From: Pseudomonadota bacterium
Lineage (GTDB): Bacteria; Desulfobacterota; Binatia; UBA9968
NCBI GenBank assembly: GCA_021324155.1
Contig: JAJPJQ010000004.1
Coordinates: 1 to 54,444, forward strand
Length of the DNA stretch: 54,444 bases
Reading direction: 5' to 3'
Shown here: one piece after another, positions 1 to 54,444 of the stretch
Numbering within the stretch: the stretch's first letter is position 1
Layout of the letters: each line of letters opens with the position of its first letter
Position numbers and translations under genes: made by a program
Notes under the pieces: generated by a model
What the model saw: the letters and a program-made list of their open reading frames with translations, nothing else
Database searches by the model: none
Told to the model about the DNA's origin: nothing

Positions 1-1
1 C

Positions 2-802
2 GGTGCCGACCTCGCGCGCGACGCGCGTGACTTCCGAGGCGAAGGACCGGAGCTGGTCGACCATCGTGTTGATCGCTTCTTTGAGCTGCAAAATCTCGCC
101 GCGCACGTCGACGGTGATCTTCTTGGATAAGTCACCGTTGGCGACGGCGATGGTGACGTCGGCGATGTTTCTAACCTGGTCGGTCAGGTTGCCGGCCATC
201 AAATTGACGGAATCGGTGAGGTCCTTCCACGTGCCGGCGACGCCGCGGACGACCGCCTGGCCGCCGAGCTTGCCTTCGGTGCCGACTTCGCGCGCGACGC
301 GCGTGACCTCGGCGGCAAACGCCTCGAGCTGCTTGACCATCGCATTGACGGTTTTCGCGGCGGTGAGGAATTGTCCTTTCAGGGGCCGTCCTTCGGCCTC
401 GAGCGCGACGGTTTGGGTAAGATCGCCTTTGGCGACGGCGCCGATAACGCGCGCCATTTCTGTGGTCGGACGCGCTAAGTCGTCGATGAGGCTGTTGAGC
501 GCTTCGAGCTGGGTTTTCCAGGAGCCGCGGTGGTTGCCGAGCGAGGCGCGGCGCGACAGCTTGCCGTCGGTGCCGACGGCGTAGCTTACGCTCTCGACCT
601 CCTTAGTAATTCTCTCGTTGGTCTCGATGATGTCGTTCAGCGCGTCGGCGATTTTGCCGTTAATGCCGGTCCAGCCGGACGGCAGGCGAACCGAAAAATC
701 GCCTTTTTGTACCGCCAGCAAAACTTGTAAAATCGCGTTGTTGTCCAGTCCTTCGCCGTCGTGCTGGACGCCGTTGACCGGCTGCGATTGTTTGCTCCGC
801 AT
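2..802 (-). CDS. HAMP-repeat sensor histidine kinase, N-terminal part
   Basis: Reading the minus strand, an open frame starts at the ATG at 802-800 behind a G-rich stretch (AGGGGGGTAAT) and runs off the window edge without a stop, so about 267 N-terminal residues are seen. The protein holds tandem HAMP units of about 92 residues, recognisable from repeats of GDLSKKI / GDLTQTV and [15 protein letters not shown]. The same DNA words recur near 2-30 and 278-308. There is no membrane segment. This is the layout of soluble poly-HAMP hybrid histidine kinases (Nik1/group III type), where the kinase and receiver domains would follow beyond the window. The kinase part is inferred, not seen. The opposite-strand frame over the same DNA is a shadow. 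Confidence 0.85.
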
Positions 803-1006
803 ATTACCCCCCTGAGCCCGAGAATAATGTTGGTTAAAGACCCTGCATTCTATTCCCCGATGAACCCCAGGCAATCAGGTAAATACCTGGTTAGCGACTC
901 GGAATTCACCTGCATGCGATGAACTGCGCTTTGATAGTGAAAATAAGTTCATAGCCCAGATTTTACTGAAGACAAACCCCTTTACGCAACTTATTCTCGA
1001 CGCGCA

Positions 1007-1033
1007 TTGACAGGTGAAAAGCGCTAACATAAT
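1007..1033 (+). promoter_or_regulatory. Candidate sigma70 promoter of the LLM oxidoreductase gene
   Basis: TTGACA lies at 1007-1012 and CATAAT at 1028-1033, 25 nt before the start codon at 1058. The spacer is 15 nt, shorter than the ideal 17. This is the only strong promoter-like match in the 255-nt divergent gap between the HAMP kinase gene and the oxidoreductase. Confidence 0.4.
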
Positions 1034-1057
1034 GATGTTTGAGTTTTTGGAGGCAGT

Positions 1058-2083
1058 ATGAAATTTGGCGCCCACTATCTGCCGACGTATGTCCCGGATC
1101 TTGACGGACCGGTCCGCGACTTTTATCAACGCATGTTCGGTCAGATCGAAGAGCTGGATCGGCTCGGTTTCGACCATGCCTGGGTGACCGAGCATCACTT
1201 CGGCGAGTACGGCGGGACCGTGCCGCATCCCCCTACTTTCATCGCCGCGATCGCGCGCACGACGAAGCGCATCCGCCTCGGCGTCGCGATCAATGTTCTG
1301 CCGCTGCACCACCCGCTCGACGTTGCCGAGGCTTATGCGATGGCCGACATCATCTCGGGCGGCCGCCTCGAATTCGGGGTCGGTAAGGGCAGCGAGCCGA
1401 TGGAATACCAGCGGCTGGGCGTATCGCAAGACGAAGCGACCGTGCGCATGAAAGAGGGGATGGAGTTGATCCTGCAAGCTTGGTCGGATCGTCCCGTTAA
1501 CTTTCGCGGAAAATTCTATCAATACGATAACGTTCGCGTGCTGCCGAAGCCGGCGCAGCGACCGCATCCGCCGGTGTGGGTCGGGTGCGCGCGCAGCGAG
1601 GACTCTTTTCAGTGGGCTGGCGAAAACGGCTTCCACCTCATGACGCTTCCTTACCTCTACAAGAGTGGAGATATTTTACCGCGCCTGGTGAAAATTTATC
1701 GCGAATCGCTCGCCGCCTCCGGACGCGATCCGGCGGCGCACGAAGTGCTCGGCAAATTTCATATTTATGTTTCGTCCAGCTTCGAGCGAGCGGTGGACGA
1801 AGCGACGCCGTATCTGGAAAATTATTTCAACGTCCACGCGGCGCACGATCCCGACCGCCAGGTCGTGGGCCAACTCGCGCTCCGCGATGTGCGCACGCAG
1901 CTCGCCGGCGGCTTCGCCATCGCGGGCGATCCGGAGCGCTGCATCGATGTCATTCAGAAATGGCGCGACGAGGTCGGCCTTACCACGATCTCGGGCACGT
2001 TTCACTTCGGCGGCCTGCCGCAGGAATTGGCGCTGAAGAATATTCGGCTGTTCGCGGAAAAGGTGATGCCGCGGCTAAAATGA
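1058..2083 (+). CDS. LLM-class flavin-dependent oxidoreductase
   Basis: 341 aa, luciferase-like (bacterial luciferase/F420-type) TIM-barrel oxidoreductase. Family marks are the N-terminal MKFGAHYLPTY strand, WVTEHHFGEYGG (the conserved EHH flavin-site motif), LGVAINVLPLHHPLDVAE, the GGRLEFGVGKGSEPMEY loop and the C-terminal GDPERCIDVIQKW segment. The length is normal. The ATG at 1058 has GGAGG six nt upstream. Such enzymes use FMN or F420 to monooxygenate or reduce varied substrates, and nothing here gives the substrate. It is a single gene, convergent with the amidohydrolase and separated from it by a heptad-repeat element. Confidence 0.85.
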   Translation: MKFGAHYLPTYVPDLDGPVRDFYQRMFGQIEELDRLGFDHAWVTEHHFGEYGGTVPHPPTFIAAIARTTKRIRLGVAINVLPLHHPLDVAEAYAMADIISGGRLEFGVGKGSEPMEYQRLGVSQDEATVRMKEGMELILQAWSDRPVNFRGKFYQYDNVRVLPKPAQRPHPPVWVGCARSEDSFQWAGENGFHLMTLPYLYKSGDILPRLVKIYRESLAASGRDPAAHEVLGKFHIYVSSSFERAVDEATPYLENYFNVHAAHDPDRQVVGQLALRDVRTQLAGGFAIAGDPERCIDVIQKWRDEVGLTTISGTFHFGGLPQELALKNIRLFAEKVMPRLK

Positions 2084-2180
2084 GGTTTCGGGTTCGAGTT
2101 CCGAGTTCCGAGACAAAAAAATACTTTGCCTCTGTTTGGCGGAACTCCAATCCAGGAACTAGAAAACTGAGACTCGAAGC
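2084..2180. repeat. 7-bp-period degenerate repeat element, copy 1
   Basis: It fills the whole gap between the stop of the LLM gene and the stop of the convergent amidohydrolase. The left part (2084-2114) steps in sevens: GTTTCGG, GTTCGAG, TTCCGAG, TTCCGAG. The right part (2141-2180) steps in sevens in the complementary sense: GGAACTC, CAATCCA, GGAACTA, GAAAACT, GAGACTC. The halves are loosely complementary, so a weak hairpin is possible. Similar elements lie at 4293-4356 and 24258-24336. Confidence 0.6.
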
Positions 2181-3628
2181 TATGTTTTTCGCGTCGGGAA
2201 CGCCGGCGGGTTGATCTCTTCGACCGATCTTCCGGCCCAATCGCGCTTCGGCCAGTTGTCCCACGCGCGCTTGGCGGCGGCTTCCGCCTCCGCGAAAAGC
2301 TTCTCGTCGTCGATGCGCGTGGAGCGCCCGCCTTCGACCACCGCTTCGCCGTTTACGATGACCGTCTCGACATCCGCGCCGCAGCCGTATTCCACGAGCG
2401 CGTTGATGGGATCGCGCGCCGGACCGTAGCGCGTCGTGCGCAAATTGACGATGACGATATCCGCCTTCGCGCCGGGCGCGATTTTACCCAGATCGTCGCG
2501 TCCGAGCGCCTTCGCGCCCCAAACCGTCGCGGCGTTGAAAACGCGCGCAGCGCGCGCACCGTAATATTTCTTGTCCACAAGGCGCGAGATCAGCGACGCG
2601 TAGCGCATCTCGGCGACGATATCGAGCGGATACGTGTCCGTGCCGAGACCCATGTTGACGCCGGCGTCAACGTAGCGGTCGAACGACTCCGCCGCGTTCG
2701 CCATTTTGGCGTACTTGTGCGGGCAGTGGCCGACGGAAGTGCCGGTGTCCGCCAGCAGCTTGAGCTCGTCGCCGAAAGGATAATCGAGCTTCGAGTGGCC
2801 GGTAATGAAAACCGTGTGGCCGAGGATCGTCTTCGCTCCTAAGACGCCGGCGTCGGCAAGGTATTCGATCGCGGGCTTGCCATGCGTGTAGAGAATCTCG
2901 ATCAGCTCGCGCAGGTTGCCGGCGGCGTGCGTGTGGATGCCGACGCCCAACTCTTTTGCCGCCGCGGCCGTCTCTTTTAGCAGCGACGGCTCGCAGGTTT
3001 CCGCCTGCGCGGGATTCAATATGCCTTGAACGCGGCCGTTCTTCGCGCCGTTAAATTTGCGAATGAAATCCGCCGCGCGCTGTAGGCCTGGACGGCCGCC
3101 GTCCTCGCGCGCTTCGTAGTAATGGCGGCCTTGCGCGTCGGTGAAGACGTCGTGGCTCCGATACGGCGGGCTGAAAAAAACGCGCGCCCCGATCTGGCCG
3201 ACGATCTCGACGTAATCGTCGAGATTGCCGGGGCCGCCGCCAGGATCCAAAATCGTCGTCGCGCCGTTTCGGAGCGCGCTGTAAAGCGCGTACCGGCGCC
3301 CGAGCGCGACGCTCTCCGGCGGCGGAGGCGCGGCCGATTTCTCCTTTACGGGCGCGCCGAAGACGAAAAAGTTCGCCGACAGGTAATCCTTTTTCGTCGC
3401 GTCGGTGATGAGATAGTCGCCGACGTTCAGCTGCGAATGGACGTGTAGGTTGATGAATCCCGGCGAGACGAGCTTGCCCGCCGCATCGATGACGCGGTCC
3501 GCCGGCCGCCGCTCGGAGCCGATGTACGAGACGCTGTCGCCCTCGATCAATACGCTGCCGCCGTCAATGATCTCGTGCGTGGCGCCCGACCAGCCTACGA
3601 TCGTGCCGCCGTCTATGCGAATGGTCAT
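2180..3628 (-). CDS. Amidohydrolase family protein (AtzA/TrzA-like)
   Basis: 482 aa, metal-dependent amidohydrolase of the cytosine deaminase/chlorohydrolase type. It begins with the small beta domain (IDGGTIV...GDSVSYIG...VIDAAGKLVSPGFIN). The metal-site HxH is in INLHVHS near residue 61. Further metal/catalytic motifs are GIHTHAAGN, LGHTVFITGH and the late GLGTDTYP aspartate loop. Likely a deaminase or hydrolase of a cyclic or amide compound; the substrate is unknown. The ATG start has AGGTGA upstream. It sits 42 nt after pqiC on the same strand, so it may be read through from the mla operon although its function looks unrelated. Confidence 0.85.
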   Translation of the reverse strand: MTIRIDGGTIVGWSGATHEIIDGGSVLIEGDSVSYIGSERRPADRVIDAAGKLVSPGFINLHVHSQLNVGDYLITDATKKDYLSANFFVFGAPVKEKSAAPPPPESVALGRRYALYSALRNGATTILDPGGGPGNLDDYVEIVGQIGARVFFSPPYRSHDVFTDAQGRHYYEAREDGGRPGLQRAADFIRKFNGAKNGRVQGILNPAQAETCEPSLLKETAAAAKELGVGIHTHAAGNLRELIEILYTHGKPAIEYLADAGVLGAKTILGHTVFITGHSKLDYPFGDELKLLADTGTSVGHCPHKYAKMANAAESFDRYVDAGVNMGLGTDTYPLDIVAEMRYASLISRLVDKKYYGARAARVFNAATVWGAKALGRDDLGKIAPGAKADIVIVNLRTTRYGPARDPINALVEYGCGADVETVIVNGEAVVEGGRSTRIDDEKLFAEAEAAAKRAWDNWPKRDWAGRSVEEINPPAFPTRKT

Positions 3629-3670
3629 AAAATCACCTGAAAGGAATCTACGGTCAGGAGCGAAGGCACA

Positions 3671-4372
3671 TCACGGCTTTTTCTTCTGCGCGATGGAGCG
3701 CACGGTGTTTGCGATTTCGCGGGAAAAATCCGCGACCGTGAGGCTCAGCGCGTCCACCGCGGCTTCTTTCGTGGCTCCCAGGATCGGCCGCTTGATGAAA
3801 GTCGTTTTGCTCGCGAGCAGCTGCTTCGTCGCGGTCTCGATGATCGCCCAGCGCGCCGACAGCTGCGCTTCGTTGGCCGCCGTCGCCTCGAAACGGAGCA
3901 CCTCGATGTCGATTTGATGCGTAATGTACCGCCCGTTCGGCCACGGATAGCGGAAGATGCGGTCGCTTTTAAAAAAAGTGTAGAGATTCTGCGCCAGGAC
4001 TCGGCCGAAGTCTTCATCGAGCGGCTCGATCCAACGATCGTTTTCGGAGACGTCGAAGCGGCTCTCCGACACGCGGGTCACGAGCTGGTCTCTATCGAGG
4101 TAGCCGGGTATGCGCACCGGTCCGACGCCTAGGGAGATGTCGTCGAGCTCGGGATTGCCCGCCGCATCCGCTTCGACCTTTGCGGTCAACGTATAGTATC
4201 GGGTTCGGTCCGGCTGCGGCGTCGTGAACGAAGACAGGCAGCCGGCCAAAAAAAACGAGACCGCGGCGGCTGAAATAACTTTCGCGCCGCTGCGTTTCGT
4301 GTTTCGTGTTTCATGTTTCGGGTCAACTCGCAACTCGGAACTCGCAACTCGAAACCGTTCGTTGTTCCTCAC
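3671..4372 (-). CDS. PqiC/ABC-type transport auxiliary lipoprotein
   Basis: 233 aa as read from a GTG that overlaps the upstream mlaD stop (GTGA). A lipobox LAGC at residues 42-45 follows a hydrophobic stretch (VISAAAVSFF). The mature part has the PqiC/YmbA (DUF330) pattern: RYYTLTA, VGPVRIPGYLDRDQLVTR, RWIEPLDEDFGRVLAQNL. Such outer-membrane lipoproteins partner MCE proteins in lipid transport, which agrees with its place at the end of mlaE-F-D. Oddity: residues 6-27 are encoded by a 7-bp-period repeat (4293-4356), giving an unusually long polar leader before the signal peptide. No ATG, and no alternative start downstream of the repeat, is available. Confidence 0.8.
   Translation of the reverse strand: MRNNERFRVASSELRVDPKHETRNTKRSGAKVISAAAVSFFLAGCLSSFTTPQPDRTRYYTLTAKVEADAAGNPELDDISLGVGPVRIPGYLDRDQLVTRVSESRFDVSENDRWIEPLDEDFGRVLAQNLYTFFKSDRIFRYPWPNGRYITHQIDIEVLRFEATAANEAQLSARWAIIETATKQLLASKTTFIKRPILGATKEAAVDALSLTVADFSREIANTVRSIAQKKKP
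4293..4356. repeat. 7-bp-period degenerate repeat element, copy 2, inside a reading frame
   Basis: On the plus strand the units are TTTCGTG, TTTCGTG, TTTCATG, TTTCGGG, followed in the complementary sense by AACTCGC, AACTCGG, AACTCGC, AACTCGA. Left and right halves are partly complementary. It lies within the 5' end of the pqiC-like gene, so it is translated as residues 6-27. The 7-nt step is not a multiple of three, so this is a DNA-level repeat rather than a protein repeat. Confidence 0.65.
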
Positions 4373-5355
4373 CGCTCCTCCTTCGTCTCCGGCTTGCCGA
4401 AAATGAGCGCGCGCGGGTTCCGCTCGAGATAGTTGCTGAGCTGCCGCATCGAGCGCGCCGCGGCGCTTACCTCGCGCAGGCTTCGCGTCAGCTCGTAAAA
4501 GGTCTGCGAATCGGGATCGACGAGGGTCTTTACATTTGTGATCGCCTCTTCCGCGCCTTTCATCGTATCGCCGGCCTGTTTGAGCGCCGCGCGCATGTCG
4601 CTCGTGGTCTGTTTCAAGTCGGTGGTCGCCGTCTGGACATTGCTGTCGAGCGTCCTCGCCGCGTCGCGCACCGTGACGATCGCCTCCTCCAGCTTGGGGA
4701 TGGTTTTTTGCAGCCCCTGGAGCGAGCCTTTGAGCTCGGGAGCGCTCACGAGCGAGTTGATTCCCGTCGATGTCTGCTCGAGCGAGGTGAGCAAGGCTCT
4801 AAAGTCGACCTCCTGCAGGCGGCCGATGATTGAGCTGACGACGTCCTGAGCCTGCTCGAAAACCGAGGGGACGGTCGGAATCTCCATGTATTTGCTTTTT
4901 TCCTGGGCCGATTGAACGAAGTGCGCCGGCGTGTCGGGAAAGAAGTCGAGCCCGACATAGAGCAGCCCGGTGACCAAGCTCTCCATTTGCAGCTGGCCGC
5001 GCAGCCCCTGATCGATGAGCGCCTTCGCTACTTGGGGATCGGTAAGCGCCGCGCCCGAGCCGCCGCGCTTGGTGATCTTTTCGGCATCGACGCGAACGAC
5101 CACCGGGATGCGCTGGACGCTCATGTCTTTGGTCAATGATAATAAGATGTCTCTCACCGACCCGATCTCCACGCCCTTGAACTTTACCGGCGCTCCCACG
5201 CGCAGCCCGTTGACGGAGCCGTCAAAGTAGAGAACGAAGTCGCGCGACTGGACAAAAAGCCTGCCCGAGCCGAGGATCAAAACCGCTGCGACGAACAGAC
5301 CGAGCGCGCCGAGCACGAAGGCGCCGATGAGGGCCGGGCTGATTTTTTTCTTCAT
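4369..5355 (-). CDS. MlaD/MCE-domain substrate-binding protein
   Basis: 328 aa. One N-terminal membrane anchor (residues about 8-30, ALIGAFVLGALGLFVAAVLIL) is followed by a single MCE domain (FDGSVNGLRVGAPVKFKGVE, then IGSVRDILL). A long helical C-terminal part (about 170-300) is rich in Thr, Gln and Asp and probably forms a coiled coil. MCE proteins form hexameric rings that carry phospholipids across the periplasm. The start overlaps the mlaF stop by 4 nt and the stop overlaps the pqiC start, so the genes are translationally coupled. Confidence 0.9.
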   Translation of the reverse strand: MKKKISPALIGAFVLGALGLFVAAVLILGSGRLFVQSRDFVLYFDGSVNGLRVGAPVKFKGVEIGSVRDILLSLTKDMSVQRIPVVVRVDAEKITKRGGSGAALTDPQVAKALIDQGLRGQLQMESLVTGLLYVGLDFFPDTPAHFVQSAQEKSKYMEIPTVPSVFEQAQDVVSSIIGRLQEVDFRALLTSLEQTSTGINSLVSAPELKGSLQGLQKTIPKLEEAIVTVRDAARTLDSNVQTATTDLKQTTSDMRAALKQAGDTMKGAEEAITNVKTLVDPDSQTFYELTRSLREVSAAARSMRQLSNYLERNPRALIFGKPETKEER

Positions 5356-6140
5356 TGTTTCTCCATCGGCTCCTGACCGCGAGTCAAGAAAGCCCGGATC
5401 TTCGGATTGTCCGAGCGGGCGAGAAGCTCGCGGGGATTGCCGCGCGCGGTGATCGTCCGGGTTTCGGCGTCGAGAAAAATGCTGTTCGTTCCGATCGCGA
5501 GGATGCTTGCCACCTCGTGCGTGACGACGATGATCGTCGCGCCGAGACTGTCGCGCAGCTCGACGATCAGCTCGTCCAGCCTGTGCGCGCTGATCGGATC
5601 GAGTCCGGCCGACGGCTCGTCGAAGAACAGTACGATCGGGTCGAGCGCCATCGCGCGCGCGAGACCAGCGCGCTTTTGCATGCCACCGCTGATCTCCGAC
5701 GGGTAATAATCCTCGAAGCCTTTGAGGCCGACGAGCGACAGCTTGAGCGAGGCTACCTCGCGGATCTCCGCGGGATTGAGATGCGTATTAGCTTCCAGCA
5801 AAAGGCCGATATTCTCAGACAGCGTCATCGAGCTCCACAGCGCGCCGCTCTGGAACAACACGCCGACGCGGCGCATGATGCGCCGGCGCTCTCCTTCGTC
5901 GGCACGGGTGAAATTCTCCTCGCCGTAGAAGATCTCGCCTTTCGCGGGCTCTTCGAGGCCGATCATATGGCGCAGCAGTGTGCTCTTTCCCGATCCGCTG
6001 CCGCCCATGATGATGAAAATATCCCGCTGCTCGACGGTGAAATTCAAGTCGCGCATGACCACGAAATCGCCGTAGGCCATGGTCAGATCGCGCGCGGTAA
6101 TGACCGCCGCGCCGTTTTTATTGCCGTTGCCAGCCATCAT
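5352..6140 (-). CDS. MlaF-type ABC transporter ATP-binding protein
   Basis: 262 aa, normal for the family. Walker A GGSGSGKST (about 46-54), Q-loop VLFQSGALW, signature ISGGMQKRAGLARA, Walker B VLFFDEPSAGLDP, H-loop VVTHE. The FQSGALWSSM and EISGGMQKR wording is specific to the MlaF/Mkl lipid-transport ATPases. The start chosen at 6140 overlaps the mlaE stop by one base (TGATG); the frame stays open further upstream inside mlaE, but that part is antigenic noise with no homology. It energises the MlaE permease. Confidence 0.92.
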   Translation of the reverse strand: MMAGNGNKNGAAVITARDLTMAYGDFVVMRDLNFTVEQRDIFIIMGGSGSGKSTLLRHMIGLEEPAKGEIFYGEENFTRADEGERRRIMRRVGVLFQSGALWSSMTLSENIGLLLEANTHLNPAEIREVASLKLSLVGLKGFEDYYPSEISGGMQKRAGLARAMALDPIVLFFDEPSAGLDPISAHRLDELIVELRDSLGATIIVVTHEVASILAIGTNSIFLDAETRTITARGNPRELLARSDNPKIRAFLTRGQEPMEKQ

Positions 6141-7288
6141 CAAATGTTCAGCACGTACGACAGCACCGCCATGATGCCGTTCGCGACGACGCAAACAACG
6201 ATGCTGCTCACGACCGCCGACGTCGTTGCGTCGCCCACGGCCGAGGCGCTGTTGCCGCAAGTCATGCCCCGTAGGCAGCCGAAGAACGCGATGATGGCGC
6301 CGTAGACGAGGCTCTTGAACAATCCCAGCAGCACATAAGTGACCGTGATCGCTTTCGTCGTCTCGACGTAATACGCCGCGGGCGTGATGTCGAGCATGCC
6401 GATGCCGATGAGCGCGCCGCCGAGCATGCCGACGAGATTGGCGTAGAGCGTGAGCAGCGGCATCATCGCCGTCAGCGCGATCACGCGCGGCAGCACGAGA
6501 AAGTCCATCGGCTCGAATCCCATCGCCTTGAACGCATCGATTTCCTGCGTCACTTTCATCGTGCCGAGCTGCGCCGCGAACGCGGCGCCGGTGCGCCCGG
6601 CCATGATGACCGCGGTCATCAGCGCGCCCATCTCGCGGGTCATGCCGATCGCGACGAGATCGGCGACATAAATCTGTCCGCCGAACATCCTGAGCTGCAC
6701 CGCGCCGACGAACGACAGAATGACGCCGGACAAGAAACTTATAAGGGTCACGATGGGCAGCGCTTTGGCTCCTGCCTCTTGAACGAAGAGCCATAGATCG
6801 GCTGCGCGGTAACGCGCGCGAAAAGTAAAAAAGCGGCCAAACGCGAGCACGAGTTCGCCGAGGAACGCGAGCGTGCTGCGCGTCTCCTCGACGGTTTTGA
6901 TCGTCGCGACGCCGACGTCTTCGATCAGCGGCCGGTCGATGTCCTTGCGGCGCGCGTCCTTACGTTCGGGCACCGCCTCGGCGAGATCGATCAGGCGGCG
7001 GACGCCCGAGGGAAGGCCAGAGCGGTCGACATCCACGCCTTGCGCGCGCGCCAGCTCGACGAGTTTTGTGACAAACGTGAGCAGGCTGCTGTCCCACGAT
7101 TCGAGGCTGCTCGTGTCGAAGGCGATGCGGCGAATTCCGCCGAGGCGCCGATCGACTTCGGAGAGCGAAGGTATGCCGCTCTCCACGCTCCAACGGCCGG
7201 ACGGGCGAAGAACCAGCGTGGAGTCGCTTTCCTGAAACGATAAAGTACCGGAAGTGGCCGCTTCCTGAATGGGCGCGGGCTTGGCCAT
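6140..7288 (-). CDS. MlaE-type permease with fused N-terminal STAS (MlaB-like) domain
   Basis: 382 aa. Residues about 15-110 form a STAS-like domain (LVLRPSGRWSVES, IAFDTSSLESWDSSLLTFV), the equivalent of separate MlaB. Residues about 130-382 are the MlaE/YrbE permease with about five membrane segments and the family signature VADLVAIGMTREMGALMTAV, AGRTGAAFAAQLGTMKVTQE and EIDAFKAMG. It forms the inner-membrane channel of the retrograde or anterograde lipid transporter with MlaF and MlaD. First of the four mla/pqi genes, 50 nt after the selenoprotein-like DsbA gene on the same strand. Confidence 0.92.
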   Translation of the reverse strand: MAKPAPIQEAATSGTLSFQESDSTLVLRPSGRWSVESGIPSLSEVDRRLGGIRRIAFDTSSLESWDSSLLTFVTKLVELARAQGVDVDRSGLPSGVRRLIDLAEAVPERKDARRKDIDRPLIEDVGVATIKTVEETRSTLAFLGELVLAFGRFFTFRARYRAADLWLFVQEAGAKALPIVTLISFLSGVILSFVGAVQLRMFGGQIYVADLVAIGMTREMGALMTAVIMAGRTGAAFAAQLGTMKVTQEIDAFKAMGFEPMDFLVLPRVIALTAMMPLLTLYANLVGMLGGALIGIGMLDITPAAYYVETTKAITVTYVLLGLFKSLVYGAIIAFFGCLRGMTCGNSASAVGDATTSAVVSSIVVCVVANGIMAVLSYVLNI

Positions 7289-7338
7289 CGGATGAAGTTA
7301 GCCCATCCAGGGGGAGTGATCAAATGGCTGGCTGGCGG

Positions 7339-7923
7339 CTAAGATGCCTTTGCGACTAATTTTTCGAGTGTTTCGTAGGGCTGCGCCCCAACCAAGCCGT
7401 AGCCGCCCATGACGAACGTAGGCACGGCATTTACGCCGACTTCTGCGGAGCGGCGCCAGTCCGCGTCGACCTCGTCTTTGAACGTGCGACTGTGGAGCGC
7501 GTCGAGCGCTTCGTCCCGCGGCAAGCCGATGCTCGCTGCGATATTGGCGAGCACGGCGGGATCGCCGATGTTCTTCGCGTCGACGAAAAACGCGCGGAAG
7601 ATTGGGTCGTGAATCTCGTAGCCTTTGCCCTTGCTCTCCGCCCATTTCGCGAGCTCTTGCGCGAGGCGGCTGTTGTAGGTCATCTCGCGGCCGACGGTGA
7701 ACGGCAGGCCTTCCTGATCCATCAGCGCCTTCATGCGCTCGTCGCGCGCGGGATTAGGGTCGCGCTTCTTTCCCTCCGCCGGCGTGTCCGGATGCAGCGG
7801 AAAATGCGTGAACCTCACGTCCACGCCGTGCTCGCTCTTTATCTTCTCAATACGCCCGGTACTGAGATAGCACCACGGTCAGACGTAGTCGGAGAAGACT
7901 TCGAAAATGAGAGGTTCCGGCAT
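7339..7923 (-). CDS. DsbA-family oxidoreductase, probable selenoprotein (UPWC active site)
   Basis: 194 residues when the in-frame TGA at 7881-7879 is read as selenocysteine (residue 15). The N-terminus MPEPLIFEVFSDYV-U-PWCYLS matches the thioredoxin-fold FrnE/YwbO-type DsbA family, where this position is the first Cys of CPWC. The reading frame continues in register on both sides of the TGA with family-like sequence (GRIEKIKSEHGVDVRF before, FTHFPLHPDTPAEG after), and the cis-Pro region GVNAVPTFVMGG is present. A hairpin fitting the bacterial SECIS follows the TGA. Alternatives are a nonsense mutation or a sequencing error. The ATG at 7923 has only a weak ribosome site. Starting at the inner GTG after the TGA would remove the active site. 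SelA/B/C/D must be elsewhere. Confidence 0.85.
7845..7881 (-). promoter_or_regulatory. bSECIS-like hairpin with the Sec UGA codon
   Basis: UGA is at 7881-7879. A 9-bp stem (UCUCAGUAC, 7867-7859, with GUAUUGAGA, 7853-7845, one G-U pair) closes a 5-nt loop CGGGC at 7858-7854. Twenty nt separate UGA from the loop, and the second loop base is G. This agrees with the usual bacterial SECIS rules as I recall them (loop about 16-37 nt from UGA, short loop, G in the first two loop bases). Confidence 0.75.
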
Positions 7924-8078
7924 GAATGTAGCTTACGACGGGAGATTGAAGGGGGCAAGGATCATTTTTAAGGGCGGAGGCGAATTAGGATCATGTTCAT
8001 TGCCAGATGCCTTGACCCATGGCCACTGGCCGGACTAGATTGTTCCGATTCAACGGGGGTCCGAAGAAGGAGGCTCTC

Positions 8079-8741
8079 ATGCGAGTCGTCTTCCTGCTCA
8101 TGATTCTGACGTCCGCCGCTGTCACGGAGATCGCTTGCGCCGCCGAAGCGCCGCCTCCGCCGCTTGGTTTTTTTGTCACGAGCGCCAAGCATAAGACGGG
8201 CAATCTCGGGGGACTAGCCGCCGCGGATAAGCTTTGCCAAAGCCTGGCCGCTACCGTCGGGCAAGGCGAGAGGACGTGGCGCGCGTACTTGAGCGCCGAG
8301 CGGGATCCGGAAAACAACAACCAACCGGCTCACGCGCGCGACCGGATCGGCCAAGGCCCGTGGTACAACGCAAACGGCATTATGGTCGGCAATAATTTGG
8401 CCGATCTGCACGAGCGCAGAGGCAACCCGATTCTGTTCGCCGTAGACGAGAAGGGTCAGCTTATTCCGGGCCGTTGGCCCGGCTCGCCGCGACCGACGGA
8501 GCACGACGTGCTCACTGGCTCGACGGCGGAAGGGCGATTGATGGCAGGAAAAACCTGCAACGACTGGACATCCGATTCCGCCGATCTAAAGGCCCAGATC
8601 GGTCACTGCGACGGGATCGGCCTCGGCGGCAATACGGTGGGAAGCTCCGCTTCGTGGAACTCGGCGCATGAGAGCCGGGGCTGCAACGACACCGCCCCGG
8701 GCGGCGGCGCCGGGCGCTTTTACTGCTTCGCGGCGAAATGA
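8079..8741 (+). CDS. Secreted lectin-like (C-type lectin/endostatin-like fold) protein
   Basis: 220 aa from the ATG at 8079, which has AGAAGGAGG upstream; the frame is open a little earlier but without a ribosome site. A signal peptide (MRVVFLLMILTSAAVTEIACA) is followed by a domain beginning FFVTSAKHKTGNLGGLAAADKLCQ, with TWRAYLSAE, TCNDWTSDS and C-terminal GGGAGRFYCFAAK. Paired cysteines and the WRAYLS / CNDWTS words fit bacterial extracellular lectin-like proteins of unknown ligand. Single gene, convergent with the decarboxylase operon. Confidence 0.65.
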   Translation: MRVVFLLMILTSAAVTEIACAAEAPPPPLGFFVTSAKHKTGNLGGLAAADKLCQSLAATVGQGERTWRAYLSAERDPENNNQPAHARDRIGQGPWYNANGIMVGNNLADLHERRGNPILFAVDEKGQLIPGRWPGSPRPTEHDVLTGSTAEGRLMAGKTCNDWTSDSADLKAQIGHCDGIGLGGNTVGSSASWNSAHESRGCNDTAPGGGAGRFYCFAAK

Positions 8742-8755
8742 GCCATCGAATAGGT

Positions 8756-9322
8756 TTACTTCGCCAGCGCCTTCTTGAACGCCTCTCTGAATTCCGTGTT
8801 ATACAGCCGGCGGAAATCCTCCGGATATTTTTCGCCCGGCTCCATCTTCAAATCGACGAGGATCGGTCCGTCTTCCATTAATAGGCCGCCGTCGAGCGCG
8901 CGCTCCCATTCTTCGAGCGTGGCGAATTCATGGCTCTTCTGGTAGCCGGCGGCGCGGGCGAGGCCGGCGAAGCTCACGCGCGGGCGGTTGGGAATCGACA
9001 CCGCGCCGTTGGTCTCGTACGTGCCGTTCTCGCACACGCAGTGGATGAAATTTTTCGGCGCGGCGTTGGCGATCGTTACGAGCGCGCCCAGATTCATCAG
9101 CAGGCTGCCGTCGCCGTCGAGGACGACGACGCGCCGGTCGGGGCGGCCGAGCGCGAGACCCAACGCGTGCGAAGAGCCCTGGCCCATCGCGCCCGTGAAC
9201 GTGTAATTCAATTCGCTGGGCGAAATGTGAATCCATTCCTGCGCCGCCATATAGACAGCGACGACGATCTCGTCTGTGCGCCGACGCGCGAGGGCTTTCA
9301 AGCAGGTATCGCGTTGCATCAT
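8756..9322 (-). CDS. ThDP-dependent decarboxylase, beta (C-terminal) subunit, ComE-like
   Basis: 188 aa, the pyrophosphate-binding half of a split thiamine-diphosphate enzyme. The ThDP motif GDGSLLMN...ENGTYETNG (GDG with a downstream Asn) is present, as is FTGAMGQGSSHALGLALG. It pairs with the next gene upstream like sulfopyruvate decarboxylase ComD/ComE or the phosphonopyruvate decarboxylase subunits. The start overlaps the alpha-subunit stop by 4 nt, so 1:1 expression is likely. The 2-oxo-acid substrate is not fixed by the sequence. Confidence 0.85.
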   Translation of the reverse strand: MMQRDTCLKALARRRTDEIVVAVYMAAQEWIHISPSELNYTFTGAMGQGSSHALGLALGRPDRRVVVLDGDGSLLMNLGALVTIANAAPKNFIHCVCENGTYETNGAVSIPNRPRVSFAGLARAAGYQKSHEFATLEEWERALDGGLLMEDGPILVDLKMEPGEKYPEDFRRLYNTEFREAFKKALAK

Positions 9323-9828
9323 GACGCCGGCTCCCTTCCGATCAGCATCACCGTGGGTGTCAAGTTTTCGTAGGCCCGCGCGATCGCCGGTACGATCTTT
9401 GCGGTATCGTCGGCGGTCTCGATCAATTGGTGCTCGACCTGCATCGCGTCGAGCACCGGTTCGACCACGCGAAGCCCGTAGCGCTTCGACTGCGTCGGCG
9501 CGACGCCGGGCTCTTTGCCGAGCAGGCCGACCATGAAGCAGACCGGATTCTTTCCCTCGACGGCGACGCCGCGCATCGCGTTAAGCGAATCGAGCAGGCC
9601 GGTGTATTGGATCAGCAGCAGCGCGCGATGGCCGGCGGCGTAGAGGCCGCTGCAGATCGATACGCCTTCGTCCTCTTTGCAGACTTGCACGACGCGGAAC
9701 TCCGGATCGGCGAGCATCGGCTTCAGAAGCCGCTCGCTCGTCACGCGATCGGGCAGCGCGACGATGAAGCGGATGCCGGCGCGCTTTATCTCGCGCATGA
9801 TGTCGGCGGCTTTGACGGCGGCATCCAT
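9319..9828 (-). CDS. ThDP-dependent decarboxylase, alpha (N-terminal) subunit, ComD-like
   Basis: 169 aa, the pyrimidine-binding half of the split ThDP enzyme. It has the activating-glutamate region (VVQVCKEDEGVSICSGLYAAG), IQYTGLLDSLNAMRGVAVEG and PTVMLIGREPAS, all usual for the ComD/phosphonopyruvate decarboxylase N-domain. The product with the beta subunit should be an aldehyde from a sulfo-, phosphono- or other 2-oxo acid. It lies 9 nt after a solute-binding protein gene and downstream of ubiD, hinting at a small catabolic operon. Confidence 0.85.
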   Translation of the reverse strand: MDAAVKAADIMREIKRAGIRFIVALPDRVTSERLLKPMLADPEFRVVQVCKEDEGVSICSGLYAAGHRALLLIQYTGLLDSLNAMRGVAVEGKNPVCFMVGLLGKEPGVAPTQSKRYGLRVVEPVLDAMQVEHQLIETADDTAKIVPAIARAYENLTPTVMLIGREPAS

Positions 9829-9837
9829 CGATCCTCC

Positions 9838-10803
9838 TTATCTTCTGGCCGGCTCGGCCCTGACTTCGCGCAAGACCGTGAGATCGGCGACGCGGTCGAG
9901 TGGCACGTCGGCGGTGATCTGCGCATCCTTCTTCATGCTTTCGACCACGGAGCGCAGCACCGCCTCTTCGACGTCGCCGTCGACGTTCAACACCTGCTGG
10001 ATGATCTTGTAGCTGCCCGCCGCGACGCGCGCATCGAGTCCGAAGGTTTTTTGCATGTACGCGACCGATTCCCCCTCGTGCTTGACGATGTAATCGAGGC
10101 TCCGGAGCGTTGCGCGGATCATCGCCTTCGCCTGCTCGCGCTTCTGCACCAGATGATCGGTGCGCGCGCTGAGACCGCCCTGAAAGTCGCGCACCTCGAA
10201 GGCGTTGCCGAGATCGGCGTAGCCGGCGAGCGTCGCGATCGACGTATATGGCGGCGAGAGGATCGTCGCGTCGACGGCTTTCCCCACCAGGGCCGCGTAG
10301 CTCTCCGCGGTGGTGTTGGTCGTAAAATAGGTGACCTTGTCGCCGGCGCCGCCGCGCCCGATCTTTTTCATGACCGTAATAGCGGCGTAGTGCGCCAGCG
10401 AGCCCAAGCCGCTGACGCCGACGGTGGAAATTTTCTGCGCCGTCATGCCGGGCTGGCCGACGAGGCTGAAGCTCAGGCGCGTCTGAATGAACATTAAAGC
10501 TCTCAGCGGCGCGCCCTTCAACGCGGCGCGCATGCTCAGGCTCGCCGCCGCGGAGTAATCGAGGTCGCCGGTCTGCAGCGCGGTCACGCCGAGCGGCGGG
10601 CGCATGATGATCAGCTCGACGTCGAGTCCTTCGTCTTCGAAGAAGCGCTTGTCCTTGCCGAAATAATACGGAAAGAAAGTGAGCGATTTAGCGGGCAGCG
10701 TGAGCCGGGCTTTCTGCAGGGGGTTGGCGGCCGAAACCGTTTGAGAAAGGCCGGTGAGAACAAGCAGCACAAAGGCGAACAGAGATGCGCGGCTATTTAG
10801 CAT
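9838..10803 (-). CDS. ABC transporter solute-binding protein (NMT1/THI5-like)
   Basis: 321 aa with a signal peptide (ASLFAFVLLVLTGLSQTVSA). The periplasmic-binding fold is of the SsuA/THI5 type: FFPYYFGKDKRFFEDEGLDVELI, ALQTGDLDYSAA, VGVSGLGSLAHYAA and ATILSPPYTSIA. It presumably delivers a small organic acid or aromatic compound. No permease or ATPase gene is adjacent. It overlaps ubiD by 11 nt and precedes the ThDP subunits, so its ligand may be the substrate of that pathway. Confidence 0.85.
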   Translation of the reverse strand: MLNSRASLFAFVLLVLTGLSQTVSAANPLQKARLTLPAKSLTFFPYYFGKDKRFFEDEGLDVELIIMRPPLGVTALQTGDLDYSAAASLSMRAALKGAPLRALMFIQTRLSFSLVGQPGMTAQKISTVGVSGLGSLAHYAAITVMKKIGRGGAGDKVTYFTTNTTAESYAALVGKAVDATILSPPYTSIATLAGYADLGNAFEVRDFQGGLSARTDHLVQKREQAKAMIRATLRSLDYIVKHEGESVAYMQKTFGLDARVAAGSYKIIQQVLNVDGDVEEAVLRSVVESMKKDAQITADVPLDRVADLTVLREVRAEPARR

Positions 10804-12211
10804 GGACCAGCCGATCGCCGAATTTCTTCAGCACGCGCTGCTTTAATTCCGCGCTCGCGCCGGAAACCGGCGGAAAATCCTTCGCCCACTCGTACGGCCG
10901 GCAAGCGTCGACCACCGCCCGCGAATTGAAGCCGCGCTCGCCGCGCGGGATGATTGGGTCGAGCGGATTGCTCCAGCAGCGGCGCACGATCTCGATGTCG
11001 TTCGCCGGATCGGCGCGAGTGCAGATGGCCCACAGCACGTCGTTGAAATCCCAGATATCGATGTCGTCGTCGGCCACGACGACGTAGCGCGAGAGCAGCG
11101 CACCGGCGCGGCATTGCGAGGCGACGAGCGCCGCCTGGCGCGCATGGCCGGGATAGCGCTGGCGGATGGACACCACGATGAAAAACCGCGTTTGGTAGCA
11201 CGCGACGCCGGTCACGTCCGGCACGCCGGCCTTCTCCAGATGGTCCCAGATGAACGCCGAGCGGATGAGCGTCGAGTCGGCGCCGGGTCCCGGACGGATC
11301 GGCGGCGCACCAGTGATGATCGGGTCGTTCCGGTGCATCAAGCGCTTCACTTTGAGCACCGGCTCACTGCGCTCGCCGCTCGCGTAATAGCCGGTGAATT
11401 CTCCGAACGGTCCTTCCTTGATCGCCGTGCCGGGAACGACTTCGCCTTCGACCACGATCTCCGCCGCGGCGGGAATCGGCAGGCCGGTATATTTTCCTTC
11501 GATGACGTCGAATGCCTCGCCGCGCAGCCCGCCGGCGTAGTCGTATTCCGACACACCCCAGTCGAGATCCATCATCGCCGCAAGCCATAGGAGCGGGTCG
11601 GGTCCGAAGCTGATCGCGACCGGGAGCGGCTTTTTGCGGTCGAAGTATTTTTGCCGATGGATATTGCCGTGGTGGCCGGGAGACATATATAGCGCGAGCG
11701 TATCGCGGTCGTGCGCCATGACGCGATAGCAGCCGAGATTCACCCAGCCGTCGTCGGGATCGCGGGTGATCGTTATATCCGCGGTGCCGAGATATCTGCC
11801 GCCGTCTTCTTCGTGCCACTGTGGAATCGGCAGTGCGAAGAGATCGATCGCGCCTCCTTCGAAGACATTTTCCATCACGGGACCGTCGGCGACGACCCGC
11901 GGCGGAATCATCCGGCGCTTATTGAGGCGCTCTTTCCAGGCTTGAATGAAGCGGTCGCGGTCGCAGTCGAGCGGCAGGTGGTTGGTGAGGCACTGGCGCT
12001 TGAGCGTCGGGTTGTGGATTCCCGTCAGAATCCGCCGCCCCTGTGGATAACCGCGAATGTTGTCGAACAAAACGGCGGGAGAATGATCCAGACGCTGCGC
12101 GACTTCGGCGAGCGCGCCGACTTCAAGGTTCCAATCGGCGCCGTCTACCCGTTTAAGCTCGCCGACTTCGTCGGCGCGCTCGATCCATTCGCGCAGGTCG
12201 CGGTACAGCAT
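10793..12211 (-). CDS. UbiD-family prenylated-FMN decarboxylase
   Basis: 472 aa from the ATG at 12211, preceded by GGGGA and matching the family opening (MLYRDLREWIERADEVGELK); open frame also exists up to 12247 with ATG and TTG options. UbiD hallmarks: GTADITITRDPDDGWVNLGC, YRVMAHDRDTLALYMSPGHH, GPFGEFTGYYASGE (catalytic Glu region) and DDDIDIWDFNDVLWAICTR. It reversibly decarboxylates aromatic or alpha,beta-unsaturated acids using prenyl-FMN, which needs a UbiX not seen here. It heads an operon with a solute-binding protein and the ThDP decarboxylase. Confidence 0.93.
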   Translation of the reverse strand: MLYRDLREWIERADEVGELKRVDGADWNLEVGALAEVAQRLDHSPAVLFDNIRGYPQGRRILTGIHNPTLKRQCLTNHLPLDCDRDRFIQAWKERLNKRRMIPPRVVADGPVMENVFEGGAIDLFALPIPQWHEEDGGRYLGTADITITRDPDDGWVNLGCYRVMAHDRDTLALYMSPGHHGNIHRQKYFDRKKPLPVAISFGPDPLLWLAAMMDLDWGVSEYDYAGGLRGEAFDVIEGKYTGLPIPAAAEIVVEGEVVPGTAIKEGPFGEFTGYYASGERSEPVLKVKRLMHRNDPIITGAPPIRPGPGADSTLIRSAFIWDHLEKAGVPDVTGVACYQTRFFIVVSIRQRYPGHARQAALVASQCRAGALLSRYVVVADDDIDIWDFNDVLWAICTRADPANDIEIVRRCWSNPLDPIIPRGERGFNSRAVVDACRPYEWAKDFPPVSGASAELKQRVLKKFGDRLVHAK

Positions 12212-12588
12212 GCGTTCCCCAAGTCCGTTTCCGACCATATTAGACAAGCGCGTGAGGTGTCAACGCGTGCGGTTATTGGGCCTCGTTGCGCAGGGTTTAG
12301 CAAATTTATGAAGGGATAATCCTTCGTCGACTTTGTCCAAATGGGTCACATTCTTCGCTCTTATTCTCGTTTTCCGCCTGATTTTACCGGCGCCGACGGA
12401 TGCCGCTTTGCGGATAAAGCGCGACAACCTCGCGAAAGAACATACATTGGGCTCCGCTTCACATTTGTCTTGTGATTACACAGCCAGGCACGAGGACCAT
12501 AAATTGTCATCTGGTACAGCTCTTGCGTATATTTTTGAATAACCTTGTAAGGCGAGCAGTAATTTACGGACAGAAGGGGGAATCATTC
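12212..12588. other. Non-coding stretch before the bactofilin gene
   Basis: A 377-nt stretch, less GC-rich than its neighbours. A 69-codon frame at 12333-12542 starts at TTG and reads like a short signal peptide, but it has no ribosome site at proper spacing and no recognisable mature domain, so I do not call it as a gene. It probably holds the promoters of ubiD (minus) and bactofilin (plus); no convincing -35/-10 pair was seen. Confidence 0.4.
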
Positions 12589-13119
12589 ATGGCTATTTGG
12601 AAAGAAACGGGCAAAGAGGACGGCTTGGCTCCTTTTGAGCCGGTAGGTGGAAACGGCGGAACGCACGAGGCGATCGCCGCGCCCGCGCCCGCGGCGGCAC
12701 CCGTCCGTCATGCGAGCGCCTCGAAGGACTCCATCATCGGCGGCGGCCTCGTCATCGAAGGCAAGATCGAAGGCGAGGGCGACATCCACATCGCCGGCAA
12801 TTTCAAAGGGGATGTGAAGGTGAACGGCGATGTGTCGGTCGAGCAGGGGGCGCGCGTGAGCGCCGAGATTAGCGCCGTGACGGTCACCGTCGGCGGACAG
12901 GTCGAAGGCAACATCAACGCCTCGACTCAGGTGAAGCTCCTTCAGACAGGCCAGTTGATCGGCGATCTGAAGGCGAAGTCGTTGACCGTTGCCGCCGGAT
13001 CGCGCATGCGCGGCCGCGTTGAGTTCGGTTGGGACGATCACGAGAGCAAGAAAATCGAGCTCAACGTCGTGAAAAAAGGCGAGAGCAAAACGGAGAACAA
13101 CAACCGTAGCGCTGTATGA
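12589..13119 (+). CDS. Bactofilin (polymer-forming cytoskeletal protein)
   Basis: 176 aa from the ATG at 12589 behind AAGGGGGAATC. A disordered Ala/Pro-rich head (to about 45) leads to the beta-helical bactofilin core: SIIGGGLVIEGKIEGEGDIHIAGNFKGDVKV is read in short pieces, then GARVSAEISAVTVTVGGQVEGNI, LQTGQLIGDLKAKSLTVAAGS and MRGRVEF. A charged tail ends the protein. Bactofilins polymerise without nucleotide and scaffold cell-wall enzymes or shape. It overlaps the next gene by 4 nt (ATGA), and a peptidase-like gene follows. Confidence 0.92.
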   Translation: MAIWKETGKEDGLAPFEPVGGNGGTHEAIAAPAPAAAPVRHASASKDSIIGGGLVIEGKIEGEGDIHIAGNFKGDVKVNGDVSVEQGARVSAEISAVTVTVGGQVEGNINASTQVKLLQTGQLIGDLKAKSLTVAAGSRMRGRVEFGWDDHESKKIELNVVKKGESKTENNNRSAV

Positions 13120-13529
13120 AACCCAATCCGTCCCTGGGCGCGACGCGGAGCTGCCCGCACTGCCAGACGACGATCTTGCAGCGCGCGACGGTGTGCCCCG
13201 CGTGCCGCCACATTCTCAGATTCGACGCGATCAAACCGGCTTCGAACGGTTCGAAGCCGGTCGCGGCGGCGCCGTCCGTGCCTACGTCGGAGCCGTTTCG
13301 CATCGAATCGACGCTGCGGCAGCCCGAAGACGGCGCCGGCTACGAGTACTGCCTCATCGTGGTCGTGACCAACGACCGCGGCGAGGAATTGACACGGAAA
13401 GTGATCTCCGTCGGCAGTTTGAAGCCGTCGGAGTCGCGCACGTTCACGGTCTGGGTCGAAGCGTACGGGGACGGCGCAGTTAAAAGCAACGGGAACGGCC
13501 GGCTGCTTGACGAACCGGCGCACAGCTGA
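13116..13529 (+). CDS. Zinc-ribbon protein coupled to bactofilin
   Basis: 137 aa. A zinc ribbon at about 13-32 (CPHCQTTILQRATVCPAC) is followed by a flexible linker and a beta-rich C-terminal domain (SEPFRIESTLRQPEDGAGYEY in part, then LIVVVTNDRGEELTRKVISVG). The function is not known. The ATGA overlap with the bactofilin gene indicates coupled translation, so it may act as a bactofilin partner. Confidence 0.7.
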   Translation: MKPNPSLGATRSCPHCQTTILQRATVCPACRHILRFDAIKPASNGSKPVAAAPSVPTSEPFRIESTLRQPEDGAGYEYCLIVVVTNDRGEELTRKVISVGSLKPSESRTFTVWVEAYGDGAVKSNGNGRLLDEPAHS

Positions 13530-13575
13530 GACGAAGAAGAAAGCGCTCCGCCGCCGCGGGCGGGGCGGATAAACT

Positions 13576-14106
13576 ATGCGAATGCGATGGCGACATATTC
13601 TTTTTGCCGTCATATTGGCGGCGGTATCGCTTCCCGCGTGGACTGACCATGCGGAAGCGCAGAGTCGACTTGCGTCTGCGAAGGCCCGACGCGTGACCGC
13701 CACGCGTAGTCACCGCCTGCCCGCCCTGATGATCCAGGGCATCAAGTATTCCGCAGACTGGTCGCTCGCGAAGGCGGAAAAGATCAGGGAATTTTTCGTC
13801 AAAAAGTTCGGCCATGATCTGCCGGTGAGCGCGCTGGGGCAGACCGAGACACATGACAGGCTCGGTTTCGATCATCACGAAGCGATGGACGTGGCGCTCA
13901 GTCCCGATAGCAGAGAAGGCCGCACGCTGATCGGGTATCTACGGCAAATGAAAATTCCCTTCATCGCGTTCAGGCGTTCGCTCGCCGGCTCCGCGACCGG
14001 ACCGCATATCCATATAGGCAATCCTTCTCACCGCCTCGAAGTCACGCCGGCTGCCGCCGGTTCGCCCGAAGCCACCGCAGACGTGCCCGCCGAAGCTATG
14101 GAGTAG
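13576..14106 (+). CDS. Secreted LAS/M15-like peptidase-domain protein
   Basis: 176 aa with a signal peptide (about 1-29, ending AEAQS). The core has GQTETHDRLGFDHHEAMDV and, 50 residues later, ATGPHIHIGNPSHRL, an arrangement of His/Asp then HxH like the zinc ligands of M15/LAS cell-wall peptidases. The spacing is not the textbook HxxGxAxD, so the enzyme class is a guess. It lies two genes after bactofilin, where peptidoglycan hydrolases are often encoded. A GC hairpin at 13545-13566 precedes it. Its 3' end overlaps the convergent DUF3750 gene by 11 nt. Confidence 0.6.
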   Translation: MRMRWRHILFAVILAAVSLPAWTDHAEAQSRLASAKARRVTATRSHRLPALMIQGIKYSADWSLAKAEKIREFFVKKFGHDLPVSALGQTETHDRLGFDHHEAMDVALSPDSREGRTLIGYLRQMKIPFIAFRRSLAGSATGPHIHIGNPSHRLEVTPAAAGSPEATADVPAEAME

Positions 14107-14881
14107 CTCCCTCGCTGCGGCGAATCGTCTCTTCGGTTTTGACCGAGAGCGGGAATCCCAAGCGGCCGACGAACGGAAGCTTCAGCGCCGGTCGCTTGAC
14201 GTCGAGACCGAAGCTCAGCCCCGCGACGTTCAATTCCAATCCTTCCTCTAGCCCGACGATCATTCCGAGAAGTCCGTAAATACTCAGCTGGACGCCGGTG
14301 CCACTCGGCGCGCGGTCGACGGGCCATCCGTCGATAGGAAAATCCTTGCCGATCGCCGTCGTCGGCAATTGGAGCCTCAGTTCCGGAACGTGGCGCGCGA
14401 CGTAAGCCGTGAAAGTGTTACTGTTAGGCCCAGGCCATAGGCGATACTCGTTGGCGTATGGGTAGGTCGTGACCGCCTTGAGAACTTTTTCGATCGCCTC
14501 CGACGCCTCGGGGCCGCGCACGTCGGCCAGAAGCTCGGGACGGTTGCCGAACCAGTTGCGGTCGGGAATGCCGGCTTCGGAGAACAGACCCGATAAATTT
14601 CGCATCAGCCGCCAGCCGATCACCTGATGGATCGTGAACTCGTCGGCGTTCTCCGGCTTCGTGACGATCCAGGTATGGACGCCGAAGATGCCGCGCCAAT
14701 TGAGCGCGCGCGCAGCGTAGACCTGCACCACCGCTTCACGCGTCACCTTGGGATCGGGCGCGATGCCCGCGCTCTCGCGGTTTGCCGTGCGGTAGTCCTG
14801 CCCGAGTGAAATCCGCCCGGTCACGATCATCGACGCGGGAATCGCCGCGATGCACAAAAGAATCCATTTCGTCAGCCACAT
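14096..14881 (-). CDS. DUF3750 domain protein
   Basis: 261 aa from the ATG at 14881 (MWLTKWILLCIAAIPASM), which begins a clear membrane or signal segment; the frame is open 40 codons further up but that part looks non-coding. The rest fits DUF3750: AVVQVYAARALNWRGIFGVHTW, NADEFTIHQVIGWR, YPYANEYRLWPGPNSNTF and ARHVPEL. The function is unknown; the conserved WPGPNSNTF / TW(I) segments resemble a catalytic core of permuted papain-like proteins, which is only a suggestion. It overlaps the convergent upstream neighbour. Confidence 0.75.
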   Translation of the reverse strand: MWLTKWILLCIAAIPASMIVTGRISLGQDYRTANRESAGIAPDPKVTREAVVQVYAARALNWRGIFGVHTWIVTKPENADEFTIHQVIGWRLMRNLSGLFSEAGIPDRNWFGNRPELLADVRGPEASEAIEKVLKAVTTYPYANEYRLWPGPNSNTFTAYVARHVPELRLQLPTTAIGKDFPIDGWPVDRAPSGTGVQLSIYGLLGMIVGLEEGLELNVAGLSFGLDVKRPALKLPFVGRLGFPLSVKTEETIRRSEGATP

Positions 14882-14981
14882 GGGATGTGATTGTAGCGGA
14901 GATTTGCGGCGGAATGCGAGCGCGCATTTGCATGTAACTGGCGTTCGCGCGATGATCGATTCAAATCTGAATTTTTCTTTT

Positions 14982-15476
14982 ATGCCTGCCAACCTCCGCA
15001 TCGGCCACGGCTTCGACGCGCACCGCTTTCAGCGCGGACGAAAGCTCATTCTCGGCAACGTCGAGATTCCGCATAGCGCTGGACTCGCCGGCCACTCCGA
15101 CGCCGATGTGCTCTTGCACGCGCTCATCAACGCGATTCTCGGCGCGCTCGGAGAAGGCGACATCGGAATGCATTTCCCCGACAGCGACCCGCGCTACAAA
15201 AATATTTCGAGCGCGAAGCTGCTCGAAAAAATTCTCACGCTCATGCGCGGAGAAAAATTTTTAATCGTCAATATCGACGTGACGGTGATCGCGCAAAAGC
15301 CGCGTCTTGCTCCGCATTATGAAAAGATCCGCCGCCGTGTGGCTGCCCTCCTCGGCATCGCCGTGCGCAATGTCAACGTGAAAGCCGCGACGACCGAGCG
15401 CATGGGTTGGATCGGAGAAGGAAAAGGCATGGCGGCTATGGCGGTTGTATTGCTGCAACGCGGAAAGCATCCCTGA
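14982..15476 (+). CDS. ispF: 2-C-methyl-D-erythritol 2,4-cyclodiphosphate synthase
   Basis: 164 aa. IspF converts CDP-ME-2-phosphate to the cyclodiphosphate in the MEP isoprenoid pathway. Seen: the zinc-site opening RIGHGFDAHRF, LAGHSDADVLLHALINAILGALGEGDIG, FPDSDPRYKNISS and the C-terminal KAATTERMGWIGEGKGMAAMAV. The start at 14982 gives the normal length, about seven residues longer than typical; there is no clear ribosome site there. An earlier ATG at 14952 is possible. No other MEP genes are nearby. Confidence 0.95.
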   Translation: MPANLRIGHGFDAHRFQRGRKLILGNVEIPHSAGLAGHSDADVLLHALINAILGALGEGDIGMHFPDSDPRYKNISSAKLLEKILTLMRGEKFLIVNIDVTVIAQKPRLAPHYEKIRRRVAALLGIAVRNVNVKAATTERMGWIGEGKGMAAMAVVLLQRGKHP

Positions 15477-15478
15477 GA

Positions 15479-15712
15479 ATGCTACTCCGTATTCTGAATT
15501 CGATGTCGTTGACGTCGAGCGCGATATTCATCGGTGCCCTTTCTACTCTTTTGGCTTTCGCGTCGGGCTCGCGTTTCTTTTTCTCTCGTAAGATGGCTTT
15601 TGGCTCCCGGCAGCCAATCCTTCTCGCATACTGTTTGTATTGGTTGCCAGTCTGGTTGGGAGCTGCTGGATCGGAATTTTCGAGTTGGGCACCGCTAGTT
15701 ATAGTGTCGTGA
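15479..15712 (+). CDS. Possible small membrane protein
   Basis: 77 codons beginning 2 nt after the ispF stop (TGAGAATG). The translation is hydrophobic with two candidate membrane segments (SSAIFIGALSTLLAFASGS; ILLAYCLYWLPVWLGAAG). Base composition drops here compared with neighbours and no family is recognised. It may be a chance frame in the 370-nt gap between ispF and the respiratory operon. Confidence 0.3.
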   Translation: MLLRILNSMSLTSSAIFIGALSTLLAFASGSRFFFSRKMAFGSRQPILLAYCLYWLPVWLGAAGSEFSSWAPLVIVS

Positions 15713-15802
15713 TTCGTAATCCGTCTAATTCTTTCCGTATTGCTCGTCTCGCCTCGTCATTGAAGAGTCATTGTTAGAGCAGGCTCTGCTTAAGAGCGTA
15801 AG

Positions 15803-15832
15803 TTGTTGACAAACAAAAATTTCTATAATAAT
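15803..15832 (+). promoter_or_regulatory. Candidate promoter of the bc-complex operon
   Basis: A perfect TATAAT lies at 15824-15829 in an AT-rich patch. TTGTTG at 15803-15808 gives a 15-nt spacer; TTGACA at 15806-15811 would be only 12 nt away, or 15 nt from the AATAAT at 15827-15832. It lies 20 nt before the ATG at 15850, which has no clear ribosome site, so the transcript leader may be very short. Confidence 0.5.
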
Positions 15833-15849
15833 CACAACTTCTAATCTCG

Positions 15850-16197
15850 ATGGCTTCAGATTCTCCCGACGCAGGCCATCAAACGCGCGAGCAAGAAATC
15901 GAACGTTTGGCGCAAGAACTCGGCCGACTGATCCAGAGTGCGGAACCGGAAAAACGCGAAGATCTCAAAGAGCTCGCCTATACGCTTATTCGCGAGGAGA
16001 TATTTGATCAGGACGTAAAAGGCGCGCGAGAGAGGACCACCGCCTCCGGGCCGTTCAACCCGCTGGCAACCGGGATTCTCATCGTGGTTTTGGGCGCGGG
16101 ATTTTTTTTCATCTTCCCGGTGGTTGGACTGGCTCTCGCATTCTTCGGCTTCATCTTCATCATAACGGGCGCGGTCATTACCTGGTTCAAACGATAG
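15850..16197 (+). CDS. Small membrane protein heading the bc-complex operon
   Basis: 115 aa. The N-terminal half is charged and helical (EQEIERLAQELGRLIQSAEP, KREDLKELAYTLI). The C-terminal half has two membrane helices (ATGILIVVLGAGFFFIFPVV and GLALAFFGFIFIITGAVITW). No known enzyme family. It lies 7 nt before the Rieske gene and so is likely co-transcribed with the complex; it may be an assembly or accessory subunit. Confidence 0.75.
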   Translation: MASDSPDAGHQTREQEIERLAQELGRLIQSAEPEKREDLKELAYTLIREEIFDQDVKGARERTTASGPFNPLATGILIVVLGAGFFFIFPVVGLALAFFGFIFIITGAVITWFKR

Positions 16198-16204
16198 AAG
16201 GGCT

Positions 16205-16717
16205 ATGGCAGACGATATAAAACGAGGCATTTGGTCACGGCGCGATTTCTTCACGCGCCTCGGCTGGGGCTGTTTCGGCATCTTCACCGGCTTCAGCCTC
16301 TTGGCGTTCATCCGCTCGGCCTTCCCACGCGTCTTGTTCCAGCCGCCGGCGACGTTCAAGGCCGGCTTCCCCTCCGACTATGCGGTCGGCGAGGTCAGCG
16401 AGAAATACAAGCAGGAGCAGCGCGTCTGGATCGTGCGCGAGGAAGAGGGCATTTACGCGATCTTCGCCAAATGCACGCACCTCGGCTGCACGCCGCGGTG
16501 GCTCGCGGCGGAGAACAAGTTTAAGTGTCCGTGCCACGGCAGCGGTTTTTATAAATCAGGGCTCAATTTCGAAGGTCCGGCGCCGCGGCCGCTCGACCGG
16601 CTGAAGGTGGCGGTCGGCGAAGACGGCCAGCTCGTCGTCGATAAGAGCAAGATCCTTCGCATGGAAGCCGCAGGCGAGCCGGACGACCAGCATCCCGAGA
16701 GCATCGTCAAGGTTTAA
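16205..16717 (+). CDS. Rieske [2Fe-2S] protein of a b6f/bc-type complex
   Basis: 170 aa. A twin-arginine-like N-terminus (SRRDFFTRLG, 11-20) and one membrane anchor (about 21-40) precede the Rieske domain. Cluster ligands are C90 and H92 in CTHLGC and C108 and H111 in CPCHGSGF; C95 and C110 form the expected disulfide. It takes electrons from quinol at the Qo site and passes them to cytochrome c. The ATG has AGAAGGG upstream. The cytochrome b gene follows 17 nt later. Confidence 0.95.
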   Translation: MADDIKRGIWSRRDFFTRLGWGCFGIFTGFSLLAFIRSAFPRVLFQPPATFKAGFPSDYAVGEVSEKYKQEQRVWIVREEEGIYAIFAKCTHLGCTPRWLAAENKFKCPCHGSGFYKSGLNFEGPAPRPLDRLKVAVGEDGQLVVDKSKILRMEAAGEPDDQHPESIVKV

Positions 16718-16734
16718 GCGGAACTAAAAACAAT

Positions 16735-17514
16735 ATGGCGCTCAAAGACAAAATCGAAGAGATCAAAAAGGACCTGGTCGAAAGCCAGGTGTGGAAGGCG
16801 ATCTTCCGCCACGGCTACGAGGACACGCCGCGCAACCGCGTGTTGATGGTGACCGCGAACGTCTGGATGCATCTGCATCCCGCGAAAGTCCGGCGCCACG
16901 GCGTGCGCATGCGGTTTACCTGGTGCATGGGCGGCCTCACCTTTCTCATGTTCCTGATGACTGTCATCACCGGCATCTACCTGATGTTCTACTACCGTCC
17001 CGTCGCGGAATACGCGTACGCGGACATGAAATACCTCGAATTCGACATGCCGTTCGGCATGCTCATGCGCAACATGCACCGCTGGGCCGCGCACGCGATG
17101 GTCGTATTCGTCTGGCTGCATATGTTCCGCGTGTTCTTGACAGGTTCCTACAAGCCGCCGCGCGAGTTCAATTGGATCGTCGGCGTGCTGCTCCTGGTGC
17201 TGACGCTGCTCCTGAGCTTTACCGGGTATCTGCTCCCGTGGGATCAGCTCTCGATCTGGGCGGTTACCGTCGGATCTAATATGGCGCGCGCTTCACCACT
17301 GCTCGGGCACGAAGGGCCGTTCCACGAGTTCGTCGGCGCAAACCCGATTTACGACGCTCGTGCGTTTCTTTTCGGGGGCGGAGAGATCGGACCGCATACG
17401 CTGCTGCGGTTCTACATTCTCCACTGCATCTTCATTCCGCTCGTGGCGAGCCTCCTGATGGCGGTGCATTTTTGGCGCATCCGGCGCGACGGTTTCTCCG
17501 GACCGTCGCTGTGA
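16735..17514 (+). CDS. Cytochrome b6-like protein (b N-terminal half)
   Basis: 259 aa with four core membrane helices. Haem b ligands are H115/H129 in NMHRWAAHAMVVFVWLHM and H230/H245 in LHCIFIPLVASLLMAVH, the 15-residue spacing of the second pair being that of cytochrome b6 rather than mitochondrial b. The ending IRRDGFSGP is also b6-like. C64 in FTWCMGG aligns with the Cys that attaches haem ci (cn) in b6f. It forms the quinol-oxidising core with the next gene's product. Amphipathic N-terminal helix about 1-30. Confidence 0.93.
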   Translation: MALKDKIEEIKKDLVESQVWKAIFRHGYEDTPRNRVLMVTANVWMHLHPAKVRRHGVRMRFTWCMGGLTFLMFLMTVITGIYLMFYYRPVAEYAYADMKYLEFDMPFGMLMRNMHRWAAHAMVVFVWLHMFRVFLTGSYKPPREFNWIVGVLLLVLTLLLSFTGYLLPWDQLSIWAVTVGSNMARASPLLGHEGPFHEFVGANPIYDARAFLFGGGEIGPHTLLRFYILHCIFIPLVASLLMAVHFWRIRRDGFSGPSL

Positions 17515-17572
17515 GGGCGGGTGCGCGAGTTGGCGGATTAGCTAAAAACGCAATATCGAGATCGAAGCGAAA

Positions 17573-18340
17573 ATGGCTGAAGTAGCGCAAGAACGAAAAA
17601 GGCCGATCGACGACAAGGTCCACACCTGGCCGCACCTGGTGCGCGCCGAGTTTCTTGTCACGATCTTCGTGGTCGTCGTGCTTACATTATGGGCGCTGCT
17701 CCTCGACGCGCCGCTCGAGGAGCCCGCCAACCCCACGCGCACGCCGAACCCGTCGAAGGCGCCGTGGTACTTTCTGGGCCTCCAGGAGATGCTGGTCTAC
17801 TTCGATCCGTGGCACGCGGGCGTGGTATTGCCGACGTTTATCATCATAGGCCTCATGGTGATCCCGTTCATCGACATCAATCCCGCGGGCAACGGTTACT
17901 ACACCTTCAAGGACCGGAAGTACGAGATCCTCACGTTCTTCTTCGGCTTCCATATCTTGTGGGTCAGCATGATCATCATCGGAACATTTTTCCGCGGCCC
18001 TGGGTGGAACCTGTTCTGGCCCTGGGAGCATTGGGATCCGCACAAAGTCGTCGCGCTCACAAACGTCGACCTGCCCTATCTCGTCGGCATCCGCAACCAG
18101 ACGCTCTCGATCCTGTTCGGCATTTTTTGCGTCGTGGTTTATTTCATCGTCGGCGTCGGGCTCTTTTACAAATGGGTTGTCCGCGTCAAGGGACAGGAAT
18201 TCATGGAGCGATGGGGTCCTGTCCGCTTCGGGATCACCGCGTTTTTGATCGTGACCATGCTTGCGCTCCCGGTCAAGATGTTTCTCCGTCTTGCCTTGAA
18301 TGTGAAATACATTCTGGCCACGAAATACATCAATATCTGA
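17573..18340 (+). CDS. Cytochrome b C-terminal half (subunit IV-like)
   Basis: 255 aa, the PetD/subunit IV equivalent with an extra membrane part. Helices E-G are present: ATG-proximal VRAEFLVTIFVVVVLTLWAL, then VLPTFIIIGLMVIPFID, later ILFGIFCVVVYFIVGVG and FLIVTMLALPVKMFL. The Qo motif reads APWYFLGLQE where PEWY is common, so the Glu is replaced by Pro. The first 45 residues include EEPANPTRTPNPSKAPWYF, the b6f-type ef-loop opening. It lies 58 nt after the b6-like gene. Confidence 0.9.
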   Translation: MAEVAQERKRPIDDKVHTWPHLVRAEFLVTIFVVVVLTLWALLLDAPLEEPANPTRTPNPSKAPWYFLGLQEMLVYFDPWHAGVVLPTFIIIGLMVIPFIDINPAGNGYYTFKDRKYEILTFFFGFHILWVSMIIIGTFFRGPGWNLFWPWEHWDPHKVVALTNVDLPYLVGIRNQTLSILFGIFCVVVYFIVGVGLFYKWVVRVKGQEFMERWGPVRFGITAFLIVTMLALPVKMFLRLALNVKYILATKYINI

Positions 18341-18344
18341 CCCG

Positions 18345-18512
18345 ATGTTCTACGTGGCGAAAGTCTTCCAAGCGCTCGGCCTCGCGGATGTCGGCTATGC
18401 GCTCTACGTCGGCATGACGCAGGGGCGCTCAATGGCTGACGAGATCGTGCTGACGCTTATCGGTGCCGGGCTTTTCTGGCTCGGGCGCGCGCTGGAGCAA
18501 AGGACCGTTTGA
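18345..18512 (+). CDS. 55-aa membrane protein inside the bc-complex operon
   Basis: A short frame (MFYVAKVFQALGLADVGYAL...) begins 4 nt after the subunit IV stop and ends 9 nt before the cytochrome c gene. It has an amphipathic or membrane N-terminus, a polar middle (GMTQGRSMADE) and a C-terminal membrane helix (IVLTLIGAGLFWLGRAL) ending EQRTV. The tight packing between two certain genes in the same direction argues for a real small subunit. No family is recognised. Confidence 0.75.
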   Translation: MFYVAKVFQALGLADVGYALYVGMTQGRSMADEIVLTLIGAGLFWLGRALEQRTV

Positions 18513-18521
18513 GGAAACCTG

Positions 18522-21239
18522 ATGGCAGTTCGGGGCGTTGACGAAAAAGAAGAAAAGAAATCCTACGGCACCGTCTTTCTGATCGGCACCGCGCTGCTCG
18601 TCGTCGTGACGTTGTGGTCGTTCTGGGATGACAACTTCACGCGCCGGCCGTGGAAGGCGTTCCAGACCGCCTTTTACCGCCTCGACTATCAAAAGGCCAA
18701 AGCGGCGTACGACGAGGAGAATAAAAAGCTTCAGGCCGATTCGAATTACCAGGAGTTGATGAAAAAGATCGCCGCCGAGAAGCAAAGCCTCGAAAGCGGC
18801 GATCTCGCCAAAAAGCAGGCGGCGCTTCAGAGCGAATTGGACAAAACACTGATCGAGTTTGGCAAGCTCGACCAGCAAAGCAAGTTCATCAAGAGCGAGC
18901 TCGAGGAGGCCTATTACGAGTACGACCACGCCATACAGCAGAGCCGCCCCGTCAAGCCCTATAAGGACAAGATCGACGAGCTCGAGAAGAGACAGAACGA
19001 CGTCGCGCCGAAGGCTGAGGCGGCGAAGCAGAAGCGCGATCAGCTGAAGGAACAAATCAAGAAGCTCGGCGCGGGGCTGAAGGACTTGGAAGATCAGGAG
19101 GCCAAACTGACGGCCGACCGCGAGAAGGCAGCAGCGGCGATGCAGAACGCGACGCTGTTAAATATTCACTCGATCCCGGTTTACAAGATTCCCAATATCA
19201 AGCAGGTCGCGCTGAACGAGTTCGACCGCAACAATTTCGATCAGCCGGTCGCGCGTGCGGACCGCTGCCAGACCTGCCACATGGCGATCAATCGCGCGGG
19301 CTTCGAGGACGCGCCTCAGCCATTCCGCACGCATCCGCGCCGCGAGGTGCTGCTAGCCGACAGCGCACATCCGCCGGAAAAATTCGGTTGCACGTCCTGC
19401 CACGAAGGGCAGGGGGCAGCCGTCAACAGCGTCAAAGCGGCGCACGGTGAGGTCGAGTTTTGGGAGCATCCGCTGCTTCGCGGGGCGAAAGTTCAGTCGA
19501 GCTGCGTCTCGTGCCATCTGAACATGCAACCGCTCGAAGACGCGCCGCAGGCGGCGGAAGGGCAGAGGATCTTCGAGCAGATCGGCTGTACGGGCTGCCA
19601 TCTCGTCAAGGGATACGAAGATATTCCGAAGATCGGGCCGAGCCTCCGCCGCATAAGCGCCAAGCTCGACCCGAGTTGGACGGTGCGATGGGTGGAGAAT
19701 CCGCATAAGTTCCGCCCGCGCACGCGAATGCCCAATTTCGATTTCAAGCAGGACGAGGCCGTCGCGATCACCGCCTTCTTATGGTCGCTCTCGAAAGAAG
19801 AGGGCGATAAGTGGACTCAGGCGCATCCCGAGCCCTCCGGCATCAATAACAGCCTAGCGGCACAGGGAAAAACGCTGGTCGAGTCGATCGGCTGTAAAGG
19901 CTGCCACGGCTTCGCCGAGGGAGAGTTCAGCACCACGGTCGGCAAGCAGCACGATCTCGTGCCGAATCTAAAAGACATCGCCGCTAAGGTCGGGCCGCGC
20001 TGGGCCTATTACTGGATCAAGAACCCGCGCGATTACTTCCCGCAGACGCACATGCCGAGTCTGAGGCTGAGCGATCAGGAAGCGACGGCGATCACGAGCT
20101 ATCTCATGACGCTCGGCGCGAAGACCGAGCCGATCGCGAACATCGAGCAACAGCTCGCGGACGCGAAGAACGTCAAGCGCGGCGAGGGGCTGGTGCGAAA
20201 ATACGGCTGCTTCGGCTGCCACGACATTCAAGGGATGGAAAAGGAGTCACGCATCGGCGTCGAGCTGACGACTTTCGGGTCGAAAAAACTCGAAGAGCTT
20301 TTCTTCGGCAACCATACGGATATCCCGAACACCTGGGATGACTGGACCTATAATAAGCTAAAGACGCCCCGCACCTACGCCACCGAGCGGGTCGAGCAGG
20401 TGATGCCGCAGTTCGATCTCGCCGACGAGGACATCAAGTCGCTCCGGTTGCTGCTCGCGGGCTTCCAGGACCGCAAGGTCCCGGCGCGCTACCAGGCCGA
20501 GCATGGCCAGCGCGCGATTCAAGTCTCCGAAGGCCGCCGTCTGATGCAGCAATACAACTGTGTCGGCTGCCACGAGATCGAGAAGCGCGGCGGTTTCATC
20601 CGCAAGTACTACCAAGAGAACCCGACGCTGGCGCCGCCGATCCTCAACGGCGAGGGAGAAAAAGTGCAATCGCCGTGGCTGTTTAGCTTTATCAAGGGTC
20701 CTGTCCCGATCCGTCCATGGCTGACGCTCAGGATGCCGACGTTCCAGCTGAATGACGCGGAAGTAAATATGCTCGTCAATTTCTTCAATGGAATGTCGAA
20801 AGTGGACCTTCCGTTCTCGTCGTTCGATGAGAATAAAGTTTCCAAAGAGAACATCGAAGCGGCGAAGATCCTAGTGGGCAAGGACTATTTCAATTGCTTC
20901 AGCTGCCACCAGCAGGGGGACAAAAAGCCGGAAGGGCCGGCCGAAGGCTGGGCGCCCGATTTGACGCTCGCGCGAAGTCGGTTGAATCCCAACTGGATCA
21001 TCAAATGGCTCCATGATCCGCAAAAGGTTCAGCCAGGAACCAAGATGCCCTCGTTCTTCCCAGGTGGTCCGGATAACGTCCTCGGCGGCAAGGACGACCT
21101 GCAGATCGAAGCGCTGCGGGATTACATCATGTCGCTCGGACGCGGCGCCCCAGCCGCAGCGCCGGCGGCTGCGAGACCGGTGCCGGCCAAGCCGGCACCG
21201 GGCAAACCCGGCGTCAAGGGCGGTGTCGCATCCCGTTGA
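18522..21239 (+). CDS. Membrane-anchored coiled-coil octahaem cytochrome c
   Basis: 905 aa. One N-terminal membrane helix (about 15-34), a long charged coiled coil (about 55-205), then eight CxxCH haem c sites near residues 249, 290, 328, 356, 458, 563, 680 and 792 (CQTCH, CTSCH, CVSCH, CTGCH, CKGCH, CFGCH, CVGCH, CFSCH). Each of the last five sits in a monohaem-cytochrome-like unit with a distal MP or MPxF/MPS motif, suggesting Met as sixth ligand. An Ala/Pro tail ends it. The ribosome site GAGGA is 7 nt before the ATG. By position it replaces cytochrome c1/f and should accept electrons from the Rieske protein. Confidence 0.92.
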   Translation: MAVRGVDEKEEKKSYGTVFLIGTALLVVVTLWSFWDDNFTRRPWKAFQTAFYRLDYQKAKAAYDEENKKLQADSNYQELMKKIAAEKQSLESGDLAKKQAALQSELDKTLIEFGKLDQQSKFIKSELEEAYYEYDHAIQQSRPVKPYKDKIDELEKRQNDVAPKAEAAKQKRDQLKEQIKKLGAGLKDLEDQEAKLTADREKAAAAMQNATLLNIHSIPVYKIPNIKQVALNEFDRNNFDQPVARADRCQTCHMAINRAGFEDAPQPFRTHPRREVLLADSAHPPEKFGCTSCHEGQGAAVNSVKAAHGEVEFWEHPLLRGAKVQSSCVSCHLNMQPLEDAPQAAEGQRIFEQIGCTGCHLVKGYEDIPKIGPSLRRISAKLDPSWTVRWVENPHKFRPRTRMPNFDFKQDEAVAITAFLWSLSKEEGDKWTQAHPEPSGINNSLAAQGKTLVESIGCKGCHGFAEGEFSTTVGKQHDLVPNLKDIAAKVGPRWAYYWIKNPRDYFPQTHMPSLRLSDQEATAITSYLMTLGAKTEPIANIEQQLADAKNVKRGEGLVRKYGCFGCHDIQGMEKESRIGVELTTFGSKKLEELFFGNHTDIPNTWDDWTYNKLKTPRTYATERVEQVMPQFDLADEDIKSLRLLLAGFQDRKVPARYQAEHGQRAIQVSEGRRLMQQYNCVGCHEIEKRGGFIRKYYQENPTLAPPILNGEGEKVQSPWLFSFIKGPVPIRPWLTLRMPTFQLNDAEVNMLVNFFNGMSKVDLPFSSFDENKVSKENIEAAKILVGKDYFNCFSCHQQGDKKPEGPAEGWAPDLTLARSRLNPNWIIKWLHDPQKVQPGTKMPSFFPGGPDNVLGGKDDLQIEALRDYIMSLGRGAPAAAPAAARPVPAKPAPGKPGVKGGVASR

Positions 21240-21291
21240 CCGCATTGAATAAATTGGTATGCTTTGGCATCTAATGCTTAAGGAGGATCGC

Positions 21292-22014
21292 ATGAAAAAA
21301 GGTGGTGTTTTGGCGGTGATTTTGGGTGTTTCTCTGGCGGCGCCGTCCTATTTGCTCGCCTATACCGGTGGCGACGTGAAGGACGGCGGCAGCATCTCCG
21401 GTACGGTAAAATTTGCCGGCAGCGTGCCGACTCCGAAGAAGCTCGAAGTCACCAAAGATAAAGAAGTCTGCGCCAAGGGCGCCGAGAAAGTCGACAAATC
21501 ATTGGTTGTCTCCAACGGCAATGTCGAATACGCCGTCGTATCGATCACGGACATCAAGACCGGCAAGAAGATTGATGCGAAGAAGATCAACCTCGACCAG
21601 CAGAACTGCGAGTATCATCCGCACGTGGTCGCGTTTCCGGTCGGCACTCCTCTCGAGATCAACAATCCCGACGGCATACTGCACAACATACATTCGTACA
21701 GCAAAGTGAATCCGACCTTCAATATCGCGCAGCCGAAGTTCAAGAAGACCGTGGAAGTGAAGATCGAGAAGCCCGAAGCGATCAACGTCAAATGCGACGT
21801 GCACGGCTGGATGAACGGTTGGGTCGTGGCGACCGATAATCCATACGTCGCCGTGACCGATAGCTCAGGCGCGTTCAAGCTTACCGATGTGCCCGCCGGG
21901 AGCTATACGGTTCAAGTGTGGCACGAAACGCTGGCTAATCAGAAACCGGTGACAATGAAGGTCACCGTCAAAGCGAAAGAAGACGCGAAAGCGAACTTCG
22001 AACTCAAAAAGTAG
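21292..22014 (+). CDS. Periplasmic cupredoxin-like protein with carboxypeptidase-regulatory-like segment
   Basis: 240 aa from the ATG at 21292 (AAGGAGGATCGC upstream). A signal peptide ends near YLLAYTG. The plastocyanin-like part has candidate copper ligands in NPDGILHNIHSYS and KCDVHGWMNGW (His, Cys, His, Met). The C-terminal part (YVAVTDSSGAFKLTDVPAGSYTVQVWHE) is a beta-sandwich of the carboxypeptidase-regulatory/methylamine-utilisation type. It follows the octahaem gene by 52 nt and may be its soluble electron acceptor, or an unrelated copper protein. Confidence 0.8.
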   Translation: MKKGGVLAVILGVSLAAPSYLLAYTGGDVKDGGSISGTVKFAGSVPTPKKLEVTKDKEVCAKGAEKVDKSLVVSNGNVEYAVVSITDIKTGKKIDAKKINLDQQNCEYHPHVVAFPVGTPLEINNPDGILHNIHSYSKVNPTFNIAQPKFKKTVEVKIEKPEAINVKCDVHGWMNGWVVATDNPYVAVTDSSGAFKLTDVPAGSYTVQVWHETLANQKPVTMKVTVKAKEDAKANFELKK

Positions 22015-22034
22015 TCACTTTCTTTAATCTTGCG

Positions 22035-22094
22035 GGCGATCCCATAGCGGCAAGAGCTCATGTCACTGAGCTTCTGCCCGTCTATGGGATCGTC
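22035..22094. terminator. Extended 60-nt hairpin between convergent genes
   Basis: The outer arms 22035-22047 and 22082-22094 (core GATCCCATAG / CTATGGGATC) and inner arms 22049-22060 and 22067-22078 (GGCAAGAGCTCA / TGAGCTTCTGCC, one mismatch) form an almost continuous stem of about 25 bp with a 6-nt loop. It lies between the 3' ends of the cupredoxin gene and the class II aldolase gene. There is no U-run on either side, so it is either a structural barrier/terminator or a dispersed palindromic repeat. Confidence 0.55.
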
Positions 22095-22142
22095 GCATTG
22101 GCTCTCGCCTTCGATTTACATAACCGGCTCTCACGCATAGAA

Positions 22143-22829
22143 TCACTTCTCGCGCGCTTTGTTCCGGTAATAGTTCCAGGCGCGCTGGAGGTCGACCGGC
22201 GGCAAGGTTTCTTTTTTCCCGCGACCCGCTTCTTCGTCGCGCAACAAGGTCGGTTCGCCCACCTGTAAAGCACCGTAGAGCATATCCGCCGCTTCCTCGA
22301 GGTAAATCGCCATCACGACCGCTTCGGCGATCGAACGCCCGACTGTGACCTGGCCGTTACCGCGGAGCAGAATGGCGGGGTTCTCTCCTAGAGCGTCGCC
22401 CACCTGGCCGCCGAGTTCCATGGTGGAAATGAGCGCCATCGGCTCGAATACCGGCACGCCGCCGGCGAAAAAGCTGCCGTGGTGATGCACGGGCATGAGC
22501 TTCCTATCCGTGACGGAAAAATAGTTCGCCGTGCGCGCATGAATGCGCGTCACTGCGTGGACGTCCGGCTTGCGCGCGAATATGGCCGCATGCAGCGGCG
22601 CTTCGAACGGCGGCGTTGTGTCGCCTTCGACGACCCGGCCCTCGAAATCCATTATAAGCAATTGCTTCGGCTTCACGAGCGCGAGGCTGACGCGCGGCGT
22701 CAAGACAAAGCGCTTTGAGCCCGGAATCCGCGCGCTCACATGGCCGAAGCCGCGGACGAGCTCCTCGCGCGAAAGGATGCGCGACGCGTCGATCATTTCT
22801 TCTTTCAACTGCGCAAGCGTGTTCTTCAT
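22143..22829 (-). CDS. Class II aldolase/adducin-family protein
   Basis: 228 aa, fuculose-phosphate-aldolase fold. Zinc-binding His are in ITRIHARTANYFSV and VHHHGSFF; ILLRGNGQVTVGRSIAEAVV is the C-terminal metal/active-site strand. FGHVSARIPGSKRFVLTPR is the phosphate or carboxylate loop. Members act as sugar-phosphate aldolases, 4-hydroxy-acid decarboxylases or, most often in such genomes, uncharacterised enzymes. Single gene, divergent from the 89-aa protein. Confidence 0.85.
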   Translation of the reverse strand: MKNTLAQLKEEMIDASRILSREELVRGFGHVSARIPGSKRFVLTPRVSLALVKPKQLLIMDFEGRVVEGDTTPPFEAPLHAAIFARKPDVHAVTRIHARTANYFSVTDRKLMPVHHHGSFFAGGVPVFEPMALISTMELGGQVGDALGENPAILLRGNGQVTVGRSIAEAVVMAIYLEEAADMLYGALQVGEPTLLRDEEAGRGKKETLPPVDLQRAWNYYRNKAREK

Positions 22830-22892
22830 CGATTCCCTTGATCGGCGAAAATTTGTGATATATATAGCATCCGGAACCTCTGGGGAAGAGCC

Positions 22893-23162
22893 GTGAAAGT
22901 AAAAATCGAATTCGATTCCAGCGCCAAAGGCGCGGAAAATCCCGCCGGCTTCATCCTCGGCGACCGGTCGATCAAAGTTCAGGCGGTCATGGATCGCTGG
23001 TACAGCCCGCAGGGGAGTTATTACCGCGTCTCCGGCGACGACGGCAATGTTTACATCCTAAAAGGGCCGGCCGGTGAGGAACTCTGGGAGCTCGTCTCGT
23101 TTACCCATAAGGACTCGCGCGGCACCGAGCCGGAGTTCGAGGGAAGCAAGGATTTACAATAG
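22893..23162 (+). CDS. Small conserved-looking cytoplasmic protein
   Basis: 89 aa from a GTG with GGGAAGAGCC just upstream. No signal or membrane segment. The middle (FILGDRSIKVQAVMDRWYSP, then SYYRVSGDDGNVYILK) is beta-rich and could be a small barrel. The function is not recognised. Codon usage is like its neighbours, and it has a good gap on both sides, so I take it as real. Confidence 0.65.
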   Translation: MKVKIEFDSSAKGAENPAGFILGDRSIKVQAVMDRWYSPQGSYYRVSGDDGNVYILKGPAGEELWELVSFTHKDSRGTEPEFEGSKDLQ

Positions 23163-23270
23163 CTCCCTGCGCGTCCGCGCGACGGTGCCCGACCCCTCCA
23201 CTATCTTCGATAAATTATTCATGCGCGCGTCGCGAACGCTGCGAAATTAGATCCATGAATCAGGTGCTCG

Positions 23271-24254
23271 ATGGCTGACAAAAAAATCGGAACCATGACC
23301 GGCTGGAAGTATTCTTCCGACGTCCTGGCGGTCTTCCGCTTCTGGCCCGAGCCGGGAAGCAAGTTCCCATCCTACAAGGCCGGGCAATATATGGCGCTCC
23401 AGCGGAACGACTGCCGTTTGACGAAGAAGGTCGTCAAGGACGGCGGCAAAGTCGAATACGTGACGGTCCTCGATGCCGAGGGAAAGCCCAAGCGCGGCCC
23501 CGTGACGCATTCGTACTCGATCGCCTCGGCGCCGTTCGAGACCGAGCAGAACGGCTGGCTCGAATTCTACGTCATCCTGGAGATGGACGGCGGCGTGCCC
23601 GGCCGTCTCACCGAGTCGATGTTCCGCATGAAAGAGGGCGCCGACGATAAGATGGTCTATTATGAAAAGATCGCCGGCGACTTCACACTCGACAAGCGCG
23701 CCGCGGGCTTCGAGAACGTGATTCTGGTCGGCACCGGCACCGGCCTTGCGCCGTTCCGCTCGATGGTGAAGCAGATCGACTTCGAAGCTGCTTCCGGCAA
23801 GCGCGACGGCGTCAAATACACGCTGCTCCACACCAACCGAACCTATGAGGAATTGGATTATTATCAGGAGCTGCTCGATATCGAGGCGGCCGGTCGCTTC
23901 GACTTTGTCTACATCCCGACCGTGAGCCGCCCGACCGAGCGTGACTTGAACGACCCCAAGCTCGGCCGCGGTAGGGCGAACAACGTCCTGCGCCATCTAT
24001 TCGGTCTGCCGCTCAAGGAAGAGCAGGACATCCAGGAAATCGAGGCGAAGGGCGGCGATCCCACGAAGGCGAAAGCGGCGCTCGAAAAGACGATCCGCCC
24101 GGCGCTGCCGAATAAGTTCACTCTAGAGGCGCTGGCGCCGCGCATGGAGTCCTCCAAGACGGTCGTTATTACGTGCGGCAACCCGTGGTCGATGGAGGAT
24201 ATCAAGTACGCTGCGGAGAAGCGCGGTATGCGGTTCGAAAAGGAAGACTGGTAG
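23271..24254 (+). CDS. Ferredoxin/flavodoxin-NADP reductase-like FAD oxidoreductase
   Basis: 327 aa. FNR-family FAD domain with YKAGQYMALQ and HSYSIASAP (the RxYS FAD motif with His for Arg), then the NAD(P) domain with ILVGTGTGLAPFRSMV, LLHTNRTYEELDYY and VITCGNPWSMEDIKY. A 25-residue loop (near KVVKDGGKVEYVTVLDAEGK) enlarges the FAD domain. No iron-sulfur motif is seen. It probably exchanges electrons between NAD(P)H and a ferredoxin or similar carrier. The ATG start has no strong ribosome site. Confidence 0.85.
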   Translation: MADKKIGTMTGWKYSSDVLAVFRFWPEPGSKFPSYKAGQYMALQRNDCRLTKKVVKDGGKVEYVTVLDAEGKPKRGPVTHSYSIASAPFETEQNGWLEFYVILEMDGGVPGRLTESMFRMKEGADDKMVYYEKIAGDFTLDKRAAGFENVILVGTGTGLAPFRSMVKQIDFEAASGKRDGVKYTLLHTNRTYEELDYYQELLDIEAAGRFDFVYIPTVSRPTERDLNDPKLGRGRANNVLRHLFGLPLKEEQDIQEIEAKGGDPTKAKAALEKTIRPALPNKFTLEALAPRMESSKTVVITCGNPWSMEDIKYAAEKRGMRFEKEDW

Positions 24255-24257
24255 TCT

Positions 24258-24336
24258 CAAGCAAGTTTCAGGTCAAGTTTCTAGTTTCAAATATAGGCTT
24301 CTCCGGGTTGAAACCTCAAACGAGAAACTTGAAACG
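24258..24336. repeat. 7-bp-period degenerate repeat element, copy 3
   Basis: It lies between the stops of the FNR-like gene and the convergent solute-binding protein gene. The left part has GTTTCAG, GTCAA, GTTTCTA, GTTTCAA; the right part steps exactly in sevens: TTGAAAC, CTCAAAC, GAGAAAC, TTGAAAC. The halves are partly complementary, so the transcript could fold. Related to the elements at 2084-2180 and 4293-4356. Confidence 0.65.
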
Positions 24337-24339
24337 GTT

Positions 24340-25335
24340 TTATTTTCCGCCCATCGCCTTCACCAGAAACCCGTCCTTTTCCATCTCAGCAACGAACCGG
24401 TTCACGACGAACTCCTTCGCGTTCAAATCCTTCGCGTCCGGCCGCGCCTTTTTGAGGATCGACGCTGAGAGCTCAAGTCCTTCCACCGTCGCGTACGGCT
24501 TTGCGGGAAAAACCCGGCCGTAGTAGCGAAACGTCTCGTCGAGCTGGTCTTTGTCCTTCTGCGCGTCGAGCTTTAAAAACTTCGCTACGTTCTGCGTGAC
24601 CGCTTCGCGCCTGGATGCGTCTTTCCAGTATCCGAGTCCCTCGATGGTCGCCCGTAGGATGCGCATGAGGAACTCCGGCTGGCCGTCGATGAAGTCTTTG
24701 CGGGCGACGATCTGCTGGTGCGCGTAGGCGACGCCCGTCTCCGAAACATCGATGACTTCCTTGAAGCCGAGTTTCCGGCCGACCAAATTGAACGGCGGGC
24801 TCACGATCGCCGCATCGACCACCCCGGAGCGGAGCGCCGCGAAGCGCTCGCTCTGTCCGCCGACCTGCAGGATCAAAACGTCCTTGTCTGTCAGACCGTG
24901 CCGCTCGACCGCCGTTCGCACGGCGACGTCCGACGACGAGCCGAAGCGGCTGATGGCGATTTTCTTGCCGCGCAAATCCGCCGGGCGCTGTATCTCGGGC
25001 TTCGAGAGGATCGTGAACGGAAAAATATTCACCACTCCGCCGATGAAGTAGAGCTGCGGAGTTTTGATGTCGGTCGCGAGCGCGGTTACGCCTTCCGAGA
25101 ACGACATCGGTATGTCGCCCGCGAGCATCGCCTGAATCAGCTGGCTGCCGCCCTGGAACGCGATCAGCTCCATGTCGACGTTGTATTTCTGATACAGGCC
25201 GAGCTGCTTGGAGACGTACGGATGCGCGTTGGTGCCGCTGATGCCGGCGACACCGAGGCGGACTTTTTGCGCCGGAGCTTCGGAGACCGATGCCAGGAGC
25301 GCTGCGCACGCCAAGAGGAATAGGAAAATCTTCAT
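24340..25335 (-). CDS. ABC transporter solute-binding protein (NMT1/THI5-like)
   Basis: 331 aa from the ATG at 25335, which has AGGAGG 9 nt upstream and begins a clean signal peptide (MKIFLFLLACAALLASVSEA). Open frame before it is not coding. Binding-fold marks: LGVAGISGTNAHPYVSKQLG, AFQGGSQLIQAMLAGDIPMS, KKIAISRFGSSSDVAVRTAV, AAIVSPPFNLVGRKLGF. The ligand is unknown. There is no permease beside it; the divergent acetyl-CoA synthetase starts 144 nt away. Confidence 0.88.
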   Translation of the reverse strand: MKIFLFLLACAALLASVSEAPAQKVRLGVAGISGTNAHPYVSKQLGLYQKYNVDMELIAFQGGSQLIQAMLAGDIPMSFSEGVTALATDIKTPQLYFIGGVVNIFPFTILSKPEIQRPADLRGKKIAISRFGSSSDVAVRTAVERHGLTDKDVLILQVGGQSERFAALRSGVVDAAIVSPPFNLVGRKLGFKEVIDVSETGVAYAHQQIVARKDFIDGQPEFLMRILRATIEGLGYWKDASRREAVTQNVAKFLKLDAQKDKDQLDETFRYYGRVFPAKPYATVEGLELSASILKKARPDAKDLNAKEFVVNRFVAEMEKDGFLVKAMGGK

Positions 25336-25479
25336 CGGCCGCGTCCTCCTCGTGCCTGTGTAGCCGCAAACCGCTGGGCGGTCAAGCCGGTTTTGTCCCC
25401 GCTTGTCAACGGTTTGGCGGTTGCATAATATCCGCTTCGCTTTATATAGAGGACGAGAACCAACGAGGAGGTTGAAGTC

Positions 25480-27434
<1,955 letters not shown>

Positions 27435-27438
<4 letters not shown>

Positions 27439-28059
27439 GAATCGCACTCATCCCGGTGCTCGTTGCTCTAACGGTCAATTGTTTCTCTGCGAACGGATAT
27501 TCGCAGTCAAATGAACGGTGGGAAGAACTGGATTCCCGCGGCCGAAAAGCCTCGGATGAGGCTCGGCTACGGGGACGCGGAGAAATTATATGTCGATGCG
27601 TTGAAAGAAGCGGAATTGTTCGGCCCCGACGACCCGAGGGTCGTAGTCACTTTGAATAATTTCGAAATCTTTTACATCGACCAAGGAAAATACACGACAG
27701 GAGACGCCCTGATTAAACGCGCTCAGGCGATTGCCGAAAAACTCAAGCATCTTTACCGGCGGGCGCTTGTTATTGTAGAAAGCTCATTCGGAGGTGATCA
27801 TCCCGCTGTAGGAACTGTTCTCAATAACTTGGCGCATCTTTACTCCAGAGAAGGAAAAGGTGAAGCAGCCGAGGTGTCTTACAAGCGCGCGTTGTCTATT
27901 CGAGAGCGGGCTTTAGGCCCGAATCATCCTGCTGTCGCAGATACGCTGAAAGACTACAGCGCGTTATTGAGACGCAACAAGCGCATTATCGAGGCGGCGG
28001 CCTTAGAAGACCGCGCAAAGATGATACAACTCGGCCAGGAGCAAAATCCGCAAAAATGA
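27435..28059 (+). pseudogene. Frameshifted kinesin-light-chain-type TPR protein
   Basis: The first frame starts at 27435, overlapping the acs stop, with a signal peptide ([24 protein letters not shown]) and then SNERWEELDSRGRKASDEARLR. The TPR part (GYGDAEKLYVDALKEAELFG, then GDHPAVGTVLNNLAHLYSREGK and GPNHPAVADTLKDYSALLRR) is in the frame shifted by +1, open from about 27511 to 28059. A shift near 27560-27580 would join them. A TPR unit also looks partly deleted near KLKHLYRRALVI. Either a decayed gene or a one-base sequence error; the following gene still overlaps its stop. Confidence 0.7.
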
Positions 28060-29069
28060 TCTCAAAAGTGTATTTCACGGCGATTTTCTTATCTTCGTTG
28101 ATTCTTTTGCCCGCTTTCTCCTCGGCCCAGCCGAAGGAGCGCATCCGTGTCGCCCAGGGGTCGATCTCGGTCAATTCGAGTGTGCTGCCGATCGGCAAAG
28201 AGAACGGCATCTTCGCCAAGCACGGCATCGATCTCGAGCCGATCTACATGGGCGGCGGGATGAACTCGCTCGCCGCGGTGACTTCCGGCGCCGTCGATTT
28301 CCTCGCTGCGGGCTCGACCGCAACCGTAAGCGCTCGGCTAGGCGGGGCCGATATCATGATCGTAGCCGTACAATCCGACCGGCTCGATTACACCGTCTTC
28401 GGCCGCCCTGAGGTCAAGACGGTTCAGGACCTGAAGGGCAAGATCGTCACCGGCACGCGGCCGGGCGCTTCCGCCGACAGCGCGCTGAGATTGTATTTGC
28501 GCAAAAACGGCCTCGAGCCCGGCAAAGACGTGATCTTCATCTCGGTTGCCGAAAGTCAGCAGGGGCGCTTGAACGCGCTCAAAAGCGGCACGGTCTCGGG
28601 CACTGTGTTATCGCCGCCGTTCAGCGGCATCGCTGCGCAGATGGGAATGCGCGAGCTCGCGGATCTCCGCAAGATCGATATCGCGTACGCAGGCAACTCG
28701 TTCGCCGCGATGACGTCATATTTAAAGAGTCATCCGGCGACGGTCGAGAATTTTCTCAAGGGATACATCGAATCGCTGCATTTTTTCCGCACGCAAAGAG
28801 AGAAGACGGTAACCGGCATCATGCACTATCTAAAAATCAGCGACCGCGCGCGCGCCGAAGAGGGCTATGATTATTACGTCGACATGATGCCTGTGGTGCC
28901 GGTTCCCTCGAGCGCCGGAATCCGTACGGTGCTGGAGTTTTTAGTGCCGGCGCAGCCGAAAGCGGCGACGGCAAAGCCGGAAGAGTTCTATGACGCGAGC
29001 TTCTTGAAGAAAATCGAGCAGAGCGGATTTGCCAAGGCCTTCAGGGAAGAAGCCAAAAGTAAAAAGTAA
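28056..29069 (+). CDS. ABC transporter solute-binding protein (NMT1/THI5-like)
   Basis: 337 aa, ATG overlapping the TPR stop (ATGA). A signal peptide (YFTAIFLSSLILLPAFSSA) precedes the binding fold: VAQGSISVNSSVLPIGKENG, MNSLAAVTSGAVDFLAAGS, GKIVTGTRPGASADSALRLY, GTVLSPPFSGIAAQMGM. It is followed by repeats and a second related protein gene at 29186. The C-terminus ends in SKK, running into an A-rich 7-nt-period tract. The ligand is unknown. Confidence 0.87.
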   Translation: MISKVYFTAIFLSSLILLPAFSSAQPKERIRVAQGSISVNSSVLPIGKENGIFAKHGIDLEPIYMGGGMNSLAAVTSGAVDFLAAGSTATVSARLGGADIMIVAVQSDRLDYTVFGRPEVKTVQDLKGKIVTGTRPGASADSALRLYLRKNGLEPGKDVIFISVAESQQGRLNALKSGTVSGTVLSPPFSGIAAQMGMRELADLRKIDIAYAGNSFAAMTSYLKSHPATVENFLKGYIESLHFFRTQREKTVTGIMHYLKISDRARAEEGYDYYVDMMPVVPVPSSAGIRTVLEFLVPAQPKAATAKPEEFYDASFLKKIEQSGFAKAFREEAKSKK

Positions 29070-29082
29070 AAGACAAAAAGAC

Positions 29083-29174
29083 CTTTCGGGGAGAACCTTC
29101 ACTTTGTTCAGGATGACAGAAGACTTCGACGCATCGATTGTCATTCTGAGCGCAGCGAAGAATCTCTCCGAAGA
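29083..29174. repeat. GTCATTCTGAG-type dispersed inverted repeat
   Basis: Two degenerate inverted copies of about 37 nt (left 29083-29120, right 29138-29173) around an 18-nt centre. The right copy contains TGTCATTCTGAG, CGCAGCGAAGAATCT and CTCTCCGAAG; the left contains the complements TTCAGGATGACA, CCTTCACTTTG and CTTTCGGGGAG. This matches a palindromic intergenic element that I recall as frequent in many uncultured bacterial genomes. It separates two solute-binding protein genes. Confidence 0.7.
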
Positions 29175-29185
29175 CGAGTCCATTC

Positions 29186-30190
29186 ATGATCTATAAAAGA
29201 AAATTAGCTGTCGCATTATCCGTACTCATTGTTCTTAGCGTCTCCGTCGCCGGCGCCCAGGAAAAGCCGCCGCTCAAGAAGCTCCGCTGGGGGGCGACTT
29301 CGATATCGGCTTCGAACTGGATCCCGTGGCTCGCCAAAGAGGCGAAGATCTACGAGAAGAACGGTCTCGACATGGAGATCGTCCTGCTCAGGGGCTCGGG
29401 GCAGACTTCCCAGGCGATTCTCGGCGGCAGCATTTTCGCCGCACCGGTGACGATCGCGACCGTGATGCTCGCCGATTTGAGCGGCGCCGATTTCGTTACG
29501 GTCGCGCACACGGTTCCGGGAGTTCAGAGCAAACTTTTGGTTAAGGCCGACATCAAGCGGCCGGAGGATCTCAAGGGAAAAAGGATCGGAACGTCGAGCC
29601 TGGGGTCGCTTGGGGATTTCCTCTGGCGTTATATTGTCAAGAAATACGGCATGGATCCCAACCGCGATGTGACCTGGATGTCGATCGGCACGCCGCCCGA
29701 GCGGCTCCAGGCGCTGGTCTCCGGCGTGATCGACGCCGCGGACGTGTCCTATCCCACCGATGTGCAAGGCGAAAAGATGGGTTACAAGGCCCTCTGGGAT
29801 GCGAGAAAAGAGGTCGTCTACCCATCGATGTCCGTCGTCACGCGCCGAAAGTATGTACAGGAAGACCGCGATACCGTCATGCGCATGGTGAAGTCCCACG
29901 TCGAGGCGATCGCGTATATGAAAACGCACAAAGACTTCAGCATGAAAGTCCTCGCGAAATACCTGCGCAACAACGACAAAGACCTTTTGGAAGGCTCCTA
30001 CGAAATTTACCGCCAGGACTTTATCTCTACCCCCTATCCGATCATGCAGGGCCTCCAGCCGACCTATGACTACGTCGCGGCGACGAAACCGGAGATCAAA
30101 AACCACAAGCCGGAAGAATTCATGGACCCAAGCTTTATCGCCGAGCTCGACAAGAGCGGCTTTATCAAGCGGCTGTACGAAGGAAAGTAA
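29186..30190 (+). CDS. ABC transporter solute-binding protein (NMT1/THI5-like)
   Basis: 334 aa. Signal peptide (LAVALSVLIVLSVSVAGA), then WGATSISASNWIPWLAKEAK, LLRGSGQTSQAILGGSIFAA, GKRIGTSSLGSLGDFLWRYI, VIDAADVSYPTDVQGEKMGY. Distinct from the upstream paralogue (28056) by its YPTDV instead of SPPFS ligand loop. The ATG at 29186 has no strong ribosome site. Its end lies 1 nt from the convergent DUF1275 gene. No permease or ATPase nearby. Confidence 0.87.
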   Translation: MIYKRKLAVALSVLIVLSVSVAGAQEKPPLKKLRWGATSISASNWIPWLAKEAKIYEKNGLDMEIVLLRGSGQTSQAILGGSIFAAPVTIATVMLADLSGADFVTVAHTVPGVQSKLLVKADIKRPEDLKGKRIGTSSLGSLGDFLWRYIVKKYGMDPNRDVTWMSIGTPPERLQALVSGVIDAADVSYPTDVQGEKMGYKALWDARKEVVYPSMSVVTRRKYVQEDRDTVMRMVKSHVEAIAYMKTHKDFSMKVLAKYLRNNDKDLLEGSYEIYRQDFISTPYPIMQGLQPTYDYVAATKPEIKNHKPEEFMDPSFIAELDKSGFIKRLYEGK

Positions 30191-30191
30191 T

Positions 30192-30923
30192 CTACCGCCA
30201 TCGAACGCCGTAGCGGCGCGCGGCGCTGGCGGCGACGATGAGGACGGCAGCGAGCGGGGCCGCACTGGCGACCACGGGATGACGCGCCTGTAATAATAAT
30301 CCGCCGGAGAACGCGCCGAAGGCGTAAACCACAAAGACTGCCGCCAAGAGGCCGACCCGCTTTTCCCATGTGACTTCTTCGTTCCCCTGTGCCGGCGCGC
30401 CGCCGGCCCGACGCCAGCCGACGACATCGACAAACAGGGTCGTGATCGTTCCCGTAAGGTAAGTCGTCGCGATGCCCGGGACGCCGAGACGCCGCACCGA
30501 CGCCGCCTGGAGTCCCATAGACATCCCTAGCAGAACGATCAGTGCCCGCACGCTGTGCGTGCCGGGCGCTGGACCGTTCAAGATCCATAGACCGCAGAAT
30601 AGGGCGAGAACGAAAGCTTCCAGCCAAAGTCCTGCCGTAACCTCCGGCGGCCAGTCCGACTCGACGGTATCGTGCTCGACGACCAATGCGCCGAGAGTTA
30701 CTCCGACGGCGAAGCCCGCGAGGGCGAGAATCGACCTGAGCGCCGCGAGCAGCTCCCCCTCGGCTAGGGAAAGGCCGAGTAGGACGGTATTTCCCGTCAT
30801 CATAGCCGTAAAGACGCGTCCCAGGCCCAGGTAGCTTAGAGCATCCACGGCACCGGCGGCCCACGTCAGGATGAGCAGCATCGTATCGCGCGGAAGCGTG
30901 CGGGAAGGCAGATTGCGGAACAT
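30192..30923 (-). CDS. YoaK/DUF1275-family membrane protein
   Basis: 243 aa with about six membrane segments. Family words: LTWAAGAVDALSYLGLGRVFTAMMTGNTVLLG, read in pieces, then MSMGLQAASVRRLGVPGIATTYLTGTITTL. The conserved Asp in GAVDALSYL and the MTGN motif are present. DUF1275 proteins are integral membrane proteins without an assigned transport substrate. The ATG at 30923 is the likely start. Confidence 0.85.
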   Translation of the reverse strand: MFRNLPSRTLPRDTMLLILTWAAGAVDALSYLGLGRVFTAMMTGNTVLLGLSLAEGELLAALRSILALAGFAVGVTLGALVVEHDTVESDWPPEVTAGLWLEAFVLALFCGLWILNGPAPGTHSVRALIVLLGMSMGLQAASVRRLGVPGIATTYLTGTITTLFVDVVGWRRAGGAPAQGNEEVTWEKRVGLLAAVFVVYAFGAFSGGLLLQARHPVVASAAPLAAVLIVAASAARRYGVRWR

Positions 30924-31024
30924 ATTCTAGTATACCCTACGGCGCTCCCGCTGTGGCGCACAAGACTCAGTCAGCGGATAATCCCTGGTTTAAATAAACG
31001 TCATTTGGGACAATAATGACTGCC

Positions 31025-31078
31025 TTTACCCGGGGGTCTCTTTTTCGCTTGACAGACACCGCTTTTCTCGGGTAAAAG
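31025..31078 (+). promoter_or_regulatory. Candidate promoter and inverted repeat of the first barrel gene
   Basis: TTGACA at 31049-31054 and TAAAAG at 31073-31078 with an 18-nt spacer. A perfect 8-bp inverted repeat, TTTACCCG at 31025-31032 and CGGGTAAA at 31069-31076, flanks the -35 box and overlaps the -10, so a repressor could bind here. It lies 88 nt before the ATG at 31166 in the 240-nt divergent gap. Confidence 0.4.
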
Positions 31079-31165
31079 GCACGGTTATAGGAATTCGTTA
31101 AAAAGGCATGGGCACGAACATCACGATTGAAAAGCGCGGACGCTTTTTCAACTAGGAGGGGCAGA

Positions 31166-32062
31166 ATGGCGAAGCGTATAATGGGTGCGGTCATAGGATT
31201 GATGCTGGCGGCGGCTGTTGTTTTCGTTCCTTCAACGGCGCTGGTAACAGACATCGACGGCATGCTGAGACTTTCGACTCTCGGCGGAGCCGAAAAGGAA
31301 AACGTCAATAGTCCGGATTCTTCATTCGGCGGTGCGCTGCCGAGATTCCACGGTGAGGCGCTTGCCGTGGCGCCGCTGTTTATCCTTCCCGGCCTCGGTT
31401 TCCAATTCGCGGGCAGCATAGTCGCAAGCAGCGCGAACTGGCGCTGGGGCCTTAACGGCGGACCAATCTTTGATTTCGGGATGGGCAAAGCAGGTTTGCT
31501 GGTTGCCTATCAAGTGCGGCACTACCAAGGCTCGGCCGGAACTTCGCCGGACTTCAACGGCATGTGGGTCCGCCCCGCCGTGTCGTTCTACCTACCGCAA
31601 ACCAATATTGACTTTTGGGTCTCGCAAGCCGTTTCGCCAAGATGGCGAATGAAAGCCAGCGAAGGCGACTTCCGCAGAGTCGCCATTCCGGTTAACGAAG
31701 CGCAATTGATGGCGAACTTCTTCCCGCCAGTGCCGGTCGTCGGCAAGGACAATTTAGAGGTGAGCCTCGGCGTCCGAGTGCGGAACCTTTGGGGTAGCGG
31801 CAATAAGTCGCTCGGAGAGGGAATCGGCCCCGTGAGCGTCGGCCCCGCTGGGGGCATCGCCGTGATGCCGTGGCAAAATCTTGAAGTCACGCTGGCGCGA
31901 GGCTGGTTCGATGTCAACCACAACAGGTACACCGTCAGCAGCGGCATCCAGTACTATTTCAACTTTGCAAAGAATCCGAATCTCTCACTGCTGCAGACCC
32001 GCCGGCAGTATCTTGAGCCGACGCTTGAGCCGGGCGTATTCGGAACCATGTGGAATAGATAG
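31166..32062 (+). CDS. Outer-membrane beta-barrel-like protein, copy 1
   Basis: 298 aa from the ATG at 31166 (AGGAGGGGCAGA upstream). Signal peptide (IMGAVIGLMLAAAVVFVPSTA). The mature part is made of alternating strands with repeated Gly turns: NWRWGLNGGPIFDFG, AVSFYLPQTNIDFWVSQAVS, NLEVSLGVRVRNLWG, PWQNLEVTLARGWFDVNHN, YTVSSGIQYYFNFAK. It ends LLQTRRQYLEPTLEPG. A paralogue is at 42019-42852 (FYLPQ...WxSQ, RRxYLEP). No known family. Both copies face a TMTC-like gene. Confidence 0.75.
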   Translation: MAKRIMGAVIGLMLAAAVVFVPSTALVTDIDGMLRLSTLGGAEKENVNSPDSSFGGALPRFHGEALAVAPLFILPGLGFQFAGSIVASSANWRWGLNGGPIFDFGMGKAGLLVAYQVRHYQGSAGTSPDFNGMWVRPAVSFYLPQTNIDFWVSQAVSPRWRMKASEGDFRRVAIPVNEAQLMANFFPPVPVVGKDNLEVSLGVRVRNLWGSGNKSLGEGIGPVSVGPAGGIAVMPWQNLEVTLARGWFDVNHNRYTVSSGIQYYFNFAKNPNLSLLQTRRQYLEPTLEPGVFGTMWNR

Positions 32063-32081
32063 TCGACTAAAGATCGTCTAG

Positions 32082-32117
32082 AAAAAAAGAGGGGCGGGAA
32101 ACCGTCCCTCTTTTTTT
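32082..32117. terminator. Bidirectional Rho-independent terminator
   Basis: A 10-bp stem (AGAGGGGCGG, 32088-32097, with CCGTCCCTCT, 32102-32111, one G-T pair) and a GAAA tetraloop are flanked by seven A on the left and eight T on the right. It serves the barrel gene and the convergent TMTC-like gene, whose TAA stop uses the edge of the T run. Confidence 0.88.
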
Positions 32118-34054
32118 TACTTAGTGAAGCGGCTCGACATCTCGAACGCCTCGGCCGCCGGCTTATACATCCCGTAGGCCTCGTACGCGGCACCGAGTCC
32201 ATACCACAGGCCGCTGTCGTGCGATCGGCGCTCGAGGCCGCGCTGGTACGCTCTGATCGCCTCGACATAGCGTTGTTGCTCCATGAAGATACTCCCGAGG
32301 CAGTGGTAGCTCCGTGCGTCGCCAGCATCCATTTCCATAACCTTGCGGCAGGCCTCGATCGCTTTGTCGCTTTCGCGCAGGTCCAAATACACGAGTGCGG
32401 TTGCGATATACGCATCGGTGAATAATGGCGAGAGAGCGAGCGCACGGTCGTAGTCCGCAAGCGCGTTCTCGTACTCCGCCTTCTTCCGGTAGACCTCGCC
32501 GCGATAATAAAACGGCATCGGAACGCGGCGGTCGAGCTCGATCGCTTTGCTAAAATCCGACAGTCCCATGTCGCCCCGGCCAGTGGCGAGCGAAATATAG
32601 CCACGGTACATGTACGGCAGGCTTTTTCCGGGCCCGCGCTCGATGGCCTGTGCCAACAGCTGGTCGGCTTTTTCGTAATCGCCTTTCCGGATCGACGCAA
32701 TCGCCAAATTGGCGTAAGCGCGCCCGTTGGTCGGATCCTTAGCAGCTATGTCGCTCCATAGCGTAACGCCGTCTTTCCAATCGCGGTTACGCGCGATCGT
32801 GGTCGCGCCGAGAGCGACCATCGCGATCGCCAGCGCAGCGGCGTACGTGGCGCGAAGCCGTCGATCATTGACAGCTATTTTGAGTTTCTTGCGCAGGAAT
32901 GCCGTCGCTTTGATGCTTAGCAGCAGTGTCACCGCGGCGAGTCCGGCATATGCGGGATAGGCCCGATATCCGTTGACGGCGTCGAAAAGCGGGATGAAGC
33001 TCGCCTCCGGAAGCAGGAGTAGAAAGTACCAGCAAAGAAAAAAACTAAGCGGCGCATTCTCTTTGCGCGATCTCCAGGCGAGCACCAGGATCGCCAGGAT
33101 GGCGGCGAGAGACAGGAGAACGCGTGGATCGGCGACCGATCGCGACCAGCCGAAGCCAGGGTAGTCAGCGATCAACGGACTGGGCCAGAAGAAAAGACGA
33201 ATGTAATAGATCCAGGCGCGGAATTGCGTGAAAAGATAAGTCGTTGCCGAGATATCCGATGAGCCGCCCCCGACGCGCCGGAAAAAACCGCTTAGATAGA
33301 TAAAACGAAAGATGACGTACGCCGCTGACACTGCAACGAGCTGAAGGTATTTTACGAGGCGCCTCGGCTCGCGCCAAAATGGTTTTTCAGGGGTTGAGAA
33401 GAGAAGCTCGTAGAGAAACAGCACCGCCGGCAGCGTAATTACGGTCGCCTTGGCGCCCAATCCTAGAGTGAAGAACGCGAGCCCGGCGATGCCCCACGCT
33501 CTCTTTTTTTCGCTCGCCAGGCTCCACGGACCGCGAACGAAACAGTAAAAGGCCAGCAAGTAAAAGAAAGCCGCCAGCGCCGAGCTTCGTGCCCAGATGT
33601 GATTCACGACCTCTGAGTTGACGGGGTGGACGACGAAAACGAGCGCCGCCAGCGCGGCGCACGTCTCGGACGAAAATGGCATATCGGCCGCCGCGGGAGG
33701 CCGCCGGCGCAATATCGCGATCAGCAGAAAGAAAAGTAGGCAGGCATTACCGATGTGGATCGCCAGATTCGTCAGCCGAAAAATCATCGGGTTCAGACCA
33801 TCGATCGCGTAATTCAGGGCGAAGGTAGCGAGCACCACCGGCCGCCAGTCGCGGCCTCCGGAGATGACGGATTGACGAATGTCCGTGAAATAAGACGGGA
33901 TATTGCGCGCGTTTCGAAGAATCGGACTGCGCACGATGCCGTCGATGTCGTCGAACTGAAAATCATTGCCTAGCGAGTTGACGTATGCAATCGCGCCGAG
34001 ACAGACGATGGCGAAAATGCCGAGCCATTGCGTGCGGCTTTCCCGAAGTTTCAC
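32117..34054 (-). CDS. TMTC-like membrane glycosyltransferase with TPRs, copy 1
   Basis: 645 aa from a GTG at 34054 that overlaps the upstream stop (GTGA) behind AGGAGGCAGAATTCAA. The N-terminal two thirds hold about ten membrane segments; the first periplasmic loop has NDFQFDDIDGI, the DD motif of GT-C enzymes, and a later loop has HPVNSEVVNHIWARSSALA, close to the HP(V/I)xxEAV...R motif of TMTC O-mannosyltransferases. Residues about 420-640 are six TPRs (AYANLAIASIRKGDYEKADQ, RGYISLATGRGDM and others). It should transfer a sugar from a polyprenyl-phosphate donor to a protein or glycan. Last gene of the eight-gene operon. Confidence 0.8.
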   Translation of the reverse strand: MKLRESRTQWLGIFAIVCLGAIAYVNSLGNDFQFDDIDGIVRSPILRNARNIPSYFTDIRQSVISGGRDWRPVVLATFALNYAIDGLNPMIFRLTNLAIHIGNACLLFFLLIAILRRRPPAAADMPFSSETCAALAALVFVVHPVNSEVVNHIWARSSALAAFFYLLAFYCFVRGPWSLASEKKRAWGIAGLAFFTLGLGAKATVITLPAVLFLYELLFSTPEKPFWREPRRLVKYLQLVAVSAAYVIFRFIYLSGFFRRVGGGSSDISATTYLFTQFRAWIYYIRLFFWPSPLIADYPGFGWSRSVADPRVLLSLAAILAILVLAWRSRKENAPLSFFLCWYFLLLLPEASFIPLFDAVNGYRAYPAYAGLAAVTLLLSIKATAFLRKKLKIAVNDRRLRATYAAALAIAMVALGATTIARNRDWKDGVTLWSDIAAKDPTNGRAYANLAIASIRKGDYEKADQLLAQAIERGPGKSLPYMYRGYISLATGRGDMGLSDFSKAIELDRRVPMPFYYRGEVYRKKAEYENALADYDRALALSPLFTDAYIATALVYLDLRESDKAIEACRKVMEMDAGDARSYHCLGSIFMEQQRYVEAIRAYQRGLERRSHDSGLWYGLGAAYEAYGMYKPAAEAFEMSSRFTK

Positions 34055-34755
34055 TTGAATTCTGCCTCCTGCTTGCGAGTGACGCGGGTCTCCCATTCCT
34101 TACGGGAATAGACATTTAGCTCCGTTCCAAGCTCGACGATGACATGCGCGCGGAGCTGCGGCAGCCGCTCATCGCAGAAGCGAAGCCAGCTGCGATACAT
34201 CGCGAGCAGCCGCGCGTCGTCCGAATAGATCCCAAGCGCGAGAAAATGATGCACCAGGCCAGACGTCGGCAGCCGGCGATTGATTGCCTTCCACCACCGA
34301 AGTCGAGAAAGCCGTAATACTACATATGTCGGCAGGGCGCGCATCACACGGACTTTCAACGCTTCTGCCGGACCGCCCCGCACCGGACTCCTAAGCCGGC
34401 TTTCGATGAGCTGCCGTGCGAGCCGGTTACCAGGCGTCCATAAAGTGATCATCGTAATGTCGCGTGCGCCTTCCAAAAGCGATAATGCAAGCTCGCCGTC
34501 GGCCGATTCCATGACCGAAGCGGGATAAGGCCATAAGAAGTCGTAATGCAAAATGAGCCGTTCCTCATGCAAGTCGGTGTGCCGCTTCATCGCACCAGCG
34601 GTGATCTCCGGCCAGTCCCCTAGGTCTTGAATCCCGAGTAGCTTTTCGAGATTGAAAGACCCTTCCGTCCGCATTTTGCCGATGAGTATCGATTTTCCTG
34701 CCGCGGTGGGGCCGGCAATGACGACGAGTTGATCTATGCTTCGCCGCGTCATCAT
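34051..34755 (-). CDS. P-loop NTPase/kinase-like protein of the glycan operon
   Basis: 234 aa. Walker A AGPTAAGKS (about 14-22) after a beta strand QLVVIAG. No clear Walker B; HYDFLWPYP and MITLWTPGNRLARQLIE are candidate strands. No membrane segment. It may be a sugar or nucleoside kinase or a sulfotransferase-like fold; a firm call is not possible. The start is at ATG 34755, or the next ATG at 34752. It is 21 nt after GT4 and overlaps the TMTC-like gene, so it belongs to the operon. Confidence 0.6.
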   Translation of the reverse strand: MMTRRSIDQLVVIAGPTAAGKSILIGKMRTEGSFNLEKLLGIQDLGDWPEITAGAMKRHTDLHEERLILHYDFLWPYPASVMESADGELALSLLEGARDITMITLWTPGNRLARQLIESRLRSPVRGGPAEALKVRVMRALPTYVVLRLSRLRWWKAINRRLPTSGLVHHFLALGIYSDDARLLAMYRSWLRFCDERLPQLRAHVIVELGTELNVYSRKEWETRVTRKQEAEFK

Positions 34756-34776
34756 TGCCTAGTTGTCGGACAAGCG

Positions 34777-36036
34777 CTAAGCGATGACTTCTTCATGCCG
34801 TGATCGTCCCGCTTCACGACGCGCCGAGAGATCCTGTATCAGCTTGAAATAGCCGCTCAGATATCGCTCCGTCGTCCAGTTTTTCTCGTATGCGGCACGC
34901 CCGCGCTCGCCTAGGCTTTTCCGCTTGGATTGGTTTCCCACCAGGGCGTCCATGGCCGCGATCAGCGCTTCGTCGGTCCGATAAGTCAAGCCTCCGCCGC
35001 TCTCGGACACGATTTCCGAAAGCGCGCCGATATCGCGAACGATCGTCGGTGTGCGGCTCCTGAAAGCTTCAACTGCGACGAGGCAGAAGCTTTCGTAGCA
35101 GAGAGAGGGAACGATGACTGCTACGGCCCGGGCATACAATTGTTCGAGCCGGCTCTCCGAACAAAATCCTAAAAAGGCGATGTTGGCGCTCTTTTCGCAT
35201 GCCCGTAACAGCTCAGGCTCGTAATTTCCCGTCCCGGCGATCAGCAGCCGAGCTTTGCTGTAGCGGCGGAAAATCGGTATCAGCGTCTGCAAGCCTTTCA
35301 TTTTCTCGAGCCTGCCGACGAATAGAAAGTAAGGGGCGTTCTCCGGCGGCATATTGGTTTCCGCCGATGCTGCAGAGTCGGTTCCAAGCGGGACGAAGTG
35401 CGGCAGATGGACGATCGGTGCCGTCAGACCCATCGCCGTATGTTTTTCTTTGCTAAATCGACTCGGCGCGATGAACGTGTCGACGTTCTTCACGGCGCTT
35501 TCGAGCAGACGCGTATATCGCCACCACTGCGGCGGCCGTTTATAAACCAGCGTGCAGACGAAGCAATACGGACGCTCGCAGGCTTCGCGATCGAAACGAA
35601 AAAGCACGTGTGTCGGGCAGACGAGCCAATATTCGTGCATTGTGCAAAGTTTGATGCCATGGCCATACTTCAGTACGCCGGGGCCCAGCAGCGAGATGTT
35701 GTGAAAATGAATCACGTCAAAGTCGTCTTCCAAAATTCGGCGGATCGCGCCCCCTTTGAAAACCGGCTGCCCCGTCTGCTGCGTCGCCAGCGGCGAAAGA
35801 AAGCCGACGCCACTGCGCAACCCGTGGACAGTGATGTTCGGATGGTTGTCGTAGCCGGAGGAGCGAGACACGCCTGCAAGAGCTTGATAAGCGTCTTCGC
35901 AATGGATGACGTCGACGTGATGTCCGCGGCGCGCGAGCTCGTTCGAGAGGCGGTGCACGAAGATGCCGTCCCCGCCGAAATTATACGGTGGATAGAAAGT
36001 CGTCACCATGCAAAAGCGAAGGGGTCTTTCAGTCAT
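34777..36036 (-). CDS. Glycosyltransferase family 4 protein
   Basis: 419 aa from ATG 36036 (overlapping the sulfotransferase stop, ATGA). GT-B fold: N-domain FCMVTTFYPPYNFGGDGIFV, VIHFHNISLLGPGVL, HEYWLVCPTHVLFRFDREAC; C-domain FLFVGRLEKMKGLQTLIPIF and the nucleotide-sugar motif region VIVPSLCYESFCLVAVEA (E-x7-E). It has a Cys-rich insert CERPYCFVC usual in a subgroup acting in polysaccharide synthesis. Donor and acceptor unknown. Confidence 0.9.
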   Translation of the reverse strand: MTERPLRFCMVTTFYPPYNFGGDGIFVHRLSNELARRGHHVDVIHCEDAYQALAGVSRSSGYDNHPNITVHGLRSGVGFLSPLATQQTGQPVFKGGAIRRILEDDFDVIHFHNISLLGPGVLKYGHGIKLCTMHEYWLVCPTHVLFRFDREACERPYCFVCTLVYKRPPQWWRYTRLLESAVKNVDTFIAPSRFSKEKHTAMGLTAPIVHLPHFVPLGTDSAASAETNMPPENAPYFLFVGRLEKMKGLQTLIPIFRRYSKARLLIAGTGNYEPELLRACEKSANIAFLGFCSESRLEQLYARAVAVIVPSLCYESFCLVAVEAFRSRTPTIVRDIGALSEIVSESGGGLTYRTDEALIAAMDALVGNQSKRKSLGERGRAAYEKNWTTERYLSGYFKLIQDLSARREAGRSRHEEVIA

Positions 36037-37010
36037 TGGGCGTGCCACTCAGCCGGGCGCCGCAGGCGCAGCCGCAGAAGGATTTTCCACCGCATCCAGC
36101 CGCGGCGCCAACGTTTACGGTCGATGCCGTAATAGCGAAGGCGATCTACGACACCATGGAGTTTCGAAGCCGAAGGCATTGGGAGGGCCGAGACTTTTCC
36201 GGCGCTGAAGACATAGCCCAGACTTTCCATCCCCTCGGCGCAGAGCGCTTCAATCTGTCGAACGTCGCCAATCGGTAATCGGCGGAAACCGTTCGCCGCG
36301 TCGGCATCGACGTCTTGCAGCAGTTTTTGAAAATTCGGCAGCACGGCCAGGCGCTCGGGGACGCGCTCAGAAAAGCGCAGCATGTCTTCCTCAAATTCTT
36401 CGCCCAACACCGCGCAGATCTTTTGCACTGTCTCTTTCGGCGCAGCGACCAAATGCTCGTAGCGGACAAGATGAACGCGCCCGGAAAGCCGGCTGTAGCT
36501 GCGGTAGGCTTCGTTCCACATTCTGGCCGCGCCTTGTAAGCTTGCGCGCAGCGCGGTGCGTATCGACGGCACGGCGCCGCGCGGGTCGCGAATAACGAAG
36601 ATCACGGGACTGCTCGGAAAGCGCTCTAAAATCTCGTCAAGGTACGCATGGTGTGCCGGTGTCTTATCGCCGGCGCGCGTTTTTCCGTTCCGCAGCGCAT
36701 TGATCCGCATCAGCGCAGCGAATACGCCCTCGAAGCTCCGTTCCGGCAGAAACTCCAGGAACTCCTCGCGCGACGGCGGCGGGAGGAGAAAACCCTGGAC
36801 GCGAACGACTTCGCGCACGTCGTCGATCAACCGCGCGAGATTTTCCGGCGCGCGGAGATCGCCGTACCGTCGGAGCTCGGAACGAAACAGCGGATAATAA
36901 TGCGCCTCGTGATAGACCGCGATATGCGAATGGCGGTCGAGCATTTGCGACAGCAGCGTCGTGCCTGCGCGCGGCGAACCGACGATGAAAAACGGCGGGG
37001 GGAGCTTCAC
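36033..37010 (-). CDS. PAPS-dependent sulfotransferase family protein
   Basis: 325 aa from a GTG overlapping the previous stop (GTGA). The 5'-phosphosulfate loop is FIVGSPRAGTTLLSQML near residue 8, and the 3'-phosphate motif is VIFVIRDPRGAVPSIRTAL. KTPAHHAYLDEILERFP is also typical. It should transfer sulfate from PAPS to a sugar or other group, suggesting a sulfated surface glycan. No signal or membrane segment, so it acts in the cytoplasm. Start and stop overlap both neighbours. Confidence 0.85.
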   Translation of the reverse strand: MKLPPPFFIVGSPRAGTTLLSQMLDRHSHIAVYHEAHYYPLFRSELRRYGDLRAPENLARLIDDVREVVRVQGFLLPPPSREEFLEFLPERSFEGVFAALMRINALRNGKTRAGDKTPAHHAYLDEILERFPSSPVIFVIRDPRGAVPSIRTALRASLQGAARMWNEAYRSYSRLSGRVHLVRYEHLVAAPKETVQKICAVLGEEFEEDMLRFSERVPERLAVLPNFQKLLQDVDADAANGFRRLPIGDVRQIEALCAEGMESLGYVFSAGKVSALPMPSASKLHGVVDRLRYYGIDRKRWRRGWMRWKILLRLRLRRPAEWHAQ

Positions 37011-38614
37011 GGCTCTTCCGCGGCTTTGCCCCGCGCCGCGCCCGAAGCCTTCGCGCGCTGCAGGAGATGCAGCGGCATGAGCTTCCCACGCGCGGTTCGG
37101 ATCGGCTCCATGCGCTTGATGCGCACGGTTCCCGCCTTCGACCAGATGACGCGGGTCAGGCCGTCCGCGACGCTATTTCCGCCGAGCCCTTCGAGCAGTG
37201 CCGCGAGTACTGCGCGCTCGTCGGGTATTTTCACCGAAGGACTTATGACGAGGCTTAGCTTTGTGAATCCGCGCTCGTCTTCTTCCTCGATCAGCTGATA
37301 ATCGATCGGACTGCCGCCGAACCGTGAGGGCAGCACCTCTTCGAGCAATGACAGTACTTCGCTGCCGACGAGCGTCACGCCTTCGCCCGTGAGCTTCCGG
37401 AAGCTGCGGATTTCGCGAAAATGCTCGGTGTATCCATAGGCTTCGAGCGGGCAGCCGCACGAGCGTCTCTCGATGACGCCGTAGTCATCGATCTCGACGT
37501 TTAGCATGATCTTGGGCGTGGTCGGCAGAAGACTCGTGAAGCAAAAGGCGTTCACGTCGATATCGAATCCGGGCACGCGGCGCTGATAATCGATGACGGC
37601 GAGGCCGTCTCGGAAAAAATGCACGTCGTTGCCGTCGAGCGGGCGCGCACAGCCCATGCCAACGCGCCCGCACTCGCCGAAATGGTAGGTCGGATAGCAG
37701 CGCGCGCCGCTCGCGGCGATCGCGCGCACCTTCGCTTCGGTCGGCGGCTCGCCTCCGACCTCGAACACCGCGCCGCTCAGATCGACGCCCATCGCTTGTG
37801 CGGCGACCGCCGCGCGGAGGGCCGCGCTCACAAGACAGAACAATAAGCATGATCCTCGGGTGCGTACTTGCTTGCGCATCCAGCGAACAATCGCGTCCGC
37901 CTCGGCGAACGGCACGGGCTCGGGCCGCGGGATTGCGACTCCCAAGGCATTGCCGGCCGCGATGATAGCGAGGTTCGCCGCGCGGTATTTAAAAAGCGGC
38001 GTATAGTCGCGCCGCGGAATCGGCGTAAACCATTTTTCCGGCACGCGGCCCATCCGTGCGCCCCGCAGAATGTAATTCAGCCCGCTGGCGTCCGGCAGCA
38101 CGCCGCGCCAGATCGCCTTTGGCGCGTCGAGGACGCCGTGTGCGTCGAGAGCAAGCATGTTGAATGGCGTATCGGCGGCGAGGTGGTCGAGATCGATATT
38201 GATGCGCGTGCCGACGCCGGTCGATCCGCCCGTCTCGGCGGTATAATACTGACTGAGGTATGGATTATCGAAATCGTGCGCATTGGTCGGTACCGTCAGG
38301 CCGTTGCGGACGATCGGCGTTTTGCCTTTGAATTCTTCGAACGTGACGTAGACGCCCGCGCGCCTGAGCTCGCGCAGCGTCGCTTCGAGGCCGCGCGTAC
38401 CCACCATTTGCCGGATGTCGCCGATGGCGCAGCCGGCGTGCTTCAGCAGCGGGAGGAACGGGCTCCGCGCGTACCCGAAGACACCGCGCTCCAAGAGACG
38501 TAAGAAATTTTTCTCACGTTCGTCCATCCGTCGCCGAATGATCGCCCGAGCCTGATCGACGGTAAGGGGATTCTTTAGAAACCTACGCAGGCCGCGCGCG
38601 AAGCGGGCGTACAT
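37007..38614 (-). CDS. AMP-binding/CapK-like adenylate-forming protein
   Basis: 535 aa from ATG 38614; a GTG at 38638 is also possible, and the start is uncertain. Candidate P-loop ETGGSTGVGTR (about 130-140) and AVFEVGGEPPTEAKVRAIAA, YPTYHFGECGRVGMGC resemble phenylacetate-CoA ligase/CapK proteins of capsule clusters. The C-terminal VRIKRMEPIRTARGKLMP has the place of the hinge and last lysine region. It may activate an acyl or amino acid for addition to the glycan. Located between the small membrane gene and the sulfotransferase. Confidence 0.7.
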   Translation of the reverse strand: MYARFARGLRRFLKNPLTVDQARAIIRRRMDEREKNFLRLLERGVFGYARSPFLPLLKHAGCAIGDIRQMVGTRGLEATLRELRRAGVYVTFEEFKGKTPIVRNGLTVPTNAHDFDNPYLSQYYTAETGGSTGVGTRINIDLDHLAADTPFNMLALDAHGVLDAPKAIWRGVLPDASGLNYILRGARMGRVPEKWFTPIPRRDYTPLFKYRAANLAIIAAGNALGVAIPRPEPVPFAEADAIVRWMRKQVRTRGSCLLFCLVSAALRAAVAAQAMGVDLSGAVFEVGGEPPTEAKVRAIAASGARCYPTYHFGECGRVGMGCARPLDGNDVHFFRDGLAVIDYQRRVPGFDIDVNAFCFTSLLPTTPKIMLNVEIDDYGVIERRSCGCPLEAYGYTEHFREIRSFRKLTGEGVTLVGSEVLSLLEEVLPSRFGGSPIDYQLIEEEDERGFTKLSLVISPSVKIPDERAVLAALLEGLGGNSVADGLTRVIWSKAGTVRIKRMEPIRTARGKLMPLHLLQRAKASGAARGKAAEEP

Positions 38615-38697
38615 CTCTATATCGGCGAAAATCCTCACGTGAAAATAAGCGCGTATTGTAACAGCCGCTCCATGCCGCAGCAATCCGCTGTTCGACT

Positions 38698-39012
38698 TTA
38701 CCCCGCGCGTTGCCGCCCGTCGGCGATGCGGTTATAGATCCACGCGATGGCGTAACCGACGAAAAAGCCGCATACGAAGGCGTACGCAAAGCCGATCAGA
38801 CTCCCCAAGAAGCTCACATGGTAGCCGATGAAAAATTGCCCGAGCAGCGCGAGATGCGGCCCGACACGGTAGCCGCCCTTCAGCACGAGCCAGTTGGTTG
38901 CGAAGAAGAGGAGCAGGCCGGCAATGAGGCCGGTGACGACGCCTTGGATCCTCGCGTTGAGCCGCACGATGCGTGTGAGGATGACCTGTTCGAGCTCTTT
39001 TTCGGCGGTCAT
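38698..39012 (-). CDS. Small membrane protein homologous to the C-terminus of the FAD oxidoreductase
   Basis: 104 aa with about two to three membrane segments (VVTGLIAGLLLFFATNWLVL; GSLIGFAYAFVCGFFVGYAI). It matches the last about 100 residues of the upstream protein (39022-40785): shared LKGG/IKGG, VGPxLxLLxQxFxGYxV, GSLxGxAYxFxxGxxxG. So one domain occurs once alone and once fused. The function is unknown; perhaps a membrane anchor or flippase-like subunit. Starts 9 nt after the oxidoreductase stop. Confidence 0.7.
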   Translation of the reverse strand: MTAEKELEQVILTRIVRLNARIQGVVTGLIAGLLLFFATNWLVLKGGYRVGPHLALLGQFFIGYHVSFLGSLIGFAYAFVCGFFVGYAIAWIYNRIADGRQRAG

Positions 39013-39021
39013 AGACCCTCC

Positions 39022-40785
39022 CTAAAGATAATCGAAAAACCGGCGCAATAGGCCACGCTGTGCCCGGCGATAGGCGCGCGCGACGTAAATAAACATTGCC
39101 GCGTTGCGCAAGAACGCGAAGAGCCATCCGCCGATATATCCGGCGCAAAAACCGTAAGCGAGGCCGAGCAAGCTTCCTGACGCGGTCACGCGGTAACCGG
39201 GAAAGTATTGCCTTAAAAGACTGAGATTCGGACCGACGACGTCGCCGCCTTTGATCACCAGAGCGATAGTCGCCGCGAAAAGCGCCGCGCCGCATACGAT
39301 TCCCACGGCGGCGGCAAAGGCGGTGCGATCTAGCCGTGTGAAAATGCGCGCGAGCGCTTCTTCGATGGCTTTGTCCGGAACGAGCAGCTCTTCGTGATAT
39401 TCAGAATCGGTGTTGACGCTCCAGAGGTCGTTGCGTTCGGCGAGAGCGATATTTCGCGCCGCAAGGATGCCCGTCAACATTGCGTGGTCCTGGTTGTTGT
39501 AGCGGTGTAGCCCGTTGCGACCGATCGTCTGGAAGTTTTCCAAGCCGTTGACAAATTCTCGGACGGTTGCGAGCGCCGAGCGGTAATCGGCATCGTAGAC
39601 TGGGTAGGCCTCCGGCGCCCTTACGACGCAGCCGTCCTCGACGTCGGCAGAGGCGGCGAGGCCGATACGGTTGATTTCCGTTTTCGCCAATTCAATCAGC
39701 GCGCCGTCGCTCATGCTCCATAGCCCGTCGCCCGGAGTAGCGAAGTATTCCATGCCTAGGCTTGTTTTTGAGCCATCGCCCGCCATCGCCGGGCTCCAGT
39801 TCTTGTAGTTCTGAATGCGGCCGACTTTCACCGTGGGATCGTGAATGTAAATCCAATTGTCCGGAAAAAGATCCGGCCGCCTTACAATCAGGCAGACGAC
39901 AATAAGACCGCGAAAGCGGAGTCGCCGCGCCGCCTCGATCACTGATTGTGAAGGCGGCGGGTCGAGCTTTTCGACGAGTTCTTTAACGGGCATGCTCGAA
40001 ATGAACTCGGCTCCGGAGAGGGCCTCTTGATGGCCATTGTTCGAGATCAAAACGTTCTCTATCGCGCTGCCGCGCCGCCGGATCGATATCACTTCGCAGC
40101 CGAGGCGGACACTACTGCCGCGCCGCTCCACGGCGTCGCGCGCCGCCTGCCACATCATGCCGGGCCCGAGACGCGGGTAATCGAATTCTTCGATGAGCGT
40201 CTTAATGGTTGCTGGCGGTTTTCGGAACATCCCTATTAGCGCCGTCTTGAGCGACAGGCCGCGGATGCGCTGCGCAGCCCACTCGGCGCGAAGCTCGGCG
40301 CAGGAGATACCCCAGACCTTTTCCGTATAAGTCTTAAAAAAAGTCTCGAACAGTTTTCTTCCGAAGCGGTTGGTAACCCACTGCTCGAAGGTGTCCTCTC
40401 CTTTGTGCGGAAATAGCTGCCAGCGGAGGTAGCTGAGAACGATCGCGAGGCTCCTCCAGACCCCGAGGCCCGCGAGCGCGTTCAGCGGGCGCAGCGGGTA
40501 ATAAAAGAATCTGCGGCGGTAATAAATCCGTGAGAGGCGCGGCCGGCGGAGAAATTCCGGCCCTAGGAGTTCTCGCCACAACCGGTTCACTTCTTCTTCT
40601 TTGGTGAAGAAGCGATGACCGCCGATGTCGAAAGAAAAGCCGCGGTAATTCTCTGTGCGTGCCAATCCTCCGACTTTGTCGAGCTTTTCGACGATGATTG
40701 ATGAATGGCCGTGAGCCGCGAGCTCGTGTGCGGCGGCGAGGCCCGCCGGTCCGGCGCCGATAATGACGATCGGGGGTTTATCCAT
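39022..40785 (-). CDS. FAD-dependent oxidoreductase (UGM/protoporphyrinogen oxidase-like) with membrane tail
   Basis: 587 aa. Rossmann FAD motif IVIIGAGPAGLAAAHELA, then KLDKVGGLARTENYRGFSFD and the GGHRFF segment; late FAD site RNGLHRYNNQDHAMLTG. It resembles the UDP-galactopyranose mutase/amine-oxidase group found in polysaccharide clusters. Residues about 480-587 form a membrane domain (IALVIKGGDVVGPNLSLLRQ, SGSLLGLAYGFCAGYIGG) that is a homologue of the next gene. It could isomerise or oxidise a sugar nucleotide or lipid-linked sugar at the membrane; the mutase reaction is only a guess. Confidence 0.8.
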   Translation of the reverse strand: MDKPPIVIIGAGPAGLAAAHELAAHGHSSIIVEKLDKVGGLARTENYRGFSFDIGGHRFFTKEEEVNRLWRELLGPEFLRRPRLSRIYYRRRFFYYPLRPLNALAGLGVWRSLAIVLSYLRWQLFPHKGEDTFEQWVTNRFGRKLFETFFKTYTEKVWGISCAELRAEWAAQRIRGLSLKTALIGMFRKPPATIKTLIEEFDYPRLGPGMMWQAARDAVERRGSSVRLGCEVISIRRRGSAIENVLISNNGHQEALSGAEFISSMPVKELVEKLDPPPSQSVIEAARRLRFRGLIVVCLIVRRPDLFPDNWIYIHDPTVKVGRIQNYKNWSPAMAGDGSKTSLGMEYFATPGDGLWSMSDGALIELAKTEINRIGLAASADVEDGCVVRAPEAYPVYDADYRSALATVREFVNGLENFQTIGRNGLHRYNNQDHAMLTGILAARNIALAERNDLWSVNTDSEYHEELLVPDKAIEEALARIFTRLDRTAFAAAVGIVCGAALFAATIALVIKGGDVVGPNLSLLRQYFPGYRVTASGSLLGLAYGFCAGYIGGWLFAFLRNAAMFIYVARAYRRAQRGLLRRFFDYL

Positions 40786-40793
40786 CGAGGGGA

Positions 40794-41831
40794 CTAGGAT
40801 CTCCGCAAAGACGCGGTTTTACGTAGTCTCAGGGCGCGCTCTACAGCGGTGCGGAGAAGATGCTGTATGACGATAAGTGCGAACGCAGCCGAGCCGTAAA
40901 CGTAATAGAGCCAGTGACAAAGGACGGCGCCCAGCATAAAACGGAAGCCGCGCTGGCGATAAAAAAAAGCGTAAAGCGGCGCATTGAGAAACCATAGGAT
41001 CGCCGCTGCGACCGCTGCTGGGAAGAGCAGGGCGACATCTCGAACCGCGGCTGCGAGAAGAAAGGCGAGGGCCCAGGCTGTGACGGCGCTCCATCGCCCG
41101 GCCACATTTAAATTGAGGTCGTCCGGTATTGCTCCTTCGCGGACGATCAGCCGCGCCCATGGAATCGCTCGATCCATAATGTCGGACCGCAGCAGCGACG
41201 AGACGCGCCAGCGCTTGAGATGCTTAACCTGTAGTTCTTTGATTAGGGCTACCTTGTGGCCGGCACGATTGAGGCGGTAACCAAGCTCGATATCCTCGAT
41301 CGATGGCCGCGTATATTTCTCGTCGAAGCCACCCAAAGCAAGGAAAATATCGCGCCGAATGGCACCGCAGCCGGCCCAAAACGTGAAAGCCTGCTCGCGC
41401 CCGCTCTGATGCACGTAATGATGCAGCAGATTTTTATATTGAGATAGAAAATCGCTCGTCCCCGGCTCGTCATCGTAGGAGCCGAACAGGGCGGCAAGTT
41501 CCTTATCGCCATGGAAAAGCGCACGAACGCGCCCTATGACGCCAGGCGGCGCCAATACGTCGCCGTCGAGAAACAACACGACCTCCGCGGTAGCCGCGCG
41601 GGCGCCTTGGTTGCGCGCTTGAGCCGGCCCGCCCCGCACGGAGCGGCGGATAACAATGGCGCCTAGGGCGGCCGCTGTATCTGCGGAAGAGTCGCTTCCC
41701 CCGTCGCTTACGACAATCACCTCGTCAGGAGGCGGGCAGGTCCTAAAAAGCCCACTTATGGCCTTGCGGAAGGCCGCGCCACCGTTATAAACCGGGATGA
41801 TGACCGAGATCGTGGGGCTTGAGGCAGGCAT
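40794..41831 (-). CDS. Glycosyltransferase family 2 membrane protein
   Basis: 345 aa from ATG 41831; the frame is open 44 codons earlier but that lies in the promoter region. GT-A domain: SVIIPVYNGGAAFRKAI, DEVIVVSDGGSDSS, the metal-site LFLDGDVLAPPGV, FWAGCGAIRRDIFLALGGFD and acceptor-site SIEDIELGYRL. Two to three C-terminal membrane segments (WALAFLLAAAVRDVALLFPA; LCHWLYYVYGSAAFALIVI). First gene of the operon. Likely adds a sugar to a polyprenyl-linked intermediate. Confidence 0.88.
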   Translation of the reverse strand: MPASSPTISVIIPVYNGGAAFRKAISGLFRTCPPPDEVIVVSDGGSDSSADTAAALGAIVIRRSVRGGPAQARNQGARAATAEVVLFLDGDVLAPPGVIGRVRALFHGDKELAALFGSYDDEPGTSDFLSQYKNLLHHYVHQSGREQAFTFWAGCGAIRRDIFLALGGFDEKYTRPSIEDIELGYRLNRAGHKVALIKELQVKHLKRWRVSSLLRSDIMDRAIPWARLIVREGAIPDDLNLNVAGRWSAVTAWALAFLLAAAVRDVALLFPAAVAAAILWFLNAPLYAFFYRQRGFRFMLGAVLCHWLYYVYGSAAFALIVIQHLLRTAVERALRLRKTASLRRS

Positions 41832-41956
41832 CAAAGCAATGCTAAGAACGGCCGTTCGAGGGTCGCGGGTGCGGGGGACAATAGGGGGCTCCCAAAGGCC
41901 ATCTCTAAGGCCGATTTTTATAATATCAGTGGCGGTCTTGTCAAAGATGAAAATGC

Positions 41957-41985
41957 TTGACAACGCTCCTGTTTATCGCTATTAA
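41957..41985 (+). promoter_or_regulatory. Candidate sigma70 promoter of the second barrel gene
   Basis: TTGACA (41957-41962), a 17-nt spacer, and TATTAA (41980-41985), 33 nt before the ATG at 42019. The 187-nt gap is divergent: the GT2-led operon must start on the other strand from the same region, so shared regulation of barrel 2 and the operon is possible. Confidence 0.5.
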
Positions 41986-42018
41986 AGGCGCACAAGGATT
42001 CCACCCCTGGGAGGGATG

Positions 42019-42852
42019 ATGAAGAAGACAGTGTTGTCGTTGTTGGTTGTTGTTGCGGTCTTGGGTTTTGGTTTCGTGCCCAAGGCGAATGTTGCCCCCC
42101 TCGAGCCGTTCGGCAAGATCGAGTTGTCCGGCGGCGGAGAAAAAGAGGCGCACACGCCGAGCGGAGGCCGCTTCATCGCGGAAGCGCTCGGCGTTCTACC
42201 GATCTTTGGAAACTTCGGGGGCCAGGGCGCGATTCATTACGAGACCGGTCTTGGGAGCCGAATCGGTTTCAACGCCGGCCCCGTCATCGGATGGGATGGC
42301 GGTAAGGCAGGCTTCTTCTTCAATTACCAGCACAGGGGGCTCCGCGGCACGGACTTTCTCTGGTTGATTCCGTCAGTCGCCTTCTATCTTCCCCAGTGGA
42401 ATTTGGGCATGTGGTATTCGCAGCCGGTTACCGGCGCCCAGCATGGCGGGCACCGCACCGAGTACGGCGTCAACAGACTTCAGTTCAATTCGAGTTATTT
42501 TCCGGCAGTCGACTGGTGGGCGCCGTATTTAAGACGTGACAACGTTGAGCTTCAATTGGGTCTTCAGGTCAACACTTTCGCCGGCGCGGGACATAGCAAG
42601 CTCGGCGGTACCGGCGTAGGCCCGGTGCTAGGCGCTTCGTTCCTGCCGATGCCCGGAGTCGCTGTGAACCTCGTCCGCGCGACGTTCGACAGCGAGGGTC
42701 GCTATCGCGTGACGACCGGCCTTGAATTCTTCTTCGATCGTGGCGGCACGTCGCTGAAAGAAATGCGCCGGAAGTACTTAGAGCCGAATTCGGAGGCACC
42801 GCAGGGCGGCGGTAAGAAGAAACATAAGCATCACGACAGCGTTCGGAGCTAG
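42019..42852 (+). CDS. Outer-membrane beta-barrel-like protein, copy 2
   Basis: 277 aa from the ATG at 42019, better spaced from GGAGG than the ATG at 42016. Signal peptide (TVLSLLVVVAVLGFGFVPKA). Strand-rich mature part with RIGFNAGPVIGWDGGKAGFF, SVAFYLPQWNLGMWYSQPV, NVELQLGLQVNTFAGAG, YRVTTGLEFFFDRGG, then RRKYLEPNSEAP and a Lys/His-rich tail (GGGKKKHKHHDS). Paralogue of the protein at 31166. The stop overlaps the convergent TMTC-like stop through CTAG. Function unknown; candidate partner or substrate of the glycosyltransferase. Confidence 0.75.
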   Translation: MKKTVLSLLVVVAVLGFGFVPKANVAPLEPFGKIELSGGGEKEAHTPSGGRFIAEALGVLPIFGNFGGQGAIHYETGLGSRIGFNAGPVIGWDGGKAGFFFNYQHRGLRGTDFLWLIPSVAFYLPQWNLGMWYSQPVTGAQHGGHRTEYGVNRLQFNSSYFPAVDWWAPYLRRDNVELQLGLQVNTFAGAGHSKLGGTGVGPVLGASFLPMPGVAVNLVRATFDSEGRYRVTTGLEFFFDRGGTSLKEMRRKYLEPNSEAPQGGGKKKHKHHDSVRS

Positions 42853-44858
42853 TTCCCGCCTTCATCGCCGGAGTCCTTTCCAGGCTTCAGTGCAAGCCTG
42901 CTAGATCTTTCGTACGAGAACTGGGCCTCTTTAAAGAGGCCCAGTTCTTCGTACGCCGTACCCAGCCCGTACCATAAAGTTCCGTTGTCAGGGAACCTGC
43001 TCACCCCGTTGTAGTAAACCTTCATCGCATCGCCGAATAGCTGCTGATACATCAGCAGACTGCCGAGGCAGATGTAGCTGCGCGGGTTATCTCGCTCCAG
43101 CTCTAATAGCCTCCTGCACGCGGCCGTCGCCTCGGGGAGCTGTTTCTTCTCCCAATTCACCATCGCGATACCGTAGTAGGCTTCGGCGGCGCTGCGGTTA
43201 ATACGAAGCGCGGTTTCGTAGTCTTTAAGCGCTTCGTTGTAGCGCCCGGTCGCGAGGTAAAGGTCGCCGCGATAGACGTATCCGAACGGCGAATAGCGTT
43301 GTCTCGCCACCGCCTGATTTAAATCGTTCAGCGCGTCTGTATAGTTGCGGATGAGGAAATTCAAATACCCGCGCTGCAAAAACGCCTCGCCTTTGCCCCT
43401 CGGCAGCAGCACGGCCGCATCCAGGTACTCGCGTGCGCGTGCGTATTCGCCCCGGTCCATGTATTGGAGTCCCAAACCAATGAGGGCGCGGCCATTGCCC
43501 GGATCTTTCCTGAGCACATCCGCCCATAGCGTAAGGTCATCGCGCCAATCGAGATTGCGGCGCATCGTCGCGGCGGTAAGTGCTGCGATAGCGATACCGA
43601 GTGCGGCGCCGCATGCGACGGCGAAACGGCCGGCGGACCACGAAGCCGGCCGAAGCCGCCGCCGGAGCGCATCGGCACTCGTGACGATGAAAAGCACAAA
43701 AGCGATCGAAAGACCGGCGTAGGCCAAATACGGACGGTGGCCGGTGACCGCATCGGGGCGGACGAAGATGCTCGCCTCGGGAAGCAGCGCGACGAAGAAC
43801 CACGCAGTAGCGAAGGCAAGTAGCGGTTCGCGTTTGCGCACGAGCCATGCCGCGATGATGATTGCTGCCACGATTGCGGCTGAGAAAAGGACGCGCGCGT
43901 CCAAAAACGAGGTCGACCAGCCGAAACCGGAGTAGTCGAAGATCAACGGGTCGGGCCAGAGGTAACGTTTCAGGTAATAAACCCAGGCGCGAAACTGCGT
44001 AAGCAGAAAGGTCTTACGTCCCCCGCCGCCGTCCCCGGCCCAACGCGTCCCGATCACGTGATAGGTAACGCGCGGCGTCAGCTTAATGCGCAGCCAGATG
44101 TAGGCGAGTAGAATCGCAGCGGTCGGGAGGTACTTCACCAGCCGCCGCGGTTCATTCCAGTATAAGCGCAGCGGGTTGCGACCGGCCGGATTGAGCATCA
44201 GAGTCTCGTAAGCGAGCAGCATTGCCGGAAGGCTCACCGCGGTCGCCTTCGTCGCGAGACCGAGCGCGAACGCGATTAGCGCCCCGGCGTGCCAGCGCGC
44301 CCCGCCGGGCGAGCGCGCATTGAAGGGACCGCGCATGTGGCAGTAGACGGCGATCATATATAACAGCCCTGCGAGCAGGGAACTGCGCGCCCAGCTGTAA
44401 TTGACGGTCTGTGTATTGACGGTGTGGACGACGAAGAGAAGCGCCGGCGCCAGCGCGAGCCAGAAAGGCGGTATCGTGTTCAGCGACACGGCGCGTCCTT
44501 CGGTCTGCTTGAGGACTTCTCCGGTGATGAGGAAGATCATCCACGCCGCGGCAATGTGAAAGAGCAGATCGGTAGCGTGATAAACCAGCGGCTCCGGGCC
44601 GCCGAGCGCATAGTCGAGCGCATAGGTGATTTGCAAAATCGGCCGCCAATCGATGCTGTAGGTCAAGCGAAAGATGAGCGGATTGATGAAAAAGCTCGGA
44701 ATATTTTTCAGATCACGCAGCGATTGGTTGTAGAGGATGCCTTCGAAATCGTCGAAGTGGAAATTGTTTTTAAGCCCGTTGGCATAAGCGATGAAGCCGA
44801 GAAGGGTGATCAGCGAGAATGCGAGCGCTGTGCGATGTCGTCGAACGAAAGCCTGCAT
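42849..44858 (-). CDS. TMTC-like membrane glycosyltransferase with TPRs, copy 2
   Basis: 669 aa, paralogue of the gene at 32117. N-terminal GT-C part with NNFHFDDFEGILYN in the first loop and HTVNTQTVNYSWARSSLLAG in the later conserved loop, about ten membrane segments. TPRs at about 440-650 (ALIGLGLQYMDRGEYARARE, QRGYLNFLIRNYTDALND, RGDLYLATGRYNEALKDYE, AYYGIAMVNWEKKQL, LGSLLMYQQLFGDAMKVY, YGLGTAYEELGLFKEAQFSY). The codons for EELGLFKEAQF lie in a near-perfect 45-nt palindrome (42911-42955). Predicted polyprenyl-phosphate-sugar transferase; it has its own promoter region at 44859-44944. Confidence 0.8.
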   Translation of the reverse strand: MQAFVRRHRTALAFSLITLLGFIAYANGLKNNFHFDDFEGILYNQSLRDLKNIPSFFINPLIFRLTYSIDWRPILQITYALDYALGGPEPLVYHATDLLFHIAAAWMIFLITGEVLKQTEGRAVSLNTIPPFWLALAPALLFVVHTVNTQTVNYSWARSSLLAGLLYMIAVYCHMRGPFNARSPGGARWHAGALIAFALGLATKATAVSLPAMLLAYETLMLNPAGRNPLRLYWNEPRRLVKYLPTAAILLAYIWLRIKLTPRVTYHVIGTRWAGDGGGGRKTFLLTQFRAWVYYLKRYLWPDPLIFDYSGFGWSTSFLDARVLFSAAIVAAIIIAAWLVRKREPLLAFATAWFFVALLPEASIFVRPDAVTGHRPYLAYAGLSIAFVLFIVTSADALRRRLRPASWSAGRFAVACGAALGIAIAALTAATMRRNLDWRDDLTLWADVLRKDPGNGRALIGLGLQYMDRGEYARAREYLDAAVLLPRGKGEAFLQRGYLNFLIRNYTDALNDLNQAVARQRYSPFGYVYRGDLYLATGRYNEALKDYETALRINRSAAEAYYGIAMVNWEKKQLPEATAACRRLLELERDNPRSYICLGSLLMYQQLFGDAMKVYYNGVSRFPDNGTLWYGLGTAYEELGLFKEAQFSYERSSRLALKPGKDSGDEGGN
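42911..42955. repeat. Near-perfect 45-nt palindrome inside a coding region
   Basis: The centre 42918-42947 is a perfect 30-nt palindrome (left half GAACTGGGCCTCTTT). The outer 7 and 8 nt (CGTACGA / TTCGTACG) pair with a one-base bulge. It falls in the last TPR of the second TMTC-like protein, about 60 nt past the stop of the convergent barrel gene. There is no U-run. It may stop transcription from the barrel gene. Confidence 0.8.
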
Positions 44859-44944
44859 GAAAGGGAAAGCTGCCCGAAAGGCTCAATGTAGCCGCCGCCG
44901 GGCAAAGCTGTCAATCATCCGAGGCGAATTTGCGCGCGGCTCGC

Positions 44945-46024
44945 CTAAACAGCACGCGTCGATCCCGTAGGTCGGCGGGTCGAAATTTCCCGCAGGAAAG
45001 CGCCGATGATCTCGGCGGCTTTTTCGACCCCGACGCGGTCGACGTCGAGGTGTGTAACCAGCCGAACCTTGTCGCGGTCGACGGGGACGCCCAAGACGCC
45101 ACGCTCCACGAGCGCGGCGAGAAAGTCGCCGGAGGAGAGGCCCGTCTCCTGGACGTCGAAGATGATGATGTTGGTCTGCACGCGCGCCGGGTTCAGCCGG
45201 ATGCCCGGCAGGCGCGCGAGCTCCTGCGCGAGGAATTTGGCGTTTTCCTGATCGATGTGGAGCCGCTTCGGGCCTTCTTCGAGAGCGATCAGGCCGGCGG
45301 CCGCGATCACTCCCGCCTGGCGCATGCCGCCGCCCAGCATTTTGCGAATGCTGCGGCAGCGGTCGATGAATGATTTCGATCCGACTACCATCGAGCCGAC
45401 CGGCGCGCCCAGTCCCTTGCTGAGACAAAATTGTACCGAGTCAAATTTTTTCGTCATCTCGCCGACGCTCTCGCCGAGGAAAACCGCCGCATTGAACACG
45501 CGCGAGCCGTCGAGGTGGACGGGCAGACCCGCCTCGTGGGCGCGGTCGCAGATTTCGTGCGCGATTGCGGTCGGATACACCGTGCCGCCCATTAGATTAT
45601 GTGTGTTCTCCAGGCAGATGAGCGCCGTCGGCGCGCGCGCATACATTTTGGGCCGGATCATCCGACCGATCTGCTCCCACGACATGATGCCGTCTTCGGT
45701 CGGGATGAGGCGCGGCAACAGGCCGGCGACGCCGGAGATCGCGGCCATCTCATTTGTATAAATGTGGGCGTTTTCCTCGCAGATGACTTCCTGCCCCGGC
45801 CGCGTGTGCGCGATGAGAGAAATTAGATTGCCCATGCTGCCCGAGGGCACGTAAAGCGCCGCCTCGCGCCCGAAGATTTCGGCCGCGCGCGATTGCAGCC
45901 GATTGATCGTCGGGTCTTCCATGAAGACATCGTCGCCGACCTCGGCCTCGGCCATCGCCTTGCGCATTGCCGCAGAGGGTTTCGTGACGGTATCGCTTCT
46001 GAGATCGATCGGTTTTTCCGCCAT
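44945..46024 (-). CDS. Low-specificity L-threonine aldolase-like PLP enzyme
   Basis: 359 aa, fold-type I PLP enzyme of the GntG/LtaE family, splitting beta-hydroxy-amino acids to glycine and aldehyde. Seen: IDLRSDTVTKPSAAMRKAMA, EVGDDVFMEDPTIN, VPSGSMGNLI, the active-site HLDGSRVFNAAVFLGE and the PLP lysine in FCLSKGLGAPVGSMVVG. Normal length. It begins 2 nt after the diiron protein gene stop, so the two are likely co-transcribed. The last about 15 residues (STRRPTGSTRAV) are atypical and may be a run-on. Confidence 0.88.
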   Translation of the reverse strand: MAEKPIDLRSDTVTKPSAAMRKAMAEAEVGDDVFMEDPTINRLQSRAAEIFGREAALYVPSGSMGNLISLIAHTRPGQEVICEENAHIYTNEMAAISGVAGLLPRLIPTEDGIMSWEQIGRMIRPKMYARAPTALICLENTHNLMGGTVYPTAIAHEICDRAHEAGLPVHLDGSRVFNAAVFLGESVGEMTKKFDSVQFCLSKGLGAPVGSMVVGSKSFIDRCRSIRKMLGGGMRQAGVIAAAGLIALEEGPKRLHIDQENAKFLAQELARLPGIRLNPARVQTNIIIFDVQETGLSSGDFLAALVERGVLGVPVDRDKVRLVTHLDVDRVGVEKAAEIIGAFLREISTRRPTGSTRAV

Positions 46025-46026
46025 CG

Positions 46027-46773
46027 CTATTCCAATCTGCCCTCAATCTCTTGGATTGTCTCGGCCGACAAACTCGGCCGCACGAAGGCTTGATAGATCG
46101 TCTCGTTCTGAAGCCACATGATATCGGAGCGACTTTTTACGGCCTCGCGCATTTCGTCCTGCAGGTGGTCTTCCATGCAATATTTGCGCACGACGTCGAA
46201 GCAGAATTCGCCGTGGCCTTCGTCGTGATACTCATGGACGCGGAAGAAATCGAGCGCGCGCTTCGGAATCCACGGATAATATTGCTCCAGAGCCTCGCGC
46301 TCTTCCTTCATGCGCTTGGGCCCGCCGCCCTCGAAGACGAGCCCGGTTCCGATCGCAACCGCCCAGTGGCTCTGCTGCACGAGCGAAACGTACATTTCGA
46401 GCGCCGCGCGGATGCCCGGCAGTGGCTCGTAATTGAGCATGTCGTCGCGCGCGATGCCGATGCCTTCGCCGAACCTCACCCAGAGCTCGGCGTGGCTCGG
46501 ATACGTTTTCCCGATCATGTCCTCGCCCTCTTCCTCGATCATGTTGTCGATCAGCATCCTCCGCAGCTCGGGGATCGGGCATTTCTGATAGCGGACGCCG
46601 AAGAACCGATGGATATTGCGAAACTCGTGGAAGAGGTTTCGCGCCCAGCCGTGCAGATGTTCCTTCGTCAAGCGCCCGGTGAGCAAAAGCTGACGCACGG
46701 GATGCGGGCGCGGATGGCGCTTTTGCATCGTTTCGTGCAGGTCGGCGATCAACGCCTCTGGTGACAATGCCAT
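46027..46773 (-). CDS. PqqC/TenA-like haem-oxygenase-fold diiron protein
   Basis: 248 aa, all-helical. Candidate iron ligands: E in NMIEEEGED (80-84), H94 in SHAELW, E148 in GLVFEGG, and H180/D184/H187 in FFRVHEYHDEGHGEF, the H-x3-D-x2-H pattern of haem-oxygenase-like diiron enzymes such as CADD and its relatives. Such enzymes do oxidative cleavage or make p-aminobenzoate by using a residue of their own. The chemistry here is not determined. Likely co-transcribed with the threonine-aldolase-like gene. Confidence 0.8.
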   Translation of the reverse strand: MALSPEALIADLHETMQKRHPRPHPVRQLLLTGRLTKEHLHGWARNLFHEFRNIHRFFGVRYQKCPIPELRRMLIDNMIEEEGEDMIGKTYPSHAELWVRFGEGIGIARDDMLNYEPLPGIRAALEMYVSLVQQSHWAVAIGTGLVFEGGGPKRMKEEREALEQYYPWIPKRALDFFRVHEYHDEGHGEFCFDVVRKYCMEDHLQDEMREAVKSRSDIMWLQNETIYQAFVRPSLSAETIQEIEGRLE

Positions 46774-46904
46774 ACGGCCTCCGATGCGCCGCGCGTCCGG
46801 CGCAGTGAAAAGCTATCGCGGGAAAGGCGACGGAGTCAAGGCGCGTGAGATGGCAATCAAGATTGTTTTTTCAGGACCCATCCAATACGATTGACGTCGT
46901 GAGC

Positions 46905-47669
46905 ATGCTGAGACTCGCGGGAGTCAGCAAGCACTTCGGCTCGGTGACGGCGGTAGACCGTGCCGACCTCGCGGTTGAAGACGGCGAGCTGCTGGCAGTC
47001 GTCGGCGAGAGCGGCTGCGGCAAGACGACGACGCTGCGGCTCATCGCCGGCCTCGAGGAGCCCGACGCCGGCACGATCTCGAACGGCGGCGTTCCGGTGA
47101 ACGACGTCCCGGCCGGGCGCCGCAACGTGCAGATGATCTTTCAGAACTTCGCGCTCTGGCCGCATATGCGCGTCTTCGATGAGCGGCGCTATACGAATCT
47201 GACGCTGCCGCTGAAAGTGCGGCAGTGGTCGAATGACAAGATCCGCGATTTCATCCGGCCGATGGCGGAGCGGCTCGGCATTCAGGAGCGGTTTTACGGC
47301 CGCAAGCCCGGCGAGCTCTCCGGCGGCGAGCAGCAGCGCGTAGCGCTCGGGCGCGCGCTGGCGACTTCGCCGCGCATTTGTCTGATGGACGAGCCGCTCA
47401 GTAATATCGATCCGCCGAACCGGCTCAAGATGCGCGGCGAAATTCTCAAGTTCCACCGCGATCACCGGCTGACGACGCTCTACGTCACGCACAATCTCGC
47501 CGATGCGCTGGCGCTCGCCGACCGCATCGGCGTGATGCGGGCGGGCCGCTTCGAGCAGATCGACACAGGCGAGAACCTCATGCGCCGGCCCGCGACCGAC
47601 TACGTCGCCGATTTCTTCCACGCATCGGAGCTGAGGCCGCGCCTGGCGCCGCTCGGGCGGTCGCCATGA
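46905..47669 (+). CDS. ABC transporter ATP-binding protein (polyamine/sugar type)
   Basis: 254 aa from ATG 46905; a GTG two codons earlier at 46899 is also possible. Walker A GESGCGKTTT, Q-loop MIFQNFALWPHM, signature LSGGEQQRVALGRA, Walker B ICLMDEPLSN, H-loop YVTHN. The Q-loop to signature region carries an insertion (FDERRYTNLTLPLKVRQW). C-terminal extension lacks a full TOBE domain. No permease or binding protein beside it, so its partners are elsewhere. It overlaps the next gene by 4 nt. Confidence 0.9.
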   Translation: MLRLAGVSKHFGSVTAVDRADLAVEDGELLAVVGESGCGKTTTLRLIAGLEEPDAGTISNGGVPVNDVPAGRRNVQMIFQNFALWPHMRVFDERRYTNLTLPLKVRQWSNDKIRDFIRPMAERLGIQERFYGRKPGELSGGEQQRVALGRALATSPRICLMDEPLSNIDPPNRLKMRGEILKFHRDHRLTTLYVTHNLADALALADRIGVMRAGRFEQIDTGENLMRRPATDYVADFFHASELRPRLAPLGRSP

Positions 47670-48451
47670 AGAGCGCTCTGCTGGCGCTGGTGTTTTTTCT
47701 GCTTGCGTCAGCCCCCATAGCGGGTGCGGCCTGCCGCGACCTCGATCTCACGCGCCGCGGCTCGGTTGCCTACGCCGCGGAGGCCGACGCTGTCATTCAA
47801 TACTTCGGCCACAATTTTTTTCAGATCACGACGTCGAAGGGGACGAAGATCGTCACCGACCCGCTCGCGCCGGGCATGTATCCGACTCCGGATCTCTGGC
47901 CGCATGTCGTGACCGTCGGCCGCGAGCATCCCAACCACAACTACGTGGAGCTCGCGCACGGGAATCCGATTGTTCTGCGCGGCCTCTCGAATTACGGCGC
48001 GGAGTGGAATCGAGTAAGTATCAACGTCCGCGACGTATACATCTACAACATGCCGGTTTACCAGCAGGCGTTCGGCACGGCGCTCAAAGGCGCCGCGTTC
48101 ATCTTCGACACCGGCGCGCTCTGCATCGCGCACCTTGGAGACTTGAGCCATACGCTGACGCCCGAGCAGCTGAAACAGATGGGCCGCATCGACGTCGCGC
48201 TGATTCCAATCGGCGGCGTCTTTACGATGCCGCCGGACACCGCGCGCGAGGTGCTGGCGCAGATCAAGCCCAAGATCGCGATTCCGATGCACTACCGCGA
48301 CAGCTCCTATCTCATCGACGCGTTCGTGCAGGGCCTCTCCGCGCGCCGCCTCGAAGGCGACACGCTCACCGTGAGCAAATCGGCGCTGCCGAAAGAGACG
48401 CAGATCGTCGTCATGAAGCCGAGGGGGTCGTTCGGGGGCTGGGGCGGGTGA
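47666..48451 (+). CDS. Secreted MBL-fold metallohydrolase (UlaG-like)
   Basis: 261 aa with a signal peptide (LLALVFFLLASAPIAGAAC), possibly a lipobox-like AGAAC end. Metallo-beta-lactamase fold: YFGHNFFQITTSKGTKIVTD, REHPNHNYVE, IAHLGDLSHTLTPEQ, IDVALIPIGGVFTMP and IPMHYRDSSYL. The classic HxHxDH is degenerate (HPNHNY), as in UlaG-like proteins. The ATGA overlap ties it to the ABC ATPase, but the functional link is unclear. Confidence 0.85.
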   Translation: MKSALLALVFFLLASAPIAGAACRDLDLTRRGSVAYAAEADAVIQYFGHNFFQITTSKGTKIVTDPLAPGMYPTPDLWPHVVTVGREHPNHNYVELAHGNPIVLRGLSNYGAEWNRVSINVRDVYIYNMPVYQQAFGTALKGAAFIFDTGALCIAHLGDLSHTLTPEQLKQMGRIDVALIPIGGVFTMPPDTAREVLAQIKPKIAIPMHYRDSSYLIDAFVQGLSARRLEGDTLTVSKSALPKETQIVVMKPRGSFGGWGG

Positions 48452-48452
48452 T

Positions 48453-48791
48453 ATGAACGAGCCGTCAACATTCGAGTTGCGTCTCGACATTGTTTGGATT
48501 TCTTTATTGGTTAAGCTTTTGACGGTTGGTCACGGTGGTGAGGCGAAGCCTGAGGTCCATTTATTTCTAGGGGACCGCTACTCGCGACTCTCCGACTTTC
48601 AGGAGCGAAGAGGAGCGAAGCGGAACGCCGCCCGTCTTCGCGCGAAAGCGGAAACGCATCTTCGCCTGGGAGGATGGGAGCCGACTTTGCCACCGGCCGC
48701 GGCTATGGTTATGCCCGTACCGGATCGGCCGGCGCTGCGCGATCTGATCGGAAGGCGATTCGAGCATCGTCCGCCCGACGACGCAGCTTGA
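48453..48791 (+). CDS. Small protein of unknown function
   Basis: 112 aa, starting 1 nt after the MBL stop. The middle (LFLGDRYSRLSDFQERRGAK, then ARLRAKAETHLRLGGWEP) is a charged helical region that reads like a single TPR-like pair; the end is Pro/Met-rich (LPPAAAMVMPVPDRP). The N-terminus (IVWISLLVKLLTV) is hydrophobic. No family recognised. Base composition is a little less GC-rich at its start. It ends 3 nt from the convergent Nudix gene. Confidence 0.5.
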   Translation: MNEPSTFELRLDIVWISLLVKLLTVGHGGEAKPEVHLFLGDRYSRLSDFQERRGAKRNAARLRAKAETHLRLGGWEPTLPPAAAMVMPVPDRPALRDLIGRRFEHRPPDDAA

Positions 48792-48794
48792 CTC

Positions 48795-49484
48795 CTACAC
48801 CATCTCTATCACCATCGGCCGCTTCTGCTTGAAGGCGTAGAGCGCCGCGGGGCGGTGCGTGCCGAGCCGCTTCTTGGACAGTTGCCGCAGCAGGCCTAGG
48901 GCGAGAATTTTTTTGCGGAAGTTTCGCCGGTCGAGGCGGCGGTGGAGGATCGTCTCGTACACCTCCTGCAATTCGCCCAGCGTGAATTCTTTCGGCAGCA
49001 GGCTGTAGACGATGTTGGTGTACTGGAGCTTCGCGCGCAGGCGCTGGAGCGCCATGCGCCCGACCTGGTCGTGGTCGTAGGCGAGCGGCGGGAGCTTGTC
49101 GGCGGCGAACCATTTCACCGCGCCGTAGCGCGCGCCGGCATTGACCGAGAGATTGAGATTTGCGACCAGCGCCAGGTAGGAAGCGGAGACGACGCGCCGG
49201 GCCGGGTCTCGCTCGGGCCGGCCGAAGGTGTAGAGCTGCTCGATGTACCCGCCGCGCACGCCGGTGAGCTCGAAGAGCTCGCGCTCGGCCGCGTCGTCAA
49301 GCGACTCATCCGCGCGCACGAGCCCGCCGGGGAAGGCCCATTTGCCCGCGAACGAGCCGTCCTTTACTTGAACCAAGAGACAGTAAAGCGCGCCGCCGGT
49401 GAGCGCGAAAAGCGCGACGTCGACGGCGACCAAGGGATGCTGTTGGACGCCGGCGAAGCGGTGCTCTGGCGGCTCGGATGCCAT
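48795..49484 (-). CDS. NrtR-like Nudix regulator
   Basis: 229 aa. N-terminal Nudix domain (about 15-140) with AFPGGLVRADESLDDAAERELFELTGV; the Nudix box has RELFELTG where the second catalytic pair EE is expected, so hydrolysis may be weak or lost. C-terminal winged-helix part (LLPKEFTLGELQEVYETIL, RRNFRKKILALGLL) is that of NrtR-type repressors that sense an ADP-ribose-like ligand. It is the last gene of the hydantoinase operon and could regulate it. Confidence 0.85.
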   Translation of the reverse strand: MASEPPEHRFAGVQQHPLVAVDVALFALTGGALYCLLVQVKDGSFAGKWAFPGGLVRADESLDDAAERELFELTGVRGGYIEQLYTFGRPERDPARRVVSASYLALVANLNLSVNAGARYGAVKWFAADKLPPLAYDHDQVGRMALQRLRAKLQYTNIVYSLLPKEFTLGELQEVYETILHRRLDRRNFRKKILALGLLRQLSKKRLGTHRPAALYAFKQKRPMVIEMV

Positions 49485-49491
49485 CGCGCGA

Positions 49492-50481
49492 TCAAATCTT
49501 GAACGCTTCGCGCGTCTCCGGCGCGAAGAGGCTTTCGAGCTCCAATTTCGTTTTGATCAACCCCTGCTCGAAGAGATAGCCGTGCAGCGTCTCCAGCACG
49601 TCGTGATTCGGCGCGAAGCCGTAGGGCCAGTAATCCATGCCCATTGCGTCGCGGGTCTCTTCGTATGCGGCCGAGAACCACGGCAGGCTCACGTGCAGCA
49701 CGTTGGTGTCGTAAAGCCGCTCGAAGCAAAGGTCTTTCGCCTCGCAGAAAGCCTTGTAAAGGCTTTGCGCGACCCAGGGATTCGCGTCGTAAAGGTCTTT
49801 CCTGATCACGATCACGTGCATGATGGGAAATATCTTCGTGCGTTGGAAGTATTCCATTTCCGCACGCTTGTAGTCGGGAAAAAGACGCCCGACGCGCGGC
49901 GAGCCGGCGACGAAGGCCGACGGCATGCGCGGTGACATGAGCGCGTCGATCGCGCCGCTCTCGAGCATCTCGTTGAGCGTCTTATCCTGCACGACGTCGA
50001 GGCGGATACCTTTCGGCAGATCGAAGTCAACGCGGTCCTTGCGCCCGGGTTGCTCCTCGCCCGCTTGGATCCAGTGAATGTCTTCCGGCTTGACGCCGTA
50101 GTCGTGCTGGAACATGCCGCGGAGCCACACCGCGGCGGTCATCGTGTATTCCGGCACGCCCATGCGCTTGCCGCGAAGGTCCTCGACTTTTTGAAGGCCG
50201 GCCGCCGTATTGACGAAAATGCAGCGGTGGCGGAACGTGCGCGAGGGAAAGACCGGGATCGCGACGAACGGGCGGCGTCCCTGCGCCGCGGCGACGAGAA
50301 ATGCGCCCATCGACAATTCCGCCGCGTCAAATTCTTCGTAGCGGCACATGCGCCAGAAAATCTCCTCGACTTCGAGCGCGACGTAGTTGAGCTCGATGCC
50401 TTCGGGCTTGATCGTCCCGTCCTTCAGCGGCCGGGTGCGGTCATAATCTTCGCAGGCGAGCGTGAGATGGATGTCGGACAT
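49492..50481 (-). CDS. Solute-binding protein of the 4,5-dihydroxyphthalate decarboxylase-like family
   Basis: 329 aa without a signal peptide. Periplasmic-binding fold of the Pht5-like family: LACEDYDRTRPLKDGTIKPE, ALEVEEIFWRMCRYEEFDAAELSMG, VFPSRTFRHRCIFV, LRGKRMGVPEYTMTAAVW. C-terminal part PLFAPE-like LESLFAPETREAF. The family name comes from phthalate decarboxylase but many members lack assigned function and look like binding proteins. Eight nt after the KDPG aldolase-like gene and 7 nt before the Nudix gene. Confidence 0.8.
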   Translation of the reverse strand: MSDIHLTLACEDYDRTRPLKDGTIKPEGIELNYVALEVEEIFWRMCRYEEFDAAELSMGAFLVAAAQGRRPFVAIPVFPSRTFRHRCIFVNTAAGLQKVEDLRGKRMGVPEYTMTAAVWLRGMFQHDYGVKPEDIHWIQAGEEQPGRKDRVDFDLPKGIRLDVVQDKTLNEMLESGAIDALMSPRMPSAFVAGSPRVGRLFPDYKRAEMEYFQRTKIFPIMHVIVIRKDLYDANPWVAQSLYKAFCEAKDLCFERLYDTNVLHVSLPWFSAAYEETRDAMGMDYWPYGFAPNHDVLETLHGYLFEQGLIKTKLELESLFAPETREAFKI

Positions 50482-50489
50482 GGCACTCC

Positions 50490-51152
50490 TTATTTGTTGC
50501 GCTCGGTCTTTTGCGCGCCCAATACGCTCTCGATCGCATTGACATAGCTCCGCGCGAGCTTGGCGAGACCGGCGCGGCCGTTCTTCATCAGTTCGTCGTG
50601 CAGCATCGAGCTGCCAAGACAGATGCCGGTGACGCCAAGCGCTGCGTATTCCGCCACGTTGCCGGCGTCAACGCCGCCGGAGACCATCAGGCGCATGTCG
50701 GGAAATGGGCCGAGAAGCTGGCGCACGAAGTGCGTCCCACCGACCGTGTCGGCGGGAAAAATCTTCACGAGATCGGCGCCGGCGCGCTTCGCGTTGAGCA
50801 TCTCCGTCGGCGTGGCCGCGCCGCTCACGCATGCGATCTTCGCATCGTGGCAGATGGGAATCAGGTTCAGCTCCAGCGTCGGTGAGACGATGAACTCGGC
50901 GCGCGCTTCGATCGCGCGGTCCGCGTCGCCGAGCGAGAGCACCGTACCGCCGCCGACGTGCAATCCGCCGCGCTTGACGAGTTGCTCGATAACTTCGACT
51001 GCGCCGGGCACACTGAACGTGATCTCCACGAACCGAATCCCGCCTTCTGCGACCGCCTCCGCCGTCTCGAAGGCTTCTTCAGCGCTCTTCGCGCGCACGA
51101 CAGCGACGATTCTGCGCTTGTGCATTTCCGCGATCAACTTTTTTCTGTCCAT
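50490..51152 (-). CDS. KDPG/KHG aldolase-like protein
   Basis: 220 aa from ATG 51152. TIM-barrel class I aldolase: IVAVVRAKSAEEAFETAEAV, FVEITFSVPGAVEVI (catalytic Glu), HVGGGTVLS, FIVSPTLELNLIPICHDAK and the Schiff-base Lys in ADLVKIFPAD. It cleaves 2-keto-3-deoxy-6-phosphogluconate or a related 2-keto-4-hydroxy acid. The match to the bifunctional KDPG/KHG family is clear; the operon partners suggest a less usual substrate. Confidence 0.88.
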   Translation of the reverse strand: MDRKKLIAEMHKRRIVAVVRAKSAEEAFETAEAVAEGGIRFVEITFSVPGAVEVIEQLVKRGGLHVGGGTVLSLGDADRAIEARAEFIVSPTLELNLIPICHDAKIACVSGAATPTEMLNAKRAGADLVKIFPADTVGGTHFVRQLLGPFPDMRLMVSGGVDAGNVAEYAALGVTGICLGSSMLHDELMKNGRAGLAKLARSYVNAIESVLGAQKTERNK

Positions 51153-51157
51153 ATCGA

Positions 51158-51925
51158 TCAACTCAGGCTGAGCCCGCCGTCGACGAGCAGCGTCTGGCCG
51201 GTGACGAAATCGCCGCCCGTGACGATTCCCAGGATCGCGGCGGCTATATCCTCGGGCTTGGCGACGCGCTTCAGCGGGTAACCTTCGGCGGCTTTGGCCA
51301 TGACCTCGTCATAATTATTCGCGTAATGTTTTTCCATCCACGGCGTATCCGTGAACGCCGGCGCGACGCCGTTGACGCGCACGTTGGGCGCGAGCGCGAC
51401 GGCGAGACCGCGCGTCAGATAAATCAGGGCCGCTTTTGCCGTGCCGTAGGCGAGCGACGACATCGTCGCGGGCGCGAGCACGCCGGAGATCGAGGCGACG
51501 TTGATCACGACGCCGCGGCTTTTTTCCAAAAGCGGCGCGGCGGCGCGTACGCAGCGGAACGCGCCTTTCAAATTCACGTCGAGGATGTCATCCCAGATCT
51601 CGTCGGTGAGCTTCTGAATATCCTTCACCGGCACCCAATGCGTCACGCCGGCGTTATTGACGAGAATATCCAAGCGATGGAAGCGCTTTTCGGTTTCGCC
51701 GACCATGCGGCGCACGTCGGCCTCGCTCTTCACGTCGCCTTGGACCAAAAGCGCGTCTGCGCCCGCTTGCTTCACTTCATCCGCGAGCTTTTCCGCCTCG
51801 GTTTTAGCCGAGCGGTAATTGATGGCGACGCCCGCCGCGCCGGCTTGTGCAAGCGCCAGCACGGTCGCGCGGCCGATGCCGGTCGCGCCGCCGGTGACGA
51901 GCGCCACTTTACCTTTTATTTCCAT
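51158..51925 (-). CDS. SDR-family oxidoreductase
   Basis: 255 aa. NAD(P) motif TGGATGIGRATVLA, NNAGVTHW, catalytic Ser in NVASISGVLAP and YGTAKAALIYL (YxxxK), C-terminal GGDFVTGQTLLVDGGLSLS. Typical 3-oxoacyl/dehydrogenase-like reductase with unknown substrate. The start overlaps the hydantoinase B stop by 17 nt, and the aldolase gene follows 5 nt later. Confidence 0.9.
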   Translation of the reverse strand: MEIKGKVALVTGGATGIGRATVLALAQAGAAGVAINYRSAKTEAEKLADEVKQAGADALLVQGDVKSEADVRRMVGETEKRFHRLDILVNNAGVTHWVPVKDIQKLTDEIWDDILDVNLKGAFRCVRAAAPLLEKSRGVVINVASISGVLAPATMSSLAYGTAKAALIYLTRGLAVALAPNVRVNGVAPAFTDTPWMEKHYANNYDEVMAKAAEGYPLKRVAKPEDIAAAILGIVTGGDFVTGQTLLVDGGLSLS

Positions 51926-53642
51926 TGGACCTCAGTCTTTTCGTTTCTGCTTGGTCAATGATCCATTGATCAGGCTGACGCACGAGCTCGTCGTCTTTGC
52001 CGGTAAAGCGGACGACGACGCCGTAATCGCGCGCCGCAGCGTCGGGTGAAATATATCCCGCGATCACATCGCGCCGCACGAGCTCAGGGTCGCGCGCGAG
52101 CGGATCGCCGTAGCCGCCGCCGCCCGGAAGATTTAAGCGGACGCTGCGTCCGCCGTCGAGATCGACCTGCGCCTTCGGATTGGGGCGCGCGCCGTCGTCC
52201 AAAACCAGTTCCCCGGCCGCGCCGTATTTGCCGCCGAGCAGGCCCGGGGCGCGATATTTCGTGCGGTCGAGGATCGGGCTCACGCTCCAGCGTCCTGCGC
52301 CGCGGCGGGTGAATTCCGTCAATTGTCCGAGGCCGCCGCGGTGCTTTCCCGCGCCGCCGGAATCCATCCATAGCTCGCGGCGCTTCATGACGAGCGGCGA
52401 TAGGCTCTCGATGACCTCGGCCGGTACTCCCGCGACGCCGCTCGGGAAGCCGACGGTGCTGAGCCCGTCCTTATCGGGCCGCGCTCCGGTACCGCCGACT
52501 TGGAAAATCGTGAGATTAAAAGACGGATTCTGTCCGCGCCATACCGTGAGCCAGATCGGATCGGCGCCAGGCGCGAGAAGCCGACCGGGCAGCGCGCCCG
52601 CGAGCGCGGCGAAGATCGCGCTCGGAACGAAATGACCTACCGCCTGGCGGCTCGCCACCGGCGCGGGGTCGCGCGCATTCAAGATACAGCCTTCCGGCGC
52701 GGTGACGCGCACGGGGCGGAAGCTGCCCTCATTGTGCGGCACGTCGGGATAGATCGCCGCTTTCACGGCGAAGCTCGCGTAGGCGTGCGTGTAGTTGAGC
52801 ACGACATTGATGCCGTGAGCGCTCTCCGGCGACGAGCCGGCGAAATCGATGTCGATCGCGTGGCCTTTGACCGTCAACCGGCAGCGGATGACGATCGGCT
52901 CCTCGAAGCCGTCGCTCCAGGTCTCGCTCGTCCATTGGCCGTTCGGCAGCGCGCGGATTTTTTCCCGTACGGTCGCTTCGGAGCGGCGGACGATTTCCTC
53001 AGCAATCGGGTCGATCGAATCGAGGCCGAACTCGTCCATCATTTCGAGCAGCGCCCGCCCGCCGGCGTCGTTGCACGCGGCCTGCGCGTGCAGGTCGCCG
53101 ACGACTTCGTCGGGCAGGCGGACGTTGGCGCGAATGACCTTCAACAAGACTTCGTTCGGCGCGCCGCCTTCGAAGAGCTTCATGATGGGAAGCCTGAGAC
53201 CTTCTTCGAAGACCTCGCGCGCCTCGGCCGAGAGAATGCGCCCGCCGATGTCGGCGGCGTGGCAGGTGTTGGCGAAGAGCGCGACGAGCCGGCCGTTCTT
53301 GAAAACCGGCGAGGTGATCGTGATGTCGTTGATCTGTCCCGCGGTCATCCACGGATCGTTGGTGATGAGCACGTCGCCGGGCCCGAGCTTCGCCGGCGGA
53401 TAGGCCGCGAGAAAATGGCGCATCGAGCTCGCCATCGCGTTGATGTGGCCCGGCGTGCCGGTGATCGACTGCGCGATCATGCGGCCTTTGGTGTCGAAGA
53501 CGCCGCAGGCGAGGTCTTGGCTTTCGCGCACGATCGTGCTGAAGGCCGTGCGGATGAGCGCGTCCTGCTGCTCGTTCGCAACCGAGAGCAGCCGGTTCCA
53601 GACGACTTCGAGCGTGACCGGATCGATTCCGTTACTGGCCAC
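51909..53642 (-). CDS. Hydantoinase B/oxoprolinase family protein
   Basis: 577 aa from the GTG at 53642, 11 nt inside the hyuA-like stop and preceded by GGAG; a TTG at 53657 is less likely. HyuB family: PVTLEVVWNRLLSVANEQQ, RTAFSTIVRESQDLACGVFD, GDVLITNDPWMTAGQIND, GRILSAEAREVFEEGLRLP, RRELWMDSGGAGKHRGGLG, and C-terminal LPGGGGYGDPLARDPE. With HyuA it makes an ATP-dependent cyclic-amide (N-methylhydantoin/oxoproline type) hydrolase or a ketone carboxylase; the substrate is undetermined. Confidence 0.92.
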   Translation of the reverse strand: MASNGIDPVTLEVVWNRLLSVANEQQDALIRTAFSTIVRESQDLACGVFDTKGRMIAQSITGTPGHINAMASSMRHFLAAYPPAKLGPGDVLITNDPWMTAGQINDITITSPVFKNGRLVALFANTCHAADIGGRILSAEAREVFEEGLRLPIMKLFEGGAPNEVLLKVIRANVRLPDEVVGDLHAQAACNDAGGRALLEMMDEFGLDSIDPIAEEIVRRSEATVREKIRALPNGQWTSETWSDGFEEPIVIRCRLTVKGHAIDIDFAGSSPESAHGINVVLNYTHAYASFAVKAAIYPDVPHNEGSFRPVRVTAPEGCILNARDPAPVASRQAVGHFVPSAIFAALAGALPGRLLAPGADPIWLTVWRGQNPSFNLTIFQVGGTGARPDKDGLSTVGFPSGVAGVPAEVIESLSPLVMKRRELWMDSGGAGKHRGGLGQLTEFTRRGAGRWSVSPILDRTKYRAPGLLGGKYGAAGELVLDDGARPNPKAQVDLDGGRSVRLNLPGGGGYGDPLARDPELVRRDVIAGYISPDAAARDYGVVVRFTGKDDELVRQPDQWIIDQAETKRLRSNGNKR

Positions 53643-54444
53643 CGGCGAACTCCACAATGATGTTCAATTGATCGTCGACGCGTCCGCGCCCGCGCGCGCC
53701 GACGATCAGCGTCGATTCGCGCTCTTCCACGATCGCGGGACCGCTGAACGTCGCGCCCGGCGCGAGGGCGTAACGGTCGTAGACCGGCGTCTCGACGTAA
53801 TCGCCGCGCTCGAGAAAATAGGCGCGCCGATTTCCTTTCAATACGCCGCCGCCGTTGGCTTTCTGGGGCAGCCGGAAATCCATCGCCGGATTCGGCCCGG
53901 CCGCGACGACGCGCCAGTTGATGACTTCGAGCGGCACGTCGGGCCCCTTGCGGCCATAGAGCGAGCGGTAGACCGCTTCAAAGCGATTTTGAATCTCGTT
54001 CGAGTGCGAGTCGCCCAAAGTTCCATCGGGTAGTGGAACGGATACTTCATGTCCCTGGCCGACATAGCGCATATCGGCCGTGCGCTCGTAGATGATGTCG
54101 GAGGCGGATAGACCGGAGCTTTCCAATACGGCGCGGCCTTCGGCCGCCATCTCGTCCAGCAGCTTGTTCGCGGCGGACCATTCCATACCTTCGAGGCGGC
54201 TGTAGGCGCTGCGCACGAAATCGAACGCGAGCGGCGCCGCCAGCAATCCGAAGGTCGAGCCGACGCCCGCACCGAAAGGCGAGACGAGCGCCGGCAGATG
54301 CAAAATCTCCGCGACGCGGTAGCCGTGCACCGGCCCCGCGCCGCCGAACGCGTAGAGCGGCATGCGGCGCGGGTCTTTGCCGCGCTCGCCCAAATGCGTG
54401 CGCGCGGCGTTCGCCATATTCTCGCTCACGATCTGGTGGATGCC
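53632..54444 (-). CDS. Hydantoinase A/oxoprolinase family protein, C-terminal part
   Basis: The last 270 residues of a HyuA-like protein, continuing past the window end, where the frame reads GIHQIVSENMANAARTHLGE. Family marks: MPLYAFGGAGPVHGYRVAEIL, SPFGAGVGSTFGLLAAPLAFDF, ADMRYVGQGHEVSVP, and the end DYVETPVYDRYALAPG, GPAIVEERESTLIVG. HyuA carries the ATP-binding (actin-like) site, mostly beyond the window. It pairs with HyuB by an 11-nt overlap. Confidence 0.92.
   Translation of the reverse strand, partial: GIHQIVSENMANAARTHLGERGKDPRRMPLYAFGGAGPVHGYRVAEILHLPALVSPFGAGVGSTFGLLAAPLAFDFVRSAYSRLEGMEWSAANKLLDEMAAEGRAVLESSGLSASDIIYERTADMRYVGQGHEVSVPLPDGTLGDSHSNEIQNRFEAVYRSLYGRKGPDVPLEVINWRVVAAGPNPAMDFRLPQKANGGGVLKGNRRAYFLERGDYVETPVYDRYALAPGATFSGPAIVEERESTLIVGARGRGRVDDQLNIIVEFAGGQ

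Follow-up and report, generated by a model that had tools for sequence, protein, structure and literature searches.

Can a TGA codon that interrupts a bacterial gene, at exactly the position where an enzyme of the DsbA family would carry the first cysteine of its active site, be read as anything other than a stop? The question is posed by a gene on the minus strand of a 54,444-nt stretch of DNA (the whole of the stretch that was analysed, hereafter 'the window'), for which a first-pass annotation had proposed a DsbA-family selenoprotein served by a SECIS hairpin within its coding sequence. The answer given here draws on the reading frame, the distribution of the TGA among relatives, the RNA that follows it, the selenocysteine (Sec) machinery of the genome, and the family and fold of the protein.

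The reading frame and its interrupted active site

The gene, here termed Sec-FrnE, occupies 195 codons (its TAG stop counted in), and its principal features are as follows.

7339..7923, minus strand: coding sequence of Sec-FrnE, a predicted DsbA-family selenoprotein; ATG at 7923-7921, TAG stop at 7341-7339, 194 residues, Sec at residue 15
7879..7881, minus strand: in-frame UGA at residue 15, predicted Sec; first position of the U-P-W-C active site
7870..7881, minus strand: codons of the U-P-W-C active site, residues 15-18; invariant in alignments of 23 and 31 sequences
7417..7425, minus strand: Val167-Pro168-Thr169; invariant in the same two alignments

When TGA is translated as U, the product is continuous and contains that single TGA; it runs MPEPLIFEVFSDYV-U-PWCYLSTGRIEK and onward, with the UGA lying within SDYV-U-PWCY. 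An in-frame TAA is found four codons 5' of the ATG, with no start codon in between. In both alignments (in which Sec was entered as Cys) the invariant positions include the active site and V167-P168-T169, which we take to be the cis-Pro loop that faces the active site in the thioredoxin/DsbA fold. Cys18 is the sole cysteine of the translated protein besides Sec15, and inspection of the translation reveals no C-terminal CxxxxC motif.

The readthrough protein matches PF01323 (DSBA) over residues 8-190 at 4.4e-33, and the translation and this match agree with the earlier claim that the TGA replaces the first cysteine of the active site, with family sequence on both sides. The ordinary list of open reading frames, in turn, displays a GTG-started ORF of 161 amino acids (7824-7339) that is devoid of the active site, which is the truncation that had been predicted for annotation pipelines. 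Any annotation that reads the TGA purely as a stop would cut the gene to such a product, which makes it easy to overlook a redox enzyme that is widespread among uncultured bacteria.

The same ORF list is what would be seen if the TGA were an ordinary stop, in a pseudogene or through a sequencing or assembly error, so that the 161-residue ORF were a decayed or separately started fragment: a standard ORF caller reports a stop and a separate downstream ORF. The start region also speaks on that side. Within 20 nt upstream of the start, GGAG or GAGG is present in all 18 other orthologues that have a Met start in view, and neither occurs in the 20 nt before the ATG of the 7339-7923 copy (7924-7943, minus strand), which is unique in this respect among 19 Met-start orthologues, itself included. 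What counts against a decayed or miscalled gene is the behaviour of the TGA in other genomes.

Conservation of the TGA

A search of 58 genomes (the genome that holds the window and 57 relatives) included 35 of the same order, again counting its own. Orthologues containing exactly one TGA were recovered from 28 of these 35, in every case (28/28) with the TGA at the codon preceding PWC; the matches in two of them, L012 and L029, stop at residues 173 and 143. Six of the remaining seven same-order genomes yielded no orthologue, and the seventh (G034) yielded a C-terminal half only. In a separate collection of named genomes 548 relatives were confirmed, and among the best 80 of these 548 the active-site codon is TGA in 76, TGC in two and TGT in two, so that residue 15 or its equivalent is either the TGA codon or cysteine throughout. 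CPFC is found in two further homologues of the class (L030 and L031), which are more distant.

With 14 genomes common to both sets, 90 genome records carry the same TGA, which in practice excludes the base error that the first-pass annotation had named as one way in which its reading could fail. A second such way, the occurrence of TGA at random positions in homologues, is likewise contradicted, since a single codon accounts for the TGA in the 28 same-order copies, in the 76 among the best 80 of 548, and in 11 of the 11 weaker search matches that were listed with one TGA (L124-L134). These weaker matches represent other DsbA-like groups in the class, sorted by eye into UPFCW, UPWCFPAA/UPWCYPAA, UPWCYN and UPWCYV types.

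Furthermore, a second in-frame stop is absent from all 76 named-genome Sec copies and from all 28 same-order copies, and the protein is conserved past the TGA, with 22 orthologues being 49-72% identical to the 7339-7923 copy. These observations argue directly against a pseudogene or a sequencing error, as do the covarying stem and the Sec machinery described below; for the family as a whole that explanation is practically refuted, and we regard it as exceedingly improbable for the locus.

A candidate SECIS element within the coding sequence

A bacterial selenoprotein gene would be expected to carry its SECIS shortly after the UGA, and a hairpin had been proposed there.

7845..7867, minus strand: predicted bacterial SECIS hairpin; 9-bp stem in this copy, of which the inner 7 bp are conserved; loop CGGGC at 7854-7858

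The stem (UCUCAGUAC/GUAUUGAGA) is formed by the pairing of 7867-7859 with 7853-7845; it begins 11 nt from the UGA, its loop lies 20 nt from the UGA, and in isolation it folds at -9.4 kcal/mol. The bSECIS rules set out in the legend to Fig. 2 of PMC13188914 comprise an apical loop of 3-9 nt, an upper stem of 4-16 bp, a G as the first or second base of the loop (with G or U as the usual next base), a distance of 16-37 nt between UGA and loop, and a minimum free energy no higher than -7.5 kcal/mol. The hairpin agrees with all of them, having a 5-nt loop, a 9-bp stem, G at loop position 2, a 20-nt spacing and the energy just given.

Among the 85 distinct sequences represented in the 90 TGA records, loop position 2 is G in all 85 and is followed by G in 41 and by U in 44; the loop is CGGGC in 41/85, CGUGC in 42/85, and something else in two. 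Each of the inner seven stem pairs persists in 74 to 85 of the 85 sequences, while the outer two persist in only 46 and 53, which indicates a working stem of about 7 bp. Thus the first-pass description survives in its 9-bp stem, CGGGC loop, 11- and 20-nt spacings, loop G and accordance with the SECIS rules, but two of its nine pairs, the outermost, are poorly kept across the family. When nucleotides 13-38 are folded, the -7.5 kcal/mol rule is passed by 56 of the 85 distinct sequences, the other 29 being weaker.

Folding energy by itself does not set the region apart (z -0.67), and in a search of the window against Rfam nothing reached the gathering score, with a single chance-level match in the hairpin region. 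The pattern of substitution is more informative. Stem cells are paired at 88.8%, against 86.1% in shuffled alignments (0/500 as high) and 28-50% when the partner strand is slid; compensatory cells, in which both sides have changed, number 27 against a shuffled mean of 4.9 (0/500 as high) and 0 to 4 on sliding; and the covariation score is 0.117 against 0.060 (again 0/500 as high). Two coarser counts do not exceed the shuffles, namely the number of pairs changed on both sides (3 against 2.4, with 243/500 shuffles as high) and the number of further pair types (3 against 5.3, with all 500 as high). The changes themselves are concrete: 10 sequences have G-C for A-U at pair 19-33, and 15 have C-G for U-A at pair 21-31. 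The former change is seen both in a Binatia-type clade and in L073, a sequence labelled Alphaproteobacteria whose sister (L095) keeps A-U, and the occurrence of the change in two places implies that it arose at least twice on the tree.

A second trace of RNA-level constraint is found in codon usage. Across the 88 of the 90 sequences used, the in-stem codons for L20 (CTC, 86/86), T22 (ACC, 86/88) and R24 (CGT, 88/88) are 'frozen', whereas 48 conserved residues outside the stem average 0.74 in normalised codon entropy. Freezing does not extend to the E26 codon, in the outer stem, and it is equally strong at S85 (AGC), outside the stem; with only four in-stem codons the comparison gives a Mann-Whitney p of 0.036, so codon freezing lends support to a SECIS but does not amount to proof.

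A competing structure is formed when the UGA itself is allowed to pair. RNAalifold favours another hairpin, one that takes in the UGA, with 98.4% of its cells paired and zero compensatory changes, and when the 7339-7923 copy is folded alone this hairpin is better than the SECIS hairpin by 0.6 kcal/mol; across the family it is the better of the two in 22/85 sequences. With the UGA bases left out of the fold, to mimic their being held by the ribosome, the SECIS hairpin becomes the core of the minimum-energy structure of the 7339-7923 copy, and in folds of nucleotides 13-38 its loop-closing pair is present in the minimum structure of 83/85 sequences. The UGA-pairing hairpin was rejected as the SECIS for want of compensatory change and of a G in its apical loop in the 7339-7923 copy, and also because it presumably could not form while the UGA sits in the ribosome; it is retained as a rival structure for the free RNA.

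Selenocysteine machinery in the genome and its relatives

The absence of Sec machinery was the third finding that had been named as fatal to the selenoprotein reading. The genome that holds the window (4.80 Mb, 53 contigs, 98% complete) contains all four components, each above its curated cut-off.

C16:71316-72650: selA, 602.9 bits (cut-off 267.9)
C16:69325-71211: selB, 412.3 bits (cut-off 242.25)
C16:68287-69216, minus strand: selD, 391.6 bits (cut-off 125)
C16:257-347: tRNA-Sec, 74.8 bits (gathering score 47)

The three protein genes are clustered on a single contig (C16), which carries the tRNA-Sec as well. The SelD of this genome (L122) holds an in-frame TGA of its own (AAAGUAAKLG), and is to judge from its sequence probably a selenoprotein itself.

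Across the 28 genomes that possess a TGA-containing orthologue, 26 have selA above cut-off, 25 have selB and 20 have tRNA-Sec, and 27 have either selA or tRNA-Sec. One genome in the set (G017) has two tRNA-Sec genes (C84:293-383 and C261:6755-6845, both at 74.2 bits), perhaps on a duplicated contig. The search for selD covered the window's own genome and three others, the latter being bins of 210 to 640 contigs: G025 lacks selB and selD above cut-off (selD scoring 102.8 bits against 125) and has selA and tRNA-Sec; G011 lacks selA, selB and selD above cut-off and has tRNA-Sec; and in G005, a bin of 240 contigs rated 100% complete, selA, selB, selD and tRNA-Sec all fall below cut-off. Because selA, selB and selD are adjacent in the genome of the window, contigs that escaped binning may explain these gaps.

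The case of G005, with its TGA gene and no sel gene over cut-off, is nonetheless the sort of observation that would be made if the UGA were read through otherwise than as Sec, by a near-cognate tRNA or under a reassigned code, and the assignment of Sec to residue 15 is itself an argument from sequence. Several facts tell against such decoding. TGA is the commonest stop among the 48 long, mostly non-overlapping ORFs called mechanically in the window (21/48), so that the genetic code does not look reassigned; the UGA coincides with the position of a redox cysteine; SelA, SelB, SelD and tRNA-Sec are all present; and the frozen codons and covarying stem are traces of the kind that a SECIS would leave. 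Readthrough of this other sort is, in our judgement, barely credible.

We conclude that this is a genuine selenoprotein gene, with the UGA read as Sec by means of a SECIS in an FrnE-type disulfide reductase, at a probability of roughly 0.96. The core of the first-pass annotation has accordingly held, none of the three tests named against it having told in the other direction.

Family, fold and proposed function

The solved structure nearest in sequence is that of Deinococcus radiodurans FrnE (1.3e-20). An AlphaFold2 model of the protein has a mean pLDDT of 91.8 and a pTM of 0.88, and in a Foldseek search the five top PDB matches are all D. radiodurans FrnE structures (TM 0.85-0.86, E 1.7e-13). 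The product thus displays the features of the FrnE subfamily, a DSBA domain with a CxxC-type site and a best match to FrnE structures, and its sequence points to an FrnE-type protein of DsbA fold whose sole redox pair would be Sec15-Cys18 (U-P-W-C). The C-terminal CxxxxC is not a defining motif of that subfamily, inasmuch as PMC8945050 describes some FrnE proteins without it. Since the first beta strand of the model starts as early as residue 6, there is no space before it for a signal peptide; the protein therefore looks cytoplasmic, as FrnE is predicted to be (PMC8945050).

In the mechanism that we propose, ribosomes reaching the UGA at codon 15 would not always stop, and selenocysteine would be inserted, the hairpin 11 nt downstream serving to hold SelB-GTP-Sec-tRNA(Sec). 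The selenolate of Sec15 would then be the attacking residue, most likely on disulfides of substrate proteins or of small thiols; Cys18 would resolve the mixed selenosulfide; and the resulting Sec-Cys bond would be re-reduced by an outside thiol system, such as thioredoxin or a small thiol. Since there is no cysteine beyond Cys18, regeneration would have to come from outside, unlike the situation in D. radiodurans FrnE. By analogy with FrnE, a cytoplasmic role as reductase or isomerase is the best guess, and a reductase rather than an oxidase direction seems the likelier.

The DsbA fold is also common to glutathione-dependent enzymes of the GST-kappa and 2-hydroxychromene-2-carboxylate (HCCA) isomerase type, which appear at Foldseek ranks 12-19 and 23, and a Sec protein that acted mainly as such an isomerase or transferase, perhaps in aromatic breakdown, would sit comfortably with the scattered catabolic-looking neighbours of the gene (luciferase-like proteins, for example, at 8/80 loci, named by eye). 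Kappa GST and HCCA isomerase, however, have a lone serine in place of a UPWC-type motif. The present protein retains UPWC, and its nearest relatives in both sequence and structure are FrnE disulfide oxidoreductases, so that an isomerase or transferase of this type is an improbable description of it.

Genomic surroundings and the mla operon

Downstream of Sec-FrnE, on the same strand and after a gap of 50 nt, Pfam identifies mlaE, an ABC ATPase, mlaD and an auxiliary lipoprotein, an arrangement from which the first-pass annotation had suggested a link between the gene and envelope redox. If the gene served the envelope together with this Mla lipid transport operon, the association might be expected to recur. 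MlaE, MlaF, MlaD and the auxiliary protein were therefore used as tblastn queries against 107 other loci, of which 25 of 27 same-order and 71 of 80 named-genome loci (96 loci, with 14 genomes in both sets) had at least 1 kb of sequence available downstream. MlaE adjoins Sec-FrnE at none of these 96 loci (no genome of the same genus being among those searched), and neither MlaD nor the auxiliary gene lies beside it at any of the 107. The sole MlaE matches are those in L092 and L106, both on the opposite strand and at a distance of over 5 kb; matches to MlaF at six loci, at 25-37% identity, look like generic ABC ATPases, the one that is close (L091) again being on the opposite strand. A predicted strand that begins at residue 6, with no sign of export in the model, also speaks against an envelope protein. 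The proposed link thus finds no echo at the other loci searched, and a shared envelope function is very unlikely.

More generally, clustering of 505 crude ORFs from the surroundings of the 80 named-genome loci brought out no conserved neighbourhood, no cluster being present at more than 8/80 loci. Upstream of Sec-FrnE in the window, at 8756-9828 on the minus strand, a gene with a TPP-enzyme C-terminal domain by Pfam is directly preceded by a second gene without a Pfam match, possibly its N-terminal partner to judge by eye; the same pair is found upstream of the orthologue L045/L012 (one genome, 78% identity). Divergent from Sec-FrnE lies an ORF (8019-8741, plus strand) with a sub-threshold match to DUF1554 (27.1 against 27.5 bits).

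A proposed spread clade of Sec-FrnE and its cysteine members

A tree of 88 rows (82 Sec, four Cys and two Cys outgroup sequences; the bootstrap had not settled) places the four ingroup Cys rows at two separate positions. L080 falls beside L057, deep among Sec rows, with support of 98/80, which makes one change from Sec to Cys well supported. L090, L110 and L118 form a clade (100/99) at a poorly supported fork (91/90); the best tree has a second Sec-to-Cys change there, which the weakness of the fork keeps from being established, and the clade could instead branch near the base with cysteine as its ancestral state. The labels Rokubacteria, Acidobacteria, Deltaproteobacteria and Proteobacteria occur intermixed among the rows, and this mixing suggests transfer of Sec-FrnE between lineages, although the labels are those of metagenome bins. 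Two bins titled Bordetella parapertussis and Klebsiella pneumoniae (L070 and L112) sit among uncultured lineages, and their names are probably mislabels.

All four Cys forms lack the peptide LST(G/V)RIE that follows the active site of the Sec forms, having instead LASARVAR, LGDSRVKK or (twice) LGDNRVKR, as would be expected if the RNA were what holds the peptide in place. From this we draw a tentative proposal, with the odds leaning slightly against it: that there exists a distinct, horizontally spread clade of Sec-FrnE, present in genomes of Binatia type and of Rokubacteria, SAR324 and Alpha-, Beta- and Gammaproteobacteria, and that in this clade it is the SECIS rather than the protein that determines which peptide follows the active site. 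In such a clade LST(G/V)RIE would be largely fixed at the codon level, changes to LVTGRVE would match paired changes in the RNA, and the Cys members would have dropped the peptide. If this is true, many uncultured bacteria would possess in Sec-FrnE a cytoplasmic disulfide reductase that is selenium-based and as yet unstudied. The Sec and Cys versions gathered here offer a clean case for measuring the constraint that a SECIS inside a coding sequence places on protein evolution, and for seeing how that constraint goes once Sec is absent.

Comparison with known systems

COG2761 is the group that we take to be that of FrnE. DsbA-like selenoproteins with a UxxC motif were placed in COG2761 in the Sargasso Sea set of 2005 (PMC1088965), and DsbA-like selenoproteins were listed again in 2006 (PMC1794560), in 2022 (PMC9312934) and in Table 1 of a 2026 paper, as 'DsbA-like protein form 1' with PF01323 and UxxC (PMC13188914). 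With that UxxC group and the named Sec-FrnE proteins discussed below already in print, Sec in the FrnE family is known, and the present gene adds one well-supported, fairly ordinary member; the point of most interest is the widely spread clade with its nearly fixed SECIS. A limited full-text search turned up no description of this clade or of its presence in Binatia-type genomes. Among the matches listed for selenoproteins together with Binatota, Binatia or Rokubacteria (a weak screen, by titles and term counts), none dealt with both except a paper on phylum KSB1 that contains both kinds of word, and the main text of PMC12013277 has no mention of DsbA or FrnE.

Two NCBIfam models, NF041057 and TIGR00411, match below their cut-offs, and neither was accepted as an identification. 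NF041057, the Rcas_1661-family thioredoxin-like (seleno)lipoprotein, is the sole selenoprotein model matched (2.8e-10, residues 84-191) and is the DsbG-like selenoprotein of PMC13188914; it was rejected on score (40.2 bits against a cut-off of 190) and because it describes a lipoprotein. TIGR00411 was rejected on score.

Eukaryotic selenoprotein genes carry their SECIS in the 3' UTR, a difference from the gene described here. Sec-containing FrnE proteins have nonetheless been named in eukaryotes, as 'FrnE (DsbA)' in SelenoDB 2.0 in 2013 (PMC3965025) and in the green algae Mamiellophyceae and M. viride in 2019 (PMC6627142); their likeness to the present gene is taken from the name (FrnE/DsbA selenoprotein).

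The bacterial DsbA-like selenoproteins of COG2761/PF01323 are closer in kind: they share the Pfam family, a UxxC motif with Sec in first position, a SECIS with a G in its loop, and common Cys homologues (PMC1088965, PMC13188914). Those papers give them as a family, and the comparison is by description; what distinguishes the present gene is its UPWC motif, its Binatia-type genome and its particular, nearly fixed SECIS. Among proteins of solved structure, Streptomyces coelicolor SCO1869 (PDB 3gl5), a DsbA-type oxidoreductase, is the next match after FrnE (4.6e-16, TM 0.84) and is longer, with 239 residues in the PDB chain. The best match in both sequence and fold is D. radiodurans FrnE itself (DR_0659; PDB 5cnw, 5cp1 and 5xwh), whose CPWC aligns with UPWC and which is predicted to be cytoplasmic (PMC8945050), as the model suggests for Sec-FrnE. 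The two differ in that the Deinococcus enzyme has cysteine in place of Sec and a C-terminal CxxxxC that is proposed to aid its regeneration, whereas the present protein has, besides its predicted Sec, Cys18 only.
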